The notes under the pieces were generated by a model, which did no database searches, was not told the DNA's origin, and saw nothing but the letters and a program-made list of their open reading frames with translations. Shown in pieces: positions 1 to 64,000 of a stretch of 64,000 nt of DNA. The DNA comes from Pseudomonadales bacterium (lineage in GTDB: Bacteria; Pseudomonadota; Gammaproteobacteria; Pseudomonadales; Azotimanducaceae), in NCBI GenBank assembly GCA_011525295.1, contig WTGV01000019.1:62001-126000 (forward strand). Direction: 5' to 3'. How positions within the stretch are numbered: position 1 is the first letter of the stretch; each line of letters opens with the position of its first letter. The position numbers and the translations under genes were made by a program.

Positions 1-1669
1 CATACAGCGTCACTAGCCAAGTCTTCACACCGAAGAACCAACCTTCGGTCGCAGGAGTAATTTCTTGAGCGCCGATGTATATTCTGTTGCTGTCCGCATC
101 AACCGCGAGTAATCCGTATTCGTCGATTGAGCCATACACAAATCCGACAATGATGTCGTTCATAGTCATAGAAACATAAGCAACGGCTCGCCACGAAAGT
201 TCTGAAGTGGGAGTGTCTGATTCTGGCATGAGTAGTACAGCTCCACGGTGTAGATCAACTTGGAGCCCTTCCCATACATCCGGATACTTGTTCAAACTCA
301 GTCTCAGAAAGGCGGCTTGAGAGGACAAGTCAGTTTGCGATTCGTCGGTAAGTACTTCGACATCATAAAGCAAGCGGTTTGGTACGACTCTAATCTGCGC
401 GTAGTCAAGATCGTCAACCGTGCTGAGGTTTACCTCCAGAGGTTCGAGAGGCGTATCTTCATCAACTGTCCCCGAATACGTCAGTAAACTCTGCAGCAAG
501 CTCTCGACGATCGCGTAGTCCTCATCTGGCAGTGCATCGATGCGCTCAACATTGTTGGTCAATTCCATCATATAGTCTTGAATCAGTTTAGTAGGTGGCT
601 GATCGTCGTCCAACATATTCTGGATGTCGATTAAGAAAATCAATACCGCATAAAGAATCTGATCTGGGTCGGGTAACTCGAGAGGGATCCCCTCCCCATT
701 TTGGTTTTGCGAATCGGGGTCGGCGAGTCTGATGCTAAAGGTATCGTTGTCGACAGGTTGTGAAAAGTTGTTATTTGCATTAGATGGACCTGGAGGTCCC
801 GATCCTTGGGTCGGCGAACGAGCAGATGGAAAACTGCCCATTGCACTGGGATCGAAGCGATCGACTGGCGCGCCTTGACCAAGGCTCGATCCTTCCGGAA
901 CATCGGGATTGGTAACTGTCGCATTGTTCGCCGGGTCGGTAGGCTCGCCGGTTGTTCCCTCTTCCGGTGGCCAACTTGGGGTCGTTTCGTCGTCTGTTTG
1001 GTCTTGGTCGTTCGAATTGCCGCCAATCCAACCTTCTAATTCAGGTAATCCTGGTAGTTCTGCTAAATTTGCTCCTTCCAACCGTGCACAGTCTTCGAAG
1101 CTCACGCCAGGTGGACAATCTGCAGCGGATCCTGAGCCAGCCAGTCCACCAGAGCCACCAACAAAGTGCCAGTGCCATATATTTAAGCCGTGGTCCTTGA
1201 GAATTGACATCACTAGGTAGTAGGTACCTACATCGTATATATCCCCTCGAATGGAATGTTGTGCAGATTCATTGATCCCTTCCAAGAAAAGATCCAGAGT
1301 ATTCGGTTTTTCTAGGAGTTGTTCCCGCGTCCAAACAGTACCTGAATAGGGATCGCGGACCAACGTTCGATGAAACTCCAATACAGGCATGACTTCGGGG
1401 TGCCAAATCTGATCAATCTGCGCGGTCTCGTAGTCGTGCAGTTGCGCGGGTGAGCTCGCAGCCAAGCGATTCAGTACCAAGGACGTGCTAAATTCCCGCG
1501 TCATTACGGTCGCGATTTCTTGAACTTTTTCGGTATACCGTTCTTCCTTTTCCGCTCGCACAGCAATACTGATCACAATTACGATGATCAACACGGCGAC
1601 GCCGTTCGCGAGGATGTCGACCAAAGCGATCCCTGCGAAATTTGGAATACGCGCGGCTGGTGAACTCAT
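1..1669 (-). CDS. Membrane-anchored protein of a MotA/TolQ-type gene set, C-terminus off the window
   Basis: An uninterrupted minus-strand frame runs from an ATG at 1669 to the left edge, about 556 codons with no stop, so the gene is partial. Its ATG overlaps the TGA of the preceding gene (ATGA), which fixes the start and implies translational coupling. Residues 1-12 look cytoplasmic and residues 13-37 form one hydrophobic membrane segment. A soluble part follows, with a low-complexity Pro/Gly/Asn/Asp-rich linker around residues 215-330 and an acidic globular region after it. I recognise no enzymatic motif. As the third member after a MotA/TolQ/ExbB-like channel and an ExbD-like subunit, it may be the effector or cell-wall-contacting component, but that is inference from position. 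Confidence 0.75.
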   Translation of the reverse strand, partial: MSSPAARIPNFAGIALVDILANGVAVLIIVIVISIAVRAEKEERYTEKVQEIATVMTREFSTSLVLNRLAASSPAQLHDYETAQIDQIWHPEVMPVLEFHRTLVRDPYSGTVWTREQLLEKPNTLDLFLEGINESAQHSIRGDIYDVGTYYLVMSILKDHGLNIWHWHFVGGSGGLAGSGSAADCPPGVSFEDCARLEGANLAELPGLPELEGWIGGNSNDQDQTDDETTPSWPPEEGTTGEPTDPANNATVTNPDVPEGSSLGQGAPVDRFDPSAMGSFPSARSPTQGSGPPGPSNANNNFSQPVDNDTFSIRLADPDSQNQNGEGIPLELPDPDQILYAVLIFLIDIQNMLDDDQPPTKLIQDYMMELTNNVERIDALPDEDYAIVESLLQSLLTYSGTVDEDTPLEPLEVNLSTVDDLDYAQIRVVPNRLLYDVEVLTDESQTDLSSQAAFLRLSLNKYPDVWEGLQVDLHRGAVLLMPESDTPTSELSWRAVAYVSMTMNDIIVGFVYGSIDEYGLLAVDADSNRIYIGAQEITPATEGWFFGVKTWLVTLY

Positions 1670-2223
1670 AACGTGCGATCTGCGTGTTCTTTAATGTACT
1701 CAGGGATTTCGTCAAGCATAACGGACTTGAGGAATTCATTGTCAGTGATGACCCAACCAATGCTGATAGTTTGACTGGGCCACATTGATCTGAGGCAGTT
1801 TCTAGCTTCCGCCATCGTTGGAACGCTGCCTTCCGTAATAAAAAACAGGAGTTGATCACCCTGTTGTCGGTAGACTCGTTCCGCGTAGTCGCGATATGCA
1901 CTGCCGACATCGCAAATCGAGCCTCGATCGACACCTTCAGCAGTTTCAACGATGCGGATCGACTCTGGAAACACAATGATCGAATACCCAGAGCTACCGT
2001 CTTCGCGCTCGATCCGATAGGTGCCTTCTTCAGTACTTTCTTTTAGCCGTTCTCGTATCGCGGCTTGAGAGACGACGTTCACAACCAACAAGAAAACAAG
2101 CATTAGCGCGAACATGCCTCCGAACACCGCCATCATCGGCGCACTGTTTTCTTCCTGTTGTTCACTACCGGGTCTGACGTTTGAAGCGTCGGAACTGTTA
2201 GAACTGCTAGAGTCAATAAACAC
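1666..2223 (-). CDS. ExbD/TolR/MotB-like single-pass membrane subunit
   Basis: This is a small protein with a polar N-terminus, one hydrophobic segment (starting PMMAVFGGMFALML) and a periplasmic domain of about 130 residues, the architecture of ExbD/TolR/MotB partners of MotA/TolQ-type channels. The start is uncertain. A GTG at 2277 would overlap the upstream gene by 65 bases, a GTG at 2223 overlaps it by 11, and an ATG lies at 2136. None has a strong ribosome binding site, and I chose 2223 for the modest overlap. The membrane segment lacks a clear Asp like that of classical MotB or ExbD, so proton coupling is unproven. The stop overlaps the next start as ATGA. Confidence 0.6.
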   Translation of the reverse strand: MFIDSSSSNSSDASNVRPGSEQQEENSAPMMAVFGGMFALMLVFLLVVNVVSQAAIRERLKESTEEGTYRIEREDGSSGYSIIVFPESIRIVETAEGVDRGSICDVGSAYRDYAERVYRQQGDQLLFFITEGSVPTMAEARNCLRSMWPSQTISIGWVITDNEFLKSVMLDEIPEYIKEHADRTL

Positions 2224-3250
2224 GTATGTTGTCGCGGAGGTATCTTTCCAAAATCGTAAGTGTGCGTTCCTCTCCACGTTGCACCAACGCGAGTACGAGC
2301 GCTAAGCCAACACTCAAGGATAGTGCGATCAAAGTGGTATCGAACGCAATCCCAAGCGGTGCGATAGCGTCGCCAAGTTCCGTCGAGAGACCGCCGAGTC
2401 CACTGTCTGATGCAATGATACGGCGAATTCCGTCCGCCGCGAGCGAGATGCCTAGTACGGTTCCGATAAAGCCAAGAACAGGAGTCGCGTAATTTATATA
2501 ACGTGGGAGGAGATAGGATTCGATGTGGCGTCGCCACAAGAAATTGAGTTGGTCTTCTAATCGAGTCGCATCCTTGACGACATTGCGCACTCGATCAATG
2601 TTGGAGTTAACCTTCACAGGCGTGCCTCTTCCCCATTGGGCTACCGACCACCGCAAATACATTGCGTTCCACCACTTGCTTAGCAGCAACAGGATACCCC
2701 AGAAGAACATGAAGAGAGTTAGCGGTGGGATAATTCCGCGATCAAGGAATCGATTAGTGATGGCGTTGGTATTTTCATAATTAGTACCTAACCATTCAAG
2801 AGCTAGCATCGAGCCTGTACATAGGACTAACGCGCTAACCATCGTTAGATAGATACTCGGTCCTCCGAGAAATTTAGCTAACCATTCCAAGGCGTCGGAC
2901 TGGTTGATAGCGGCGGCGGCAATCCATAGCCCACTTATATACAACGCAATCGCAGCGACGAACATGGGGGTCAAACGCGTCGTCCATGCGCTGCTCTCGC
3001 CTTCAAAAATGATTTCGTATCCAGGGATTGCAAAGGTCAATGCGACGACCGTAAGACCGAACATGCCGACATAACTCAAGGTCTGAAGAAGTACTCGCTT
3101 AGATTTTTGCCAGAAGTGAATCCCGCCAACGGTCCCGACTAACAGTACGATGGGAACGAAGGCGTACAAAATTGGCCACTCCAATGCATGCATCACGTTA
3201 AATGAAACAACGCTGAGTAAAAGTAGATAGAGAATAGCGGCTATGACCAC
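2213..3250 (-). CDS. MotA/TolQ/ExbB proton-channel family protein
   Basis: This 345-residue polytopic inner-membrane protein has four or more N-terminal hydrophobic segments within residues 1-200. After a cytoplasmic loop it ends in the typical MotA/TolQ/ExbB pair of helices: YATPVLGFIGTVLGIS at about 246-261, then GDAIAPLGIAFDTTLIALSLS. The GT-x-x-G and A-x-x-T-xx-G-l features are those of channels that form pentamers around an ExbD/MotB dimer and use ion flow to do work. It is longer at the N-terminus than TolQ or ExbB (about 230-245 residues). It heads a minus-strand set with the two genes downstream and is divergent from a protein kinase 255 bases away, which may regulate it (inference). 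Confidence 0.8.
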   Translation of the reverse strand: MVIAAILYLLLLSVVSFNVMHALEWPILYAFVPIVLLVGTVGGIHFWQKSKRVLLQTLSYVGMFGLTVVALTFAIPGYEIIFEGESSAWTTRLTPMFVAAIALYISGLWIAAAAINQSDALEWLAKFLGGPSIYLTMVSALVLCTGSMLALEWLGTNYENTNAITNRFLDRGIIPPLTLFMFFWGILLLLSKWWNAMYLRWSVAQWGRGTPVKVNSNIDRVRNVVKDATRLEDQLNFLWRRHIESYLLPRYINYATPVLGFIGTVLGISLAADGIRRIIASDSGLGGLSTELGDAIAPLGIAFDTTLIALSLSVGLALVLALVQRGEERTLTILERYLRDNIRVY

Positions 3251-3505
3251 ACGGTCTCCTTAGATATGTTGGGGGTCAAAAAGAGATAATAAGTTTGGAA
3301 TAATAACCAAGTTGGAATATGACACGATAGACGCGATGAAAGTTCATAACCATCTTGGTCTAAATTGTTTACAGTATATTCCTTGTTTACGGTCGTACTA
3401 GAACTTCGCAAGAACTGAGATGGTTTAAGGTTAGTGCTTTCGTGCGTAGCGAATTTCTCTGTAAACTTACCATAAGCTAACCTTGGTACGACGAGACTCA
3501 ACACT

Positions 3506-4507
3506 GTGTTATACCCGAAACATCCCGATGCATATCCTGTGGTGTATCGCCCAGAAACAGATATCCATCTACCGCGAAAACCTGATAATCGGATGCGGTA
3601 TATGTATTTTAAGACGATCGCGAAAGGGGGGACCTGTATTATCAGCTCTTGTCGCGATCTCCATTTGCGCAGGACCATTTGCCACAAGGCCCTACGCAAA
3701 GAGCTGCAGTCCGATCCCGTTGAACAGGCTAGGTTCCTCCGAGAGGCACGCGTAACTGCCATGTTGCAACATCCCAATACGATTCCCACCTACGAACTCG
3801 GTAGGGATGCAAAAGGACACTACTATTTCACGATGAAACTCGTGCACGGGGTAACGCTCCGTGAAGTCCTAGATCAATGCAAAGCGAAAAAGACTCACAA
3901 CGTTGGAAAGTTCGACCTCTTTCGACTAATAGACGTGTTGTCTCAAGTTGGGCATTGTTTGCACTACGCGCACACTCACGGGGTGGTGCATCGCGATATC
4001 AAACCAGAAAACGTCTTGGTGGGCGACTTCGATGAAGTAATGGTATTGGATTGGGGGATGGCCAAAGTGTGGGACGACGATGCGCGCGAGAATCCGTTAC
4101 CAGAAGACCTCGACCCACACTGGAAGTTGCAGAAAATTGACGCTGCCGATGAGTCGATTCCTTTAACTCGCCGAGCCCCAGTTCAGGGAACGCCTCCTTA
4201 CATGTCGCCGGAACAACTTGAAAATCCCCATGATGTCGACCATAGGACTGATGTGTACAGCTTAGGAACGTTAATTTTTGAAGTGCTCACTTTGACACGC
4301 ATGATTGAAGGCGACGATGTGCTCACCGTTGTTGAGAACATCAAGAATAAAGCCCAACCTTGGCCCTCGAAACGCGCGCCAAGTATGAATGTCCCGGAAG
4401 CGCTGGAACGAATTTGTCTCACCTGTACCAATCTTGATCGCGAGCAGCGATACGATTCGATGGAAACAGTGATCAATGAATTTGAAACGTGGATGCGTCC
4501 GAACTAA
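3506..4507 (+). CDS. Serine/threonine protein kinase
   Basis: This 333-residue Hanks-type kinase has no obvious membrane segment. Visible motifs are a Gly-rich loop around KTIAKGGT (36-43), the beta-3 lysine K61 (ICHKAL), the alpha-C glutamate E80, the catalytic loop HRDIKPEN (162-169) and the metal-binding DWG variant of DFG at 182-184. The activation segment ends GTPPYMSPEQ, and HRTDVYSLG marks subdomain IX. All catalytic residues are present, so it should be active. It starts at a GTG with only a weak ribosome binding site. It is the entire protein, without sensor or PASTA domains. Divergent placement from the MotA/TolQ-like set suggests a functional link that is not proven. Confidence 0.85.
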   Translation: MLYPKHPDAYPVVYRPETDIHLPRKPDNRMRYMYFKTIAKGGTCIISSCRDLHLRRTICHKALRKELQSDPVEQARFLREARVTAMLQHPNTIPTYELGRDAKGHYYFTMKLVHGVTLREVLDQCKAKKTHNVGKFDLFRLIDVLSQVGHCLHYAHTHGVVHRDIKPENVLVGDFDEVMVLDWGMAKVWDDDARENPLPEDLDPHWKLQKIDAADESIPLTRRAPVQGTPPYMSPEQLENPHDVDHRTDVYSLGTLIFEVLTLTRMIEGDDVLTVVENIKNKAQPWPSKRAPSMNVPEALERICLTCTNLDREQRYDSMETVINEFETWMRPN

Positions 4508-4679
4508 ATCACGCGGTACTACGCACCGCTCGCTACTGGAAGCATGGCGAAGATCCCATCCTCAACGCAGTACAGGAATCGTACAATGCTCGGTGTAAAT
4601 ACGGCTGTAGGACAAACGAGGTCTCTGATATCGATAGGGACTAGGTTTAGACTTGTGGATCAATCTAAAGGAGAATTTC

Positions 4680-4898
4680 TTGAACGTCAAAATTAAATAT
4701 TGCACTTCCTGAGGCTACGAACCAAAAGCGGCTAGTTTAGCTGCTAAGTTTGAGCAACAACTGAATGCAACTGTAAAGATTATTCCCGGTGGTGGTGGGA
4801 TTTTTGATGTCACCGTCGACGGGAAACTTGTGTATTCGAAACATCAAACCGGCGAGTTTCCCAACGAAGATCAGTTAATCAATAGTTTGACGACATAG
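4680..4898 (+). CDS. SelW-like (Rdx family) selenoprotein with CxxU motif, TGA read as selenocysteine
   Basis: Starting at a TTG at 4680, with a strong AAAGGAG six bases upstream, the frame reads MNVKIKYCTS, then TGA at 4710-4712, then GYEPKAASLAAKFEQQ and on to a TAG at 4896. Read through, it is a 72-residue thioredoxin-fold protein of the SelW/SelT/SelH (Rdx) family: beta-strand, C-x-x-U redox motif followed by GY-x-PKA, amphipathic helix, GGGG-I-FDVTVDGKLVYSK, and a C-terminal FP-x-E-x-Q-LI helix. The TGA sits exactly where SelW proteins have selenocysteine, and both sides of it match the family, so a nonsense mutation is unlikely. A candidate SECIS hairpin follows. Homologues bind redox partners and resist oxidants, but their substrates are poorly known. 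No selA, selB, selC or selD is in the window. Confidence 0.88.
4723..4752 (+). promoter_or_regulatory. Candidate bacterial SECIS hairpin
   Basis: Just downstream of the in-frame TGA (4710-4712), AGCGGCT (4727-4733) pairs with AGCTGCT (4739-4745) through seven pairs including one G-U, around an AGUUU loop. An outer CAAA/UUUG stem (4723-4726 with 4749-4752) is separated by a three-base bulge. The loop has G at its second position, 23 bases after the UGA. This matches the known bacterial SECIS pattern of a short apical loop with an early G about 16-37 bases from the UGA, recognised by SelB. Confidence 0.7.
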
Positions 4899-4945
4899 AA
4901 CCACGCGACCTTCTCTTTAGGTCTCCAAACGGATTGTTCGCGCGC

Positions 4946-5755
4946 TCAATTCTCCTTAGACTGCCAGAACGGAGTGCCGATGACCGGCGTCGAAGCGACA
5001 GCGGTTTCCCGTTCTGAAATTGCGCCCGAAAGATACGCCAATCTTCCCGCTACCGATGCGTGATGCATTGCTTTTGCCATCTTCGCCGGGTCATCACACC
5101 GTGCAACGGATGTGTTCAGCAGGACACCATCGAATCCCAGTTCCATGACTTGTGCGACGTGAGAAGGTAAACCAATACCAGCATCGATCACTAGGCTTAC
5201 ATCAAGTAAACGCTCTCTTAGCGTTTTCAGTGCGTAAGGATTTAACAATCCTTTACCGGTACCAATGGGAGCGCCCCAAGGCATGATGACTTGACAGCCA
5301 AGATCGCGGAGACGTTTACAAACTACGAGATCCTCGGTTGTGTAAGCAAAGACTTTAAAACCTTCTTTTTGTAGTTGTTCGGTGGCGACCAGCAACTCTA
5401 GGATATTCGGTTGGAGGTTGTAATCGTCACCAGTGATTTCAAGCTTGATCCAATTTGTGTGAAACAGTTCTCGCGCCATGTGCGCTAGGGTCACTGCTTC
5501 CTTTGCATTGCGACACCCTGCAGTGTTCGGTAGTATTTGACTATTCAATTTTCGAAGTTGTTGCCACCACTTTTGACCGCCACCTGCGTTAGGTGCTTGA
5601 CGACGAAGACTCGTTGTCAAGACCTGTGCCCCGGAAGCTTCGATCGCTTCGTGCATGATCGCGGGTGATGGATATTGCGCGGTCCCAAGAAACAGTCGAC
5701 TTTGCAGTTCGAAATCGTAAACCTCCCACGAGTCGAGCACCAGTCTAACCTCCAA
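4946..5755 (-). CDS. thiG: Thiazole synthase ThiG
   Basis: ThiG condenses 1-deoxyxylulose 5-phosphate, dehydroglycine and sulfur from ThiS thiocarboxylate into the thiazole phosphate moiety of thiamine. The 269-residue TIM barrel shows the Schiff-base lysine K104 in NWIKLEITGD, the LPNTAGCRNAKEAV strand, and the phosphate-binding end GLPSHVAQVMELGFDGVLLNTSVA. The ATG overlaps the 3' end of thiS by 11 bases, so the two are translationally coupled. It is the last gene of the long minus-strand thiamine operon. Confidence 0.97.
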   Translation of the reverse strand: MEVRLVLDSWEVYDFELQSRLFLGTAQYPSPAIMHEAIEASGAQVLTTSLRRQAPNAGGGQKWWQQLRKLNSQILPNTAGCRNAKEAVTLAHMARELFHTNWIKLEITGDDYNLQPNILELLVATEQLQKEGFKVFAYTTEDLVVCKRLRDLGCQVIMPWGAPIGTGKGLLNPYALKTLRERLLDVSLVIDAGIGLPSHVAQVMELGFDGVLLNTSVARCDDPAKMAKAMHHASVAGRLAYLSGAISERETAVASTPVIGTPFWQSKEN

Positions 5756-5942
5756 ACATCGCGGCGAGGATGTCTAGGGAGTCCTGCTCATTGACGATGC
5801 AATCGTCCCATTGAGTTCGAGGAATGAACTCTAAGTTCCGTGCCACAACGATGTCTTCTGGCTGATAACCGAGTTGTTCCAATATTTCACGGAGATTAGA
5901 TGTATCCACATCCACTTGTTCACTGTTGACTAGGATGCGCAT
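5745..5942 (-). CDS. thiS: Sulfur carrier protein ThiS
   Basis: This 65-residue ubiquitin-fold protein ends in the diagnostic Gly-Gly (AAMFGG), which is adenylated and converted to a thiocarboxylate as sulfur donor for ThiG. The N-terminal strand MRILVNSEQVD and the conserved VVARNLEFIPR are typical. It overlaps thiO upstream by 13 bases and thiG downstream by 11. The adenylating enzyme ThiF is not in this window. Confidence 0.95.
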   Translation of the reverse strand: MRILVNSEQVDVDTSNLREILEQLGYQPEDIVVARNLEFIPRTQWDDCIVNEQDSLDILAAMFGG

Positions 5943-6907
5943 CGTTGCTCAACTAAAGCAGTCGCTTGTTGTACGATTGCTGGGGCGATTGCAAATCCAC
6001 AACGGTACAGTCCGTTGACTCGTAAGACTTGGTCGTCCCAATAGACTCGAGGGTTATTGTCTGGATAAGCAGGGCGTAGCGCACTCGACAGCTCAGAAAT
6101 TTCCGCCTCTTCAAAACCAGTGCTAATAATGTATGCAGTCGACAATAGTTCTAAAGCGCTTCGAACAGTCACTTTACCTTCGTACTCACTCTCAATTTGA
6201 GTAGCGCCGAGCACATATCGGTGATTCGGACGCGGTGCAATATAAAGCGGATACTTTGGGTGAAGCAAACGGATCGGTCGTCGCAAGTTTACTTCGGGTG
6301 CGTATAGACGCAAGATTTCTCCTCGTACTCCTCTGATGTCTGGATCGTCCGAACCAGCGCCGCGACAATCGATGATAAGGTCCCCATTTAGGTCTTTGGA
6401 TTCCACTGGGGTCCCGTAGGAAATGTTTCCACACACCTGTTCCAAAGACTGAAGTAACGCACGATTGTCGAGCCAACCCTCGCCTTCTAAGAATACGCCG
6501 CTCTGAAAATGCGGTGCAAGATCGGGCTCTAAAGATGTCAGTTCCTTTTGACCGAGTATACGAACTCCAGGCACTTCTCGGCGGTTCATTACTTTAATGA
6601 ATTGCGTCAACAAAGCGGCATCGTTCGGATGAGCTGTAATGATGGAACCCTCGAGGGCGTAAGGCACCTCAAGTTCTTTGAGCCAGTTTGGCCACAACTT
6701 CAAGCTCTTTTTTGCGAGGCTCAGAATTAACGCGTCGGATTCCGTTCTCTCACTAGGTGCAGCAAGGATTGCTGCAGCTACATGCGCAGCACTCCGAGGG
6801 CTATCCGCAGACGCGCGTTCGAAGAGCTGGACTTGTGCACCCTGTCGGGTGTAATGCCAGCCTAGTAATCGACCTAAGAGGCCCGCTCCAGCAATCTCGA
6901 CACGCAA
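5930..6907 (-). CDS. thiO: FAD-dependent glycine oxidase ThiO
   Basis: ThiO oxidises glycine to the imine used by ThiG, replacing the radical enzyme ThiH of enterobacteria. The protein starts with a Rossmann dinucleotide motif, VEIAGAGLLGRLLGWH, has the DAO-family GWLDNRALLQSLEQV segment, DCRGAGSDD and PIRLLHPKYPLYIAPR, and ends near the FAD-binding GLYRCGFAIAPA. An upstream ATG at 6985 would bury 74 bases inside thiC and precede the Rossmann fold by about 28 residues. I prefer the TTG at 6907, just after the thiC stop (6912) with AAGG about ten bases upstream, giving 325 residues. Confidence 0.92.
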   Translation of the reverse strand: MRVEIAGAGLLGRLLGWHYTRQGAQVQLFERASADSPRSAAHVAAAILAAPSERTESDALILSLAKKSLKLWPNWLKELEVPYALEGSIITAHPNDAALLTQFIKVMNRREVPGVRILGQKELTSLEPDLAPHFQSGVFLEGEGWLDNRALLQSLEQVCGNISYGTPVESKDLNGDLIIDCRGAGSDDPDIRGVRGEILRLYAPEVNLRRPIRLLHPKYPLYIAPRPNHRYVLGATQIESEYEGKVTVRSALELLSTAYIISTGFEEAEISELSSALRPAYPDNNPRVYWDDQVLRVNGLYRCGFAIAPAIVQQATALVEQRCAS

Positions 6908-6911
6908 ATCC

Positions 6912-8810
<1,899 letters not shown>

Positions 8811-8834
8811 TTAGTAATTTATTGAGTATATTGT

Positions 8835-8898
8835 CAGAGGGACTAGATTCGTTACTAGTATAACGCGACTGACACAGTCTCTGTTTATAGTCCGTCTG
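8835..8898 (-). promoter_or_regulatory. Structured leader between the MFS gene and thiC with mutually exclusive stems
   Basis: In the RNA sense (minus strand), CAGACGGACTA (8898-8888) can pair with UAGUCCCUCUG (8845-8835), eleven positions with one mismatch. A small GACUG-UGU-CAGUC hairpin lies within the enclosed loop. The same 3' arm can instead form the ACUAG/CUAGU hairpin (8858-8842), so the long stem and this hairpin exclude each other. No U-tract follows, so a simple terminator is unlikely. The TPP-riboswitch core sequences CUGAUCUGG and CCAGCGUAGGGA are absent. Regulation of thiC translation is inferred from structure and position only. Confidence 0.4.
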
Positions 8899-8905
8899 AT
8901 TTATC

Positions 8906-10228
8906 TCAGTTGGCGCTAACGCGAGGCGGTGGGATATTAAATCTCCGCAGTGTCGATGCCATTGTGGGTACATTCAACCGAATTCGCTCATTGTTGAGCA
9001 GCATCGAGAAAATGAATCCCAAACATAGAAATGCTATACCAATGAGGAAACAGTAAATAACTGTTTTATTCGGATAGTTGTCTTTGAGATAACCTACATA
9101 CAGCGGTCCGAGAACCCCGGCACACGACCACGCTGTTAGGATGATTCCGTAGATGGCAGACATTTTCTTGGATCCGAATACGTCCAAAACGAACGGCGGC
9201 ATTACGGCAAAACCACCACCGAAGCAGAGCATGACATAGCAAACTAAAATCGAGAAGATCAAGGGATCGCGCTCCGTCATGAGAATTCCGAACACCACAG
9301 TCTGGCTCGCGAGCAAAATGCGAAACACCATGACCCGTCCGAGACGGTCCGACAAGAGCCCCCACAACAATCGTCCGACTCCGTTACAAACGGAGCTCGC
9401 AGCAATTAAATAAGCACCGTACTTGGCCAGTCGTTCTGGGTCGATATTAGCGTCGGTTAGCTGCCAAACGTCTTGAAGCAGCGGCGACTGAAAACTAATA
9501 ACTGAAATACCAGCCGCGATATTGAAAAAGAAGATGAGCCACATGACAATGAACTCACGAGACTGCAAACATCTTCGCACATATTGGTCTTGCTGTTCTT
9601 CGATACTTGCAACGTGTTGTGCGGCCGCGGTTGTCGCACTCTTCGGATTAGTAACGAAAAAGCTGGATGGGATCAAAACGCAAGCGAAGAACACGCCAAG
9701 ATAGAGAAAGGTCGAGGTGAGATCTTGTTTGGTTACCGTGAGCAGAATTGGTGCCAAAATCACACTAAGGAACATCGCGCCTAAGCCGAAGCCCATGACG
9801 ACCAAACCAGTAGAAAGTCCTTTAGAACCTGGGAACCAGTTCGCGATCGTAGCGACTGGTACGACGTAACCAAAACCCAGACCTGTCCCACCAATGAACC
9901 CGTAACCAAACCAAAAGAGGAACAAGTTTTCTGTGTGCAATGCCCAAGCGGCGATCACATAACCTAGACTGAATAGAGTTGATCCCGCTAGTGCTAGTTT
10001 TCGAGGACCGATTTTGGGCAACATGATTCCAGCCCAAGCCGCGGAGATTCCGAGAGTGAAGATCGTTATACCGAACGATAACGAGGTATCCGCGTACGAC
10101 CAGCCGACAAAGTCAACCAATAAAACCTGAAAGAAACTCCAAGCGTACACAGTACCGAAACAGAGATGTAACAGGATGCATAGCATCCCACGAAACAGCC
10201 CTGGCAGGTTCTTTGCGATATCTGGCAC
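8906..10228 (-). CDS. MFS transporter, OFA (oxalate/formate antiporter-like) family
   Basis: This 440-residue protein has about 12 hydrophobic segments and the OFA-type start LCFGTVYAWSFFQ, followed by a FIGGTGLGFGYVVPVATIANWFPGSKG-like TM4-5 region and the cytoplasmic loop GRLLWGLLSDRLGR between the halves. OFA members carry small carboxylates such as oxalate, formate, lactate or pyruvate. The substrate cannot be read here. Its position between a substrate-binding/sensor pair and thiC, in one orientation, makes import of a thiamine precursor or a thiazole carbon source conceivable but unproven. Confidence 0.85.
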   Translation of the reverse strand: MPDIAKNLPGLFRGMLCILLHLCFGTVYAWSFFQVLLVDFVGWSYADTSLSFGITIFTLGISAAWAGIMLPKIGPRKLALAGSTLFSLGYVIAAWALHTENLFLFWFGYGFIGGTGLGFGYVVPVATIANWFPGSKGLSTGLVVMGFGLGAMFLSVILAPILLTVTKQDLTSTFLYLGVFFACVLIPSSFFVTNPKSATTAAAQHVASIEEQQDQYVRRCLQSREFIVMWLIFFFNIAAGISVISFQSPLLQDVWQLTDANIDPERLAKYGAYLIAASSVCNGVGRLLWGLLSDRLGRVMVFRILLASQTVVFGILMTERDPLIFSILVCYVMLCFGGGFAVMPPFVLDVFGSKKMSAIYGIILTAWSCAGVLGPLYVGYLKDNYPNKTVIYCFLIGIAFLCLGFIFSMLLNNERIRLNVPTMASTLRRFNIPPPRVSAN

Positions 10229-10262
10229 TAGCTCTGCCCTAAAGCGCGTAACAAACTGAGCT

Positions 10263-10997
10263 CTACGTAGCGTCGATTCCGGAACGTTTTGGATCTGCTA
10301 CCAAGGCAAAGTACTGATACAACCTCGCTAAGTCACCAGCCTCGTCTTTACGCACCAGTAACTTTTCGTTTTGTGGTTCGTCCACGCTCTCTTTTTTCGC
10401 AAGAGATACAGCGTAATGTAGCAGTTGTTGAATCGGACGCGCTGCGAGATTTACCAAGAACAAACCTAAGACAATAGCAACAAGGAACGTGATTGCTAGA
10501 GGCCAAACTTGATTGCCCATAGCACCTTGAATCAGCAAAGAAACATCATCTTGATCTATTAGGATGTGTACGTTTCCGCCCACCCCAGCAAGGATTGGGT
10601 GACTTACTTCAAAGAAGTCGCCCTTCCCTTTAAGTGTACGTTCAATAATACCCCCAGTTGGTTCACTGCTGGAAATCTCTTCTGGAATATTCGGCACAAA
10701 CGTGTGTGCGATTATCTCGTTATGCTCGTCGGTAATGTAGATGTAGCCATTTGATCCGAGGAGCGGTAGCATTTGATCAATCCTCGATTGCAGAGTCGAA
10801 AGATCATTGTTAAGCAAGATATCGACGTTACTGTCAGCAATGGCTTTCGCAATGTTTTGGCTGTTCTCTCGGGTCTCTCGAGTGAGGTCTCGATCAATGG
10901 CTGTTAGCGTTACGATTGCATTGGTGAAACCAAGCACGCCAAACAAGCCGATAACGCCAAATATCGTCCACTGGAATAGTCTCGTAATCTTGATCAT
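10263..10997 (-). CDS. Membrane sensor with periplasmic domain and HAMP-like region, no output domain
   Basis: An N-terminal transmembrane helix (ITRLFQWTIFGVIGLFGVLG), a periplasmic domain of about 130 residues resembling small Cache-type sensors, a second helix (WPLAITFLVAIVLGLFLVN) and a HAMP-like ARPIQQLLHYAVSLAKKE segment follow in order. The protein stops soon after HAMP, without histidine kinase, GGDEF or methyl-accepting domains. The start ATG at 10997 overlaps the stop of the substrate-binding protein (ATGA); an upstream in-frame start would overlap that gene more. Coupling suggests that the binding protein presents ligand to this sensor. It could also be a remnant of a longer receptor. 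Confidence 0.7.
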   Translation of the reverse strand: MIKITRLFQWTIFGVIGLFGVLGFTNAIVTLTAIDRDLTRETRENSQNIAKAIADSNVDILLNNDLSTLQSRIDQMLPLLGSNGYIYITDEHNEIIAHTFVPNIPEEISSSEPTGGIIERTLKGKGDFFEVSHPILAGVGGNVHILIDQDDVSLLIQGAMGNQVWPLAITFLVAIVLGLFLVNLAARPIQQLLHYAVSLAKKESVDEPQNEKLLVRKDEAGDLARLYQYFALVADPKRSGIDAT

Positions 10998-12361
10998 GAG
11001 CTTGCAGCCTCCGACCATCCATTGGAGGCAGCTGTCCAATCATTCAACGGGACGAAGCTGCCGTTTTCAACAATCGTGTAGTACACTCGATCAAGACCCT
11101 GTCGACGGTCTTCGTTAAACGAGACAGTTTCCCCAATACCAAGATCTAGGTCTTGGATAGTGAATACAGCCTGTTCTATTTCTTCACGAGTGGGTTCTGG
11201 TCCGATTCGGGTGAGAATTTCAGTCATCAATTTCGCGTTGAGAAAACCTTCTAAACTCACGAAGCTTCGATCAAACGTTTTGTATTCCTCATCTTCTGAT
11301 GTAACTTCAGAGGGTGCACTCGGCGCGTTCTTGGTCATAAACTCGTCGTACTGCTGAACTCCTGCGAGAGACAAATCGTTATAGCTTGGAACAACTTGGG
11401 AATTGACCAAGAACCGACTGTACTGTTCCGGGTTGTCGTGCGTGTCAGTGATAAGCTTGAGTAAGTTTTCACTACCGACGAATGAGAGATTAGCAATTGG
11501 TACTTGTAGCCCGCCATCGACAGCGTCTCGTAAGAACGCCGCGCACGCAGCATACGCACCGATACAGACTATGGCATCTGGCTTATCGCGCATGAACCAT
11601 TCGACTTGATCTTTCAGGCTCGCGGTATATTGAGTTCCACGAGTGTAAGTGGCTTCCCCGACCATCTTGAGGTTATGTTTCGCCAGTGCTTCACGACATC
11701 CTGCCCATCCACTTCGACCATACGCATCAGCTTGATAGAACACACCGATTTTCTCGCGCCCCACACTGACGAAATTTTCGACCAGTCCGCCGGTTTCTTG
11801 ACGGTAGCTAGCACGTAAGTTAAACGCGAACGGACCATACGGCAGTTGCCGTTGGGGTTGTGCGCCAGTGAAGGGAAAGAACAGTAGGAAATTCTCTTCT
11901 TGGAACTTCTTCAATAGCGGTAGGACTCTGGTGACCGTCGGTGTACCGACATACCCAAAGAGAGCATAAACTTTATCGTCCCGCATCAATTTTGTGGTGT
12001 TATTCACGGCGGGATCGGGTTGGTACCCGTCATCGTACAGTTTTAGCGTGATTTCTCGACCGTGCACGCCGCCTTTCGAATTTACATCCTGAAAGAACGC
12101 CATCGCACCACGATATAACTCAATTCCGAGACCGCGCGACGGCCCTGTGAACGCGGCTGAGGTACCGAGAACGATCTGCGAATCGCTCACGCCATTGACA
12201 AATTCAGAATTAGAGGATTGCGTATTAGAAGACATTTGGGAGAGCTCCTGTGCTCCAAGTTTGTTTGCGCCGAGAGCAAGGACTAGAGGAGACGCTGCTA
12301 ATCCTTTGACTATTGTTCGACGTGTTGGATTGGAAAAACGATCGGTTTTCTTGGTTTTCAT
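10994..12361 (-). CDS. ABC-type substrate-binding protein, branched-chain amino acid (Peripla_BP_6) type, Tat signal
   Basis: The 455-residue protein opens with a twin-arginine signal (NPTRRTIVKGLAASPLVLALG), so export by Tat is likely. The mature part follows the LivJ/UrtA pattern: IVLGTSAAFTGPSRGLGIELYRGAMAFF, GGVHGREITLKLYDDGYQP, then KLMRDDKVYALFGYVGTPT and KIGVFYQADAYGRSG. No permease or ATPase genes adjoin it, so it may feed the sensor gene it overlaps rather than an importer. The ligand is unknown. The 250-base gap upstream (12362-12611) contains no gene and probably holds its promoter. Confidence 0.85.
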   Translation of the reverse strand: MKTKKTDRFSNPTRRTIVKGLAASPLVLALGANKLGAQELSQMSSNTQSSNSEFVNGVSDSQIVLGTSAAFTGPSRGLGIELYRGAMAFFQDVNSKGGVHGREITLKLYDDGYQPDPAVNNTTKLMRDDKVYALFGYVGTPTVTRVLPLLKKFQEENFLLFFPFTGAQPQRQLPYGPFAFNLRASYRQETGGLVENFVSVGREKIGVFYQADAYGRSGWAGCREALAKHNLKMVGEATYTRGTQYTASLKDQVEWFMRDKPDAIVCIGAYAACAAFLRDAVDGGLQVPIANLSFVGSENLLKLITDTHDNPEQYSRFLVNSQVVPSYNDLSLAGVQQYDEFMTKNAPSAPSEVTSEDEEYKTFDRSFVSLEGFLNAKLMTEILTRIGPEPTREEIEQAVFTIQDLDLGIGETVSFNEDRRQGLDRVYYTIVENGSFVPLNDWTAASNGWSEAASS

Positions 12362-12611
12362 GGGACTTCAGTTCCGACGAAGGCCTACTCTGGTGATTGT
12401 GTGCAATGTGCTACCTGTGCCAAACTCCACGGTGTCGAAACGACATTGGTTTTGTGTTTCAAGTAGTCGCACGCGCTTAAACAAAATCAAACAACGATTT
12501 TAATTTAATGGCTTGATTGTAACCTGTCGCTAGCAATTTCTCTTTTACACCCGGCAGGGTTTAGTCATGAATGATCTGTCTAATAGCCACCCATCGACTT
12601 AGATTCTTTGA

Positions 12612-13247
12612 TCAGCTTTCAAAGGTAAAAGATGCTAGATATTTTTTTATTGCTTCAACTGGATCTCGTGCTCTTAGTACTGAAGATAAAACTGCGATTC
12701 CGTGCACACGCTGTTGTTGACATGCATCAACGTTGCTATGGTCAATGCCACCGAGTGCATAGACCGGAACAGAACTTTGTACAACCAACGCGCGAAGCCT
12801 TGCCAGCCCGAGTGGGGTGCTAGCTTTCCACTGAGGTCGAAACACCGGCGCAACCACAATGGAATGTGCGCCGAGTGGTTCGAGGAAATCGAGCTCCGAT
12901 GTCTCGTGAATCGCGATCGATACCCAACTAAGTCCCTCAGTGTAAAGTGTGGGTGTCTCAAGTCGACTTCGTGGTAGATGAACACCGTCATAATCAAGTT
13001 CTGCAGCTACTTGAGCGTCCCCGTTGAGTATCGTTCGCACTGTCGTTGGTAGTATCGATTTGGCTAGTTCAGCCAGTTCACGATACTGAGTAGCTGATTG
13101 ATTGTTTATGCGGATTTGAACTGCGAGTTCATTGTTCCAATCTCTGTTGCTAATTGTTTGGAGTACCTCACACCAACGCTCTGTAGATCCGCAAAATTGA
13201 TAGTCGCAAATCAACATGACATGAGGTAGTGAAAACACTTGAGTCAT
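12612..13247 (-). CDS. TenI-like thiamine phosphate synthase family protein
   Basis: A second TIM-barrel protein of the ThiE/TenI family, 211 residues, directly follows thiE with an ATGA overlap. The family pattern is visible (DGVHLPRSRL, APVFRPQWKASTPLGLARL, VPVYALGGID, GIAVLSSVLRA). Several catalytic positions differ from ThiE: the QFREK motif is replaced by VQIRINN and the NDRADVA strand by NGDAQVA. It more likely acts as a TenI-type thiazole tautomerase or has drifted in function than as a second thiamine phosphate synthase. The N-terminal 30 residues are atypical. Confidence 0.75.
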   Translation of the reverse strand: MTQVFSLPHVMLICDYQFCGSTERWCEVLQTISNRDWNNELAVQIRINNQSATQYRELAELAKSILPTTVRTILNGDAQVAAELDYDGVHLPRSRLETPTLYTEGLSWVSIAIHETSELDFLEPLGAHSIVVAPVFRPQWKASTPLGLARLRALVVQSSVPVYALGGIDHSNVDACQQQRVHGIAVLSSVLRARDPVEAIKKYLASFTFES

Positions 13248-13870
13248 GCGCCTAGAGCGTTCATAAATTCTTGAGTCTGCTTAGCTGGATCGTTGCTGCA
13301 GACGATAGCAGAGAGTACCGCGACTCCCGCAACGCCTGTTGCGAGGACATCGTCAATGTTCTCCAAGGTGATGTTCCCGATCGCGATGACGTCAATCGGG
13401 CTTACCTGACACAGTCTGGTCAAAGCTTCAAGCCCCAAAGGAGGTGCTGGATTCGTTTTTGAATTTGTACCGAACACCGGTCCAACGCCCAAGTAATTGA
13501 AGTGTCGAGCCCAGCTTAGGGAAAAATTTTCAGGATTGTTTAGCGTACCACCGATAATCCGTTCCGGACCCAGTATCTCACGCGCGATTTCCACCGGCAG
13601 GTCGTTTGCTCCAAGATGAACTCCACAATCACCAATCGCGAAGGCGACATCTGCGCGATCGTTTACGATTAGTTGAGTGGCGGTAGATTGTCGGCAAATC
13701 TGATGGAGTGTTTGAGCGGTTGAGAGTAGTTCCTGGGTGTCTTTGGGTCGTTTCTCCCGAAACTGTAGGAAATCTGCACCTACGTCTGCGATTCTTTGGG
13801 CTAATTCTTCGTGGGTGAAGCGTTGCTGGAGCGATTCGTCGGTGATGACATGCAGTAGGGGTCGCGTCAT
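13244..13870 (-). CDS. thiE: Thiamine phosphate synthase ThiE
   Basis: ThiE joins HMP diphosphate to thiazole phosphate to give thiamine phosphate. The protein has the expected motifs in order: FLQFREKRPKD, LIVNDRADVAFAIGDCGVHLGANDLPV, GPVFGTNSKTNPAPPLG, VIAIGNITLEN and GVAVLSAI. I place the start at the ATG at 13870, which overlaps the thiD stop as ATGA. A longer start at 13906 would run into thiD. It is the middle gene of a thiD-thiE-tenI set. Confidence 0.93.
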   Translation of the reverse strand: MTRPLLHVITDESLQQRFTHEELAQRIADVGADFLQFREKRPKDTQELLSTAQTLHQICRQSTATQLIVNDRADVAFAIGDCGVHLGANDLPVEIAREILGPERIIGGTLNNPENFSLSWARHFNYLGVGPVFGTNSKTNPAPPLGLEALTRLCQVSPIDVIAIGNITLENIDDVLATGVAGVAVLSAIVCSNDPAKQTQEFMNALGA

Positions 13871-14670
13871 AGTTCGCTCGCGGCGACCCGAGGGTTCAAC
13901 AGCCAATAGTCAGATTCAACCCGATAGGCATTCGCGATCGCCAAAGTTATGAATCGTTTAGCGTTCTGTATAGCGTCATACAGAGTTAGTTGAGAGGCAA
14001 GTCCGCAGGCGATCGCAGACGCGTAAGTGCACCCGGTACCACGCGGCGAGCGATCCGCAATGAATCTTCCATGTATGTAATACGGAACGCCTTGGTTGCG
14101 TGAATCAAGAAATACATCCATGCCCGGTTCCATTTCCGCATGACCACAGGTGATCAAGACGGCTCGACAGCCCAGTTTTAGAATCTCACTGCCTGCAGCA
14201 ACAATCTCCTCGAGGTTGTTTATGTTTCGGCCTGTTAGGCGTTCAGCTTCACAAATGTTTGGAGTCACGACTGTCGCTAGAGGAAAGAGTTGTTGTACCA
14301 TCGCTTGAATCGATTCTTCTTGGACGAGTAGCTCTCCGCTCGAAGCGCATATGACAGGATCGAGAACGTAAGGTAGAGGTTTGGATTGATCTTGCAAGGC
14401 CGTCACAAGCGCTTGAATGCTAACAGCATTCGGAAGCATTCCACTTTTAGTTGCACCGATTGTGAAGGTAGAAAAGACTGCGTCTAATTGAGCTTGGACG
14501 GTTGTTTCATCGCTGTGTGTGATATGCTGGACGCCATGTTTGTCTTGAGCAGTTATTGCAGTAATAACGCTTAGCGCATGGTGCCCCAAAGCTTCTATGC
14601 AAGAAACGTCTGCTTGATTGCCGGCCCCACCCGAGGAATCCGAGCCCGCGATTGAGACAATAAACGCCAT
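13867..14670 (-). CDS. thiD: Hydroxymethylpyrimidine (phosphate) kinase ThiD
   Basis: ThiD phosphorylates HMP and HMP-P to HMP diphosphate. The ribokinase-fold signatures are clear: SIAGSDSSGGAGNQADVSCIEALG at the N-terminus, TPNICEAERLTG in the middle and DRSPRGTGCTYASAIACGLA near the C-terminal anion hole, with the catalytic Cys/Gly region. The ATG at 14670 starts directly before MAFIVSIAGSD; the longer start at 14715 adds 15 residues that do not fit the family. It heads the minus-strand thiamine set and is divergent from the aminotransferase gene. Confidence 0.94.
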   Translation of the reverse strand: MAFIVSIAGSDSSGGAGNQADVSCIEALGHHALSVITAITAQDKHGVQHITHSDETTVQAQLDAVFSTFTIGATKSGMLPNAVSIQALVTALQDQSKPLPYVLDPVICASSGELLVQEESIQAMVQQLFPLATVVTPNICEAERLTGRNINNLEEIVAAGSEILKLGCRAVLITCGHAEMEPGMDVFLDSRNQGVPYYIHGRFIADRSPRGTGCTYASAIACGLASQLTLYDAIQNAKRFITLAIANAYRVESDYWLLNPRVAASEL

Positions 14671-14764
14671 AATAGTGTTCTCGTATAGATACCGATTCGC
14701 GTACGACCGGAACAACTGATGAGTTGCGCGCGAATGAGATAGCTAATCGGATAACTTAAATTCT

Positions 14765-16156
14765 ATGACTGACCGTTTCCACAACGAATTCGCACCCACA
14801 TCGATTGAAGCGCGGGATTTGCGTTATGTATTTCACCCAACAACGAATCTAGCGGAGTTTCACGAAACAGGACCCTTAATCCGAAAGCGTGCGAAGGGTG
14901 TTTACATCTGGGATGCAACCGGTAAACAATACATAGAGGGAATGGCGGGACTCTGGTGCTCTGCTCTGGGGTATGGTGTCGACGAATTGGTCTCTGTCGC
15001 AGAGAAACAGATGCGGACGTTATCGTATGCACAGTTGTTCGCAGGTGTAACAAACGAACCAAGCGTTTTACTTGCAGAAAAGCTTAGCGCGATTGTCCCA
15101 ATCGATAACGGGCGAGTGTTTTTTGGACAATCAGGATCGGACGCGAACGACACCCAACTCAAACTGTTGTGGCTGTATCACAACGTGATCGGGAAACCCA
15201 AAAAGAAAAAAGTGATCTCACGTTGGGGCGCGTACCACGGGGTAACACTTGGTGCTGGTAGTTTGACGGGATTGCCTGCGTTCCACAAGAATTTTGATCT
15301 CCCAATACCTGGAATCTTGCATACGAGTAACCCTCATCACTACCGATTTGCCGAAGCGGGTGAAAGTGAAGAGGGATTTAGTTCGCGTCTCGCGGCTGAA
15401 TTGGAAGACTTGATTCTGCAAGAAGGACCAGAAACCATAGCCGCCTTTATTGCCGAGCCGGTAATGGGTGCTGGTGGAGTCATTGTTCCCCCCGAGGGAT
15501 ATTTCGCGAAGGTACAGGAAGTATTACAACGCTACGACATTCTGTTTATTGACGATGAGGTAATTTGTGGGTTTGGGAGAACAGGCAAACCATTCGGCTG
15601 CCAAACCATGGATGTCAAACCAACGACAGTAAGTTTGGCCAAAGCACTGTCGAGTGCGTATCTACCCATCAGTTCGGTGGTCGTTCCTGAATTCATGTAC
15701 GAGTCGATTAAGGAAGCAACACGTACCTCTGGTATGTTTGCCCATGGCTTTACTTATACCGGGCATCCTGTGTGTGCAGCAGTAGCTCTCCGAAACATCG
15801 AGATTATGGAGAGACTAGACTTGTTTCAATCGGTAGCGCGGAAAGCAGAAATTTTTCAGGACCGACTGCGTGCGTTCGATGATTTGCCGCTCGTCGGTGA
15901 GGCGCGTGGTATTGGACTGATTGGCGCGATTGAACTCGTCAAACACAAAGACACGAAAGAATCGTTCCCGAAGGACGCAAAAGTTGGTATTTACTGCATG
16001 GAAAGGTGTTTACACCACGGCCTCGTAGTTCGAGCGCTTGGAGATGTTGTCTGTTTCTGCCCACCGCTGGTGATAACGGACGGACAAATCGACGAATTAT
16101 TTACTAAGTTTGAACGAGCGCTACACGAAACAATCGAGAAGTTCGCGGAGGCGTAG
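14765..16156 (+). CDS. Class III omega-aminotransferase (PLP)
   Basis: This 463-residue fold-type I aminotransferase transfers an omega- or beta-amino group, usually to pyruvate. Visible motifs are FFGQSGSDANDTQLKL (phosphate-binding turn), WGAYHGVT, FIDDEVICGFGRTG with the PLP-ring aspartate, and the Schiff-base lysine in TVSLAKALSSAYLPISS. HGFTYTGHPVCAA and EARGIGLIGAIEL are typical of beta-alanine- or taurine-pyruvate-like enzymes. Substrate preference cannot be decided by reading. A malonate-semialdehyde-type dehydrogenase (mmsA) lies 7 kb away and could process a beta-alanine or beta-aminoisobutyrate product, but the two genes are not in one operon. Confidence 0.9.
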   Translation: MTDRFHNEFAPTSIEARDLRYVFHPTTNLAEFHETGPLIRKRAKGVYIWDATGKQYIEGMAGLWCSALGYGVDELVSVAEKQMRTLSYAQLFAGVTNEPSVLLAEKLSAIVPIDNGRVFFGQSGSDANDTQLKLLWLYHNVIGKPKKKKVISRWGAYHGVTLGAGSLTGLPAFHKNFDLPIPGILHTSNPHHYRFAEAGESEEGFSSRLAAELEDLILQEGPETIAAFIAEPVMGAGGVIVPPEGYFAKVQEVLQRYDILFIDDEVICGFGRTGKPFGCQTMDVKPTTVSLAKALSSAYLPISSVVVPEFMYESIKEATRTSGMFAHGFTYTGHPVCAAVALRNIEIMERLDLFQSVARKAEIFQDRLRAFDDLPLVGEARGIGLIGAIELVKHKDTKESFPKDAKVGIYCMERCLHHGLVVRALGDVVCFCPPLVITDGQIDELFTKFERALHETIEKFAEA

Positions 16157-16159
16157 TTA

Positions 16160-16182
16160 GAGCCTACCGTAGAGGCAGGCTC
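16160..16182. terminator. Hairpin between convergent genes
   Basis: GAGCCT (16160-16165) pairs with AGGCTC (16177-16182), with further CC/GG pairing inside. It sits in the 43-base gap between the convergent aminotransferase and ammonium transporter genes. No T-run follows on either strand, so termination is only suggested. Confidence 0.35.
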
Positions 16183-16199
16183 AACCTCTAATCAACTAA

Positions 16200-17606
16200 C
16201 TAATTTGACGCTTCGATCTCTTCTGCATACATCTCGTGATCAATAACTTGGACAAATTCTGGATAGGTCTCCATCCCTAGTTCAGTGACATCTTGTCCGA
16301 GTTCTTCGGTTTCCGCGCTGACTCTCAAGCCAAGGATTAAATCGATGAGATACCAAGCGATCCAGGAAACCACGAAGGTAAACGCGCCTACCACAAGAAT
16401 CCCTACGAGTTGTACCCAGATCTTGGCGTTGGCGTTCGTAAAACAAGCAGCCATCGTACCCCAGACTCCAGCCACCAAGTGTGCTGGGATCGCAGACACG
16501 ACGTCGTCAATCTTAATGGTATCGAACAGGCGCATGGTTACGAGGCAGAGAAAGCCGCCTACTGCTCCGATAAAGATAGCAAGCCAGATCATGTTGTGAA
16601 AATCAGGTGCGGCTGTAATCGCGACGAGACCCGCAATCGCACCGTTTAGCACTGCGAGGAGGCTCATTCGCCCCAGAATCACTTTTGACAGCGCCATGAC
16701 GGTCAAGACCCCTGCGGCTCCAGCCATCACTGTGTTGGCAATAACGTCGCTCATGATGGTCGCGTTGGCTGGGCTATCCATTGCTAACACCGAGCCACCA
16801 TTGAATCCCATCCAACCCAACCAGAGGATCAGAACTCCCAAAGTTACTAAAGGCACATTGGATGGTGGGGTAGGATGTACTGTGCCGTTTTTCCTAAACT
16901 TTCCAATACGTGGCCCGACAATCATAACTCCCGCCAGCGCGGCCCACCCCCCTGTTGAGTGGACAATGGTCGAACCTGCGAAGTCGACAAAGCCTAGTTC
17001 ATAGAGGTAGCCTTCGCCCCAGGTCATCGCGCCGACCACGGGGTAAATGAAGCTGACCAATACAAAGATGAAAGCGAAGAACGACCACAGTCTGACTCGT
17101 TCGGCTAGAGCGCCTGAAACGATCGAAGCCGTGGTCGCGACAAACACCATCTGAAAGAACCAATCGGACATGGTCGAGTAGGATTGTTTCGATAGGAGTT
17201 CGGTACTATTGTTAGCACTGTCGGCGAGCATTGCTACTTCTACTGCCGAAGGACCGTGGCCAAAGCCATTCTGAAACGGTTTACCGATGAAGTGCCACAC
17301 CTCGTTGTACATCAAGTCATAACCGATTATGTAATAAGTGATGCACGCAATAGAGAACAGACCGAGGTTCTTTAAACAAATCACAGATGCGTTCTTGGTA
17401 CGCACCGTGCCGGATTCAAGCATGGTGAACCCAGCACACATCCACATTACCAACACACCCCATATCAGAAACGAAAATGAGTTTAAAACGTATCCTACAT
17501 TAGTGGTTGCTGATATAGGTAACGCGGCGAGACAGAGTACACCGGTCAAGGTTAACACTCGTAGCGTGGTCTTGTTCGGTAGCATATTGCGAAAAGTAGG
17601 AAACAT
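16200..17606 (-). CDS. amtB: Ammonium transporter Amt
   Basis: This 468-residue Amt/MEP/Rh-family channel has a cleavable signal-like N-terminus (VLTLTGVLCLAALPISATT) followed by about 11 transmembrane helices. Signatures include WCAGFTMLESGTVRTKNA-type TM1-2, FFQMVFVATTASIVSGALAERV, DFAGSTIVHSTGGWAALAG with the pore histidine, and LWLGWMGFNGGS. Helices of the second half, including the VVSAIPAHLVAGVWGTMA strand with the second pore histidine, are present. No adjacent glnK is visible. The ATG at 17606 has GGAGG ten bases upstream. Confidence 0.94.
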   Translation of the reverse strand: MFPTFRNMLPNKTTLRVLTLTGVLCLAALPISATTNVGYVLNSFSFLIWGVLVMWMCAGFTMLESGTVRTKNASVICLKNLGLFSIACITYYIIGYDLMYNEVWHFIGKPFQNGFGHGPSAVEVAMLADSANNSTELLSKQSYSTMSDWFFQMVFVATTASIVSGALAERVRLWSFFAFIFVLVSFIYPVVGAMTWGEGYLYELGFVDFAGSTIVHSTGGWAALAGVMIVGPRIGKFRKNGTVHPTPPSNVPLVTLGVLILWLGWMGFNGGSVLAMDSPANATIMSDVIANTVMAGAAGVLTVMALSKVILGRMSLLAVLNGAIAGLVAITAAPDFHNMIWLAIFIGAVGGFLCLVTMRLFDTIKIDDVVSAIPAHLVAGVWGTMAACFTNANAKIWVQLVGILVVGAFTFVVSWIAWYLIDLILGLRVSAETEELGQDVTELGMETYPEFVQVIDHEMYAEEIEASN

Positions 17607-17972
17607 GGACGAACATCCTCCAGGGATTCAATCTGATTGAACGGTCGCGATGGCGACACAGCGAGACGATCGCCACCTGTAGGCCGTAGCTGTACGAAGA
17701 CCGATGATTCGTCTCGGAAAACGAAACGAATCTTTGAGTCATAACAACTAAATTCTAACTAAGTCAAAATTGTTCTGTTTGATGACACACTGTTGCTAAC
17801 AACCTATCTCAGACAAGAGTGTGAATCAGTGGGACGTTAGTGGAGATTTCTTCTTTTGAGAGCAATATGGCATCATGCACAAATCAAGTCGGGTACAAGG
17901 TGGGTTCAGAGGTCTACCTTCGCAGCGGTTCAACTAAAATTCAATTTTTGATGAATCAAAACACTGGCTAGT
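17607..17972. other. Intergenic region between divergent genes
   Basis: This 366-base gap separates the ammonium transporter from the divergent small membrane protein. On the transporter side, TGGCGA (17651-17656) and TCGCCA (17670-17675) form a six-pair stem in the leader. I see no convincing sigma-54 promoter and no coding frame. Confidence 0.5.
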
Positions 17973-18419
17973 ATGAGAAAAGCAGGAAAAATTATCGCCG
18001 CAATCTTCGCGTCTATTTGTATAGTCGCGTCGCTTATTACTGTAGGCGTTGCGCTATTTGCTAAGATTGCGCAAGAGGATCCAGAGGCGTTTAAAGCAGA
18101 TACCTATGAGAGTATGGTCGCAAATGTTTCTGAGTCTGACCGAGAAGATGCCGAGGCTGTCGCACAGCAAGTCATAGACTTTACTTTAGATTTGAATCAC
18201 AAGAAAGTTCTATCTCAGGGCATTGTGGGAGCAATATTGTCGATCATCATTTTGGTTACCGTACTAATTAACTTGCCCAACACGCCGATCGTTACACCTG
18301 CCATCGCCAGTATTGCTTCGTTAGTGGGTGCAATTTATTGCGGTTGGTTAATCATGATTTTCATGGCGGTAACACTCATTGGGAGCGGTCTAGTACTACT
18401 TGCAAATCTGCAAAAGTAG
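17973..18419 (+). CDS. Small membrane protein, function unknown
   Basis: This 148-residue protein has an N-terminal hydrophobic helix (IIAAIFASICIVASLITVGVA), a polar acidic stretch of about 60 residues rich in Glu, Asp and Ala, and two or three further helices (AILSIIILVTVLINL, ASIASLVGAIYCGWLIMIF, VTLIGSGLVLL). The layout resembles DUF4064-type four-helix membrane proteins, but I do not recognise it with certainty. It is monocistronic and lies upstream of the rpoH control region. Confidence 0.65.
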   Translation: MRKAGKIIAAIFASICIVASLITVGVALFAKIAQEDPEAFKADTYESMVANVSESDREDAEAVAQQVIDFTLDLNHKKVLSQGIVGAILSIIILVTVLINLPNTPIVTPAIASIASLVGAIYCGWLIMIFMAVTLIGSGLVLLANLQK

Positions 18420-18690
18420 TTGGTTCATTGACCTATAAATAGTCTATGGCGCACCTTGGCGTCCCAAGGCTCGATAGAAACGTTCGCTATGGTCGAGACT
18501 GCTCACACGACCTCCTTCTTTCGATATTGATACAGGTAACCTGATTCCACAGAATGACTTTCTAAACGTGCGAGATCGAAGTATTTCGAAGTACTTTTGA
18601 AAACGCTTGAGTTTCGACTATCCGCCCTTAGATAGTTAACTGATTCAAGATGTATGCATTGTTTTGCTTTTGGCGGAACTTTTTGGCAAA
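18420..18690. other. Noncoding region upstream of the rpoH operator
   Basis: There is no credible gene between the small membrane protein and the rpoH control sites (270 bases). A direct repeat of TTTTGGC occurs at about 18669 and 18682 immediately before the CIRCE element. Nothing else stands out. Confidence 0.5.
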
Positions 18691-18717
18691 TTAGCACTCA
18701 TAGACAGAGAGTGCTAA
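18691..18717. promoter_or_regulatory. CIRCE operator (HrcA site) upstream of rpoH
   Basis: The sequence is a perfect inverted repeat, TTAGCACTC (18691-18699), nine bases, GAGTGCTAA (18709-18717), identical to the CIRCE consensus bound by the heat-shock repressor HrcA. It lies 46 bases upstream of the rpoH ATG and overlaps the likely promoter. This implies that rpoH is repressed by HrcA when GroE is free and derepressed on heat shock. hrcA itself is not in the window. Confidence 0.93.
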
Positions 18718-18728
18718 ATAAATATAAT
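18701..18728 (+). promoter_or_regulatory. Sigma-70-type promoter of rpoH within CIRCE
   Basis: A -35-like TAGACA (18701-18706) lies in and just beyond the CIRCE spacer, 16 bases before a perfect -10 TATAAT (18723-18728). HrcA bound at CIRCE would cover the -35 and spacer. The start of transcription would fall near 18735, some 28 bases before the rpoH start codon. Confidence 0.65.
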
Positions 18729-18762
18729 ATTTAATGTATTTGCAAAGAAATCAAGTCTATAA

Positions 18763-19623
18763 ATGAGTTCTAGCGTAATTCCTATCAATCAATTATCGCC
18801 GGGTAGCGACCTTCGGTCTTACATACATTCTGTTAACGCGTTTCCGATCCTAACCGCAGATGAGGAACAGAGTTTAGCGCGCCGATTTTATGATGATGGG
18901 GACTTGGAAGCAGCTCGAGAGTTGATTCTCAGTCACTTACGATTTGTGGTACATATCGCGCGTACTTACCGTGGCTATGGTTTAGCCGATGCCGATTTGA
19001 TCCAAGAAGGAAATATCGGGCTCATGAAAGCCGTTAAACGCTTCGACCCAAATGTTGGCGTACGGCTCGTTTCATTTGCTGTTCATTGGATTCGCGCAGA
19101 AATTCATGAATTCATCATTAAGAACTGGCGTATCGTAAAGATCGCTACTACCAAGGCACAGCGTAAGTTGTTCTTCAAATTACGCGATGCCAAGAAAGGT
19201 CATACCGGATGGCTTACCCGGAAGGAAACAGAAGCTATCGCGGAAGATTTCGGTGTTCGTACCGAAGACGTGTCCCAAATGGAAGGCAGGATGTCTTCAC
19301 CTGACGTCACGTTTGACACCTCCGTGTCGGACGATGACGAGTCGCCGTCTTGGTCCCCCGCGCAGTCCTTCGTTGATGAGACTCCCATCGCTGAGGTAGT
19401 TCTAGAGAAGGAAGATTGGGACACGCAACAACACGAACGTCTCTATAAAGCGATTCAAACACTTGACGAAAGAAGTCGAGTCGTATTGATGGAACGCTGG
19501 TTATCCGAACCGAAGACTACGTTACAAGAACTTGCCTCGAAGTTCGGCGTGTCCGCAGAGCGCATTCGCCAACTCGAATCAGCTGCAATGGAAAAAATCC
19601 GAGGACATTTACTCGTCGCGTAA
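18763..19623 (+). CDS. rpoH: Heat-shock sigma factor RpoH (sigma-32)
   Basis: This 286-residue sigma factor directs RNA polymerase to heat-shock promoters. Region 2 is clear (LILSHLRFVVHIARTYRGYG, DLIQEGNIGLMKAVKRFDP, FAVHWIRAEIHEFIIKNWRIVKIATT). The RpoH box QRKLFFKLR is at 133-141 and distinguishes it from RpoD and RpoS. Region 4 ends with the helix-turn-helix LQELASKFGVSAERIRQLE. Length matches enterobacterial RpoH (284). Expression appears controlled by HrcA through CIRCE, unusual beside the thermosensor-type translational control known in E. coli. trmB follows 26 bases downstream. Confidence 0.96.
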   Translation: MSSSVIPINQLSPGSDLRSYIHSVNAFPILTADEEQSLARRFYDDGDLEAARELILSHLRFVVHIARTYRGYGLADADLIQEGNIGLMKAVKRFDPNVGVRLVSFAVHWIRAEIHEFIIKNWRIVKIATTKAQRKLFFKLRDAKKGHTGWLTRKETEAIAEDFGVRTEDVSQMEGRMSSPDVTFDTSVSDDDESPSWSPAQSFVDETPIAEVVLEKEDWDTQQHERLYKAIQTLDERSRVVLMERWLSEPKTTLQELASKFGVSAERIRQLESAAMEKIRGHLLVA

Positions 19624-19649
19624 TTCCCTCGCGCGCAGTACCTTCAGCA

Positions 19650-20306
19650 GTGGAATCCGATTCCACTCCCACCTACAACCAACGACAACTGTATGTTCGA
19701 CGTAGTTCGCGCATGTCTAAGGCACAAGCTCAAGGATACGCGAACCTACCTGAATATCGCTTAGCACCTCAAGATCTTCGAGAATATTTCTCGGCGCAAG
19801 CAGACAAGGTTTTTGTCGAAATTGGTTTCGGCAATGGCGAAGTAATTGCGCAAATAGCTACACAAAATCCAACCTGGCAATGTTTAGGGATTGACGTCTA
19901 TCGGCCAGGTATCGGTGCTCTCGTCAATCGATGTGAGCACGCGGAACTGAGAAATGTACGAATAGTTGAGGACGAAGCGACGACCGTATTAGAACTGATA
20001 CCAGATCACAAGATCGATCTTCTCTATGTTCTGTTTCCTGATCCCTGGCCGAAACAAAGACACCGTCGCCGGAGATTGGTCAATGCGGAATTTGCAACAC
20101 TAGTACATCACAAAATTTCAGCGACTGGTATTGTTTATTTCGCTACTGATGCGAGAGATTATGCTGAACAAATTCAAAGTTCTATGAGTGATTCTTTTTA
20201 CGGAGTTGACATCGCTCACATCGAGCCAGTACCCCAATCTCGTTATCGACAAAAAGCACTAGATGCAGGACACTCGATATGGGATTTCGCGTACAAGCGG
20301 GATTGA
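19650..20306 (+). CDS. trmB: tRNA (guanine-N7)-methyltransferase TrmB
   Basis: TrmB makes m7G46 in tRNA. The SAM-binding motif FVEIGFGNGEVIAQIATQ, the LGIDVYRPGIGAL strand and the family signature LFPDPWPKQRHRRRR are all present, with the C-terminal SRYRQKALDAGHSIWDFAYKR. The start codon is GTG at 19650. It is the second gene after rpoH with a 26-base gap and probably shares its transcript. It is convergent with the ATPase gene downstream. Confidence 0.95.
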   Translation: MESDSTPTYNQRQLYVRRSSRMSKAQAQGYANLPEYRLAPQDLREYFSAQADKVFVEIGFGNGEVIAQIATQNPTWQCLGIDVYRPGIGALVNRCEHAELRNVRIVEDEATTVLELIPDHKIDLLYVLFPDPWPKQRHRRRRLVNAEFATLVHHKISATGIVYFATDARDYAEQIQSSMSDSFYGVDIAHIEPVPQSRYRQKALDAGHSIWDFAYKRD

Positions 20307-20330
20307 AATACAGCTCTAAAGATCGAAAGC

Positions 20331-21506
20331 TTAGAAAACTAAACTACTCACTTGCCCTAAAGGAAGCGTGGTAATTGACTCAGTTAGCGGGAAGGATTTC
20401 GTACCCGGATAAATCACCCAAAGATGTTCGAGCTTTAGATCCTTGATTGCGATGTGCATCGATTTCGAAGTTCGAGGCGCGTCCGAACACTTAAACTCGA
20501 AACCCCAACGCTTGTCGTTGCGAAGGAGCAACAAGTCAAGTTCGGTACCACGTTGCGTGCGATAAAAGTAGGAGTCGTGAGAACCGTGTGCAACTAACGT
20601 TTGCTCAAGCGCAAACCCTTCCCAGCTCGACCGGAAACAAGGATGGATCGCAAGCTCTGAAAAGGAAGTTAGACCCAAGAGAAAATGGAGTATCCCACTA
20701 TCGCGCAGATATATCTTTGGACTCTTAATTAACCGCTTTCCAAGATTATCAGACCAAGCGGGTAAACAACGGATCATCAATGAGTCTAACAGAATGTCTC
20801 GAAACCGATTGACTACTCGGTCCCGAATACCCAATGAATCGCCAATCTGGGACGCGTTCCATGTGTATCCGTGGTGCCGGGCAAGCATTTCTATGAATCG
20901 TTCTACTAAAGCCGGAGTCGCTCTTGGATCTATGGACAAGACGTCGCGCTCTAAATACGATCGTACGAATGAGTTTAGCCAACGACGAGCGGCATTGTCA
21001 TCTTTGGACAGGTAACTACGAGGGAGCCCTCCACGGAACCACAATCTATTTTGGTTGTTGAACCCGATGTCATCCAACAAGAAACCGCACATGTCGACAA
21101 ATCGAACAGTTCGAGAGAACGATTCAGACACTCCTTGTATTAAATCGGGGGAAGTACTACCGAATAGGAGGAATCGAGCTTGTCGACTTGCGTCTTCATT
21201 TATGCGTCTTAATATGTTGAACAGCTCTGGTTGCCGTTGAATCTCATCGATGATCACGAGCCCTGTACTATTCCTAAGTACAAGTTCTGGTGCCTCGGAT
21301 AGAGCCTTTCGAGTTGTATGCGACTCTAGATCAAATAGTGTGGTTGGTTCTTCAGTCTGAGAAGCTATTTGGCGGACGAGTGTAGTTTTACCAACTTGTC
21401 GAGCTCCAAGTACTGCAACAACCGGACAGTGGGCCAGTTCTTGTTGAATACACTGCAGAAGTTTAGTCCGCGGTACGAGTGCTGGTATAGATTGTAGGTT
21501 ATTTAC
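20331..21506 (-). CDS. AAA ATPase with DUF4143 C-terminal domain
   Basis: The N-terminal P-loop domain has Walker A GARQVGKTT, Walker B GLVIIDEIQ and a sensor-like FLLFGSTSPD. A DUF4143-type C-terminal half follows (LVERFIEMLARHHGYTWN, RFRDILLDSLMIRCLPAW, YFYRTQRGTELDLLL, FEFKCSDAP). This is a widespread orphan ATPase family of unknown role, often in accessory DNA. The LDLLLL and FEFKCS strands resemble a degenerate PD-(D/E)xK nuclease fold, as noted for the family. I chose the ATG at 21506; another in-frame ATG at 21530 precedes it by eight codons. Confidence 0.85.
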   Translation of the reverse strand, partial: VNNLQSIPALVPRTKLLQCIQQELAHCPVVAVLGARQVGKTTLVRQIASQTEEPTTLFDLESHTTRKALSEAPELVLRNSTGLVIIDEIQRQPELFNILRRINEDASRQARFLLFGSTSPDLIQGVSESFSRTVRFVDMCGFLLDDIGFNNQNRLWFRGGLPRSYLSKDDNAARRWLNSFVRSYLERDVLSIDPRATPALVERFIEMLARHHGYTWNASQIGDSLGIRDRVVNRFRDILLDSLMIRCLPAWSDNLGKRLIKSPKIYLRDSGILHFLLGLTSFSELAIHPCFRSSWEGFALEQTLVAHGSHDSYFYRTQRGTELDLLLLRNDKRWGFEFKCSDAPRTSKSMHIAIKDLKLEHLWVIYPGTKSFPLTESITTLPLGQVSSLVF

Positions 21507-21663
21507 CATAAAATGTAAATTAACCCACAATTATATTGACCCTGCCTTCCAATCTTATTTCACATACACATTCCGCTAAACGGTTCCACAACCACAAAAT
21601 TAGCACGATATGCGCTTTAGTTAACAATGAGAGAGTCGTCCAACAATTAATGAATCATACAGG

Positions 21664-22614
21664 ATGAATCATGTCTTTGCTTATCATGTTGGTCTGACAG
21701 GAGGTTACAAGTTAGACATGGATGACTCAACTAATACGCGCGCACGAACTTGGCTGTTCCTAATTCATGAACGGTTTCAAGTATTCAAACAGTCCCTCTC
21801 TCTCCACGTCGCTTTAAATCCATTGCGAAATTGGAAAGATTTGAGCAGGATTTTGGCTTACGTACTTGTTTCTGCTACTCTTTGCGTTACGAGCTCAGCT
21901 ATAGCCGGAGACTATTATTTTCGTGGTGGAGCCGCCCACGAGCATTTTAGCGACACAATCTTCATGGACACCTATTGTCCGAGTAGTACGCCTGCGGCTT
22001 TGTACGGGTGCGGCACCGGAAGCGATGGCCAACCGTATAGATCGAAGGGGAGCTTCGACCGGTTTCAATCGATCGAAATTGGATTAGGACTATCGACTCT
22101 AAGCAATATACGCGTTGAGTTTTTGCTCGACTACCAGACTTCTGCTGTTTTCGATGGAAACACCAATTTTCTTGCGACGGGTTCACAGCAATCGGTCATG
22201 GCGGAGTTGTCTACCGTATCTATGTCCTTTGTCGGTTATCGAGACTTTCCTAATTTGAGCTTGCCGGGTCCAAGGAAAGCAGTGCCCTACATCGGAGCGG
22301 GGTTCGGGTATTCGCGCAATCGAATTGGGACGACGACAATGACGTTTCCGGTAACCACTACTACCGTACCTGGCGCGAACGAAACGAGTCTCACGTGGTT
22401 GGTGTCCCTCGGAGTGACTATGGAATTGACCACGCGGACCAAGCTAGACTTGGGAGTGCGTTACATGGATCGAAGTAAACTTCGAACCGGTCTTGGTCAA
22501 GGTGTAGTCACCTGGAGAAACCTTGCTCGCGGTCCGTTGCCGCTCTATCTAGGGCGGACGGAAGCGAAACTTCGAGGGTATAGTCTGCGACTGTCGTTGC
22601 TATTTTCGCTTTAG
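21664..22614 (+). CDS. Outer-membrane beta-barrel protein
   Basis: A signal peptide (LSRILAYVLVSATLCVTSSAIA, then GDYYF) begins only at residue 60 of the longest frame. The true start may therefore be the TTG at 21841, giving 257 residues. The mature part alternates hydrophobic and polar strands typical of an eight-stranded OmpA-like barrel (GDYYFRGGAAHEHF, RFQSIEIGLGLSTLSN, VPYIGAGFGYSRN, KLDLGVRYMDRS). It ends in alternating strands, LRGYSLRLSLLFSL. It has two mid-barrel cysteines (PSSTPAALYGCGTG region) in an apparent surface loop. Function unknown. Confidence 0.75.
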   Translation: MNHVFAYHVGLTGGYKLDMDDSTNTRARTWLFLIHERFQVFKQSLSLHVALNPLRNWKDLSRILAYVLVSATLCVTSSAIAGDYYFRGGAAHEHFSDTIFMDTYCPSSTPAALYGCGTGSDGQPYRSKGSFDRFQSIEIGLGLSTLSNIRVEFLLDYQTSAVFDGNTNFLATGSQQSVMAELSTVSMSFVGYRDFPNLSLPGPRKAVPYIGAGFGYSRNRIGTTTMTFPVTTTTVPGANETSLTWLVSLGVTMELTTRTKLDLGVRYMDRSKLRTGLGQGVVTWRNLARGPLPLYLGRTEAKLRGYSLRLSLLFSL

Positions 22615-22654
22615 CACAATCTCTCTCGATTGAGTGCGATCGGTAATACTACGA

Positions 22655-23344
22655 CTACCGGTTAATTGGTGGATACGGCGATTGTCCCCAATCTTGATCC
22701 GGATAACCCAACATAAGCATTGCGAAACACGGAACCGCCTTTGCTAATATCATTGAACCGTTGCGAACTTGATCGCGATTAACAGATCCTTGATAGGTAG
22801 CGAGTCCATGGATGAGCTGGTTTCTAAGAACGTATAGCAGATCGAAGATACAGTTTAACGCATGGTTTATATCGCCGCTGGCAGTCAATCCTGTCGAAAT
22901 GGTCTTGGTTAAGTTCTTCCGTTTATCCTCCCACGCGGCATCCGTTTGATTCCTTGTGTCCTGATCAAGGTCGTATTTCCAATAAATACCGTACACGTAC
23001 CGCGTGCGGAGCAAAGGAGAGATATGTGGGCCATAGAGCGGTTGTAATGCATTCCGGATGGAGTGGTTGTAATCTAACCGTGTGATCTTCTCTAGGTATA
23101 CCTTAAACAACGAAGGTTGATTCTCAGTCTCGGATGTCGCGTACATTGAATTGAACGCTACCCAGTGAAAAATGAATGAAGTGTCAAAGTCTTCATCCGC
23201 GTGTTCATGTGCCGCTTTTTCAAGCCAGCTTAGGCATCGTCGTAATCTCAGCTGATTGTCGGAAGAGAGTTCCGCATGTCGCTCAAGATACATCGCATTC
23301 AGGTCTGAGGTGTCGACGCTTGTTGCAGAGCTCGCGACTCGCAT
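22655..23344 (-). CDS. HEPN-like protein with RNxxxH motif
   Basis: This 229-residue, largely alpha-helical soluble protein carries RNQLIH at 174-179, the R-N-x3-H form of the HEPN ribonuclease motif, within CIFDLLYVLRNQLIHG. The segment SFIFHWVAFNSMYA at about 56-69 recurs in HEPN/Apea-like families. HEPN domains are RNases or nucleotidyltransferase partners in toxin-antitoxin and defence contexts. No partner gene is visible next to it (a barrel on one side, mmsA on the other), so activity is unproven. Confidence 0.6.
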   Translation of the reverse strand: MRVASSATSVDTSDLNAMYLERHAELSSDNQLRLRRCLSWLEKAAHEHADEDFDTSFIFHWVAFNSMYATSETENQPSLFKVYLEKITRLDYNHSIRNALQPLYGPHISPLLRTRYVYGIYWKYDLDQDTRNQTDAAWEDKRKNLTKTISTGLTASGDINHALNCIFDLLYVLRNQLIHGLATYQGSVNRDQVRNGSMILAKAVPCFAMLMLGYPDQDWGQSPYPPINR

Positions 23345-23381
23345 ATTGACTCTATCAAAATCTCCGTTTTGAGATCAATTT

Positions 23382-24905
23382 CTAGCTTGGGAATGAAAAG
23401 CGCGCTTGCTCTCGCACTCCGCCCGATGGCCATCTTTCGGTAATCGTTTTACGCCGAGTGTAAAACCGAATTGCGTCTGGCCCGTATGCGTAGAGATCTC
23501 CAAACAACGATCTTTTCCAGCCACCAAAGCTGTGAACCGCAGCAGGAACGGGTAGGGGAACGTTGATCCCAACCATTCCTACTTTGATATTTTCGGCAAA
23601 ATAGCGAGCCGCTTCGCCATCGCGGGTGAAGATACAAGTACCGTTTCCGTAAGGATGTTCGTCGACTATGGCCATCGCTTCTTCTTGTGTCTGAGCGCGC
23701 ACGACGCAAAGAACAGGTCCAAAAATTTCATCTTGATAGATACGCATTTTTGGACTGACGCGGTCAAACAAACATGGTCCCAAAAAATGTCCGTTTTCGT
23801 GCCCGCTAACTGTGAGATTACGCCCATCCACAACTAATTCAGCACCCTCTTCAATTCCAATTTCTATGTAATCTCGAACTCGGTTTAAGTGTCTTTCTGA
23901 GATGAGAGGACCCATATCGCTGTCAGAACTAAACCCACTGTCTACGGTTAAGTTATTTAGTCCTTGTTGAATGTTGGAGATGAACTCAGATGCAGTTTCC
24001 TCTCCGACACATACCACGACGGAGATCGCCATACATCTTTCACCGCACGAACCGTAGGCAGCACCTAAAGTAGCATTGGCTGCTTGATCCATATCCGCAT
24101 CCGGCATGACGATGGCATGGTTCTTCGCGCCACCCAGAGCTTGGACACGTTTCCCGTTCTTGGTCCCGGTGACATATACATGCTCCGCGACAGGAGTTGA
24201 GCCGACAAAGCTAATACTTTGAACCATTGGGTTCGCTAGCAGTGCATCCACGGCTTCGCGGTCCCCATTAACGATGTTGAACACACCGTCGGGAAGACCT
24301 GCGTCTCGAAGTAAGTTCGCGCAAAACATCGATGCTGAAGGGTCAAGCTCGGAGGGTTTCAATACGAACGCGTTTCCGCAAGCAATAGCAATGGGATACA
24401 TCCACATCGGAACCATCGCGGGAAAATTAAATGGGGTGATACCCGCTGATACACCTAAAGGTTGAAACTGAGACCAGCTGTCGATATTCGTACCCACGCT
24501 CGGTGTGTGCTCACCTTTAAGAAGTTCGGGGATTCCGCAGGCATATTCAACGACTTCGATACCTCGTTGCAATTCTCCTCTCGCGTCTTCTAGAGTTTTA
24601 CCGTGTTCTTGAGTAATGAGTTTGCAAATTTCATCTGCGTTGTCTTCCAAGAGTTGCTTAAACTTGAACATAACCCGCGCGCGTTTCAACGGAGTAGTAT
24701 CTCGCCACTCTGGAAAGGCTTGTTGCGCGATATTGACTGATTCATTCACAGTGTCGCTGTCCGCGAGTTCTGCGACTCGAATCGTATTGCCTGTTGCGGG
24801 ATCTTCGATTGGTAAGGTTCGACCTGATCGGTGTATGACCTTGCCACCAATGAAATGACCTATCGTTGCAGAAGCAGTGCTCTGTGTGGGTTCTCGTTGA
24901 TACAT
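23382..24905 (-). CDS. mmsA: CoA-acylating methylmalonate-semialdehyde dehydrogenase
   Basis: This NAD-dependent enzyme converts malonate or methylmalonate semialdehyde to acetyl- or propionyl-CoA in valine, beta-alanine or inositol catabolism. At 507 residues it has the MmsA features: GHFIGGK start, QEHGKTLEDARGE, GITPFNFPAMVPMWMYPIAIACGNAFVLKPSE, SFVGSTPVAEHVY, the catalytic cysteine in GSCGERCMA and NVPLPVPAAVHSFGGWK near the end. It is monocistronic. It could process the product of the omega-aminotransferase at 14765. Confidence 0.94.
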   Translation of the reverse strand: MYQREPTQSTASATIGHFIGGKVIHRSGRTLPIEDPATGNTIRVAELADSDTVNESVNIAQQAFPEWRDTTPLKRARVMFKFKQLLEDNADEICKLITQEHGKTLEDARGELQRGIEVVEYACGIPELLKGEHTPSVGTNIDSWSQFQPLGVSAGITPFNFPAMVPMWMYPIAIACGNAFVLKPSELDPSASMFCANLLRDAGLPDGVFNIVNGDREAVDALLANPMVQSISFVGSTPVAEHVYVTGTKNGKRVQALGGAKNHAIVMPDADMDQAANATLGAAYGSCGERCMAISVVVCVGEETASEFISNIQQGLNNLTVDSGFSSDSDMGPLISERHLNRVRDYIEIGIEEGAELVVDGRNLTVSGHENGHFLGPCLFDRVSPKMRIYQDEIFGPVLCVVRAQTQEEAMAIVDEHPYGNGTCIFTRDGEAARYFAENIKVGMVGINVPLPVPAAVHSFGGWKRSLFGDLYAYGPDAIRFYTRRKTITERWPSGGVREQARFSFPS

Positions 24906-25059
24906 CGGTTCTTCCCCTCTTCGCGAATTCCGCGTTGAAGTCTATTTTTCAAGACTTGTTCGCAGTTCGCGACGTTGTTCAGTAATTCTTAAATTGTAAC
25001 CAGTGACAGACGGTCGATTTGAGAGCTTTCGCGCGTCCATTCGAGACTGTTGAGTTCCG

Positions 25060-26154
25060 TCAGTGTCTCAGAAATTGTGCGACGACACTGTCGAGCTGCG
25101 AATATCCCAAAGGAGTTAGTTGAATCGTTCCCTTTTCCATCAATCCCCAAGACCGTAATTGTTTCAGTTGCGGTTCGATTTGACTGAGCGGTAATCCGGT
25201 TTGGTCGGTAAAACTAGTGTCGGGCACTCCTTCAGTGAGACGTAAGACATTCATCATGTACTCCACCGGCAGTTCATCGCATTCGATTGTTGTTTCAGTA
25301 CCGGCCACGCCGTTCAAGTAAGATGTTGGCATTTTTGGTTTTCTAGTTCTGAGAAATTTCGACTCGTGCTTTATCTTGCCGTGTGCGCCAGCTCCAATAC
25401 CGATGTAATTGCCGAAAGTCCAATAGTTGTAGTTGTGAGCACACAATTGGTTATCTCGTGCATACGCGGATACTTCATAGCGCTGATAGCCCGATTCGGT
25501 GAGCATTTCACCACCTTTAGTACTCATCTCAATGCGATCTTCGAGACGTGGTAGCTCTGGAGGATGTTTGCCGAACACAGTATTCGGTTCCAATGTCAGT
25601 TCATACCACGAAATGTGTTGGGCTTGCAGAGCGATTGCGATTTCTAGGTCATAGAGTGCGTCTTCGATTGATTGCCCAGGAAGCCCATACATCAAGTCTA
25701 AGTTGACACTGGAAAAACCAGCTTCCAGCGCTCGCATGCAGGCGGTTTGAGCCTCGTTCGCATCGTGAATTCGTCCCAGCCGAGGTAAATACTTGTCATT
25801 GAAGGATTGAACACCCAAGGACAAACGATTGATACCGGCAGCTCGATATTCCGCGAAATCTCGGTGTTCAACCGTACCCGGATTAGCTTCCATGGTGACT
25901 TCAGTGACATGGGCAAGTTCAGATTGCGTTAGGATCTCGGCGAAAGATTGTGGCGCAAACAAACTGGGAGTACCGCCGCCGAAGTACACCGTAGAGATCG
26001 GCTCGACGCAGCGTTGTAGCTCTTCCTCAAAGTCTTCAATCAGGCGCGCGACGTAGCGATTTTCATCAAATCCGGAGTCCTTTTCGTGCGAGTTGAAATC
26101 GCAATAAGGACACTTCCTAACGCACCAGGGAATGTGTATGTATAGTCCACTCAT
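25060..26154 (-). CDS. hemW: Radical SAM family heme chaperone HemW
   Basis: The 4Fe-4S motif C-x3-C-x2-C is at C11, C15 and C18 (PWCVRKCPYCDFNSH). HemW-specific STVYFGGGTPSLF, EVTMEANPGTVE, RLSLGVQSFND and DLMYGLPGQ strands follow, and the C-terminal HemN-type domain is complete. HemW, formerly called a coproporphyrinogen oxidase, binds heme and delivers it to respiratory enzymes. It is the last gene of the yqgE-to-hemW minus-strand operon, 80 bases after rdgB. Confidence 0.93.
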   Translation of the reverse strand: MSGLYIHIPWCVRKCPYCDFNSHEKDSGFDENRYVARLIEDFEEELQRCVEPISTVYFGGGTPSLFAPQSFAEILTQSELAHVTEVTMEANPGTVEHRDFAEYRAAGINRLSLGVQSFNDKYLPRLGRIHDANEAQTACMRALEAGFSSVNLDLMYGLPGQSIEDALYDLEIAIALQAQHISWYELTLEPNTVFGKHPPELPRLEDRIEMSTKGGEMLTESGYQRYEVSAYARDNQLCAHNYNYWTFGNYIGIGAGAHGKIKHESKFLRTRKPKMPTSYLNGVAGTETTIECDELPVEYMMNVLRLTEGVPDTSFTDQTGLPLSQIEPQLKQLRSWGLMEKGTIQLTPLGYSQLDSVVAQFLRH

Positions 26155-26234
26155 ATTAGGCGGAGACCATGTTGAGGTCTGTATGGTAGAGTATCGAGTT
26201 CCCGTGTCGCGGACTGAAAGGTTCTCCGTGTCGC

Positions 26235-26876
26235 CTAGGAGCGACCTCTTATTTGGTCTGAGAGCAAGTGCACTAGATTCTGAGCGGCTTTGGCGCGATG
26301 ACTGTCCCGATTCTTGATACTAGGACCGAGTTCTGCAACAGTGAGGTCTGAGTCAAGAGGGAGAAACAGCGGGTCGTATCCGAAGCCACAATCACCGCGA
26401 GGGCTATCGATGATAGATCCTTGCCAACTACCCTCTGCAATAATTGGTCTTGCATCGTCTGCGTGTTCTAAATAAACCAGAATTGCGACAAAGCTGGCTT
26501 TCACCGGTTCGTCGACCTTTCGTTTCGCCTTGACTCGTTCTAATAGCAGGTTGTTGTTTTCCTCGTCAGTGGCATGCTCACCTGCAAAACGGCTCGAGTG
26601 AACCCCAGGTTTGCCATTCAGTAAGTCAACAATAAGTCCAGAATCATCCGCGATTGCAGGAATTCCAGCACGTTGGCTAGCGTATCGAGCTTTTATCACC
26701 GCGTTTTCGACGAATGTCTTCCCGGTCTCAGACACAGGCTTTTGCCACCAGTTGGTCAGCGGTAGAAATTCGAAGGGTAAATCGCTCAACGTAGACTTCA
26801 GTTCTTCGAACTTGTGCTGGTTGTGAGTAGCGATTACAACCTTAGGTCGTTCATCTGTTTGGTCTCGATTTGACAT
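26235..26876 (-). CDS. rdgB: RdgB/HAM1 XTP/dITP diphosphatase
   Basis: RdgB removes non-canonical purine nucleotides from the NTP pool. Family motifs are VVIATHNQHKFEELKSTL, TFVENAVIKARYAS, AIADDSGLIVDLLNGKPGVHSSRFAG, GFGYDPLF and SHRAKA. Length (213) is slightly above the usual 197 because of a short N-terminal extension. Its ATG shares one base with the yggT stop (TAATG), indicating coupling. Confidence 0.95.
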   Translation of the reverse strand: MSNRDQTDERPKVVIATHNQHKFEELKSTLSDLPFEFLPLTNWWQKPVSETGKTFVENAVIKARYASQRAGIPAIADDSGLIVDLLNGKPGVHSSRFAGEHATDEENNNLLLERVKAKRKVDEPVKASFVAILVYLEHADDARPIIAEGSWQGSIIDSPRGDCGFGYDPLFLPLDSDLTVAELGPSIKNRDSHRAKAAQNLVHLLSDQIRGRS

Positions 26877-27412
26877 TAAGAGAATTCGTTCAAGAAAAAG
26901 CGCAAAAAATTCATTATGAAGAAAAGTCCTACCATAGCGAGCATCGGAGAAAAGTCAAACCCTGCCATAGCAGGTAACACCTTACGAAGTGGCCGTAAGA
27001 CAGGTTCCGTTAATACCCGGGCGAGTTCGGTTGCTGGGGAGTACACATTCGGTGCGACCCAACTCATGATCACAGTCAACAGAATTGACCCGATGAATAT
27101 CCAGCATACGTATATGATCGCTGTTACAACGCCGCCCAGTAGAAGTTTATGGAATGCTCCGGCTTCAACCAAGTCAGGGGAACTTAGCCATTTGACGAAG
27201 AAGAAGGCTATTAGAACAACGAGTGCAGAACTGAAGTCGATGAGTCGATGCTTCGGCAAAAAGCGACGTAACGGTTGAAGAATCGGATTTGTGACTCTCG
27301 CAAATCCTTGCACCAGAGGGTTGTACATGTTGGCACCGGCAAGTTGGAACAAGAATCTGAGCAAGCACAGAATGCCGAACAATCTCAATACGAGTATAAG
27401 AATAGCAGTCAC
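26876..27412 (-). CDS. yggT: YggT family membrane protein
   Basis: Two repeated units each begin with a hydrophobic stretch and contain the YggT signature: NPLVQGFARVTNPILQPLRRFLP and SPATELARVLTEPVLRPLRKVLP. The protein therefore has the double-domain form usual in gammaproteobacteria. The likely start is GTG at 27412, five bases after the proC stop; a longer frame from 27454 would overlap proC. Function is unclear; YggT proteins are linked to osmotic stress and cell-division-associated loci. Confidence 0.88.
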   Translation of the reverse strand: MTAILILVLRLFGILCLLRFLFQLAGANMYNPLVQGFARVTNPILQPLRRFLPKHRLIDFSSALVVLIAFFFVKWLSSPDLVEAGAFHKLLLGGVVTAIIYVCWIFIGSILLTVIMSWVAPNVYSPATELARVLTEPVLRPLRKVLPAMAGFDFSPMLAMVGLFFIMNFLRFFLNEFS

Positions 27413-27417
27413 GGTGA

Positions 27418-28224
27418 CTAAAACTCTTCGGTGATTTTGGCAGACCGCGCGCAAGCTTTTTCAATCGCCGTTGCGATCGAAGCCTGAACGTTGTCGTTAT
27501 CGAGAGATGTCATGGCCACTATGGTAGTTCCTCCGGGCGTCTCTGCTTGGTCCTTCAATGTGTGAGGTGCTTGCTGTGTTTCACGCACCATGTTAGCTGC
27601 ACCGTATGCAGTTTCCACGACGAGTTGTTCGGCTATTGTACGTTCAAGCCCTAAATTACACCCTGCTTGTATCATAGCTTCCATTATGTAAAAGAAGTAC
27701 GCCGGACCGCTTCCTGAAAGTGCTGTGACCGCATGCAATTGGTCCTCTGATGAGAGCCAAACCACTTTTCCGAATGATTGCATTATCTGGTTGACGAACT
27801 CTTTTTGATCTGAAGTGACATAGGGGTTGGCAAAAGCTCCAGCTACACCGGCACCAATCAACGATGGTGTATTCGGCATACACCGAACGACGGATGCATT
27901 TGGGCGCAGCCACTTTTCTATTTGTTCTAACGGAACGCCCGCCGCGACAGAGACAATAAGCTTGTCGTCAAGGTGTTCTGCACTTTGCTTTAGAGCTGTT
28001 TGCACATCATGAGGTTTCACTGCTAGGAAAACAGTATCCGCGTTTTGTACTGCCACCGTGTTGTCATTCGTGGCGATTACAGCCGTCTTCGAGAACTGTT
28101 CGAGTTTATTGAGATTGGGATCTGCGATGATTAGAGACACGTCGAGAGTGTCTGCGTTCAGCATTCCATGAGCAATGGCAGAGCCCATGTGACCGCAACC
28201 CAATATTGCAACGCGCGGGGTCAA
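27418..28224 (-). CDS. proC: Pyrroline-5-carboxylate reductase ProC
   Basis: This NAD(P)H enzyme performs the last step of proline synthesis. It begins with a Rossmann motif (VAILGCGHMGSAIAHGM), then FLAVKPHDVQ, VVRCMPNTPSLIGAGV and the C-terminal signature ALSGSGPAYFFYIMEAMIQAG through TPGGTTIVAM. I place the start at a TTG at 28224, overlapping the yggS stop, giving 268 residues. A frame from 28326 would lie 100 bases inside yggS and add 34 residues foreign to the family. Confidence 0.94.
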   Translation of the reverse strand: MTPRVAILGCGHMGSAIAHGMLNADTLDVSLIIADPNLNKLEQFSKTAVIATNDNTVAVQNADTVFLAVKPHDVQTALKQSAEHLDDKLIVSVAAGVPLEQIEKWLRPNASVVRCMPNTPSLIGAGVAGAFANPYVTSDQKEFVNQIMQSFGKVVWLSSEDQLHAVTALSGSGPAYFFYIMEAMIQAGCNLGLERTIAEQLVVETAYGAANMVRETQQAPHTLKDQAETPGGTTIVAMTSLDNDNVQASIATAIEKACARSAKITEEF

Positions 28225-28943
28225 TTTCTTGGTCCAAAGAGAGCGGTGCCAATCCGGATCAACGTCGCCCCCTCTTCGATTGCCATGACGTAGTCTCCTG
28301 ACATCCCCATCGACAGTGTATCCCAATGTGATGTAGTTTTAGTCCGTAATGTTTCAAACAACTCACGCATCTGTCGAAAGGAATTCCGTGTCGCATCTCG
28401 ATGAGCTTCCGGGTTTGGTATAGCCATCAATCCACGCACCTGAAGCTGAGGAAATTGTTGCAACTGGTCAACCATTTCAGGAACTTGGTCCACTGACACA
28501 CCTGCTTTGGTAGGTTCCTCGTCAATATTGACTTGTACGCAGACATTCAATGGTGTGGTCGAAAATTCATCCCGAACATCGGCTAGCCGTTTACCAATAT
28601 GGATGCGATCGATGGATTGAACCCAGTCAAAGTGTTGCGCTAGTCGTTTTGTTTTGTTGGACTGTACTACTCCGACGTAGTGCCATATGCAGCCCGCGGA
28701 AGCGAGCGAGTCTAGTTTCGGCAATGCCTCCGCGACATAACTCTCTCCGAAATCGCGAAATCCATGAGAAACCAAGGCACGAATGTCTGCTACGGTCTTT
28801 TGCTTACTCACCGCAAGGATCTTGATTTGCGTAAGATCGCGACCAACTCGTAGCGCAGTTGCGCGGACCTCGTCGACAACTCGATGAATCCGCTCTTCAA
28901 TACTTAACGTCGGAATTGCTACTTCCGGGGAAGATACGAACAC
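28221..28943 (-). CDS. yggS: PLP homeostasis protein YggS (PLPBP)
   Basis: This 240-residue single-domain PLP-binding TIM barrel has the YBL036C/YggS signatures: [14 protein letters not shown] with the PLP lysine, [38 protein letters not shown] and [31 protein letters not shown]. It maintains vitamin B6 and amino-acid pools and has no catalytic activity. It sits between ruvX and proC, the usual gammaproteobacterial order. Confidence 0.95.
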   Translation of the reverse strand: [240 protein letters not shown]

Positions 28944-28950
28944 AACTGAC

Positions 28951-29361
28951 TTAACGGCGAGAGACGATTAACTCGTGTAACCAAGTTTCACCGATTGCGA
29001 CTGCTGCGAGCGCATGATCGGCGTTTTGGGTACCTTCGCGTTGAGTCGCTTCATAAGAACTCAAACGTTCGTCGACGAAATGTACGGGCAACTGAAATCG
29101 TTTCTCAAGAAATCGCCCGAATTTGCGCGCGGCTATTGACATCTTGGACTCGCTGTCATCCATGTTCAAAGGCAGCCCAACGACCAAGTCTGTTGGCTGC
29201 CACGCGTCCACTAAAAAATCTAACTGATCGACGTTGGGCTTCCCGTGGTTCGCGGAAAGAGTGCACTTTGGACCGACGATACGCGAGGTCACTTCTACGC
29301 TGGCGACACCGATGTGTTTCATCCCAAAATCGAATGACAAAGCACCCTTTCGGCGGCGCAT
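28951..29361 (-). CDS. ruvX: RuvX/YqgF RNase H-fold protein
   Basis: This 136-residue protein has the family start LSFDFGMKHIGVA with the first catalytic aspartate, DLVVGLPLNMDDSES, and the end FVDERLSSYEA. In proteobacteria it acts as a nuclease in 16S rRNA 5' processing and as a putative Holliday junction resolvase. Its ATG directly abuts the yqgE stop. Confidence 0.94.
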   Translation of the reverse strand: MRRRKGALSFDFGMKHIGVASVEVTSRIVGPKCTLSANHGKPNVDQLDFLVDAWQPTDLVVGLPLNMDDSESKMSIAARKFGRFLEKRFQLPVHFVDERLSSYEATQREGTQNADHALAAVAIGETWLHELIVSRR

Positions 29362-29934
29362 TTACGCGTCGCCTCCATGAAATACAAACTTGTCAAAGTC
29401 GACGTTGAGTTGATCGGAAAGTTTTTGTAATCGACTTTCGAACGGTTCGTCGAATAAAATTTCTCGGTCGGCTGGGCAGGCAACCCAAGCATTGTCTTCA
29501 AGTTCACTTTCAAGTTGCCCAGGACCCCAACCCGCGTATCCCAAGAGAAACAGGTATTCTTGAGGGCCTTTGCCCTCCGCGATAGCTTTTAAGGTTTCGT
29601 AGACTCCGCCATGACTTTCTTGCATGGTAACAGAGATGTCTTCAGTAACCTTAAATGTTTCGTTAGTGCTGAACTCACTGGTATGAATCATACTTGGGAA
29701 GGTGCGACTCACTGGACCGCCTTCGAGCATCATACCTTTGACTTCAAGTTTAGTCTTGAGCTCTACGCGAACAAGGACGTCCTTCAGCGAGACAGGTGTC
29801 GGTCGATTGACGATAAAACCCATCGCGCCATCTTGGTCGTGTTTAACTAGGAGTGTAACCGAATCTTCAAAGTAAGAGTCTGTTTGGATCGGGAGTGCGA
29901 GTAAGAAATGGTTTACAAGAGAATCAACGTCCAT
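29362..29934 (-). CDS. yqgE: YqgE/AlgH family protein
   Basis: This 190-residue DUF179 protein starts with SLVNHFLLALP and contains YFEDSVTLLVKHDQDGAMGFIVNRP, GGPVSRTFPSMIHT and FLLGYAGWGPGQLESEL, all family signatures. It heads the operon yqgE-ruvX-yggS-proC-yggT-rdgB-hemW. In related genomes gshB and tonB precede yqgE directly; here they lie about 18 kb away. Function is unknown; AlgH was first described as an alginate regulator. Confidence 0.94.
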   Translation of the reverse strand: MDVDSLVNHFLLALPIQTDSYFEDSVTLLVKHDQDGAMGFIVNRPTPVSLKDVLVRVELKTKLEVKGMMLEGGPVSRTFPSMIHTSEFSTNETFKVTEDISVTMQESHGGVYETLKAIAEGKGPQEYLFLLGYAGWGPGQLESELEDNAWVACPADREILFDEPFESRLQKLSDQLNVDFDKFVFHGGDA

Positions 29935-30189
29935 TCTGTAATGATATATTTATGAGTTTAAGATCGGCGCGAAGTACAAAATTTTTTGGAACTAGACCTT
30001 CATGCTTAGGTCGTATATTGGTGCAATTTTGAGCACAACGCTCGAATAGATTTTGCACGAAGGTAGGGACTTCCTTTGTTCTAATTGAACGGGATAAATC
30101 CCCGACGGAACTGTTGGCTAGTATTCGGCAACTCGCTCTAGAGCCACGCAGAAATCTTTAGCGTCGTACATCCGTACTTAAACAGACAC

Positions 30190-32031
30190 ATGGCAACCAC
30201 ACCTAATAACAATAAGCATTCATACCACAGTTTGTGGTCCATAACGCGCGGGCATCGGACGCTGTACGCTCTTGCTACCCTGTGTTCGACACTAGCTATC
30301 GTTGGTTTGATGGCAGTACCCGTGATCGCGATGTTCGCGATTGACGTGGTTGAAAATCAGGATTTTGGGTATGCAAACAAAAATCTGCTCCTGTTAGCTA
30401 ATTATTTTGGAGCGGCGACGCCTTTCGCGAGCTACTTGCTGGTCTCGGCGATTGTGGGCGTGACTGTTACGATCTTTGCGAGCGTTTTGCAATTTTGTCG
30501 AGGGCGGTTCTCCGCGGTAGCGTCCGAAGGGTTCGCCCGCAGGTTGCGAGAAGCCCTATACGACCACACAAATCACGCACAAGCCAAGTTCTTTGATCAT
30601 GAAGAGGTCGGAGACTTGGTGCAACGCTGCACTTCAGATGTGGAAACCTTGAGACAGTTTATGCACAACGATGTCGACGCGCTCGCGCGAGCGTTACTCC
30701 TGGTGTTCGTGATGGTCCCAATCTTGCTGTGGCGTCATGCTACTCTGACGTTCTACAGTGTAATGCTCCTACCAATTATTGTTGCTGGTGGTATTTTCTT
30801 CTTTCGGTTTGTAGCCAAGTTGTTTAAAGATGCAGATGAAGCTGAAGGCACGCTCACCGCGGTACTGCAAGAAAATCTCACCGGTATTCGCGTCGTGCAG
30901 GCTTTCGCGCGAGAAGACTTTGAATACCAACGTTTTGATCGCGAGAATAAGAACTTTCGGGATAAGTACATTCGTATGACGAATTATGAATCCTGGTATT
31001 GGGGAATCAGTGACTTCGTGTGTGCCGTGCAGATAGGCATCGTTACTATCGGCGGCGGCTATCTACTCTCGGTGGGACAACTAACGACTGGGGAGTTGTT
31101 TGTGTTCATCACCCTTTCGAGTATTGTCGTGTGGAGAATTCGCCAATTAATAGATGTTGTTGAGCACGCCGGCAAGACGCTCGTGTCCCTAGGACGGGTT
31201 AAGTACCTTTTGAATGCCGAGCAAGAGCTTGTTCAACAACGACCACAAGAACCACGCACGCAGGGACAAATCGTCTTTGCTAACGTTTCACTTGCTTACA
31301 ACGATACTGCGGAACATCTCAAACGTATTGATTTAACGATCGAACCTGGAGAGAAGATAGGGATTGTTGGACCGCCTGGGTCTGGCAAATCAACTCTCAT
31401 TCGCGCGCTGTTGCGTTTCTATCCCATTCAGGGTGGAAGCATTTCGTTGGACGGTAAGGACATTCATGCTTTTGACGTAGATTGGTTGCGTCAGCAGATT
31501 GCTTGTGTACTGCAAGAACCCTTTCTTTTTTCACGTACCGTACGGGAAAACTTGCTCTTAGGAAAACGCGATGCCAGTGATGAAGAACTCATAGATGCGA
31601 CACGAAAAGCACTTATGCACGAAACCATAACTGGGTTTCCGAACGGTTATGACACGCGTATCGGGGAACGTGGTGTGAATCTATCAGGAGGCCAACGTCA
31701 ACGCTTGGCTCTCGCCCGCGCGCTCGTTGCTAAAGCTCCTGTCTTAATCCTCGACGATGTGCTGTCGGGTGTGGATACTCATACTGAGAATGAGATCCTC
31801 GCGAATCTAGCCACCAAAGAACACCAACCCACCACCATCATCGTTGCCCATCGATTAACCACGATTCGTAATGTTGATCGTATTGTGGTTATGGAACGTG
31901 GTTGTATCGTGCAGGTTGGGACTCACACTCAGTTGTACGCAGAACCTGGCCCATATCGTGAATTGTGTGACATCCAAGGTCTGCTCGACGAGACTATTCA
32001 ATACGAAACGGAACTAGCTGCAAATGGCTGA
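30190..32031 (+). CDS. Heterodimeric ABC exporter subunit with degenerate Walker B
   Basis: This 613-residue half-transporter has six transmembrane helices in residues 1-340 and one nucleotide-binding domain. Walker A is GPPGSGKST at about 394-402, the signature is canonical LSGGQ at 498, and Walker B is LILDD with Asp523 in place of the catalytic glutamate. That change marks the non-hydrolysing side of asymmetric exporters such as BmrCD or TM287/288. The next gene overlaps by eight bases and supplies the partner. Cargo is unknown; such pairs carry drugs, lipids or peptides. Confidence 0.92.
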   Translation: MATTPNNNKHSYHSLWSITRGHRTLYALATLCSTLAIVGLMAVPVIAMFAIDVVENQDFGYANKNLLLLANYFGAATPFASYLLVSAIVGVTVTIFASVLQFCRGRFSAVASEGFARRLREALYDHTNHAQAKFFDHEEVGDLVQRCTSDVETLRQFMHNDVDALARALLLVFVMVPILLWRHATLTFYSVMLLPIIVAGGIFFFRFVAKLFKDADEAEGTLTAVLQENLTGIRVVQAFAREDFEYQRFDRENKNFRDKYIRMTNYESWYWGISDFVCAVQIGIVTIGGGYLLSVGQLTTGELFVFITLSSIVVWRIRQLIDVVEHAGKTLVSLGRVKYLLNAEQELVQQRPQEPRTQGQIVFANVSLAYNDTAEHLKRIDLTIEPGEKIGIVGPPGSGKSTLIRALLRFYPIQGGSISLDGKDIHAFDVDWLRQQIACVLQEPFLFSRTVRENLLLGKRDASDEELIDATRKALMHETITGFPNGYDTRIGERGVNLSGGQRQRLALARALVAKAPVLILDDVLSGVDTHTENEILANLATKEHQPTTIIVAHRLTTIRNVDRIVVMERGCIVQVGTHTQLYAEPGPYRELCDIQGLLDETIQYETELAANG

Positions 32032-33880
32032 TAGCACTTCTGCAGACTCTGTAGAACTTAAAGACGAGTTTCAAGACACCGAAAAAGCGCAGATGGAATT
32101 CCATCTCTGGCGCAGGCTGTTCGGTTACATCCTAAGGTACAAAGTGCACCTATCAATTATTGCATTTTGCGGGGCGGTCACGGGTGCAACTGAAATGTTT
32201 CCAGGGTTAATCGTCATTGGGATGGTCGAAGACATAAAAGCGAACGGTTCCAGTGCTAACCTCACATTGTGGGCAATTCTGATTTGTTTGTCTGGGCTAT
32301 TAGCCAGTGCCGTAGTCAGCGGATTTGTGATGTATGTCTGCAAAGTGCGCTCAAACTCTAGCTATACCATTCGCGACGATGCGTTTCGCAACATTCAGCG
32401 ACAGGCTTTTCGGTTTTTCGATCGTCGACCAGTAGGTTGGCTGATGTCGCGGTTGATGTCGGACTGCGAACGCCTGTCGAATATCTTGACCTGGGCGTTT
32501 CTCGACTTCATGTGGGGTACCACAATGATGTTGTCGTTTGCCGTTGTGATGCTAATATTGAACTGGAAACTAGCCTTGTTCGCGTTTGTGTTTATTCCTG
32601 TGATTGCTTGGATCACCGTGAAACTCAGAAGATCTATATTAAGAACAGCTCGGGAAGTACGCGCAACAAACTCGTTTCTCACAGGCACGATCAATGAAAG
32701 CATCATGGGCGTCCTAACGAGCAAGTCGTTCGTCCAACAAGAAAATCATCTCAAGGATCTCCAACAAACAACCAACAAACTCTATAACTCGTCCGTCGAA
32801 AACCTGACAATATCTGCTGTGTATGTCCCCATTGTGATGACAACAGGGAGTATGATCACTGGTATCACCCTCGCGGTTGGTGGTATAGAAGTCGTGCAGG
32901 GAGTCTTTGCAGTTACGGTGTTTCTTGCATTTATGATGTGGGTACGATACTTCTTAGAACCAGCGATGGAAATGGCAGCATGGTTCACTGAAATGCAAAC
33001 TGCGCAAGCTTCCGCGGAACGCGTGTTAGCAGTAATGGATGCTCAACCTGATATAGTTTCTCGGACGGATAGTGCTTACTCGATTCCGTCGGAAATTTCA
33101 TCGGTCCAAGTCAGAAATTTAGGTTTCGCCTACGACTCCGGTGTCCCAGTTTTGCACGACATAAATTTAAAAATTAATTCCGGTGAATCCTTGGCTATTG
33201 TGGGACCGACAGGAGGTGGGAAGACCACTCTAGTAAATCTTCTGTGCCGGTTTTACGAACCTTCTACAGGAATTGTCGAAGTTAACGGTGTCGACTATCG
33301 AGAATTCCCACTCAATTGGTATCGTTCGCAACTTGGTGTCGTATTACAACACGCACATGTGTTTTCGGGACCAATTCTTGAAAACATTCGCTATGGTCGT
33401 ACTGAAGCCACAGACGTAGAAGTAGTAGAAGCTGCGCGCTTAGCGGGCGCGCACGAATTCATCGAAGCGATGGAAGACGGATATCAGACTAATGCTGGAG
33501 CTGGTGGCAGCAAGTTGTCCGCTGGCCAGAAACAATTGGTTTCAATAGCGCGTGCGTTACTATCTGACCCACAGATTTTGGTTTTGGACGAAGCTACAAG
33601 TTCGGTCGATACAGACACCGAACAGCACATTCAGCAGGGTATTGAACAGCTACTTCGTGAGCGTATTTGTTTTATCATCGCTCATCGTTTATCGACAATT
33701 CGAAACGTCGATAAGATCGCGTTCGTTCAGGCAGGTCGCATCGTCGAATTTGGTTCGCACGTTGATCTGCTTCGACTGAGCGGACTATATGCAAAAATGT
33801 ACCAACAACAGAGTATGCGCGAAGCTGATCAAGCTAGTTTCGAATTAGCAGAACGAGCTAGAGATCAACAAACTAACTAG
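32024..33880 (+). CDS. Heterodimeric ABC exporter subunit with intact catalytic glutamate
   Basis: This 618-residue half-transporter is partner to the preceding gene, which it overlaps. Six helices are followed by a nucleotide-binding domain with Walker A GPTGGGKTT at 394, signature LSAGQ at 498 (one substitution from LSGGQ) and Walker B LVLDE with Glu523. The deviant signature here faces the degenerate Walker B of the partner, while this intact Walker B faces the partner's canonical LSGGQ. The pair thus has one consensus and one degenerate ATP site. Confidence 0.93.
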   Translation: MADSTSADSVELKDEFQDTEKAQMEFHLWRRLFGYILRYKVHLSIIAFCGAVTGATEMFPGLIVIGMVEDIKANGSSANLTLWAILICLSGLLASAVVSGFVMYVCKVRSNSSYTIRDDAFRNIQRQAFRFFDRRPVGWLMSRLMSDCERLSNILTWAFLDFMWGTTMMLSFAVVMLILNWKLALFAFVFIPVIAWITVKLRRSILRTAREVRATNSFLTGTINESIMGVLTSKSFVQQENHLKDLQQTTNKLYNSSVENLTISAVYVPIVMTTGSMITGITLAVGGIEVVQGVFAVTVFLAFMMWVRYFLEPAMEMAAWFTEMQTAQASAERVLAVMDAQPDIVSRTDSAYSIPSEISSVQVRNLGFAYDSGVPVLHDINLKINSGESLAIVGPTGGGKTTLVNLLCRFYEPSTGIVEVNGVDYREFPLNWYRSQLGVVLQHAHVFSGPILENIRYGRTEATDVEVVEAARLAGAHEFIEAMEDGYQTNAGAGGSKLSAGQKQLVSIARALLSDPQILVLDEATSSVDTDTEQHIQQGIEQLLRERICFIIAHRLSTIRNVDKIAFVQAGRIVEFGSHVDLLRLSGLYAKMYQQQSMREADQASFELAERARDQQTN

Positions 33881-33951
33881 TGAGGCGAGAACATGCAGAA
33901 TCCTCTTACCACGTCCAATACACTAGCAAATTTAAAAGCGGAATTAGCAAT

Positions 33952-34863
33952 ATGAAAAAGTCGATAACTCCATTAATGTCGATGTTATTAATTGGCCTCG
34001 TTGTTGGTTCAGCTAACGCCGACGCTTTCAACGGTGTATATATCAGCACGAATCTGGGTTTAACCACTACTTCGAGTTTTGATTATCTCGGGTCATCAAC
34101 CGATCAAGGAAGTGTTTGTGATCCGATAATAAATCCCAGTGAGGAATCCAGAAGGATTGCGGGTTGTCCGACAGAGGGAACAGGCTGGTTGACGAAATTT
34201 GAGAATGGATCAGGTATTACAAGTACTCTCATCCTAGGACGTCACTTCGAAGGAACCGGGCTGTCGAAGAATATATCGGTAGAGATTGAGTTCTCGTACG
34301 GCGAGTCTACGTTGGATCAAACTCAGTCGATCCGAAGTCGCTCGGGAGTTGCACGAGACAAGCTGAATAACGAGATTTACAGAGCTCAAGAACACATCGG
34401 AGAAATCACATCACTTACGTTGTTTGGAAATCTGAGATACAACTTTCGATCAGGACACAAAACACGTCCGTATCTAGGAGTCGGTGTGGGTTTCGTGAAA
34501 ACGTCTATCTACGGAGGCAGGATTTGGGTTCGAAATAACGATTGGACCCAGATTAGCACGGGAAGTACATTACCGAATTCGGAGGAGGTGAGAAGGAATC
34601 TTGCTGGTACGACCAGTTCGGTGCACGAAACACTAAGCGACTCGGCACCAACTTTGCAATTCTTTGCCGGGGTGGACCGACAAATTAACGACTCGACGTT
34701 AATTGGTTTCCGGGGTAAATTTATGCAAGTGGATACTTTTGATGCAACCGGCGGCTTGGACGTGCTCCGAAGTCATGAGGTCCCTGAAGGGTATGCTAGT
34801 AAAAGAGAAGCGGACACGCTAAGGAACTTTGGAGGCGCGATAACGTTTACTTTCGTTCTGTGA
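33952..34863 (+). CDS. Outer-membrane beta-barrel protein
   Basis: The start at 33952 gives an immediate signal peptide (MKKSITPLMSMLLIGLVVGSANA, cut before DAF), whereas a GTG at 33880 would add 24 unsuitable residues. The mature 280 residues are strand-rich (FNGVYISTNLGLTTTSSFDY, SLTLFGNLRYNF, RPYLGVGVGFVKT) and end FGGAITFTFVL, a typical BamA-recognised final strand. Two cysteines (SVCDPI and AGCPTEG) lie in one predicted loop, an arrangement also seen in the barrel at 21664. It follows the ABC pair by about 70 bases. Confidence 0.8.
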   Translation: MKKSITPLMSMLLIGLVVGSANADAFNGVYISTNLGLTTTSSFDYLGSSTDQGSVCDPIINPSEESRRIAGCPTEGTGWLTKFENGSGITSTLILGRHFEGTGLSKNISVEIEFSYGESTLDQTQSIRSRSGVARDKLNNEIYRAQEHIGEITSLTLFGNLRYNFRSGHKTRPYLGVGVGFVKTSIYGGRIWVRNNDWTQISTGSTLPNSEEVRRNLAGTTSSVHETLSDSAPTLQFFAGVDRQINDSTLIGFRGKFMQVDTFDATGGLDVLRSHEVPEGYASKREADTLRNFGGAITFTFVL

Positions 34864-35314
34864 GTTGAGAAAGTCAAATTACGTCAAGATTACCATCTTC
34901 TTTGGTAATACTTGGAACTCATCGATCGATGAGCACGAGGGACGGCGTTTGCGTAAGACCAATTTGCAATCGGTTGTGAACTCTTTACTACTGAGTATCA
35001 CACTCTGTCGAAGCGTGTAGTTCTAGCTTGACCAAACCTTAGCGAGATTAACCCGCTCACCCATCATATTAAAGGGCGTGACTCATGCCCCTTAATCAAC
35101 CGTTTGCTGTCAGCTGAGTGGTTCGCGAAAGAGGTTGCTATTTAAAGCATCTCAGACGTACTAAGCTTATGACCGTCGACAGGTTATAGCGACACGCAAA
35201 ATGTAAATATAACTATTGACAATAATATAACAATATGTATAATATTATCTCAAAACACTAAGTTTTTTTGAGCACAAATTTGTTCAACTCTTCGAAACAA
35301 ACAGGACGATTGAC
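34864..35314. other. AT-rich noncoding region with a consensus promoter
   Basis: This 451-base gap has no credible coding frame. A small imperfect hairpin (AAGGGC with GCCCCTT, about 35070-35095) may end transcription from the barrel gene. The right half becomes strongly AT-rich and carries the promoter described separately. Confidence 0.5.
35216..35243 (+). promoter_or_regulatory. Full-consensus sigma-70 promoter
   Basis: A perfect -35 TTGACA (35216-35221) and a perfect -10 TATAAT (35238-35243) are spaced by 16 bases, in very AT-rich DNA. The start codon of the unknown gene at 35315 is about 65 bases beyond the predicted start point. Such a match suggests strong transcription unless it is repressed or silenced. 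Confidence 0.75.
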
Positions 35315-36361
35315 TTGAAATATCGCGAAATTGATGAACTCCTCAACAACCACGACGTTCCGACGAACGAAAGACACCAGCTCATCAACTGTTTAATTGC
35401 CATGATTCAACAGTACGAGAACCAACCACAAAACCGTGATGGGAGAGGTGTACGAAATAGCCTTCGAAGACGAGAGCGAACCACAATAAAACACATTGGC
35501 AGCGCACTTCGACTAAGACAAAAACATCCGGATCCGCAAATTCAACACGAAGCCAAGAAACTCTTACGTTCGATTCCTCATAACAATTTTTCAATCATCT
35601 CCAATCGAGCTTCCATGTTCATGGGTAGAGTCCGAAAAGCGTCTTGGCGGTTAAATGAACAGAGACGACAGGCAAAGGGTCGTGTGATTGTCGTTTCAGC
35701 GTCTTTAACTCTCGTAGAAATTCAATCGCTGAGTTTGTTGCTGAAGGTGGGTAAGCATCTCAGCCTATGTGTGAAAAATCTAGACACGGCCCGCAACTAT
35801 TTCAACGATGTACTCGATGGATCCGACGAGTTGTGGGTAGTAAAACTCAAAGGAGAAATAGCAGGACTGATGCAAGTATGTATGGGAAGGAGACGTCGAA
35901 GAACTGGGATTGAATTCCAGAGAATTCTCGAAATATGTAATGGCTCTCACAATGATCCACTCAAATTTGGCCGAACAGTAGCATTGAAAATTCTGAAGTG
36001 CCTTCACATCGATAAAGTGAACGCCGAGACATTTACTCGAGTGGGAGCGTTTCCACTCTTCCTGCGCGAAGACATCGACAGTTCTTTACCTGAGCCAATT
36101 TTGGTGGGTACCGAGCTTCATTTTGTTTGGAGAAGCAGAGACTCCATCGCGATTGCCACTCTGGAGAAAAAACAGTTCAGAGACGAAAAATTTAACTCTT
36201 CAAAGAAGAAGTGGTCATATTTGTGCTTGCAGGGGAAGAACAGATGGGAGGATTGGGACTGTATGACAAACCATCTGAACATCGGTGAAGTACTTCATTT
36301 GGTTCTCAGCACACCGAATTTTTACCAAGTTACTTCGAAATTTGAAGACTCGCCGAAATGA
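35315..36361 (+). CDS. Unknown protein, paralogue of the gene at 37008
   Basis: This 348-residue basic soluble protein has no signal peptide or membrane segment and starts at TTG. The N-terminal half is helical and Arg/Lys/Gln-rich (NQPQNRDGRGVRNSL, HPDPQIQHEAKKLLRSIPH), suggesting nucleic-acid contact. The middle (SDELWVVKLKGEIAGLMQVC ... FGRTVALKILKCLHIDKVNAETFTRVGAFPLF) has a strand-helix rhythm faintly like a GNAT acetyltransferase, though I see no certain acetyl-CoA loop. It aligns along its length with the gene at 37008. I do not recognise the family. Confidence 0.7.
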   Translation: MKYREIDELLNNHDVPTNERHQLINCLIAMIQQYENQPQNRDGRGVRNSLRRRERTTIKHIGSALRLRQKHPDPQIQHEAKKLLRSIPHNNFSIISNRASMFMGRVRKASWRLNEQRRQAKGRVIVVSASLTLVEIQSLSLLLKVGKHLSLCVKNLDTARNYFNDVLDGSDELWVVKLKGEIAGLMQVCMGRRRRRTGIEFQRILEICNGSHNDPLKFGRTVALKILKCLHIDKVNAETFTRVGAFPLFLREDIDSSLPEPILVGTELHFVWRSRDSIAIATLEKKQFRDEKFNSSKKKWSYLCLQGKNRWEDWDCMTNHLNIGEVLHLVLSTPNFYQVTSKFEDSPK

Positions 36362-37007
36362 AAATCTAAGACTTAAATCCCGACTGTTTACCGTTTGAAA
36401 TCCGGGAGAATTCGCGCCGCAGTCGAGAATCATCTTTCGAACTCAAGGAAAACGTTTCGATTAAATTTTCTACCAAAATGGGCTTAGAAAACCACAAATA
36501 TCAGCCTGAAATAATATATTCTGTATAGTATATTAAATGACATATTATTTTAAATATTAAATATATTTAGCATAAACGAACTTTTTTATTCAAATTTGAA
36601 CAACTACTCACGTCCAAATCGGAATATATAGGGAACCCGCATTTTTTTGACGCGCGGAAATGGCAATCCGGTTCGTTTTTTGAGATTTGGCGACTGCCTA
36701 ATCCCTTCAAGGTGGAAATCGCGTAGTAAGTCAACAAGTTCTGGGCTGCCCTCTCAAATATAGCGTAGAAATCTAACTGCGCTGAATCTTAGAGGTTTAA
36801 CGCCTCTGAACCTAAAGACTGGCTACTTATTCGGCTACAAAACACCTTTAGCGAAGAAGTCTTTCCTGTTGCACTATAGGAGCGAAAACTCCATGATAGT
36901 CATACAAAGATTTCCACATCCCACTGTAGTGAGACTGTAGCTCTGTCGAGCCATTCAATCGAAGAAACAACATCTGAAATTTACACTCAACCCGCAAGAA
37001 CCAAAGT
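36362..37007. other. AT-rich noncoding spacer between paralogues
   Basis: This 646-base stretch has no convincing gene. Its left part (about 36510-36600) is very AT-rich with repeated TATTAAAT-like words. A short hairpin (AGAGG/CCTCT, about 36790-36810) lies farther right. The right half has ordinary composition and could hold a leader or a small RNA, but nothing decides this. Confidence 0.45.
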
Positions 37008-38105
37008 ATGAAACGTCATGAAATCGATGATCTCATCGGCGACTATGATGTTTTGTTACAAGACAGACGAGTTCTCATTGATCGTTTGAGAAACGCAATC
37101 GATCGCTACAAAACCCAACCTCAAAATCGCGATGGTCGTGGAATCAAACATAGTGTACATAAGCGTCTAAGTAGAACTGTACGACGTCTCGGATACTTAC
37201 TTCACCTGAGTCTACAACACCCAGACTCTCAAATACGACACCAAATAAAAAAATTTCTGCGATCCATTCCTCATCACAGAGAATTCAATCCTCTGGAGAG
37301 TCAGACTTTAGCACTCATGAATAAAGCTCTTAAGGTGTTGCGCAGACACCGGTTACAAACCAACAGTCGCGTAATCGACGTTTCGAATTCTCTTCAACTC
37401 AAGGAAGTAAATTCTTCGTCCATGTTGCAAAAAGTGGGAACTCACCTTGATGTTTGCGTTGGCCATCGTTCTGAAGCTCAAGATCACTTTGACGACGTAC
37501 TGATCGGTAAAAGCGAGTTGTGGGTCTTCGTGCGCGCAGAGGAAGTGGTGGGACTAATGAGAATCTATAACGAGTATAAGCGAGACGAAGACTACGTATT
37601 TTTGGGAGATTCGTGTACTGATCCAAGTGTTTTCTCCAGACAGATTGTTGAGTGTAAGAGCTTCAAAAACGATACCCTACGTTTAAGTCACAGGGTCGCT
37701 ATGAAAATAGTGAAATTTCTACAAATCGATCAGGTGCATGCTGGGACGTTTTCACAAGTGGGAGCATACCCGATGTTCCTTTGTGAAGGTATCATGCAAC
37801 CTATACCTGAACCTGTGTTTGATGGAACACAGTGGCATTATGTTTGGCGTACGACGTATCACATGGTGATCGCTAGTGCCAAGAAGAAGTTAGTCGAGGC
37901 CGACAAATTCAATCACTCGAAAATGAAATGGTCCTATTTTCAATCGGAACCGAACAACGATTGGTCCGATGATTGGAACACAAACAGCTTTCTTTCCAAA
38001 GGAGATCTTCTCAAACTCATCCTGAACTTTCCCAGCATGTACCGATTAGCTAACGACATTCGAGGTGATCGAAAAGACTTAAAACTCAGTTCAGAATGGA
38101 TTTGA
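37008..38105 (+). CDS. Unknown protein, paralogue of the gene at 35315
   Basis: This 365-residue protein parallels the one at 35315: EIDDLIGDYDV at the start, TQPQNRDGRGIKHSV, HPDSQIRHQIKKFLRSIPHH, KSELWVFVRAEEVVGLMRIY, RVAMKIVKFLQIDQVHAGTFSQVGAYPMFL and an ending of short aromatic-rich segments (HYVWRTTYHMVIASAKKK, KWSYFQ). Conserved GAxPxFL and R-V-A-x-K-I-x-K-x-L segments suggest a shared core fold. A GNAT-like fold is possible but unproven. Together the pair are the left part of an accessory block. Confidence 0.7.
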   Translation: MKRHEIDDLIGDYDVLLQDRRVLIDRLRNAIDRYKTQPQNRDGRGIKHSVHKRLSRTVRRLGYLLHLSLQHPDSQIRHQIKKFLRSIPHHREFNPLESQTLALMNKALKVLRRHRLQTNSRVIDVSNSLQLKEVNSSSMLQKVGTHLDVCVGHRSEAQDHFDDVLIGKSELWVFVRAEEVVGLMRIYNEYKRDEDYVFLGDSCTDPSVFSRQIVECKSFKNDTLRLSHRVAMKIVKFLQIDQVHAGTFSQVGAYPMFLCEGIMQPIPEPVFDGTQWHYVWRTTYHMVIASAKKKLVEADKFNHSKMKWSYFQSEPNNDWSDDWNTNSFLSKGDLLKLILNFPSMYRLANDIRGDRKDLKLSSEWI

Positions 38106-38182
38106 CCAACCTGCGGTGTAGGAGAGGTCAATTAGCAACTAAAATCCTAATTAGTTGTCTACAGTACAACAAGGAGGGCTCA

Positions 38183-40450
38183 ATGGCAAATTTTGAACTC
38201 AACTCAAAGTGCAGCGTCAAGCACCATCCACTAGTTGGCATTTGTTCGATATTGGGTGTTTGTCTATTCTTACAAACTGGATGTAGCCGCGGTCCGAATC
38301 CTGTAGCTCTCGAAATTGACATTGAAGAAGATACCTCTGCATCGATCACTCTTACAACTACTGAAACCTCTGACCGTGAAGTTTCCTACCAAATCTCGAC
38401 ATTTCCTGAACACGGGTCAATTAGTGGTACTCCCCCGAACATTTACTACTCTCCATCCACAAATTACTTTGGCAGCGATGAGTTCGAGTATGTGACTCTG
38501 CGCAGAAATGGTCGTGTATCCAAACCCGCTAACGTAAAAATAGACATTGCCGCGGTTAATGATCCCCCAGTCGCCGAACCCGTTCAAGCAACAACAGCGG
38601 TCAACATGGTTGTACTGATCGATCCCCAAGCGATTGATGTAGACGGACAAGTCGTTGACTATCAAATCGCGACCCCTCCAGGGTACGGTAAAGTGGAGTT
38701 AAATGGCGCGAAGTTTCGATTCACTCCCAGTACTGGATTTTTGGGCGACGATAGTTTTGAATATGTCGCTATTGACGATTCTGGATTGCGTTCAGCTACT
38801 GCGAAAGTGACCGTTCGAGTTAGCTTACGTCCCCAAGAACAGGTATCGATAGACGAAGACACCGATGGAAGTGAAACTGTCGCTGTACCTAGTGAGCCAT
38901 CCGAGCCAGTAACGACCATACCGGAAGACATAGCTTCAACCAACATACCCGACAACTCTCTTCCCGAAGTTGAAGACTTGGATGTAGTAATGCTTGAGGA
39001 TTCCGATACTCAAGTGGAACTAAAAGCTACTGATACAGATGGAACAGTCTCGCGATTCGGTATCACAACGTTGCCCGCACATGGCACTCTGAGTGGGTCA
39101 GGATCAAAACGAACCTACAGACCCTCCAAGGACTTTTTTGGCACGGATTCGTTTGCTTACGTTGCAATAGACGATCAAGGTGGGGTCTCACAACCCGCCG
39201 TAGTGTCCATTACGATTGATTCGGTCAATGACCGTCCGACCGCGGATTCCTCGACCTGGGTTACCGTCGAAGACAGCACGGGTATATACATTGACTTGCG
39301 AGCACAAGATTCTGACGGTTCTATCTTGTCTTACACGATCGTTCAATCCCCTTCGCATGGCAGAGTCGACGATATTGGAGGTGGTCGCTGGCTCTACATT
39401 CCGCAGGAAAACTTCTCGGGCTATGACACGTTCCATTGGGTCGCAATAGATGATGAAGGTGATCGAAGTCTCGAAGCAACCACTACCGTAACCGTAACCG
39501 AGCAACCCGATCCACCGACGATCCGGTTGCGAAAGACTCAGTTTGAGACGACGGTAGGTACGCAACTAGACATTGACGTTAGAGTCTCCGATCCGGAAAA
39601 CGACGTTGACCGATTTGAAATTAGACAAACTCCGCGTGCTAATGGCAGATTTCACCCCAATAGCGGTACGGTGGATGAGCTAGACTATCTGCGCTTCGAA
39701 GCGACGAAACGCGGGATCAGTACCTACCGTCTAGAGGTGCGTGATCGATCAGGATTAAGTGCTTTCGCTACTTTCACAATCGAAGTAATTAATACACCAC
39801 CGGTCGTGCAGTTGCCAACCCCCAGTTATGATCGATCAGCCGGGGTTGTGAATTTCACCCTGCGAGTTCGTGATCCGGATGGTACCATTCAAAGTTTCGT
39901 GATTCAAACCATCGACAACCGGAGAGCCGATAGCATTAAAGTGAATGGGACAAGTGTCACGGATGCTATTTCTTTTACCACTGGAGGTGCGTGCGAGACT
40001 GATGACGGTGCTTGGTGTAACTTAAACGTGGCCTATAAACCTGACGTAATTGACGGACACTCGCGCCGCATTCGAGTTTACGCTATTGACGATGAGGGAG
40101 CTTCTTCGCCAAAAGACTTTATCAGAATCGAGACGAGACAGCTTCAAGTTGCGCGACATGTCGTGGTAGACGATGACGACGACGATGAGCAATGGCAATC
40201 GCCGAATCCTCGCGTTCCACCCCGTACTCCACCAACACCATCCGATCCTCCTTCGCGACCGCCAAACGACACTAGCAAAACAACACCACCTGATCCGTCA
40301 CAGCCACCTGAAACGACCGAGCCTGAAGATGATGATGACGACAGCTCGTCTTCGAGCGCCTCAGACGCAGCGGTTGTTGATCGTGTCGACGAAGAAGAGA
40401 AAAAGAAGGTAACTAATCCAAACCGAGAAGTGCCCCGCGTACGTAATTAG
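38183..40450 (+). CDS. Cadherin/VCBS-like repeat protein, probable lipoprotein
   Basis: I chose the ATG at 38183, which has AAGGAGGG six bases upstream, over a frame opening at 38096. The 755-residue product has a signal with a lipobox-like LFLQTGC (C34), although position -3 is Gln rather than Leu. Four tandem immunoglobulin-like repeats follow, with the pattern EDT...DxDG...YxI...PxHG...Y-P...FxGxDSFxYVAIDDxG, then two more beta-sandwich regions. The C-terminal 100 residues are a Pro/Thr and Asp/Ser-rich disordered tail (VVDDDDDDEQW, EDDDDDSSSSSASD). A surface adhesion or calcium-binding role is likely by family. A clear terminator follows. Confidence 0.82.
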   Translation: MANFELNSKCSVKHHPLVGICSILGVCLFLQTGCSRGPNPVALEIDIEEDTSASITLTTTETSDREVSYQISTFPEHGSISGTPPNIYYSPSTNYFGSDEFEYVTLRRNGRVSKPANVKIDIAAVNDPPVAEPVQATTAVNMVVLIDPQAIDVDGQVVDYQIATPPGYGKVELNGAKFRFTPSTGFLGDDSFEYVAIDDSGLRSATAKVTVRVSLRPQEQVSIDEDTDGSETVAVPSEPSEPVTTIPEDIASTNIPDNSLPEVEDLDVVMLEDSDTQVELKATDTDGTVSRFGITTLPAHGTLSGSGSKRTYRPSKDFFGTDSFAYVAIDDQGGVSQPAVVSITIDSVNDRPTADSSTWVTVEDSTGIYIDLRAQDSDGSILSYTIVQSPSHGRVDDIGGGRWLYIPQENFSGYDTFHWVAIDDEGDRSLEATTTVTVTEQPDPPTIRLRKTQFETTVGTQLDIDVRVSDPENDVDRFEIRQTPRANGRFHPNSGTVDELDYLRFEATKRGISTYRLEVRDRSGLSAFATFTIEVINTPPVVQLPTPSYDRSAGVVNFTLRVRDPDGTIQSFVIQTIDNRRADSIKVNGTSVTDAISFTTGGACETDDGAWCNLNVAYKPDVIDGHSRRIRVYAIDDEGASSPKDFIRIETRQLQVARHVVVDDDDDDEQWQSPNPRVPPRTPPTPSDPPSRPPNDTSKTTPPDPSQPPETTEPEDDDDDSSSSSASDAAVVDRVDEEEKKKVTNPNREVPRVRN

Positions 40451-40482
40451 TACATCTTCGGACGCTCTCGGACCCTTCACAA

Positions 40483-40512
40483 AAAAGCCGTCTTCAAGAC
40501 GGCTTTTCTTTT
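40483..40512. terminator. Bidirectional Rho-independent terminator
   Basis: GCCGTCTT and AAGACGGC flank a single C and are extended by AAAA/TTTT, giving a strong stem with a T-rich tract on both strands. It lies 30 bases after the repeat lipoprotein and 110 bases beyond the end of the convergent barrel gene, so it can serve both. Confidence 0.9.
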
Positions 40513-40621
40513 AGTTGGTCTAGCGCGACCGCTACGTAGCTCTGGAGTTAATCACCCAGCTGCATAACACCGTTCAACAACAAAGGATTTGTGTTTTGCT
40601 TCAAACTATACATGTTCGTCG

Positions 40622-41191
40622 TTAGAAGCGGTATCGAAAAATCGTGTTGACCGTCTGAGCTTTGGCATCCCCGTAATATTGCGTTACTGAAAATTCAAGC
40701 GAAGCTTTCTCATTGATATGAAGCATTACACCTCCTGAGAGGAACGCATCGGTACCACTATCTTCGCAAGCTACGAAACCACAAAGGTCAACCTCATTCA
40801 CTGAAACCCGTTCAGAATCGACCGAGTAACTAAAAATGCCACCTTTCCAGATACCGGAAATTTGGTTGTTGAGTGGAAGCGTAAACGTACCGCCTAAGGA
40901 GATGTAGGTGTTTCCAACAGTCGATATGTCATAAACGCTTACCGGCACACCCAGGCTATTGAGTATGGAATCTGGGCTAAGTTCGGGTGCAAAATCAACG
41001 AAGCCCTCAATACCGAAACGCTCAGTGATTTGCCAACCCAGTCCACCGCGAAAACCAGCCCCGTCCCCGACTCCGGTTTCGAGATCCTCATCAAAATTGA
41101 TGAATCCGCCAAATACGTACCATGGCGTCTGTTGCGCCGAGCATGGGGCGGCTACTACGAAAAGGGACAAGAGTAAGACTGCAAATTTCAT
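40622..41191 (-). CDS. Small outer-membrane beta-barrel protein
   Basis: This 189-residue protein has a signal peptide (MKFAVLLLSLFVVAAPCSAQ, cut near AQ-QTP) and strand-rich sequence with OmpA-like pattern (WYVFGGFINFDED, GAGFRGGLGWQITERFGIEGFVDFAP). It ends in the terminal-Phe strand NTIFRYRF recognised by the BAM complex. One cysteine pair (DLCGFVACED) occurs in a loop. It is likely an eight-stranded barrel; no specific function is recognisable. Confidence 0.8.
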   Translation of the reverse strand: MKFAVLLLSLFVVAAPCSAQQTPWYVFGGFINFDEDLETGVGDGAGFRGGLGWQITERFGIEGFVDFAPELSPDSILNSLGVPVSVYDISTVGNTYISLGGTFTLPLNNQISGIWKGGIFSYSVDSERVSVNEVDLCGFVACEDSGTDAFLSGGVMLHINEKASLEFSVTQYYGDAKAQTVNTIFRYRF

Positions 41192-41260
41192 GAGATATTA
41201 CCTCGCGTCATCTAATTTGAAAGAGGATTCGAATCCAAACATTGTACGAACAGGTGGAAG

Positions 41261-41286
41261 AAGGCGAGGGGTCACCCTCGCCTTCT
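41261..41286. terminator. Perfect 11-bp hairpin after the protease gene
   Basis: GAAGGCGAGGG (41261-41271) pairs perfectly with CCCTCGCCTTC (41276-41286) around GTCA. It lies 31 bases beyond the stop of the minus-strand protease gene and upstream of the barrel gene. There is no T-run, so it may stop transcription weakly or protect the mRNA end. Confidence 0.5.
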
Positions 41287-41316
41287 AAACCTAGGCACTT
41301 TTTACCGATACTGAGC

Positions 41317-44300
41317 TTAATTAGACGCCGGAAGTTCAACCATCACGTCGCTTGAATAGTCTCCTGTTGTATCGTCGATCGTCATCTCAAATACCAATCG
41401 ATAGTCCCGTGCGTCGGGAGGATCGTACGGACACAACTGATTATCCGTTCTCGTCTCTCCTGCAACATCAATCCAAGCTTGACCAAGACCATTGCGGACC
41501 TGCCATTTTGAGTTATTCACTGTGTAGGAAACATCCTCAATCTGACGATTGTTGAATGATTCACACTGGGTAAAACTAAGAGTGTCCAACTTTATCGAGC
41601 TCGGTTCAACATCCATCGCAACTAAGCGCACTAAATACTGGTCGTATATAAGATCAAGATCTTCAAAGTCCGGTCGCTCAATCGGACTGCTTTCTACTGT
41701 TACTCGTTCAAAGCGATGTATGGAATCTATCCAATCATCGACGACAACGTACGAAAACTTGCCTTGCTGAGTGTATATTCCAAACAACGCATCTACCGCG
41801 TCTCTAAATAGTGGAATTTGATTTCCATATCGATCCGGTTGTTCGTCCGATGACCAGTCGGATACATAAAACGCTCCCGAGTCTTCTTCGTAGGTGACCA
41901 CATAGTTCATAGAGGGAACACGGTACAAGGCGTTCGAGCGACAGAAGACTTCGATGGAAGGATCGCGCGTATTGTGGATACTGTTGATGAGACAGTGTCC
42001 GGAGCCCCAGTCCCAACGAAAAGGACGCCGAATATGAGAGGGGAAGAACTCGAAGGGATTCGATGCGCCCTCAATGTAAAAGCTGTCGATGGCGGCGATT
42101 GGTGTGGGATTTGGGCGGTCTGTTGTAAGATCAAACAAGGCAACTGCCGGACTATTCTGTCCAACAGCGAACAAAAAGTCTCCACTAGCGTCGAGCGTTA
42201 TGCTTGCACCATCGAATCGGTTGGAATTTTCATTGAGACCGGTAATTGTTAACCAAGATGCATGTGTGATTGTGGAAACTACACTTAGCAAGCCCGTCTG
42301 GTCATCTTTACGAAACGTAAAAATTCGATCATCTGAGAGTCCATACAGCAAATTCTGGTTTGGGTCAAACGTTACAGACTGTAAACCCTCCAATTCTAAG
42401 AGCGGTCGATTATCCAGTTTTAAGTCATGGGGCCTTAAAGAGGATGTCACTACTTGTCGAAGCGTCAATTCACAAGGTCCATCGACGCGGTAGGTTGCAA
42501 TCGTTCCCTCTCCAATCTTGTAGATATAACGACCAGTGCCATCGTGCAAAATCTGGGTAGGAGTCTGCCGGAAGTCACTTACTACACTACAATTGGAAAC
42601 CTCCCGAGTATGCTGATCCAATCCCTCGAACACAACAAAGTCAGTAGCTAACGGTGCGTATATCGCCTTACGGGCTGTATTCCAACCTAGCACCGAGAAG
42701 GTGGGGACGTCAACAGCTTCTCCCTCGGCGTCTTCGTAAGGAATCGTTTCAAGTACAACGAGGTCGTCATTGTCATCCTCATCCTCATCTATCGAAGGGA
42801 GTCCAAGTACTAGCAATTCATCCTCGAGCGTTAAAAGTAATTTGTCGAGGTCATTACCAACGATAGTTCCCGCAGTGGGATCGATCAATTCTTCGATGTC
42901 GTGTCCCGTAGGACTGCCAATTTCGTAGTAGTCGCGGCTGCTCCTTATCCAAGAAGGAGGGCGCGCTTCATCCCAGAAAACGTCGATCTCAGTCTGACGG
43001 GTGGAAAATTCCGTCGTATTGCTACGCATTGCTACTTGCACTCTATACTCTGTCCCCGCGTCCGGCTTGAAGATCGCCTCTGGTCTACCGCTGAGGATAA
43101 ATGATCGATCAGTCGAAGTCACGAGATCCCACGCTTCATCGTCGTCGTCGCGTTTGTGAATAGCGAGAAAATACTGATCTGTAGCTTCTCGAAGATTTGC
43201 GTCCTGCCATGTTTCTGTTGAAAACTTCATCCATCCATTGAAACCGGAAACAGGAGTCCACGATCCCCAAACCGATGAATGAACACCTGCGCTCGTAATG
43301 CCGTTGGCGCGTGATTCGTCAGGTGTCGTGGTAGCATATTTCAATTCGAATGTCTCAGTTCCGGTTGTACCACTGATAGGGTGTGGGGTACCGATTTGGT
43401 CATACTCTGGAGTAGCGCCCCAAAGGAATGAATTGCTGGATCTATCTCGTAAATATTCCAAGCCACTATTTCGATGGACCACGATGTAATATGTCGTGCC
43501 ATTAGTGGCATCAAGGACAAACTCCGGGCCGGTCGCAAGGTGTGTGAGAGTACTGAGGGTGGAACCCACAAAAGCGCTCAAAGTGTCGATTTGCGCTTCC
43601 GAGATGCGAAATGTGAATTTGCCAGTGCCAGGAGCTTCCCAAGACCACCAAAGTGAGTGAGAAGTTGTTTCTGCCGGTTCGCCCACTTCGATTGTACGAT
43701 CAACACCACTGCACGGACTACACTTCGTTCTGCTCCCCTGAGCGCCAGAAATCTCAATTGCTTCGGAGAACATATCGTTACTCATCAGAACCGAACTAGA
43801 CGATTCCTCCCAAGACAATTCATAACTCCCTTGAAAATCGGTGTATTCTGAGTTGGAACTGACGCAGATCTTGTACTCTTGGTTCTCGGACACGGGTACG
43901 TCGGCATCATAGTAAGAAGGATCTGAAATTAGACGAAGATTGTCGACTGAATCACCGAGGAAGACAAGAATCTGTGGTGGGTTGTTTGAATATGGAGCGT
44001 CTGCTTCGAACGCCCAAACGCCGGACGAAGGTGCAGTCCAAGTGAACCATGTCGTACCGACGGCTACGTACCCACCAGGTTCACCTCGTTCAACTGTTGC
44101 ATATGCATTATTTCCTGTTACTTCGCCACTTTCGCCGGTGAGTGCAATGCTATCGGCAAAGTCATCGTTAACTGGTTTCGTGTCAAGTTTTTGCCACGTG
44201 AACTCTAGGTCAGGAGCTCGTAAGTTCCCGTAACTATTCACGCGTAAATAGTAGTCTTTATCGGGTTGTAGATAAATCTCATACAGATTGGTAGTCCACA

Positions 44301-47300
44301 TATTTCCGGCGGGTGGTTCAAACATGTTGTCAGTAGAGATTAGTTGGAACGACACGTTCGCGCGACTCGAATCTTGGCTGGTAACTTGAATACCGTATTT
44401 CGCGGCAGTGGTCGATGATAGTTTGTACCACGCGCTTCGAGACTGATCGTAACCCTCTGTGAAATTGAAGAAATCATCAACGTCCCAACCGCGCTGCGTG
44501 ACAAACTCAAACAGCACTTCCATATCGATATAGAGTTCGCCAGGATGGCGGGCACCGGCGGCCAGATCAACAGATACTGTACCGGAATCGCCCGACAACT
44601 CTATTGCGCTTGTGGCGTAGTTGTTCGAAAGCACCGTGGATTTGGCAGGCAAGCTTTGCTCATCCACTAATACATCGACTGAGTCTACGTCGGCATTTGC
44701 ATTCGGACTTGCTACGGACAGATAAAGTTGATGGCTACCGGTCTTCATCTCTGGTGGAAATACCAAAGTTACTTCTTGGTCTTCACCGGATACGACCTCC
44801 CCCAAAAACAGTGGATTTCCAATATAAAAACCGGTTAGATCTTGAACGGTCCCATCCTCTCGCGTGACTTGACTCCCAGGTTGCCACAACGATTCTTCAT
44901 TGTCGAACCAGTAGTCACAATCACCATTACGCTGGTTACGACAAGCAATGTACAGCGCGACTCCTCCCGCAACAAATTCATCGTTGGAAACGGTTAGTTT
45001 AAGTTGAGGTCTTCTAGTATTGGCAGTATTTAAGGTATCCGATTCGAGTTCTATATCCAGTTGCGGGGTAGACTTTCCGATGAACATCCACGACACGGCA
45101 ATGCGCGGCGCGAACTGGTACACATTGTGAGGTATCACCGTAATTCGTTTGGTCCCGGCATCAGGGTTAGCAATGATGAGATATTCCAAGTTATCGACCC
45201 GAGAGCTCGAGACAAATTCGCCACATTCGGTTACATCGCAGTCTTCGTCTGGTCCGAGATACAGATCAAGATCTGCCATCACAGCAGAACCAACGTTGTC
45301 GTTTGGAGGTTCGTCCCACGTTAAGACGATGTCGAGACGGTCTGTGTCTTCTGGCACCTCGATTTCGATGTAGGCATATTCGTCGTTTTCGATTTCACTC
45401 ACCGCGCTATGGCTTGACCAGTCGTCGTCTGGACCTTGCGTGATCGCGGTTCTTGCCGAAACCGAGCCCATCCCATATTGGTTATTGAAGTATCCGGTAC
45501 CGTGTGTGTTCGTTCTGGGGGCGAACGCTTCTAGGTCGAAATATGCGTCCGGTTTAATCGCGGTCGCCATGAGTTGTGCGCGCACTAGCGCAGGATTCGT
45601 TTTAAAACCGTCATCCGTTCCCATTAAAAGAGTTGCTATACCAGCAACTGCGGGTGATGACATACTCGTACCGTCTTTGGAGACGTAACCTGATGTCGCG
45701 CCATTACCGTCTGCGGCAAGCACTCGGTCGCCAGTCATACCCACTTTCGGAAGCATTCGTCCGTCCGACGCCGGACCTAGGCTACTACTATAGTCAGCAA
45801 ATAGTGTATCGGTCAACCATGCTACCGGGAGCGCGTTCTTCGCGGACCCGTATTCAGAGTACCCAAAAGATCGTGCATTACCCTGGGAAACAACATACAC
45901 TTGGTCGTGATTCCAGACTGCCCAATCTAACTTTTTCGCACCGAGCCAATACCCTGTGTCTCTGGTAACTGAACTTAGACTCATGTTGATCACATTGGGT
46001 TTCATTGCAGCGGACTCCGGACCGTTCCACTCGCACGAAGATTCTTTGGTAAAGTAATCCATGGCTTTGAGAATAGAAGTAGTCCGTGCCCCACGACGAA
46101 GAGGGTCCTTGATAAAAACCTTGGCAAATCGAATGTGTCTCACACCAGGTGCAACCCCGGCTCGGCTTCGGTTTTCTACTCCAGAACCGGCAAGAATGCT
46201 CGTCACGTGGGTACCGTGTCCGACGACATCAACCCAAAGATCATCTGTGTCTAGTTGTCCCGTGTCTAAAGTTTGAAAACTTTCGCCACAAATGCTACTG
46301 CCGGACACTCGTCGGGAAGCAGAAATGTCGGGGTGAGATAGATTTAAACCGGTATCCATGACCCCGATGGTGACGTTCTGCCCTGCGACCCCGGTAAACC
46401 GACCATTCACTCCTGTGTGTGTTCTAAGTCCATCTGCGCCGGAAACGGGCACTGCAGAGTCAAGGGTCAGTTCTAGAGTTCCAACAGGTTCGACGGTTTG
46501 CACAAAATCCCATTCAGCAAGTTCAATTAACTTTCCATAGGGCACTGAGGCTACTAGAACTCGAATCGTTGGGTCCCAGTGTTCGATCTCTGCGCCAAGT
46601 TTCTCAATTTCGCTTCGCCAGTGTGAGAGGTTCGAAGTGGTCATGAGCGTAATAAACACGTCTTTGTTTTCAGAGCCAACGCTGGCATGAATTTCCTCTC
46701 GGAAGTTGGGACCGATTTTTTCGCTGATCGGCTTATTTCCTAGCGCGAGGACTGCCTCATGCGCTAGCAACTTCTTCAAACTGTCAATATTTCGAGGTAG
46801 TTGAACCCGTCGATATTCATTACCGCCTTCATATATTTCGACTTTAAGCGATCTGAAGGTATCGCGTTCGACGTTGTGCAAAAGATTTGGATTGAGTTGA
46901 ACCCACGCATAGAAATAGTCCCGGTCTGAACTCTCTTCGGAGTTTGGAAACGAGATGGTAGAAGCGTCCTTGGTGAACCATGATAGGCTGGGATGAGTGT
47001 TAACGTCAACCGAAGGTGTCTTCGCGAGTTTGCCTTTTTTCATTTCACCTCGAAAGTCGGTGAGTTCAAATGTCTTTAACCCGACATTGACCGATTCCGT
47101 ACTTTCGTTGGACGAACGATTTGTGCTCTCAACTGAAGCTAATTCGGGAGTCTCTTCCGAGAAGTGCTGAGACTTGTCTAATTGACTCTTGCTTCCGGTC
47201 TGGAGGTTTGATGTATCCGGTTTGGAAGTGTGTTCGAATTCAGTATCTGATATCTCCTGAGACTGTTCAGGCTTAAATATCACCTGATGTAAAAACACAC

Positions 47301-47358
47301 TGAGGCAAACCAAACCCACAAGGGCAAAGCAAGAAATGGCGACACGAATACGTTGCAT
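41317..47358 (-). CDS. Giant subtilisin-like (S8) serine protease with PPC-type repeats and propeller-like C-terminus
   Basis: This 2013-residue exported protein has an N-terminal hydrophobic segment (residues 8-28). A propeptide runs to about 300, then an S8 domain with catalytic Asp335 (VMDTGLNLSHPD), His381 (VGHGTHV) and Ser565 (DGTSMSSP). Beyond about 650 come repeated beta-sandwich units like prepeptidase C-terminal domains (NDDFADSIALTGESGEVTGN; NDMFSEAIEISGAQGS) with GEP and SVWGSW/FTWTAP-type strands. The last part (about 1560-1850) has repeats such as RYIYKIGEGTIATY, NLLYGLSDDRIFTF and DFLFAVGQNSPAVALF, which look like a beta-propeller. No C-terminal sorting motif (LPxTG, PEP-CTERM) is visible. 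It probably degrades or binds extracellular polymers. Confidence 0.9.
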   Translation of the reverse strand: MQRIRVAISCFALVGLVCLSVFLHQVIFKPEQSQEISDTEFEHTSKPDTSNLQTGSKSQLDKSQHFSEETPELASVESTNRSSNESTESVNVGLKTFELTDFRGEMKKGKLAKTPSVDVNTHPSLSWFTKDASTISFPNSEESSDRDYFYAWVQLNPNLLHNVERDTFRSLKVEIYEGGNEYRRVQLPRNIDSLKKLLAHEAVLALGNKPISEKIGPNFREEIHASVGSENKDVFITLMTTSNLSHWRSEIEKLGAEIEHWDPTIRVLVASVPYGKLIELAEWDFVQTVEPVGTLELTLDSAVPVSGADGLRTHTGVNGRFTGVAGQNVTIGVMDTGLNLSHPDISASRRVSGSSICGESFQTLDTGQLDTDDLWVDVVGHGTHVTSILAGSGVENRSRAGVAPGVRHIRFAKVFIKDPLRRGARTTSILKAMDYFTKESSCEWNGPESAAMKPNVINMSLSSVTRDTGYWLGAKKLDWAVWNHDQVYVVSQGNARSFGYSEYGSAKNALPVAWLTDTLFADYSSSLGPASDGRMLPKVGMTGDRVLAADGNGATSGYVSKDGTSMSSPAVAGIATLLMGTDDGFKTNPALVRAQLMATAIKPDAYFDLEAFAPRTNTHGTGYFNNQYGMGSVSARTAITQGPDDDWSSHSAVSEIENDEYAYIEIEVPEDTDRLDIVLTWDEPPNDNVGSAVMADLDLYLGPDEDCDVTECGEFVSSSRVDNLEYLIIANPDAGTKRITVIPHNVYQFAPRIAVSWMFIGKSTPQLDIELESDTLNTANTRRPQLKLTVSNDEFVAGGVALYIACRNQRNGDCDYWFDNEESLWQPGSQVTREDGTVQDLTGFYIGNPLFLGEVVSGEDQEVTLVFPPEMKTGSHQLYLSVASPNANADVDSVDVLVDEQSLPAKSTVLSNNYATSAIELSGDSGTVSVDLAAGARHPGELYIDMEVLFEFVTQRGWDVDDFFNFTEGYDQSRSAWYKLSSTTAAKYGIQVTSQDSSRANVSFQLISTDNMFEPPAGNMWTTNLYEIYLQPDKDYYLRVNSYGNLRAPDLEFTWQKLDTKPVNDDFADSIALTGESGEVTGNNAYATVERGEPGGYVAVGTTWFTWTAPSSGVWAFEADAPYSNNPPQILVFLGDSVDNLRLISDPSYYDADVPVSENQEYKICVSSNSEYTDFQGSYELSWEESSSSVLMSNDMFSEAIEISGAQGSRTKCSPCSGVDRTIEVGEPAETTSHSLWWSWEAPGTGKFTFRISEAQIDTLSAFVGSTLSTLTHLATGPEFVLDATNGTTYYIVVHRNSGLEYLRDRSSNSFLWGATPEYDQIGTPHPISGTTGTETFELKYATTTPDESRANGITSAGVHSSVWGSWTPVSGFNGWMKFSTETWQDANLREATDQYFLAIHKRDDDDEAWDLVTSTDRSFILSGRPEAIFKPDAGTEYRVQVAMRSNTTEFSTRQTEIDVFWDEARPPSWIRSSRDYYEIGSPTGHDIEELIDPTAGTIVGNDLDKLLLTLEDELLVLGLPSIDEDEDDNDDLVVLETIPYEDAEGEAVDVPTFSVLGWNTARKAIYAPLATDFVVFEGLDQHTREVSNCSVVSDFRQTPTQILHDGTGRYIYKIGEGTIATYRVDGPCELTLRQVVTSSLRPHDLKLDNRPLLELEGLQSVTFDPNQNLLYGLSDDRIFTFRKDDQTGLLSVVSTITHASWLTITGLNENSNRFDGASITLDASGDFLFAVGQNSPAVALFDLTTDRPNPTPIAAIDSFYIEGASNPFEFFPSHIRRPFRWDWGSGHCLINSIHNTRDPSIEVFCRSNALYRVPSMNYVVTYEEDSGAFYVSDWSSDEQPDRYGNQIPLFRDAVDALFGIYTQQGKFSYVVVDDWIDSIHRFERVTVESSPIERPDFEDLDLIYDQYLVRLVAMDVEPSSIKLDTLSFTQCESFNNRQIEDVSYTVNNSKWQVRNGLGQAWIDVAGETRTDNQLCPYDPPDARDYRLVFEMTIDDTTGDYSSDVMVELPASN

Positions 47359-47575
47359 CGAAAGATCTCCTCCTTAGATTAGGAACTTAAAGTATTGGAC
47401 GGTTTCTCTAAACCTATTATGGCACGAACTATGTAAGAAAGTTCTACAAAGGGTCACTATTTTGTTGATATCTCAAGAATGTAAGCCCCTGTTTAGAACA
47501 AAAAGATTGCGCCCAATTCGAATATAGGTTACGTTATTTATTGCGTACTGGATACTGACGAACTGTCGACTATCA

Positions 47576-48436
47576 TCAATTTTCATCAGAATCCGACGAA
47601 GGAACAAGTGCTTCTTTTCGAAATTCCCATTCACGGACTATTTCGAGTAAGTCTAAAGATTCGCGCATTGATGGCGGGAACGCTGAAAAGGGTGATGCTA
47701 AGTCGACAATGCTTTTCGCGGCTTCGTCGAGTACCTCATGTCCAGAAGAACGTACTACTCGAGTCTCTTTCACCGAACCGTCGGGTTTGATCGAAACGTA
47801 GAGTCGCAACTTTCCGTAAAGTTTTTTCTCGACAGCTTCCTGAGGATAGTTCAACTGTCCAATCGCCTGTACTTTCTTCAACCATGCTTTAAGGTAGAAC
47901 TCTTCCTCGGTATTTGTCGCGTCATCGACTTCCACATTTCGCACGGTTTCTTCACTTGACTGTTCCCGAGCAATCGCGGTGGCAGTATTGAGCAATTCAT
48001 GCATCGATACTTCGGGATGCTCGTTCGATGTTGGATTTGGTTCGAGAACATTGACTATATCAGTAGGCGTTTCTGTAATTTCGACGTTCGGTACCGCGGT
48101 TTCGATCGGTTCATCAAAGTTTAGGTTTGAGTCTCTTTCGAGCTGCGCAATGCTGCTCTCTGGGTGAGTGCTCGTCTGTTCTGATACAGGCTCTGGGGTT
48201 GTGTTGGTCACGTTAGGTTCAAGGATTTCGGTGCTGTTGTCGATCTCTTGTTCGGGAGCACTAGTTATCACACTCGGCGAAGTAGATTGAGGAACGAGTT
48301 GAACATTTAATACGCGTGGTTCTTGATCACGCGATTCAAACCGAAAGTCGATCGCAAAAATGACTAGCGTGTGGAAGATCACAGATCCGATGAACGCGAT
48401 CACCAATAGTCTTGAGTCCTTGTGAGTCAACTTCAT
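47576..48436 (-). CDS. tonB: TonB energy transducer
   Basis: This 286-residue protein has an N-terminal membrane anchor (LLVIAFIGSVIFHTLVIFAI), a Pro/Thr/Glu-rich periplasmic spacer and the conserved C-terminal domain: AIGQLNYPQEAVEKKLYGKLRLYVSIKPDGSVKETRVVRSSGHEVLDEAAKSIV. It couples the inner-membrane proton motive force to outer-membrane receptors through ExbB and ExbD, which are not adjacent. The order gshB-tonB matches gammaproteobacterial chromosomes in which yqgE follows next. Confidence 0.93.
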   Translation of the reverse strand: MKLTHKDSRLLVIAFIGSVIFHTLVIFAIDFRFESRDQEPRVLNVQLVPQSTSPSVITSAPEQEIDNSTEILEPNVTNTTPEPVSEQTSTHPESSIAQLERDSNLNFDEPIETAVPNVEITETPTDIVNVLEPNPTSNEHPEVSMHELLNTATAIAREQSSEETVRNVEVDDATNTEEEFYLKAWLKKVQAIGQLNYPQEAVEKKLYGKLRLYVSIKPDGSVKETRVVRSSGHEVLDEAAKSIVDLASPFSAFPPSMRESLDLLEIVREWEFRKEALVPSSDSDEN

Positions 48437-48501
48437 GACGTGTGATTCACTGTTTCCAGTTCTGGCGTGTGATTTGTCTATTCATCGTTGTCGATTTACG
48501 A

Positions 48502-49479
48502 TCACATGTGGCGTTCAACAGCATCCATGAGCAACGAACCAATATCAAGATCATAGGCTTTATCTAGCTCTCTAATACAAGTTGGACACGTAATATTGAT
48601 CTCAGTCAAGTAAGGACCGATCACGTCAATTCCAACGAATAGCAACCCTTGCTTTTGAAACTCTGATGCTAAGGCATTAGCCATCTCTAAGTCCTCTTGA
48701 GACAATGGTTGTGGTATGCCGGTTCCACCTGTTGCTAAATTGGCACGAGTCTCGCCTTCGGGTGGTACGCGTGCGAGAGTGTATGGGATAGTCTCGTCAT
48801 CGACGATCAAAATGCGTTTATCGCCCGTATTAATCTCAGGCAAGAATTTCTGCCCCATGATAGGAGAGGTTCCATTTGCAGTCAGTGTTTCGAGCACAGC
48901 ATTGAGGTTGGGGTCATATTCACGTACTCTAAAGATTCCCTTACCGCCCATTCCATCTAGTTGCTTGAATACAACATCCCTGTGCTCAAAGTAAAAATCC
49001 TTTAAAGATGCTAAATCTTGTGCGACGACCATGGGTGGAGTGAACTCAGGAAAGTGCGTCGCGTAAAACTTTTCATTGAAGTCCCTAAGACTCGACGGTT
49101 TATTTACCACCAACACGCCTTGAGCTTCGACGCGATCGAGCAAATAGGTTGTGTAAATGTAATTCATGTCGAACGGAGGGTCTTTGCGCATGAATACCGC
49201 TTGAAAGGATGCCAGTGCGCGTTTTTGTTTGTCTCCCTCGATGCAATACCAGGGTTCGTCGCAGAGTACTGAAGGATCAAGGCGGTCCAGGAATTCATGA
49301 TGCATGTCTAACGGGGTAGCGAAAGCAAACACTTCGTTGTTCTCCCAATAAAGATCGCGTTGTTCCATGACCCAGACCTTCCAATTTCGACGTATCGCGG
49401 CACGAAACATCGCGATCGTCGAATCTTTGGCGACGTTGAGAGAGGGGATAGGATCAGCTATGAACGCGATTTCGGTCAT
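48502..49479 (-). CDS. gshB: Glutathione synthetase GshB
   Basis: GshB ligates glycine to gamma-glutamylcysteine. The 325-residue ATP-grasp protein has MTEIAFIADPI at the start, FMRKDPPFDMNYIYTTYLLD, VNKPSSLRDFNEKFYA, VFKQLDGMGGKGIFRV for ATP binding, and the substrate loop RVPPEGETRANLATGG, ending VGIDVIGPYLTEINITCPTCIREL. It is followed by tonB after 65 bases. Confidence 0.95.
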   Translation of the reverse strand: MTEIAFIADPIPSLNVAKDSTIAMFRAAIRRNWKVWVMEQRDLYWENNEVFAFATPLDMHHEFLDRLDPSVLCDEPWYCIEGDKQKRALASFQAVFMRKDPPFDMNYIYTTYLLDRVEAQGVLVVNKPSSLRDFNEKFYATHFPEFTPPMVVAQDLASLKDFYFEHRDVVFKQLDGMGGKGIFRVREYDPNLNAVLETLTANGTSPIMGQKFLPEINTGDKRILIVDDETIPYTLARVPPEGETRANLATGGTGIPQPLSQEDLEMANALASEFQKQGLLFVGIDVIGPYLTEINITCPTCIRELDKAYDLDIGSLLMDAVERHM

Positions 49480-49689
49480 GATTTGATTGTAGACGAGAAG
49501 TTGGAAATTGGGCGCTACCTCCGAGAGACGGCGCGGACAACTAAATTATTGAAACTATTACAATTCATTTAGGTCTATCTAGAAGTGTTCTTGTTTGTGA
49601 TCGTTCTAGTGTTTCGAGTGGTCTCGGATCACGAGGGATTCTCATGAGTGAATCGACATCAAATTCTTATCTACTAAAGGGAAATTGAA

Positions 49690-50409
49690 ATGAAAAATTT
49701 TTCAGCCATCAATGGATTTGTAGTAATTCTCGCTCTCTTTGTTTCCGGTCTGCTTTTCGCTGAGGAACAAGTAGAGCTGGGCACCAAAATCGTGAAAACT
49801 GAGACTTTAAAAGAGTTGAACGCGCTTTCCAGCCCCAAGGAGAAAGGGCGCGACTACTTAGCGTTTGTTTCTATTGGCTTTTCGGGCTTTCGAGAAGATA
49901 TCGATGCGTCCATTGGTAAAGGCTCAAACTTTCGAATTGCCGGGGGTACTCAGTATACCGATTGGTTTGGACTTGAGTGTTTCGGGGAACGAACCCCAGC
50001 CATCGCACCGAGTACAGTCCTTGAAGATTTGAGAAAAAACATTGACCAACGAATATTGGGTTCGTCAATATCGACTCGAGGTAACTCATATTTTGGTATC
50101 TTGGGGAAGTTCTCATATGATTTAAGGCCTGCTTTTTCTCTGTTTGCGAAAGTTGGTGTCGCCAAATATGATGCGCACCAGGTTACCGCGGAACTAACGT
50201 TGGATGATCCCGCAGACAACGTTCTCTTCAGTTATGTAAGACTCGAAGGAGAGGCAGAGGGATATACTCCTGTGCTGTCGATCGGATATGAAACTCCGAT
50301 CCCATATCTTGACAGCAAGAAGACCTCGGGAGAAGTGAGCTTGACTCAAATGTTTGACGATAAAGTTAAACATCTGTCGTTGAACGTTGTGATAAAGTTT
50401 ACTTTCTAA
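49690..50409 (+). CDS. Outer-membrane beta-barrel protein, first of a tandem pair
   Basis: This 239-residue protein has a signal peptide (VVILALFVSGLLFA, cut before EEQ). About 50 polar residues lead into a barrel (DYLAFVSIGFSGFRED, FRIAGGTQYTDWFGLECFGE, SYFGILGKFSYDLRPAFSLFAKVGVAKY) ending SLNVVIKFTF. It aligns without gaps over nearly its whole length with the next gene, which is also exactly 239 residues. It is divergent from gshB. It resembles OmpA-like eight-stranded barrels; function unknown. Confidence 0.8.
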   Translation: MKNFSAINGFVVILALFVSGLLFAEEQVELGTKIVKTETLKELNALSSPKEKGRDYLAFVSIGFSGFREDIDASIGKGSNFRIAGGTQYTDWFGLECFGERTPAIAPSTVLEDLRKNIDQRILGSSISTRGNSYFGILGKFSYDLRPAFSLFAKVGVAKYDAHQVTAELTLDDPADNVLFSYVRLEGEAEGYTPVLSIGYETPIPYLDSKKTSGEVSLTQMFDDKVKHLSLNVVIKFTF

Positions 50410-50637
50410 AGCCTATCGGAGACTATACAGTACGGGTCGAGCCATTGCTTCTCAAGTTTACTCGACCGAACGTCTAAGAGGGCTTACTATCAGTCAGAAC
50501 ACACTGGGCTGTGAGGACCCGAATTTGTCTTCAATCGCTTGCTTTTTTGCATGCATGGGTGGTGTGAGCATCGCTTAAACCGTATTATCATTAGAGTATG
50601 TCGTTGTTGAAGTTTAGTTGATTAAAGGATCACAGAA

Positions 50638-51357
50638 ATGAAAGAACTTTCAAGCCTAAGAGTCTTAATTGCTACGCTTGCATTCATCGTTGCCAGCCAA
50701 GCCTTCTGCGAGGAGGAAACAGCCGCGAATGCCGAAGCGAATGAAGACTCAGTCGCCGTAGAGAAGAAAGGGAAAACCACTACGGAGGAGAAAGAGCGAG
50801 ATTACGACTTTTATATATCTATAAGCTCTTCGAATTTTCGCGAAGACATTGGCTCCGCGTTCGGTAGCGGCGAGTCTTTTAGAATTACATTTGGTTATCA
50901 ATTTAGGAAATGGTTTGGGGTTGAAATGTACGAGGAAAGAGCCCCAGCACTTGAGACGAAATCGATACTAGCAGATCTCCGTCAGTCATTGGACGAAAAA
51001 ATATTGGATTACTTTATTACGACTCAAGGAAACTGGTTTGGGGGAACTCTAGCTACGTTCTCTTATGAACTCAACGAAGCCTATACTCTCGTTACCAAAG
51101 TGGGAATTGCAAAGTATGAGGCGCATCGAATCGCGGGTCGGCTAACTCTGGACGCCGAAAGAGACAATATCCCGTTCACCTATCTTGATCTCGATAGAGA
51201 GGTTGAAGGTTATACCCCAATATTCTCTTTGGGTTTGGAAATGCCTTTTCCGTATCCCGATAGCGAGAAAACCACTGGGGAAGTGATGCTAGTTCATATG
51301 GCTGACAAGAACGTAGAGAGTTTGTCTCTTCGACTTGCGTTTAAATACACTTTCTAA
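50638..51357 (+). CDS. Outer-membrane beta-barrel protein, second of a tandem pair
   Basis: This is a tandem duplicate of the preceding gene, also 239 residues. Shared blocks are NFREDIGSAFGSGESFRI, WFGVEMYEERAPAL, TFSYELNEAYTLVTKVGIAKYEAHRIAGRLTLD, VEGYTPIFSLGLEMPFPYPDSEKTTGEV and the terminal LSLRLAFKYTF. The signal peptide ends at about QAFC-EEE. Substitutions cluster in the signal, the early linker and loop regions, as expected for diverging surface loops. Confidence 0.8.
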   Translation: MKELSSLRVLIATLAFIVASQAFCEEETAANAEANEDSVAVEKKGKTTTEEKERDYDFYISISSSNFREDIGSAFGSGESFRITFGYQFRKWFGVEMYEERAPALETKSILADLRQSLDEKILDYFITTQGNWFGGTLATFSYELNEAYTLVTKVGIAKYEAHRIAGRLTLDAERDNIPFTYLDLDREVEGYTPIFSLGLEMPFPYPDSEKTTGEVMLVHMADKNVESLSLRLAFKYTF

Positions 51358-51701
51358 CGCTTATAGGACTTCTTACTTCGGTGGAAACTCGCTATTCCAC
51401 ATGAACGTTTGAAGTTCGTATCGTTGTACTACAGGTATCCCGGCGTAGCCGGTTTTCCCATACAAGGATAAAGGGGATGTTATGGAGAGAGTCAAGCCGT
51501 TCGGTGGTCGTCGTACTGTGATGGACGTCGTTTCAGAAAGAAAATCGAACGAGTCAATTAATAGCCCAGATCGTCTCGACGGCTAAGCAGACAAAGTCCT
51601 ACGGAAAGACCTAAAACAGGCTACTGCCGTGTCTTGTCTGTACTGTAATAGGACTCGGAGGCGACCTAAATTTCTATAGCCCCTTCATTGTAGTCACTAA
51701 T
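51358..51701. other. Noncoding region with a possible 34-codon ORF
   Basis: The 344-base gap before the oxidoreductase has a GC-rich hairpin-prone patch near 51440 (CCCGGCGTAGCCGG). It also has a short frame, 51482-51586, reading MERVKPFGGRRTVMDVVSER to a TAA after 34 codons, preceded by AAAGGGG five to six bases upstream. The good ribosome binding site makes a leader peptide possible, but there is no homology or conservation to support it. Confidence 0.35.
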
Positions 51702-53276
51702 TTGAGTGCAAAAGACGACGTAATCATTCTCGGCGCTGGGCATAACGGATTGGTGTGTGCCTGCTATCTTGCGATGTCTGGATTACGAGTGCGCATTCTG
51801 GAACGTCGCAACGTAGTTGGCGGAGCGTGCGTCACAGAGGAATTTAGTCCCGGTTTTCGCAACTCTACAGCGAGCTATACGGTAGGCTTGCTCGATCGAG
51901 AAGTCATTCGTGATCTCAAGTTGTTCGAACACGGTTTGCGTATCGTTCCTAGACCGCTTGCAAACTTTTTTCCATTAAAAAATGGCGAGTCTTTGTCGAT
52001 CTTCAACGACCCAAGAGACACTCAAGAAGAATTTGCACGATTTTCGGAGAACGACGCTGCAGCACTTCCTGAGTTTCAAGGAATGGTTCGAGAAATTGGC
52101 GATGTAGTGATTCCTCAAATGCATCGGACACCACCAAACAAAGGAATGGGTGTTCGGGGTTGGATCCAAACGCTCGAAACCACTAGAGACGTCATGAGAC
52201 TCTCCACACAACGACGTCGAGAATTGTCCAAACTCTTTCTTTCTTCGATAGCTGATCTAGTGAGGAGTTGGTTTGAGAATCCCCACATTCAAGCTGCCGT
52301 AGCATTCGACGCCGTCGTTGGAAACTTTGCGTCATTGCTCTCTTCAGGTACTGCCTACGGACTACTTCATCACGCTATTGGTGAAGTCGCTAGTCAGCGA
52401 GGCGTATGGGGACACCCAATCGGTGGAATGGGAGCAATAACTCAAGCGATGCTGAAACAAGCGGAAGATCTTGGAGTGTCGGTCGAAACGAATGCCGAAG
52501 TAGCTGAGGTGTGTGTTGAAAACGGTAAAGCCGCTGGTGCTGTGTTAGCCGACGGTTCGATTAGAAGCGCGAAAGCGATTGTTGCAAACTTAGCGCCCCA
52601 ACAACTGTACTTGAATCTAGTCGGCCGATCGATACTTGATGGAGATTTCTTGAAGAGCATTGAGAACTTACAATGCGAGTCGGCTGTATTACGAATCAAC
52701 GTTGCATTGTCAGAATTACCGCAGTTTGTGTGTAAACCTGGCGACGAAATTCAAGAGCACCACCAATCTGGGATCGTGTTTAGTCCAACTCTGGACTACA
52801 TGGAATCTGCCTATTTAGACGCGCGAACTAAAGATTGGTCTAGGAAACCAGTGATCGAGATGTTGATCCCTTCAACAGTTGATGACTCTCTCGCTCCACC
52901 TGGTCAGCACGTAGCTAGTCTGTTCTGCCAATATTTCCCTTACGAAAGGGATTGGGATATAGATCGGGACAGAGCGGCTGACACCGTCTTCAAAACAATA
53001 GATCAATATGCTCCTAACTTCTCTGATGCAGTTGTGGGCCGACAAATTCTCACGCCACTAGATCTTGAACGTGAGTTTGGGCTACCCCGTGGCGATATCT
53101 TTCACTTATCTCACAGTCCCAGTCAATTGTGGGTTAATCGACCGGTCTTCGGTCATGCCGCATATCACGGCCCCGTCTTGCGCCTATACCATTGCGGCGC
53201 TGGATCACACCCGGGCGGCGGCGTGAGTGGAATACCGGGCAAGAACGCAGCGAAACAAATACTCCGAGATTTGTAG
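51702..53276 (+). CDS. Phytoene-desaturase-like FAD oxidoreductase (PYROXD2 type)
   Basis: The 524-residue protein starts at TTG with the FAD-binding DDVIILGAGHNGLVCACYLAMSGLRVRILERRNVVGGACVTEEF. It has the PYROXD2-like body (GLLHHAIGEVASQRGVWGHPIGGMGAITQAM, AKAIVANLAPQQLYLNLVG, SLFCQYFPYERDW) and the terminal GAGSHPGGGVSGIPGKNAAKQILRDL that closes the flavin site. It belongs to the NAD(P)/FAD-dependent carotenoid/retinol desaturase superfamily. No carotenoid genes are nearby and the substrate is unknown. Confidence 0.9.
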   Translation: MSAKDDVIILGAGHNGLVCACYLAMSGLRVRILERRNVVGGACVTEEFSPGFRNSTASYTVGLLDREVIRDLKLFEHGLRIVPRPLANFFPLKNGESLSIFNDPRDTQEEFARFSENDAAALPEFQGMVREIGDVVIPQMHRTPPNKGMGVRGWIQTLETTRDVMRLSTQRRRELSKLFLSSIADLVRSWFENPHIQAAVAFDAVVGNFASLLSSGTAYGLLHHAIGEVASQRGVWGHPIGGMGAITQAMLKQAEDLGVSVETNAEVAEVCVENGKAAGAVLADGSIRSAKAIVANLAPQQLYLNLVGRSILDGDFLKSIENLQCESAVLRINVALSELPQFVCKPGDEIQEHHQSGIVFSPTLDYMESAYLDARTKDWSRKPVIEMLIPSTVDDSLAPPGQHVASLFCQYFPYERDWDIDRDRAADTVFKTIDQYAPNFSDAVVGRQILTPLDLEREFGLPRGDIFHLSHSPSQLWVNRPVFGHAAYHGPVLRLYHCGAGSHPGGGVSGIPGKNAAKQILRDL

Positions 53277-53681
53277 GCTGAGCGCTGACTCAAATTGTTC
53301 ATTGAGCTATAGTTGCATTTGGGAATTACTAACATAAATGCACATGGAACGCACACTCACTGTTAGCGTTTTGACGTTCCACAAGTCCCGGCAAGCCGGT
53401 GATTATCTCACTCGTTTTACTACGTCCAGACGCCCCAATCCCTGTACCATTTCGCGTTAACTTGTCGACAGACAAGGAAACGCAATTCGGTGTGCGGTCG
53501 TGAGCAACCTCCCGAGTCCTAGTGACTTGAATGATCACCACCTTCGGGCTTGTGCCACGACTACGCACCATTGCAATGGAGGCCCAGTAGATTGTTTGCG
53601 TCTCAGAACGCCGGTACAGGGAATGATCAGCATTGCAATTTACCGAATTGACTTTGTAAAGGAATATTTTGGAGTTTTACG
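53277..53681 (+). other. Noncoding stretch before the IS110 fragment, possible remnant of a left end and bridge-RNA region
   Basis: No gene is visible here. IS110-family elements carry a structured noncoding left end upstream of the recombinase that is transcribed as a bridge RNA. This stretch contains a CTTGTC-GACA-GACAAG hairpin (53461-53476), a perfect palindrome CCATTGCAATGG (about 53569-53580) and a second TTGCAAT copy near 53635, with a third in the start of the transposase frame. Whether it belonged to the element is inference; both ends cannot be drawn. Confidence 0.35.
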
Positions 53682-53951
53682 ATGGAATTGCAATGGTATG
53701 TCGGTGTGGACTGGGGAAAATCGGAACATCAAGTCTGCCTTCTGAATGCTGCCGGAGAGCCTGTTGCCGAGCGTGAAAAAGGTTGGGTTCGGACACTTGC
53801 AACGATACATCTGTGACAATTCGTAGGTTTCGATTTGTAAATCCAGCATCTCGTTCCAAATCCAACGACAGGCACCAGCTAAACATGCGAGCTGTCGCGC
53901 TCGGGCTTTAGTGCCGGGTATTAAACGATATGTTATGCCTCTAATTGACAT
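53640..53951 (-). pseudogene. IS200/IS605-type TnpB (OrfB) N-terminal fragment
   Basis: The recognisable part (53822-53951) starts MSIRGITYRLIPGTKARARQ and continues LACLAGACRWIWNEMLDLQIETYE, matching the N-terminal helical domain of IS605 OrfB/TnpB (GxxRxxWN signature). The frame then runs antisense through the IS110 fragment, where it is meaningless, and ends at 53640. About 90 percent of a TnpB protein, including the RuvC domain and zinc ribbon, is missing. It cannot be active. Confidence 0.75.
53682..53816 (+). pseudogene. IS110-family transposase, N-terminal fragment
   Basis: From an ATG with GGAG seven bases upstream, the frame reads MELQWYVGVDWGKSEHQVCL, then LNAAGEPVAERE, the typical start of an IS110 DEDD transposase including the first aspartate (VGVDWGK). 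After about 32 codons the similarity stops and 12 unrelated codons lead to a TGA. The remaining 300 or so residues are gone. The break coincides with the start of an opposite-strand TnpB fragment, so the element was truncated by insertion or deletion. Confidence 0.82.
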
Positions 53952-54221
53952 AATCCTATTATACTTGTGCACTTATCTTAATAATTCCCTTGCATTTCAT
54001 AAGAAACAGTGTCGTGACTCAGGTACTCTATGAGTCGAAAGACCAATAGTATGTTGTGCAAACGCTACGTTCGGGGTAACATTGTTAGTGATTGAATCTA
54101 ACCACATAGAGAGAAAAAGTAAAGAGTGCATGTTGGGGCTTGCGTTAAAGTAGCGTTTCAAAGCCTTCGCAGCTATGTAATTAGATGAAATGTTGGGTTT
54201 AACAGGTAGAGCATAAATGCT

Positions 54222-54689
54222 ATGTCAAGATTGACTGACGCACAAGTTCGCGGGAAGGGTACCGCGGTCGTGGTCCAAAACGTGGAAGATCTTCTGATAT
54301 ATCATGGCAAACTCAAGCCGTTATTTTCCGAGCCGTGTGATAACTGGTTTGAAGACATCGACCCCCCGGAAAAAGTCCCAACTGGATATATCGCTATTCG
54401 CCAACTCAGCACTGGGTGTTTAGCGTTTTTACCTAAAGACAAGTTGGAAGCATGGGACTATTCGAAAGACAAGAGTGAAGCATGGGTCGATTCGAAATAC
54501 GAGAGCGAAACGTTGGACGATTCGAACAACGAGAGTGAAACGCTGGACGATTCGAACTTCGAGAGTGAAACGTTGGATCGCAAATATAACAGGCGTAAAA
54601 AGTTGGGTCGCTCAATGAATGACATTGAAGATTGGGGTCCTATTGGAATAATCGCGGCAATCCTTGCGTTCTTCTTTCCAAACTGGTGA
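54222..54689 (+). CDS. Short protein with 10-residue tandem repeats and C-terminal hydrophobic end
   Basis: This 155-residue acidic protein has a globular-looking N-terminus (residues 1-75; VVVQNVEDLLIYHGKLKPLF, YIAIRQLSTGCLAFLP). Then come 4.4 copies of a decapeptide with consensus E-(A/T)-(W/L)-x-D-S-x-x-x-S, a basic KYNRRKKLGRS segment and a terminal hydrophobic stretch (IGIIAAILAFFF). The repeats look unstructured and could vary in number. The tail may anchor it in a membrane. I recognise no family; it borders transposon debris. Confidence 0.6.
   Translation: MSRLTDAQVRGKGTAVVVQNVEDLLIYHGKLKPLFSEPCDNWFEDIDPPEKVPTGYIAIRQLSTGCLAFLPKDKLEAWDYSKDKSEAWVDSKYESETLDDSNNESETLDDSNFESETLDRKYNRRKKLGRSMNDIEDWGPIGIIAAILAFFFPNW
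54447..54578 (+). repeat. 30-bp tandem repeat (4.4 copies) within a coding frame
   Basis: Exact 30-base periods start at 54447, 54477, 54507 and 54537, with a partial copy from 54567. Copies 3 and 4 are nearly identical (GAAACG-TGGACGATTCGAAC core). Period 30 preserves the frame, so copy-number slippage would change only repeat length in the protein. Confidence 0.92.
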
Positions 54690-54726
54690 TCTGCTGGCAC
54701 CGAACCAAAAGTTGCGACTCAAACCG

Positions 54727-55881
54727 CTAACGTTCCTTGAAAAGCTCCACATAGCTATAAAACAAATATCTTCGATTTCGATGGCGTTGGGTGTATTCTC
54801 TCAGCAATCCACACTCAACCATGCGCACGACTAGTGCATTTGCGGAAGCAAAAGTGGTTCCCGTAAGGTCCCGAACTTCGTTCACGCTGACGAACGGGAA
54901 CTCGTACAGTCGGTCGAGTAGTCGATGTGCACTGGCTGCCAAGCGGCCGAGATTGTTGTTTATCATTTGACGGTTTTCTTCTCGAGTCTCTAAGATGCGG
55001 CGAACGGTGATAGCGGCATGTTTACCGACTTGCGTAACTGCTTTAAGAAAGAACAACAGCCAATCCTCCCAATTACCACCGTCTCGCACCGACTGCAAAC
55101 TATCGTGATATTCGCGGTTGTAGCGATTAAAGAACCAAGATAGATTGAGAACCGGTTTTTCGACTAGTTTGCTCTTGTGAAGCAGTAGCGATAGCAACAG
55201 TCTACTCACCCGACCATTGCCTTCCAGAAATGGGTGAATATTCTCAAACTGCGCATGAATCAATCCAATCTTTACCAGGGGTGGTAGTCCGATATCGGTT
55301 GCGAAGAACTGATCTAGAGCTTGCATCTGAGAATTGACTAATTCTGGTGGTGGCGGTACGAATGTAGCATCATGAACAGTACAGCCTACTGGACCAATCC
55401 AACTCTGCTTCGTTCTGAACTCGCCGAGACACAGATGCGATTCATTTTTGTGTTGAAGCATCTGTTTGTGAATCGCTCTCACGTTCGAAGTCAATGACTG
55501 AACAGCATCGACGTTGTCAGGAGCACGCTCCATAACCGCGATATAGTTCTGAATTTCCTGCATGTCATTGCTGTACTTACTGGTTGAAATATGGGCTTCC
55601 GCGGCGATCAGATCCAGCAGTCTAATGTCCGCACCGTCTATCGTGCTCGAAAGTACGGCTTCATGGCGAATGTACATAGAGACGAACTTATCGGAGTCAG
55701 TTAGAGTAAGAATTGATCCATTCAGTCGTGCTAGAGAATGTTCTGCTTGAGAAAGAGCATTTAACAGATTGCCCGTAAGTCGCATTCGTGGATTTGGCGG
55801 TAAGGGTTCTGGAATGAAAGCCCGGAATCCCTGGCTTTGTTTCTCGTAACGGCCAGCGCGGGTCGAGTCGTTGCTAGTCAA
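54727..55881 (-). CDS. Fic family protein (putative AMPylase)
   Basis: This 384-residue protein has the Fic core motif HPFLEGNGRVSR, with an acidic residue at the metal-binding position, and the helix IHAQFENIHPF before it. The N-terminus has the DUF4172-like region with an inhibitory-helix motif SSTIDG, where the usual glutamate of (S/T)xxxE(G/N) is Asp. The C-terminus has a winged-helix-like segment (FVSVNEVRDLTGTTFASANALVVRMVECGLLRE), common in class II Fic proteins. It probably transfers AMP to a protein target. No antitoxin gene adjoins it, consistent with built-in inhibition. Confidence 0.92.
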   Translation of the reverse strand: MTSNDSTRAGRYEKQSQGFRAFIPEPLPPNPRMRLTGNLLNALSQAEHSLARLNGSILTLTDSDKFVSMYIRHEAVLSSTIDGADIRLLDLIAAEAHISTSKYSNDMQEIQNYIAVMERAPDNVDAVQSLTSNVRAIHKQMLQHKNESHLCLGEFRTKQSWIGPVGCTVHDATFVPPPPELVNSQMQALDQFFATDIGLPPLVKIGLIHAQFENIHPFLEGNGRVSRLLLSLLLHKSKLVEKPVLNLSWFFNRYNREYHDSLQSVRDGGNWEDWLLFFLKAVTQVGKHAAITVRRILETREENRQMINNNLGRLAASAHRLLDRLYEFPFVSVNEVRDLTGTTFASANALVVRMVECGLLREYTQRHRNRRYLFYSYVELFKER

Positions 55882-56220
55882 TTTCAGTGATTCTCGCTCA
55901 AGCTAAAGGATTCAGAACTATATTATTGTTAGACGATTATAACGTTCGAGATATTTGTTATATTATATTAAAATATAATACTTAATTCAATATAATAATA
56001 TTATAGCTATGTATGCTGGCAATGAGTAGGTTCTCTGCCAGAGTTCTAAACGGAAACAACCGTCCTAGGAATGGGAATTTCTGTGGACAGTGTAGAGGTG
56101 TCTACGGTACACTCTCCGTACTGACACTATTCGAATGCAAGTTCTTGGGAATTCTGACTACGGTAGGCAAAGAAAGAATTGCTCTACACCAGATGAGACA
56201 CTCTAAGTGACTCAGTACGG
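55882..56220. other. AT-rich noncoding region upstream of the Fic gene
   Basis: There is no credible gene in these 339 bases. The left part is extremely AT-rich, with TATATTATATTAAAATATAATA-like words at about 55960-56000, and can supply the Fic promoter. A short plus-strand frame at 56013-56210 has no family features and I do not call it. Confidence 0.5.
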
Positions 56221-56568
56221 CTACGCGACGTCCCCTGGTCCAGTCGATTTTTGTGCACTTTTACGCATACGCCATCTCCGAAGTGCTACGAAACCTGTAG
56301 GGATTAATACGTACAACACAATTGCCCAAGCTATCATATTTAAAAGACCAAGATCCGTGTCTACTTTGAAGCCAAAGACGTGTACCGTCAGCAGTGTAGG
56401 AAGAAATAGACCGACGCTCATGACTAGACCGACGATCCAACCGATAAATCTCAAACCTACGACGTACACACCGAACCCTGTCAGAACAATCGTGATAGGC
56501 ACGGCAATCCAAGTCCATATTGACACTCGCAATTTCCGAGAGTTTTCTTGTGTTGATTGGACCCTCAT
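56221..56568 (-). CDS. Small membrane protein, function unknown
   Basis: This 115-residue protein has three predicted helices (WIAVPITIVLTGFGVYVVGL, FIGWIVGLVMSVGLFLPTLL, LNMIAWAIVLYVLIPTGFVAL) and a basic C-terminal tail (RRWRMRKSAQK), placing the tail in the cytoplasm by the positive-inside rule. The even hydrophobic profile and ATG start support a real gene. I do not recognise the family. It points away from the Yip1-like gene. Confidence 0.55.
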   Translation of the reverse strand: MRVQSTQENSRKLRVSIWTWIAVPITIVLTGFGVYVVGLRFIGWIVGLVMSVGLFLPTLLTVHVFGFKVDTDLGLLNMIAWAIVLYVLIPTGFVALRRWRMRKSAQKSTGPGDVA

Positions 56569-56894
56569 TCAGTACAGCTCCGTGGGCATCTCTTCTAGAT
56601 AGTATCCATCGACCTTTTCAATTTGGGTAGAGAACCCTGTTGCCAAGAAAATTCCTGCCTTTGTAAATCTTCAGAACTAAGCAAGGTTTAGTTGAATTGT
56701 GCGAACACATTTTGTGCTTTGAGGTTGGTCTAACTCGAATCATGAATTACGTTCTCCGGCAGTCTTTTTACTCGAAGTCCTTTGTCCGGAATTGTTATAG
56801 CAATTTCCCTTATGGAACAACTAGAATAAAGATGTACTGGCAATTCGTTTGACCGCCAACGTCCATTCAACTAAAGAATACAGGCAAGTGTGAA
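56569..56894. other. Noncoding region between divergent membrane-protein genes
   Basis: These 326 bases carry no gene I can support. I see no strong repeat, hairpin or consensus promoter; weak -10-like AT patches occur near 56820. Confidence 0.45.
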
Positions 56895-57554
56895 ATGAGT
56901 CTAATGAATAAGCACATTTGGAAGCATGTGTGGAGTATCTATACCCTTTCTTCTAGGCAGGTATTTGAGCTAATTAAACCTCCTGATACGCCAATATTGG
57001 TTCCGGTACTCTTTGTCTGTATAGCTTCCACACTGATACTTTTGGTGCTAATGCCGATTCTTTATTCGTTCATCGGTGTCAATGTGATGGATGAGTCCAT
57101 CATTCCTACTGAGTTCGTTGACTTTAGTCTTACCCCTATATTGACGCTCGTAATTTGGGTTCCTGCCACAGTTGTAGCACTCTTTGTGACGTTGGTTTTG
57201 CTAGGCACATACTTCTTCATAGTCGGCCGACGCTTTCGTATTGACATACCATGGAAACATTGGCTTGGCTTCGCTGCATGGATAAACATTCCAATGGTAT
57301 TGACGCTGTTTGGGACTTCTTTGTTGAGCGTCTGGGGTCATACTCCAAATCCTTCACGCATCTACTTCGTTGCTCTTATTGTCATATTCATCGTATCGCC
57401 TCTTGTGTGGGCGGTCGTTCTTTGTGTACAGGGTTTGAGAATTTGGACTGAGAAAGGGATGTCCTTTTGTGTGATAGTCACCGTAATACCTTATTTCATT
57501 TACGCAGTATTGACGGCACTGGACATCATTTATTTGGCAGTACAAGCTTGGTAG
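56895..57554 (+). CDS. Yip1-like multi-pass membrane protein
   Basis: This 219-residue protein has five predicted helices (LVPVLFVCIASTLILLVLMP, ILTLVIWVPATVVALFVTLV, FAAWINIPMVLTLFGTSLLS, YFVALIVIFIVSPLVWAVVL, CVIVTVIPYFIYAVLTALDI). The N-terminal IYTLSSRQVFELIKPPDTP and the spacing of helices resemble bacterial YIP1-domain proteins (SRQTF...P). The match is by general pattern only. It is monocistronic and downstream of accessory DNA. Confidence 0.55.
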   Translation: MSLMNKHIWKHVWSIYTLSSRQVFELIKPPDTPILVPVLFVCIASTLILLVLMPILYSFIGVNVMDESIIPTEFVDFSLTPILTLVIWVPATVVALFVTLVLLGTYFFIVGRRFRIDIPWKHWLGFAAWINIPMVLTLFGTSLLSVWGHTPNPSRIYFVALIVIFIVSPLVWAVVLCVQGLRIWTEKGMSFCVIVTVIPYFIYAVLTALDIIYLAVQAW

Positions 57555-57757
57555 ACGAGAAAAAGAACTAGGCTGCGCACCAGCTGAATCAATTGCTCCA
57601 TTGATCGTTGATCTATAGCCAAACATCAGTAATCGCACGTATGGCCAATCCTAAAGTGGGATCGACATATTCAACAGTTGACTCTGACAGGAGGTCGATA
57701 CTTGCTCGGAAGTCAAGTACCCTAATTCAGTAGCAAAACCGTTTTAAATCTCCTCAT

Positions 57758-59011
57758 TCACTGCGAATAAACAGGAAATCTCTTACACAGGTTCAGTACG
57801 CTCTTCCCAATCGAAGCTATCGTATCCTCGTTGGTAACCTCATCGAGAATGTCACACATCCAATCGGCCACAGTGGAACATTCTTGGATACTAAAACCCC
57901 GACGAGTTACCGCCGCTGAACCAATACGGAGACGGTTCGGCACTCTCGGTGAGTGCGGGTTCCTGCGACCAGAGATTTTGTTCACGGATATGTGAGCGCG
58001 ACTGAGAGCTCCATAAGCAGTTTCACCAGGGACGTCGTTATCACCGAGATTTACCAAGAACATATGGATATCGGTGCCTCCTGAAATTACGGTGTAGCCA
58101 CGATCCATAAACTTTCGAGCCATGGCGCGGGCATTTTCTACCACCCCAGTTTGATAGGCACGAAACTCTGGTGTAGCGGCCTCCTTCAAACACACTGCTT
58201 TCGCCGCGATGACGTGCATTAAGGGGCCCCCCTGTGTCCCGGGAAAGAGAGCAGAATTGAGCTTCTTCTCGACTTCCGCGTTTGCGCGGGCCAAGATTAA
58301 CCCTCCTCGCGGTCCCGCGAGTGTTTTGTGAGTCGTGGTTGTAACGACATCTGCATAGGGTACTGGGTTGGGATAAACTCCGGCGGCGACTAGGCCGGCA
58401 ACATGTGCCATGTCCACCATCAGGTATGCGCCGACGGAGTCAGCAATTGCGCGAAACGTAGCCCAGTCTAACGTACGACTATACGCCGAAAACCCCGCAA
58501 CCACGATTTTCGGTTTGTGTTCTTGAGCTTTCTCAAATGCGTCATCGTAGTCGACTAATCCATCATGCTGTTTTATTCCGTAGTGAGCCGCGTTGTAGAT
58601 TTGACCTGAAAAACTATCGGGAGAGCCATGTGTTGGGTGGCCACCTTGAGTAGAACTCATACCCAGTATCAGGTCTTTGGGTTCGATTAACGCTAAGTAG
58701 ACCGACGCATTAGCTTGACTACCCGAATGAGGTTGTACGTTCGCATAGTCGGCACCAAAGAGTCGTTTTGCACGATCAATCGCTAATAGTTCTACCTGAT
58801 CGACAAAGTCACACCCCCCGTAATATCTTTTGCCTGGATAGCCTTCGGCGTATTTGTTCGTCATTCCGCATCCTTGTGCTTCGAGTACCGCGGGAGAAAC
58901 GTAGTTTTCAGAAGCGGAGAGCTCGATGTGATTTTCTTGACGACAATCTTCTGCAGTAATCGCCTCCCAAACATCGGGATCGAAATCACGCAGTTTTTTT
59001 TGACATAACAT
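57758..59011 (-). CDS. Serine hydroxymethyltransferase-family PLP enzyme with altered folate site
   Basis: At 417 residues this aligns end to end with E. coli GlyA. PLP and substrate residues are kept: K229 in [15 protein letters not shown]56, Y54, Y64, H125, the [13 protein letters not shown] motif and R362. Residues that contact tetrahydrofolate in E. coli GlyA are changed: L121 to Ser120, L127 to Pro126 and N347 to Ile346, and the nearby loop NKNSVPNDPKSPF becomes [13 protein letters not shown]. The conserved MNLAHGGHLTHG also reads [13 protein letters not shown] housekeeping role is therefore doubtful. It may be a folate-independent aldolase or a tailoring enzyme for the divergent peptide cluster. 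If another glyA exists in the genome, this is a paralogue. Confidence 0.8.
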
Positions 59012-59115
59012 GGATTGAAATTTGTTCAGCAGTTCGATAAACAGAGAAAAAAATTTTAGTACTACGAGAATTTAAGAACACTTCACTCAATGCTCTAAGT
59101 GTTGATGCGCTAGTC

Positions 59116-59142
59116 TTGAGGGTCGCGAGTGTGATATATAAT
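59116..59142 (+). promoter_or_regulatory. Probable promoter of the precursor-peptide gene
   Basis: A perfect -10 TATAAT (59137-59142) lies 35 bases before the precursor ATG, with a weak -35 TTGAGG (59116-59121) at a short 15-base spacing. It is in the 165-base divergent gap shared with the SHMT-like gene. Confidence 0.45.
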
Positions 59143-59176
59143 TGAATCGTTTAAAACTGTATCGATAAGGTGACTT

Positions 59177-59503
59177 ATGGAAGATCAAAAACTACAACGC
59201 CTCCGAGATAAATTGGGAATTTCCTCTCACGACCAGAAGGGAGCCGCAGGCAAAGAGCTCGGTCAGAATCTACAGAAGAAAGTTTCAAACTATGTCGAAG
59301 CTGGCGGAAATTTTGTCTCAGCTCCTCCCGGCACAGAGTCAGTCGCGGCCGGTGGCAATTTTGTTTCTGCTCCGCCCGGATCTGAATCAATAGCAGCTGG
59401 TGGCAATTTTGTCTCCGCTCCACCTGGAACCGAATCGATTGCTGCAGGCGGCAATTTCGTCTCAGCTCCTCCAGGTACTGAATCAATTGCAAAAAAGAGC
59501 TAG
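59177..59503 (+). CDS. Multi-core RiPP precursor peptide with four FxS-type repeats
   Basis: This 108-residue peptide has a charged leader (residues 1-40, MEDQKLQRLRDKLGI and so on) and four contiguous 16-residue repeats (41-104) of the form xAGGNFVSAPPG(T/S)ES(V/I), ending AKKS. Each repeat holds one aromatic residue (F46, F62, F78, F94) followed by Val-Ser, the three-residue aromatic-X-X pattern crosslinked in radical-SAM cyclophane (triceptide) peptides. The AAG or GG steps between units are possible cleavage sites. AAGGTG lies four bases before the ATG. A radical SAM/SPASM maturase follows. Confidence 0.85.
   Translation: MEDQKLQRLRDKLGISSHDQKGAAGKELGQNLQKKVSNYVEAGGNFVSAPPGTESVAAGGNFVSAPPGSESIAAGGNFVSAPPGTESIAAGGNFVSAPPGTESIAKKS
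59297..59488 (+). repeat. Four 48-bp repeats encoding identical core peptides
   Basis: Four consecutive 48-base units encode nearly the same 16 residues, but their codons differ at many third positions (for example NFVS as AATTTTGTCTCA, AATTTTGTTTCT, AATTTTGTCTCC and AATTTCGTCTCA). Amino-acid identity with synonymous divergence points to selection on the peptide, not recent duplication. Confidence 0.93.
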
Positions 59504-59758
59504 GAATTTCTAAGGAAGCCAGCTCCTGAATTCGAAGCTTTAGCCAGTTGGGGACGAACTACGTTTGAAGAAAACAAAGTAGTTTCGCTCGCACTACGTT
59601 GGGTCACGGTTGCTAAAGGTTGATTTTCGGCTAGAGACCCGCTTCCCTTGATGGACTTCCTGACTAGTTTCAGACTGTTTAGGAACACATCGGGATCGAT
59701 CATCGGATTCACAATCCTACCTATTTCTATCTCTTAGATTGCGTCAATTCTGAGCTTT

Positions 59759-60961
59759 ATGTACGACAACGCAAACACATCGAAGACAATCATTTCTTCT
59801 GACCGAGTCAAGGTTGATTTTCGCAACCTTCATACTCTTGCGATCACACTAAAGATTTCTGAACGTTGCAACCTCGATTGCGACTATTGCTATTTCTTCA
59901 ATGCGGGAGACGATAGCTATGAAACTCATTCAGCGCTTATTTCCCAAGACACGATCAACGTACTGGTAGGGAGACTCAAAGAATTCGCAGCAGAATACGA
60001 GCTGCGGAGAATAGTGATCCACTTACACGGTGGCGAGTCTCTGCTGATGCCGAAAGATCGCTTCAATAGTATTTGCGAAGAAATAAGATCAAATCTGGAC
60101 CCCGTCGTAGATTTAGCATTGACCGTGCAGACCAATGCCATGTTGATCGACCTCGAATGGATCGAGATATTTAGAAAGTACGGCATTCAGGTGGGTATCA
60201 GTCTTGACGGTGCGCAAAAACACAACGATGTTCACCGCCGCGATCATCAGGGCAGATCATCGTATGAAGCTACCGCGCGAGGCATAAAGTTGTGTCAGAA
60301 AAACCTCCAACAATCGCCAATGATCCTGTCTGTGGTCGACGAGAAATTTGACGCAAAAGAAATCTATACCCACTTCCGGGAAGATCTCGGCGTAGATCAT
60401 TTCGATTTTCTACTTCCGGACATGAACCACGACAACTTTGACGGTAACGCGGAAGCTTATGGTGACTTTCTGATTGATATTTTCGATCAGATGGTGAACG
60501 ATGACGACTCCGTGAACGTTCGGATCATTGATCACTTCCTAGCCCGAATTTATGGATACGGCAACTTTCTATTCAGTAGCGAGAGGTACACTCCGGAAAA
60601 TCTGCTGGTCACTGTTTCGTCCGAAGGTGGTATGGGACCTGAGGACACGATTAGATCTACGAAGTTCTGGAGCGGTTACGAATATCGAGACGTGAAAGAA
60701 ACCAGTATCGGTGAGGTTATCCAAGATCCGATTTTTCAGGATTTTGTATACGGTAAAAATACGCCTGCAACAGCGTGTACAGATTGTTGCTGGCGCGATG
60801 TCTGTGGAAGTGGCCAACCGGAACACCGATACGGAAGCGAGGGTGGTTTTGATAATCCTTCAGTTTACTGCGCAGGACTGGACAAGTTTTACACCCACGT
60901 GGTGCGATACTTAGCCCTTCAGGGGGAATCCTTGTCCACACTCAGCGCGGAGTTGGTTTAA
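59759..60961 (+). CDS. Radical SAM/SPASM peptide maturase, cyclophane-forming type
   Basis: This 400-residue enzyme has the 4Fe-4S SAM motif C37-x3-C41-x2-C44 (CNLDCDYCYFF), followed by FNAGDDSY, and the HLHGGESLL and LTVQTNAMLID strands. The C-terminal SPASM-like region has cysteines 340, 343, 344, 349 and 371 for auxiliary clusters. The N-terminal pattern (ERCNLDCDYCYFFN-GDDS) resembles the GrrM/FxsB/Xye group that joins an aromatic ring to a beta-carbon two residues on. It lies 255 bases after the repeat precursor and most likely acts on its four F-V-S units. Regiochemistry is unproven. Confidence 0.9.
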   Translation: MYDNANTSKTIISSDRVKVDFRNLHTLAITLKISERCNLDCDYCYFFNAGDDSYETHSALISQDTINVLVGRLKEFAAEYELRRIVIHLHGGESLLMPKDRFNSICEEIRSNLDPVVDLALTVQTNAMLIDLEWIEIFRKYGIQVGISLDGAQKHNDVHRRDHQGRSSYEATARGIKLCQKNLQQSPMILSVVDEKFDAKEIYTHFREDLGVDHFDFLLPDMNHDNFDGNAEAYGDFLIDIFDQMVNDDDSVNVRIIDHFLARIYGYGNFLFSSERYTPENLLVTVSSEGGMGPEDTIRSTKFWSGYEYRDVKETSIGEVIQDPIFQDFVYGKNTPATACTDCCWRDVCGSGQPEHRYGSEGGFDNPSVYCAGLDKFYTHVVRYLALQGESLSTLSAELV

Positions 60962-61059
60962 GTAGATTAGTCTAGTTCAGGCGGTTGATCACGTCGATTC
61001 GTAGGCTAAAACGATAGACGGTGAAGAAGTCACTCCCGCTCTGACACTAAACAACTTTT

Positions 61060-61770
61060 GTGAAAATCTACTATGATCCACGGTTGGGGTCAGTCTATGA
61101 CCTGATCATGTACACCGACACTCTCGTTTCCGTTCAAGAAAATTTTTCAGACACCTTCGATTATCGACCCAACGCGAAATTACCCGCAGATTTTCGAAAG
61201 TTAGAAGAAGAAGAAGTCAAGAAATACACGGGCACTCTTGACGAATTGACAATTGAGGATGAGCTCAATTTTGTTGCGGTCTTTCCATGCGAGCCTGAAT
61301 CGGATCAGACCTTGAACTTCTCGCCGTTTAATAGCTTGTCTCAGATTAGTGTGCTGAATGCTTCCGTCGATTACGCCAATAGTCCGTCAATCACCATTGA
61401 CAAAGCTTCAGGACTTAAGTTGGGACTGCACTTGGACACATGGGATGATCACGACGTCCAATCCAGATGGAAGAGCCGAAATCGTGTCGTAGTGAACCGC
61501 GGCCCCGGGGATCGATATGTCTTTCTAGTGCTAGTCCCTATAGAAGAAATGGCTGAGCTTGCGGAATCGCCGAGCAACCTTCATCCATGTGAAGTTGCCG
61601 ATAGGTATATAGAACGTGCCGGAAGCCGTATTCCGTGTCTTAGAATTTGGCAAAAACCCAACGTCGCCTATGTAGGTTGTACGGAACGTCTCGTCCACGA
61701 TGCGTGCGTTCGTCCACACCATGAAAGAGCCGAAAGCCGGCACTACCTAGGTCATTTCGTAAAGGTCTAG
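61060..61770 (+). CDS. Putative 2-oxoglutarate/Fe(II) oxygenase partner of the RiPP cluster
   Basis: This 236-residue protein starts at GTG 99 bases after the maturase. It shows a double-stranded beta-helix metal motif: H124-x-D126 in GLKLGLHLDTWDD, a following strand NRVVVNRGPGDRYVFLV, and a distal histidine in YVGCTERLVHDACV (H213), with basic residues nearby for 2-oxoglutarate. Naming from memory of a YhhA/YhhB/YhhC set includes a cyclophane-peptide 2OG oxygenase beside the maturase, which fits here but is unverified. A hydroxylation of the modified peptide is the likely job. The N-terminal 70 residues are unassigned. Confidence 0.65.
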   Translation: MKIYYDPRLGSVYDLIMYTDTLVSVQENFSDTFDYRPNAKLPADFRKLEEEEVKKYTGTLDELTIEDELNFVAVFPCEPESDQTLNFSPFNSLSQISVLNASVDYANSPSITIDKASGLKLGLHLDTWDDHDVQSRWKSRNRVVVNRGPGDRYVFLVLVPIEEMAELAESPSNLHPCEVADRYIERAGSRIPCLRIWQKPNVAYVGCTERLVHDACVRPHHERAESRHYLGHFVKV

Positions 61771-61805
61771 CGCGTGTCGCGGTTCGAGCTTAACTTGGTT
61801 ATTGA

Positions 61806-62120
61806 TCAACCGCCGGGCTTTCCGGTCCTCCAGTCCCACATCCGAATGTGAGTTTGTGCAAGGGTGCCTGCCTTACTGTAGGGACAATCTGCGACAAATG
61901 TTTGCACACTCTCTATTGAGGAAGCTTCGACTACTAACAGGAAACCATCGACTATACTGACATCGTCGTCGTGAGTGGGGCCGGCGTTGTGGACGACAAC
62001 GTCCGGATGTTCAGGATGACTATTTAGATAGTCTGCAAATGCTAACTGAACTTCACTACCTGATCGCACTCGACCGGGTTGGTGATGGGCGATAACTACA
62101 AAGTACATCGTTTGATCCAA
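61806..62120 (-). CDS. YCII-related protein
   Basis: This 104-residue ferredoxin-like alpha-beta protein has the YCII pattern: MYFVVIAHHQPG at the N-terminus, HNAGPTHDDD in the middle with conserved His and Asp, GFLLVVEASSIESVQTFVADCPYSKAGTL and the terminal WDWRTGKP. YciI-like proteins are small, often dimeric, of poorly known function. An internal Met at position 5 is an alternative start. It is convergent with the RiPP oxygenase gene and could be incidental to the cluster. Confidence 0.85.
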   Translation of the reverse strand: MDQTMYFVVIAHHQPGRVRSGSEVQLAFADYLNSHPEHPDVVVHNAGPTHDDDVSIVDGFLLVVEASSIESVQTFVADCPYSKAGTLAQTHIRMWDWRTGKPGG

Positions 62121-62225
62121 ATTTTTTTGTCTAAGAGAAGTCAGAAATTGTAAGCACGAACTGAGCTGCTTTCTTGGAAGTATTTTGTGTGAACTAGGTT
62201 GCTTTATGTAAGAGAGCGAGTGTTT

Positions 62226-63989
62226 CTACGTTGGGTCATTGATCCGATTCTGTCGATAGTCCACACGAACGGTGACGATATCCGTTTCGTAGTATTGTTG
62301 ATGGCGAACGGACGAAGCAAGATGACGCAACAAACGCAACGAGATGTCCTGTTCGACCATAGCTGCAGCATTCGCCTCGCCCAACAGTGCTATCCGATCT
62401 TGAATGTTTTCTTCACCTTTTGACGAAACGAATTCCAAGACAATCGCGCGATCTTCGCTATATATTGTTAGTAATAGACGTCTACCCACTTCAGTACTGA
62501 GTGCTTCGTTGCGGCTCAGCGTTAACCAAATCTCTTCGCAGACTGCGTTGAGTCGATTAACCAGCTGAGTGTCCCATTTTTTCCGGGATGCAAGGGTACC
62601 GATAAACACCCATATTTCCCGCAAGGCAGATTCATCAAATCCCACTTCTATACGGTGTCGACGTGATTTGGTAAGTTCAAGTAGTGCGGTCAATGCAACC
62701 GCGACGATACCACCTGCGAGCATCCCGTTTTGCAAGAGGGCACGCGCAAATTCCGGCGCGGCCTCAGGAAATATTGCTTGGATTTGAAATCCGACACCGA
62801 GCCAGAAAGATATCCCAACTATCAATCCTTTACGAAAATCAATTCCGTCCTGAATAATCACTCGCGCGCCGATAATGAAAATAGTCGCCATTGTCACTGT
62901 GATAAAAGACGCGACGACCGGACTTGGAATCGCAAGGATCACCGCGAGCGCTTTGGGAACGAACGCGAGAAAGATTAACAGGATTCCTAGCACAACGCCG
63001 ATGCGGCGAGAACTAATCCCGGTGATTTCTACCATTGCTGCGCCTGAAGGTCTGAAACCGAGAGGCATCGTGCATGCTAAGCCCGAAAGTAAGTTGCCCG
63101 CTGCGTCTCCAGCGACTGCTCCCTGTACAGCTCGAAAGTCCACCGCACGATGCTCCTCCCAAGAGACTTGCTGAATTCCAACAGCACCACTGATCGTCTG
63201 CATGGTGCAGATCAAGGCTACCAAGATGAATGCGGGAAGCAATACCCAAAACTCAGATTTGAACTGTAGGTCTAAGACGACTAATTCTGGATTCGGCATC
63301 CCGATCCAAGACGCCGCAACGACACGGTCGGTGTCGTACAAACCGAACATTGCTCCCACTATTGAGCCCAAAACGATGCCAATAACCGGTCCCCAAAATC
63401 GCATCCGGTTCTTTCCAATTAAAGTGATTCCGACGATGAGACTCATAGTCACGAGTGCGCTAAGTGCGGCACCAACTGGAGACTTGTCCCCAATCACTAC
63501 GTCAGGCTGATTGAATAGGACTGGCATGATCGTGATTGGAGTCAGCATGAGAACCGTGCCGGTCACGGTCGGCGTGAGAATGCGTCTTAGCACGGAGAGG
63601 TGTGTGGAAAACAAGACTTGAATCACAGCGAAGCAAATCACCAACGTTGCCAATAATGCTAGACCACCTGTGGCTAGAGCCGCAATGCTGACGGCGATGG
63701 CTGCGATTGACGGCCCCACTGCAAGTATGTACCCGGCACCAAACCTGCCAATCCGCTGAGCCTGAATGATCGCCGTAATGCCAGATATTGCTACGGACGC
63801 AAATACCGCCCACTGCAGGTGTGCCTCTGGTTGGCCGGGAGTTCGAAACACGACTGTAGGAATCATCACGATGCCGGGTATCACTAGGCAAGCGATCTGT
63901 ACCGCGACTCCCAAGCTCTGCAGAACTGGGGTTGCAGCGTTCGGATCTCTGCGGACCCGAGAATCTTGGTCGGATTCGTTGAGACTCAA
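62226..63989 (-). CDS. NCS2 (xanthine/uracil-type) permease with C-terminal ATPase-like domain
   Basis: The N-terminal 440 residues form a 14-segment nucleobase transporter (FAVIQVLFSTHLSVLRRILTPTVTGTVLML with the conserved TP-VTG, and ALICTMQTISGAVGIQQVS). A soluble C-terminal domain of about 140 residues follows, with the shape of an anti-sigma or GHKL HATPase: VNRLNAVCEEIWLTL (N-box-like region with Glu), a strand RAIVLEFVSSKGEE, and SLRLLRHLASSV. The fusion is unusual and could sense substrate and signal, although key ATP-lid glycines are weak. It starts at TTG 63989, close to the window edge, so upstream context is not visible. Confidence 0.8.
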   Translation of the reverse strand: MSLNESDQDSRVRRDPNAATPVLQSLGVAVQIACLVIPGIVMIPTVVFRTPGQPEAHLQWAVFASVAISGITAIIQAQRIGRFGAGYILAVGPSIAAIAVSIAALATGGLALLATLVICFAVIQVLFSTHLSVLRRILTPTVTGTVLMLTPITIMPVLFNQPDVVIGDKSPVGAALSALVTMSLIVGITLIGKNRMRFWGPVIGIVLGSIVGAMFGLYDTDRVVAASWIGMPNPELVVLDLQFKSEFWVLLPAFILVALICTMQTISGAVGIQQVSWEEHRAVDFRAVQGAVAGDAAGNLLSGLACTMPLGFRPSGAAMVEITGISSRRIGVVLGILLIFLAFVPKALAVILAIPSPVVASFITVTMATIFIIGARVIIQDGIDFRKGLIVGISFWLGVGFQIQAIFPEAAPEFARALLQNGMLAGGIVAVALTALLELTKSRRHRIEVGFDESALREIWVFIGTLASRKKWDTQLVNRLNAVCEEIWLTLSRNEALSTEVGRRLLLTIYSEDRAIVLEFVSSKGEENIQDRIALLGEANAAAMVEQDISLRLLRHLASSVRHQQYYETDIVTVRVDYRQNRINDPT

Positions 63990-64000
63990 TGTCTAGTCCC

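Follow-up and report, generated by a model that had tools for sequence, protein, structure and literature searches.

A probable triceptide-class RiPP cluster with a repeated core, a radical SAM maturase and a 2OG-Fe(II)-oxygenase-like protein in the Azotimanducaceae

A small gene set with a repeated core

Which peptide is made by a locus that holds a repeat-bearing reading frame beside a radical SAM enzyme, and which of the surrounding genes take part in making it? The question is raised by the 64,000-nucleotide stretch of Pseudomonadales DNA analysed here (the window). A sequence-only reading had described a cluster of 4 kb with a precursor carrying four FxS repeats, a radical SAM/SPASM enzyme, an HxD...H protein and a divergent SHMT-like gene. 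All four were recovered as open frames. The SHMT paralogue P0004 (57758..59011, minus strand) has an NCBIfam match. It is followed on the plus strand by the precursor P0001 (108 aa, 59177..59503), the peptide maturase P0002 (400 aa, 59759..60961), which is matched in NCBIfam and Pfam, and P0003 (236 aa, GTG start, 61060..61770), recognised as 2OG-Fe(II)-oxygenase-like by its conserved residues. The proposed extent proved too narrow, as a YciI-like protein (P0006, PF03795; 61806..62120, minus strand) and an NCS2/Xan_ur_permease-type transporter with a C-terminal extension (P0007; 62226..63989, minus strand), neighbours kept across lineages, lie within the conserved neighbourhood as well. A promoter scan of 58950-62250 found 1 site, where shuffled sequences averaged 4.4, and yielded nothing usable. 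The locus probably encodes a triceptide-class RiPP (three-residue cyclophanes) whose core is repeated, together with its maturase and a 2OG-Fe(II) oxygenase; the neighbours would have roles too.

The precursor consists of a leader, MEDxKxxxLRxKLGIS...NLxxKxS, followed by four 16-residue units AGGNFVSAPPGxESxA. Tandem Repeats Finder detected a single array in it (59299..59491, plus strand; 48-bp period, 4.0 copies), which encodes the core units. When the codons of the six repeat pairs were compared, the decapeptide AGGNFVSAPP showed 33 synonymous and 0 non-synonymous differences in 60 comparisons, and the whole unit 54 and 6, respectively, in 96. The exclusively synonymous codon differences in the decapeptide show selection on the repeats. 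All 12 aligned precursors, the window's included, have GGNF[V/L]SA as their first core unit, as does that of genome G443. In G049 one later unit is GGNFVSS. The F-[V/L]-S motif lies in the C-terminal part of the precursor, which adjoins the maturase gene, as the aromatic-x-acceptor criterion of triceptides describes.

Thirteen genomes with a maturase orthologue were found, in Gammaproteobacteria, Alphaproteobacteria and Binatota; the precursor was present in 13/13 and the oxygenase in 12/13. Structural proteins often contain tandem repeats rich in Pro and Gly, and P0001 could be such a structural or secreted protein with the enzymes as chance neighbours. This is very improbable indeed: the precursor of G197 is down to a single unit, yet retains the leader and GGNFVSA, and precursor and maturase go together. 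Precursors lacking a maturase, which the earlier reading had named as evidence against itself, were looked for in 195 relatives and none was found. The precursor occurred in 8 of these, the same 8 that have maturase and oxygenase, and no relative held only precursor or maturase; the two also go together in five other genomes.

Several other assignments were considered and dropped. A match of the precursor to TIGR01701 (FdhF-like, 1.5e-5) was taken as chance; the corresponding stretch of the L015 precursor scored 0.066, and nothing was matched by the precursors of L018 and L019 in this profile check. A thiovarsolin match (0.022, 15 of 35 bits) was rejected. P0001 contains no cysteine, which excludes thioether RiPPs. 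A plasmid origin was rejected, the 22 plasmid records that match the maturase at E <= 1e-30 all being below 60% identical, and so was a viral one, none of the 25 viral-contig stretches that matched a pattern encoding a relative.

The maturase and the predicted crosslink

The best NCBIfam matches of P0002 are makers of cyclophanes: XyeB (5.5e-83, 278.8 bits, cut-off 450), YhhB (259.2 bits, cut-off 445) and FxsB (251.3 bits, cut-off 370); GrrM follows with 132.6 bits (cut-off 310). As far as sequence goes, this agrees with the earlier proposal of a maturase of the three-residue-cyclophane kind. P0002 stays below all of these curated cut-offs and is no member of the named subfamilies, and in the maturase tree it forms with its orthologues a clade of their own. 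Pfam recognised Radical_SAM (PF04055, 54.6 bits) and, below its cut-off of 21.5 bits, SPASM (PF13186, 14.1 bits). The CxxxCxxC motif (C37/C41/C44) and C340, C343, C344, C349 and C371 are invariant in 12/12 maturases. The sequence HGGESLL is present in the window's maturase.

The locus shares with the triceptide systems XyeB/XncB, GrrM/OscB, FxsB/MscB and YhhB a radical SAM/SPASM maturase beside a short precursor and a core motif of the type aromatic-x-(N/D/S/R); its sub-threshold scores set it apart from them. MscB is reported to crosslink an F-x-S motif, joining C4 of Phe to the C-beta of Ser (PMC11002830), and the F-V-S units fit this motif. Bound to the conserved leader, the maturase would use radical SAM chemistry to link, within each N-F-V-S unit, the Phe ring to the C-beta of Ser, with a loss of 2 Da per unit.

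It is unlikely that the maturase carries out a different radical SAM reaction on the repeats, be it epimerisation, chemistry at C-alpha, or a crosslink that starts from Asn or ends on another residue. Asn45 and both Gly residues are as invariant in the aligned precursors as Phe and Ser, so that the atoms joined cannot be read from the motif by itself. This and the scores below the family cut-offs speak for such a reaction, as does the report of a RiPP with TVGG repeats, which has a comparable set of genes (precursor, radical SAM enzyme and aKG enzyme) and receives cyclopropyl groups instead (PMC11002830). Against it stand the nature of the top family matches, the exclusion of thioether RiPPs and the presence of only one aromatic residue per repeat, within the very aromatic-x-Ser motif reported for MscB.

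The oxygenase-like protein and the search for a protease

Neither Pfam nor NCBIfam matched P0003 at E <= 1. H124, D126, H213 and R227 are invariant in 11/11 sequences. The HxD and the second His align with MicC, on which the literature search found no paper, and the likeness is to MicC and to cupin/JmjC-type enzymes. From its spacing, R227 is probably the 2OG-binding Arg. These residues bear out the suggestion that the third protein is of the 2OG-oxygenase type, as far as sequence can, and so does the setting of its relatives on plasmids, of which there are only two, each next to a GrrM/OscB maturase. These hypothetical proteins, from Nostoc sp. TCL26-01 and Streptomyces sp. ADI95-16, lie directly beside the cyclophane maturase and are about 32% identical to P0003 over about half of the protein; in the candidate precursor from Nostoc, W-D-N and W-N-D sites stand in place of F-V-S. 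Following ring closure, the oxygenase would hydroxylate a residue within each ring or adjacent to it, with Val or Asn of NFVS as the likeliest targets. The core of L019 (genome G198) is GGNFLSA and its oxygenase is absent; an association between the Leu and the loss was rejected, as it concerns one lineage only.

The same pair of predicted steps, cyclophane formation and aKG-dependent hydroxylation of one peptide, is known from ChlB/ChlH, in which a cyclophane synthase is fused to an aKG-HExxH beta-hydroxylase, whereas the oxygenase here is separate and of the HxD...H kind. Cluster 41 of Kostenko et al. (2022; PMC9062424) likewise combines a repeat-core precursor, a radical SAM enzyme and an aKG oxidase, but has YNR/HNR repeats and a putative peptidase. 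The GGNFVSA core was not met in the accessible portions of the triceptide literature searched. No earlier description of the cluster was found in a search that left subscription papers mostly uncovered, so that a prior report is possible.

A protease conserved across lineages was not found. Two HExxH proteins without a Pfam family lie about 3.7 kb past the permease in the window's genome, with relatives in the examined stretches of G002, G011 and G013 and none in those of other members of the genus or of G049, G195, G196, G197, G198 and G443. A subtilase (PF00082, 102.9 bits; 41317-47358) is encoded about 10 kb before the SHMT gene, and a piece of one lies at the edge of the G007 stretch. None of these is conserved with precursor, maturase and oxygenase across lineages; they are candidate proteases within the window's genus only. 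If P0003 were a 2OG enzyme that cleaves the peptide, it would fill this gap. That it cleaves, desaturates or crosslinks rather than hydroxylates is nevertheless rather improbable. Halogenases of this kind as a rule lack the acid of HxD, which is kept in 11/11 sequences here. An aKG enzyme forming a crosslink between Cys and Tyr has been described, as has an aKG HEXXH enzyme that cleaves the backbone oxidatively, but according to the same source the characterised aKG activities in RiPPs are largely hydroxylations (PMC12636437).

Neighbouring enzymes and the role of the product

P0004 is an SHMT according to NCBIfam (571.9 bits, cut-off 335), and it is closely related to the second SHMT of the same genome (72%). 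All 13 examined positions that we take to serve PLP and substrate binding are unchanged in 7/7 paralogues. In contrast, the seven that presumably line the folate pocket (L121, N347, V349, P350, F357, T359 and G361, E. coli numbering) are all changed in 7/7 paralogues and all kept in 24/24 other SHMTs and in E. coli. The altered folate site on which, together with position, the gene's membership had been argued is thus real. Fluorothreonine transaldolase and other folate-free relatives of SHMT have the SHMT fold and do not need the folate site; P0004 shares this fold, but its match to the fluorothreonine transaldolase model is weak (117.3 bits, cut-off 650). It would be a naturally occurring GlyA duplicate, beside a RiPP, with PLP chemistry retained and the folate pocket lost.

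Within the genus, membership of this gene is better supported than the earlier reading could have known: a second SHMT occurs in 7/7 carriers of the cluster and 0/11 other members, although the carriers may be one clade. The gene does not belong to the core of the cluster, since an SHMT was not found in the stretches examined around the six other clusters of the 13. As judged from these comparisons, P0004 is a genus-specific accessory. It occupies the slot in which G196 and G443 have a Rieske pair, and a Rieske ring-hydroxylating pair lies within about 10 kb of 5/13 clusters. Sequence shows that the occupant of this slot is exchanged: the accessory enzyme is probably a folate-independent PLP enzyme of SHMT type in the window's genus and a Rieske ring-hydroxylating oxygenase elsewhere.

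The YciI-like protein and the NCS2 permease, found within about 10 kb of 11/13 clusters in distant lineages, would, together with the accessory enzyme, supply transport or metabolism linked to the product. It is a real possibility, if one short of an even chance, that SHMT, YciI and permease are unrelated neighbours and that the system comprises precursor, maturase and oxygenase only. The patchy occurrence of the SHMT fits this, as do permease and YciI without a RiPP in G023 and G017, permease without YciI in the stretches examined for G015 and for another G023 locus, and an apparent conflict between the permease and maturase trees in the placing of the window's genus and the alphaproteobacteria. 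The proximity of YciI and permease to most clusters argues against it, together with the run of permease, YciI, Rieske alpha, Rieske beta, precursor and maturase on one strand in G198 and the tracking of the RiPP by the second SHMT.

The preferred triceptide pathway would yield a short peptide in which four identical units are each ring-closed and oxidised, and from which one product per repeat might be released, as the earlier reading proposed. An HlyD and peptidase-ABC exporter is part of the Xenorhabdus xye cluster, whereas no exporter was recognised near the cluster described here, as judged from the reading frames and families seen. The same gene set is found in unrelated bacteria near uptake and oxidation genes, and the product may therefore have a part in the metabolism of the producing cell instead of being exported as an antibiotic. 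A more specific version is quite unlikely: that the modified peptide stays inside the cell, as a cofactor or as a carrier of metal or substrate, and works with a transport-and-oxidation locus, that the trio is a movable module in NCS2-permease/YciI/TRAP loci of unrelated bacteria, and that the peptide is used or finished by whichever enzyme occupies the adjoining slot, be it a Rieske oxygenase or a folate-free PLP enzyme.

The cluster adds a subfamily of probable cyclophane maturases that has GGNFVSA as its own core and is accompanied by an uncurated family of 2OG oxygenases, which elsewhere stands beside GrrM/OscB maturases, so that cyclophane formation and ring-dependent oxidation can be tested with one small gene set. 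The presence of the trio in three such lineages near uptake and ring-oxidation genes, with no dedicated exporter recognised, questions the view of such peptides as secreted antibiotics.

The precursor and its maturase

The four genes described in the sequence-only reading, encoding a precursor (59177-59503, + strand, 108 amino acids), a radical SAM/SPASM maturase (59759-60961, +), a 2OG-Fe(II)-oxygenase-like protein (61060-61770, +) and a serine hydroxymethyltransferase (SHMT) paralogue (57758-59011, - strand), were present at these positions. The precursor contains four units of 16 residues each, AGGNFVSAPPG(T/S)ES(V/I)A, and the repeat array in its gene has a TRF score of 211. When the codons of the decapeptide AGGNFVSAPP were compared pairwise between units, 33 of 60 differed and all 33 differences were synonymous; over the whole unit 54 synonymous and 6 non-synonymous differences were counted among 96 comparisons. 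This indicates that the repeat units are under constraint. A thioether RiPP was ruled out, because the precursor is devoid of cysteine.

In NCBIfam, cyclophane makers topped the list for the maturase, which scored under the cut-off for every model among the best 25 of 65. Against solved structures, its profile matched the cyclophane-type maturase ChlB (1.4e-56) and, less strongly, an anaerobic sulfatase maturase (4.4e-25). A 21-row tree (midpoint root, outgroups on long branches) united the 13 orthologues in one group (93/97), separate from XyeB, FxsB and GrrM. The Binatota sequence (L019) clustered with the alphaproteobacteria, G443 and G049 (95/91), a placement that fits transfer between lineages. 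The window's copy carries one unusual substitution in a conserved motif around residue 94: it has HGGESLL, against HGGEPLL in all 11 orthologues aligned with it (12 sequences in total). In G343, a contig with a distant maturase ends, near that gene, in a repeat of short period with several frames open (L116:8036-8320), possibly another repeat precursor.

Distribution and gene company

A search of genome contigs yielded 10 loci with relatives. Six (L010-L015) are from gammaproteobacterial MAGs of the window's genus, one titled OMG group (G008, G013, G007, G011, G002 and G010, respectively); the others are from an alphaproteobacterium (L016, G195), a member of the Rhodospirillales (L017, G196), a further gammaproteobacterium (L018, G197) and a Binatota (L019, G198). 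Whole-genome searches added G049, from the window's family, and G443, which with the window's own genome (G000) gives a set of 13, assembled mainly via maturase matches. No host is given in the record titles of the contigs. Robbins et al. (2021; PMC8163846) report MAGs from Rhopaloeides odorabile, Coscinoderma matthewsi and Ircinia ramosa. Prefixes such as RHO and CO presumably denote sponges of this kind, and SB bins are presumably sponge MAGs.

The distribution of the cluster is patchy. Among the 195 relatives of G000 searched, eight carry the maturase (E <= 1e-60). A class sample gave a match in 4 of 369 genomes, three at just 34-36% identity, so that G000 holds the sole orthologue in that sample. 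With the threshold at E <= 1e-40, a search of the 243 relatives of G198 gave 6 matches, of which that in G198 itself alone exceeded 33% identity; the 240 relatives of G196 gave 2, each an orthologue. The precursor profile picked out the identical eight of the 195 relatives that have maturase and oxygenase; as the sequence-only reading had expected, no precursor lacked its maturase there.

All 13 genomes have the precursor, including G195 and G196, where the gene (L016:3659-4099 and L017:2550-2879) is interrupted by runs of N, perhaps because the repeats defeated the assembler. The oxygenase occurs in 12/13 and was not found anywhere in the whole genome of G198. Both cores there read GGNFLSA, not GGNFVSA; the core valine may be the oxygenase target.

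The cluster had been described as a compact 4 kb. Its genes are real, but it is larger than that: 11 of the 13 genomes also carry, no more than about 10 kb away, a YciI gene and an NCS2 permease gene (in the window 61806-62120 and 62226-63989, both -). The exceptions are G049, whose contig stops just beyond the oxygenase, and G195, where the 20 kb examined around the cluster contained neither gene. Rieske alpha and beta genes are near the cluster in five genomes (G195, G196, G197, G198 and G443); the best-scoring model for the alpha subunit was benzoate dioxygenase BenA (292.3 bits vs a cut-off of 781). The Rieske protein had no match at E <= 1e-20 in the seven window-genus carriers; in G049 its matches were all weak (best 9.2e-34). 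The SHMT paralogue is found in 7/13 genomes, every one in the window's genus.

In that genus the SHMT gene diverges from precursor, maturase and oxygenase, which converge on YciI and, beyond it, the permease. G196 has Rieske beta and alpha diverging from an otherwise identical arrangement, as has G443 on the opposite strand. The SHMT of the window's genus thus occupies the slot of the Rieske pair. Single-strand arrangements are seen in G198 (permease, YciI, Rieske alpha, Rieske beta, precursor, maturase), G195 (Rieske alpha, beta, precursor, maturase, oxygenase) and, with other genes interspersed, G197 (precursor, maturase, oxygenase, Rieske alpha, beta, TRAP substrate-binding gene, permease, YciI). 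Since Rieske, YciI and TRAP genes are grouped without the RiPP genes in G017 (L102), and permease with YciI in G023 and G017, the RiPP trio (precursor, maturase, oxygenase) and the transport-oxidation genes form modules that can be separated yet are repeatedly found close together. In G015 and at another locus in G023, the stretches examined contain the permease but no YciI.

Yip1-type membrane proteins flank the cluster on both sides in several genus members (window 56895-57554; L079:472-1958), the upstream one being an orthologue and the downstream copies 29-40% identical. Further upstream, a 155-residue protein of no Pfam family with internal ESETLDDSN-like repeats (54222-54689) adjoins a Fic-family gene (54727-55881).

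The SHMT paralogue

G000 has a second, ordinary SHMT (L020), and each of the seven carriers in the genus has two. At E <= 1e-100, ten of the 11 genus members without the RiPP genes have one SHMT and the remaining one (77% complete) none. As the carriers may be one clade, 7/7 vs 0/11 does not represent seven independent events. The enzymes were aligned in 40 rows: 15 for the seven paralogues (loci being represented repeatedly), 24 other SHMTs and that of E. coli; G000's is the only ordinary SHMT of a carrier included, those of the other six and weaker matches being absent. All 13 PLP/substrate positions were unchanged in every row. L121, N347, V349, P350, F357, T359 and G361 were altered in 7/7 paralogues and intact in 24/24 other SHMTs, which bears out the altered folate site claimed for this PLP gene; L127 was altered in six of the seven. 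Positions were assigned to folate or PLP contact from what we take to be the contacts in E. coli SHMT structures.

Proposed maturation and nature of the cluster

The gene set, its conservation, the constraint on the core and the enzyme families can be read from the sequences. Guided by the leader, the maturase would crosslink F46 to S48 and likewise the equivalent residues, after which Val or Asn would be oxidised. Unlike the Xenorhabdus xye cluster, which has HlyD and a peptidase-ABC transporter, this one has no dedicated peptide exporter that could be recognised in the parts examined around it. Candidate proteases were seen solely in members of the window's genus. Downstream, on the contig just beyond the window (L079:3689-5955), a tandem pair of genes encodes HExxH proteins that belong to no Pfam family and are possibly proteases; G002, G011 and G013 have relatives of them close to the cluster. 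About 10 kb upstream lies a 2013-residue protein (41317-47358) that combines a subtilase domain (PF00082) with a long C-terminal region. Neither the pair nor the subtilase was found in the stretches examined of the six genomes outside the genus.

That the cluster is real and belongs to the triceptide class, RiPPs with three-residue cyclophanes, is well supported by these comparisons. The cluster falls outside the named subfamilies and keeps unusual gene company.
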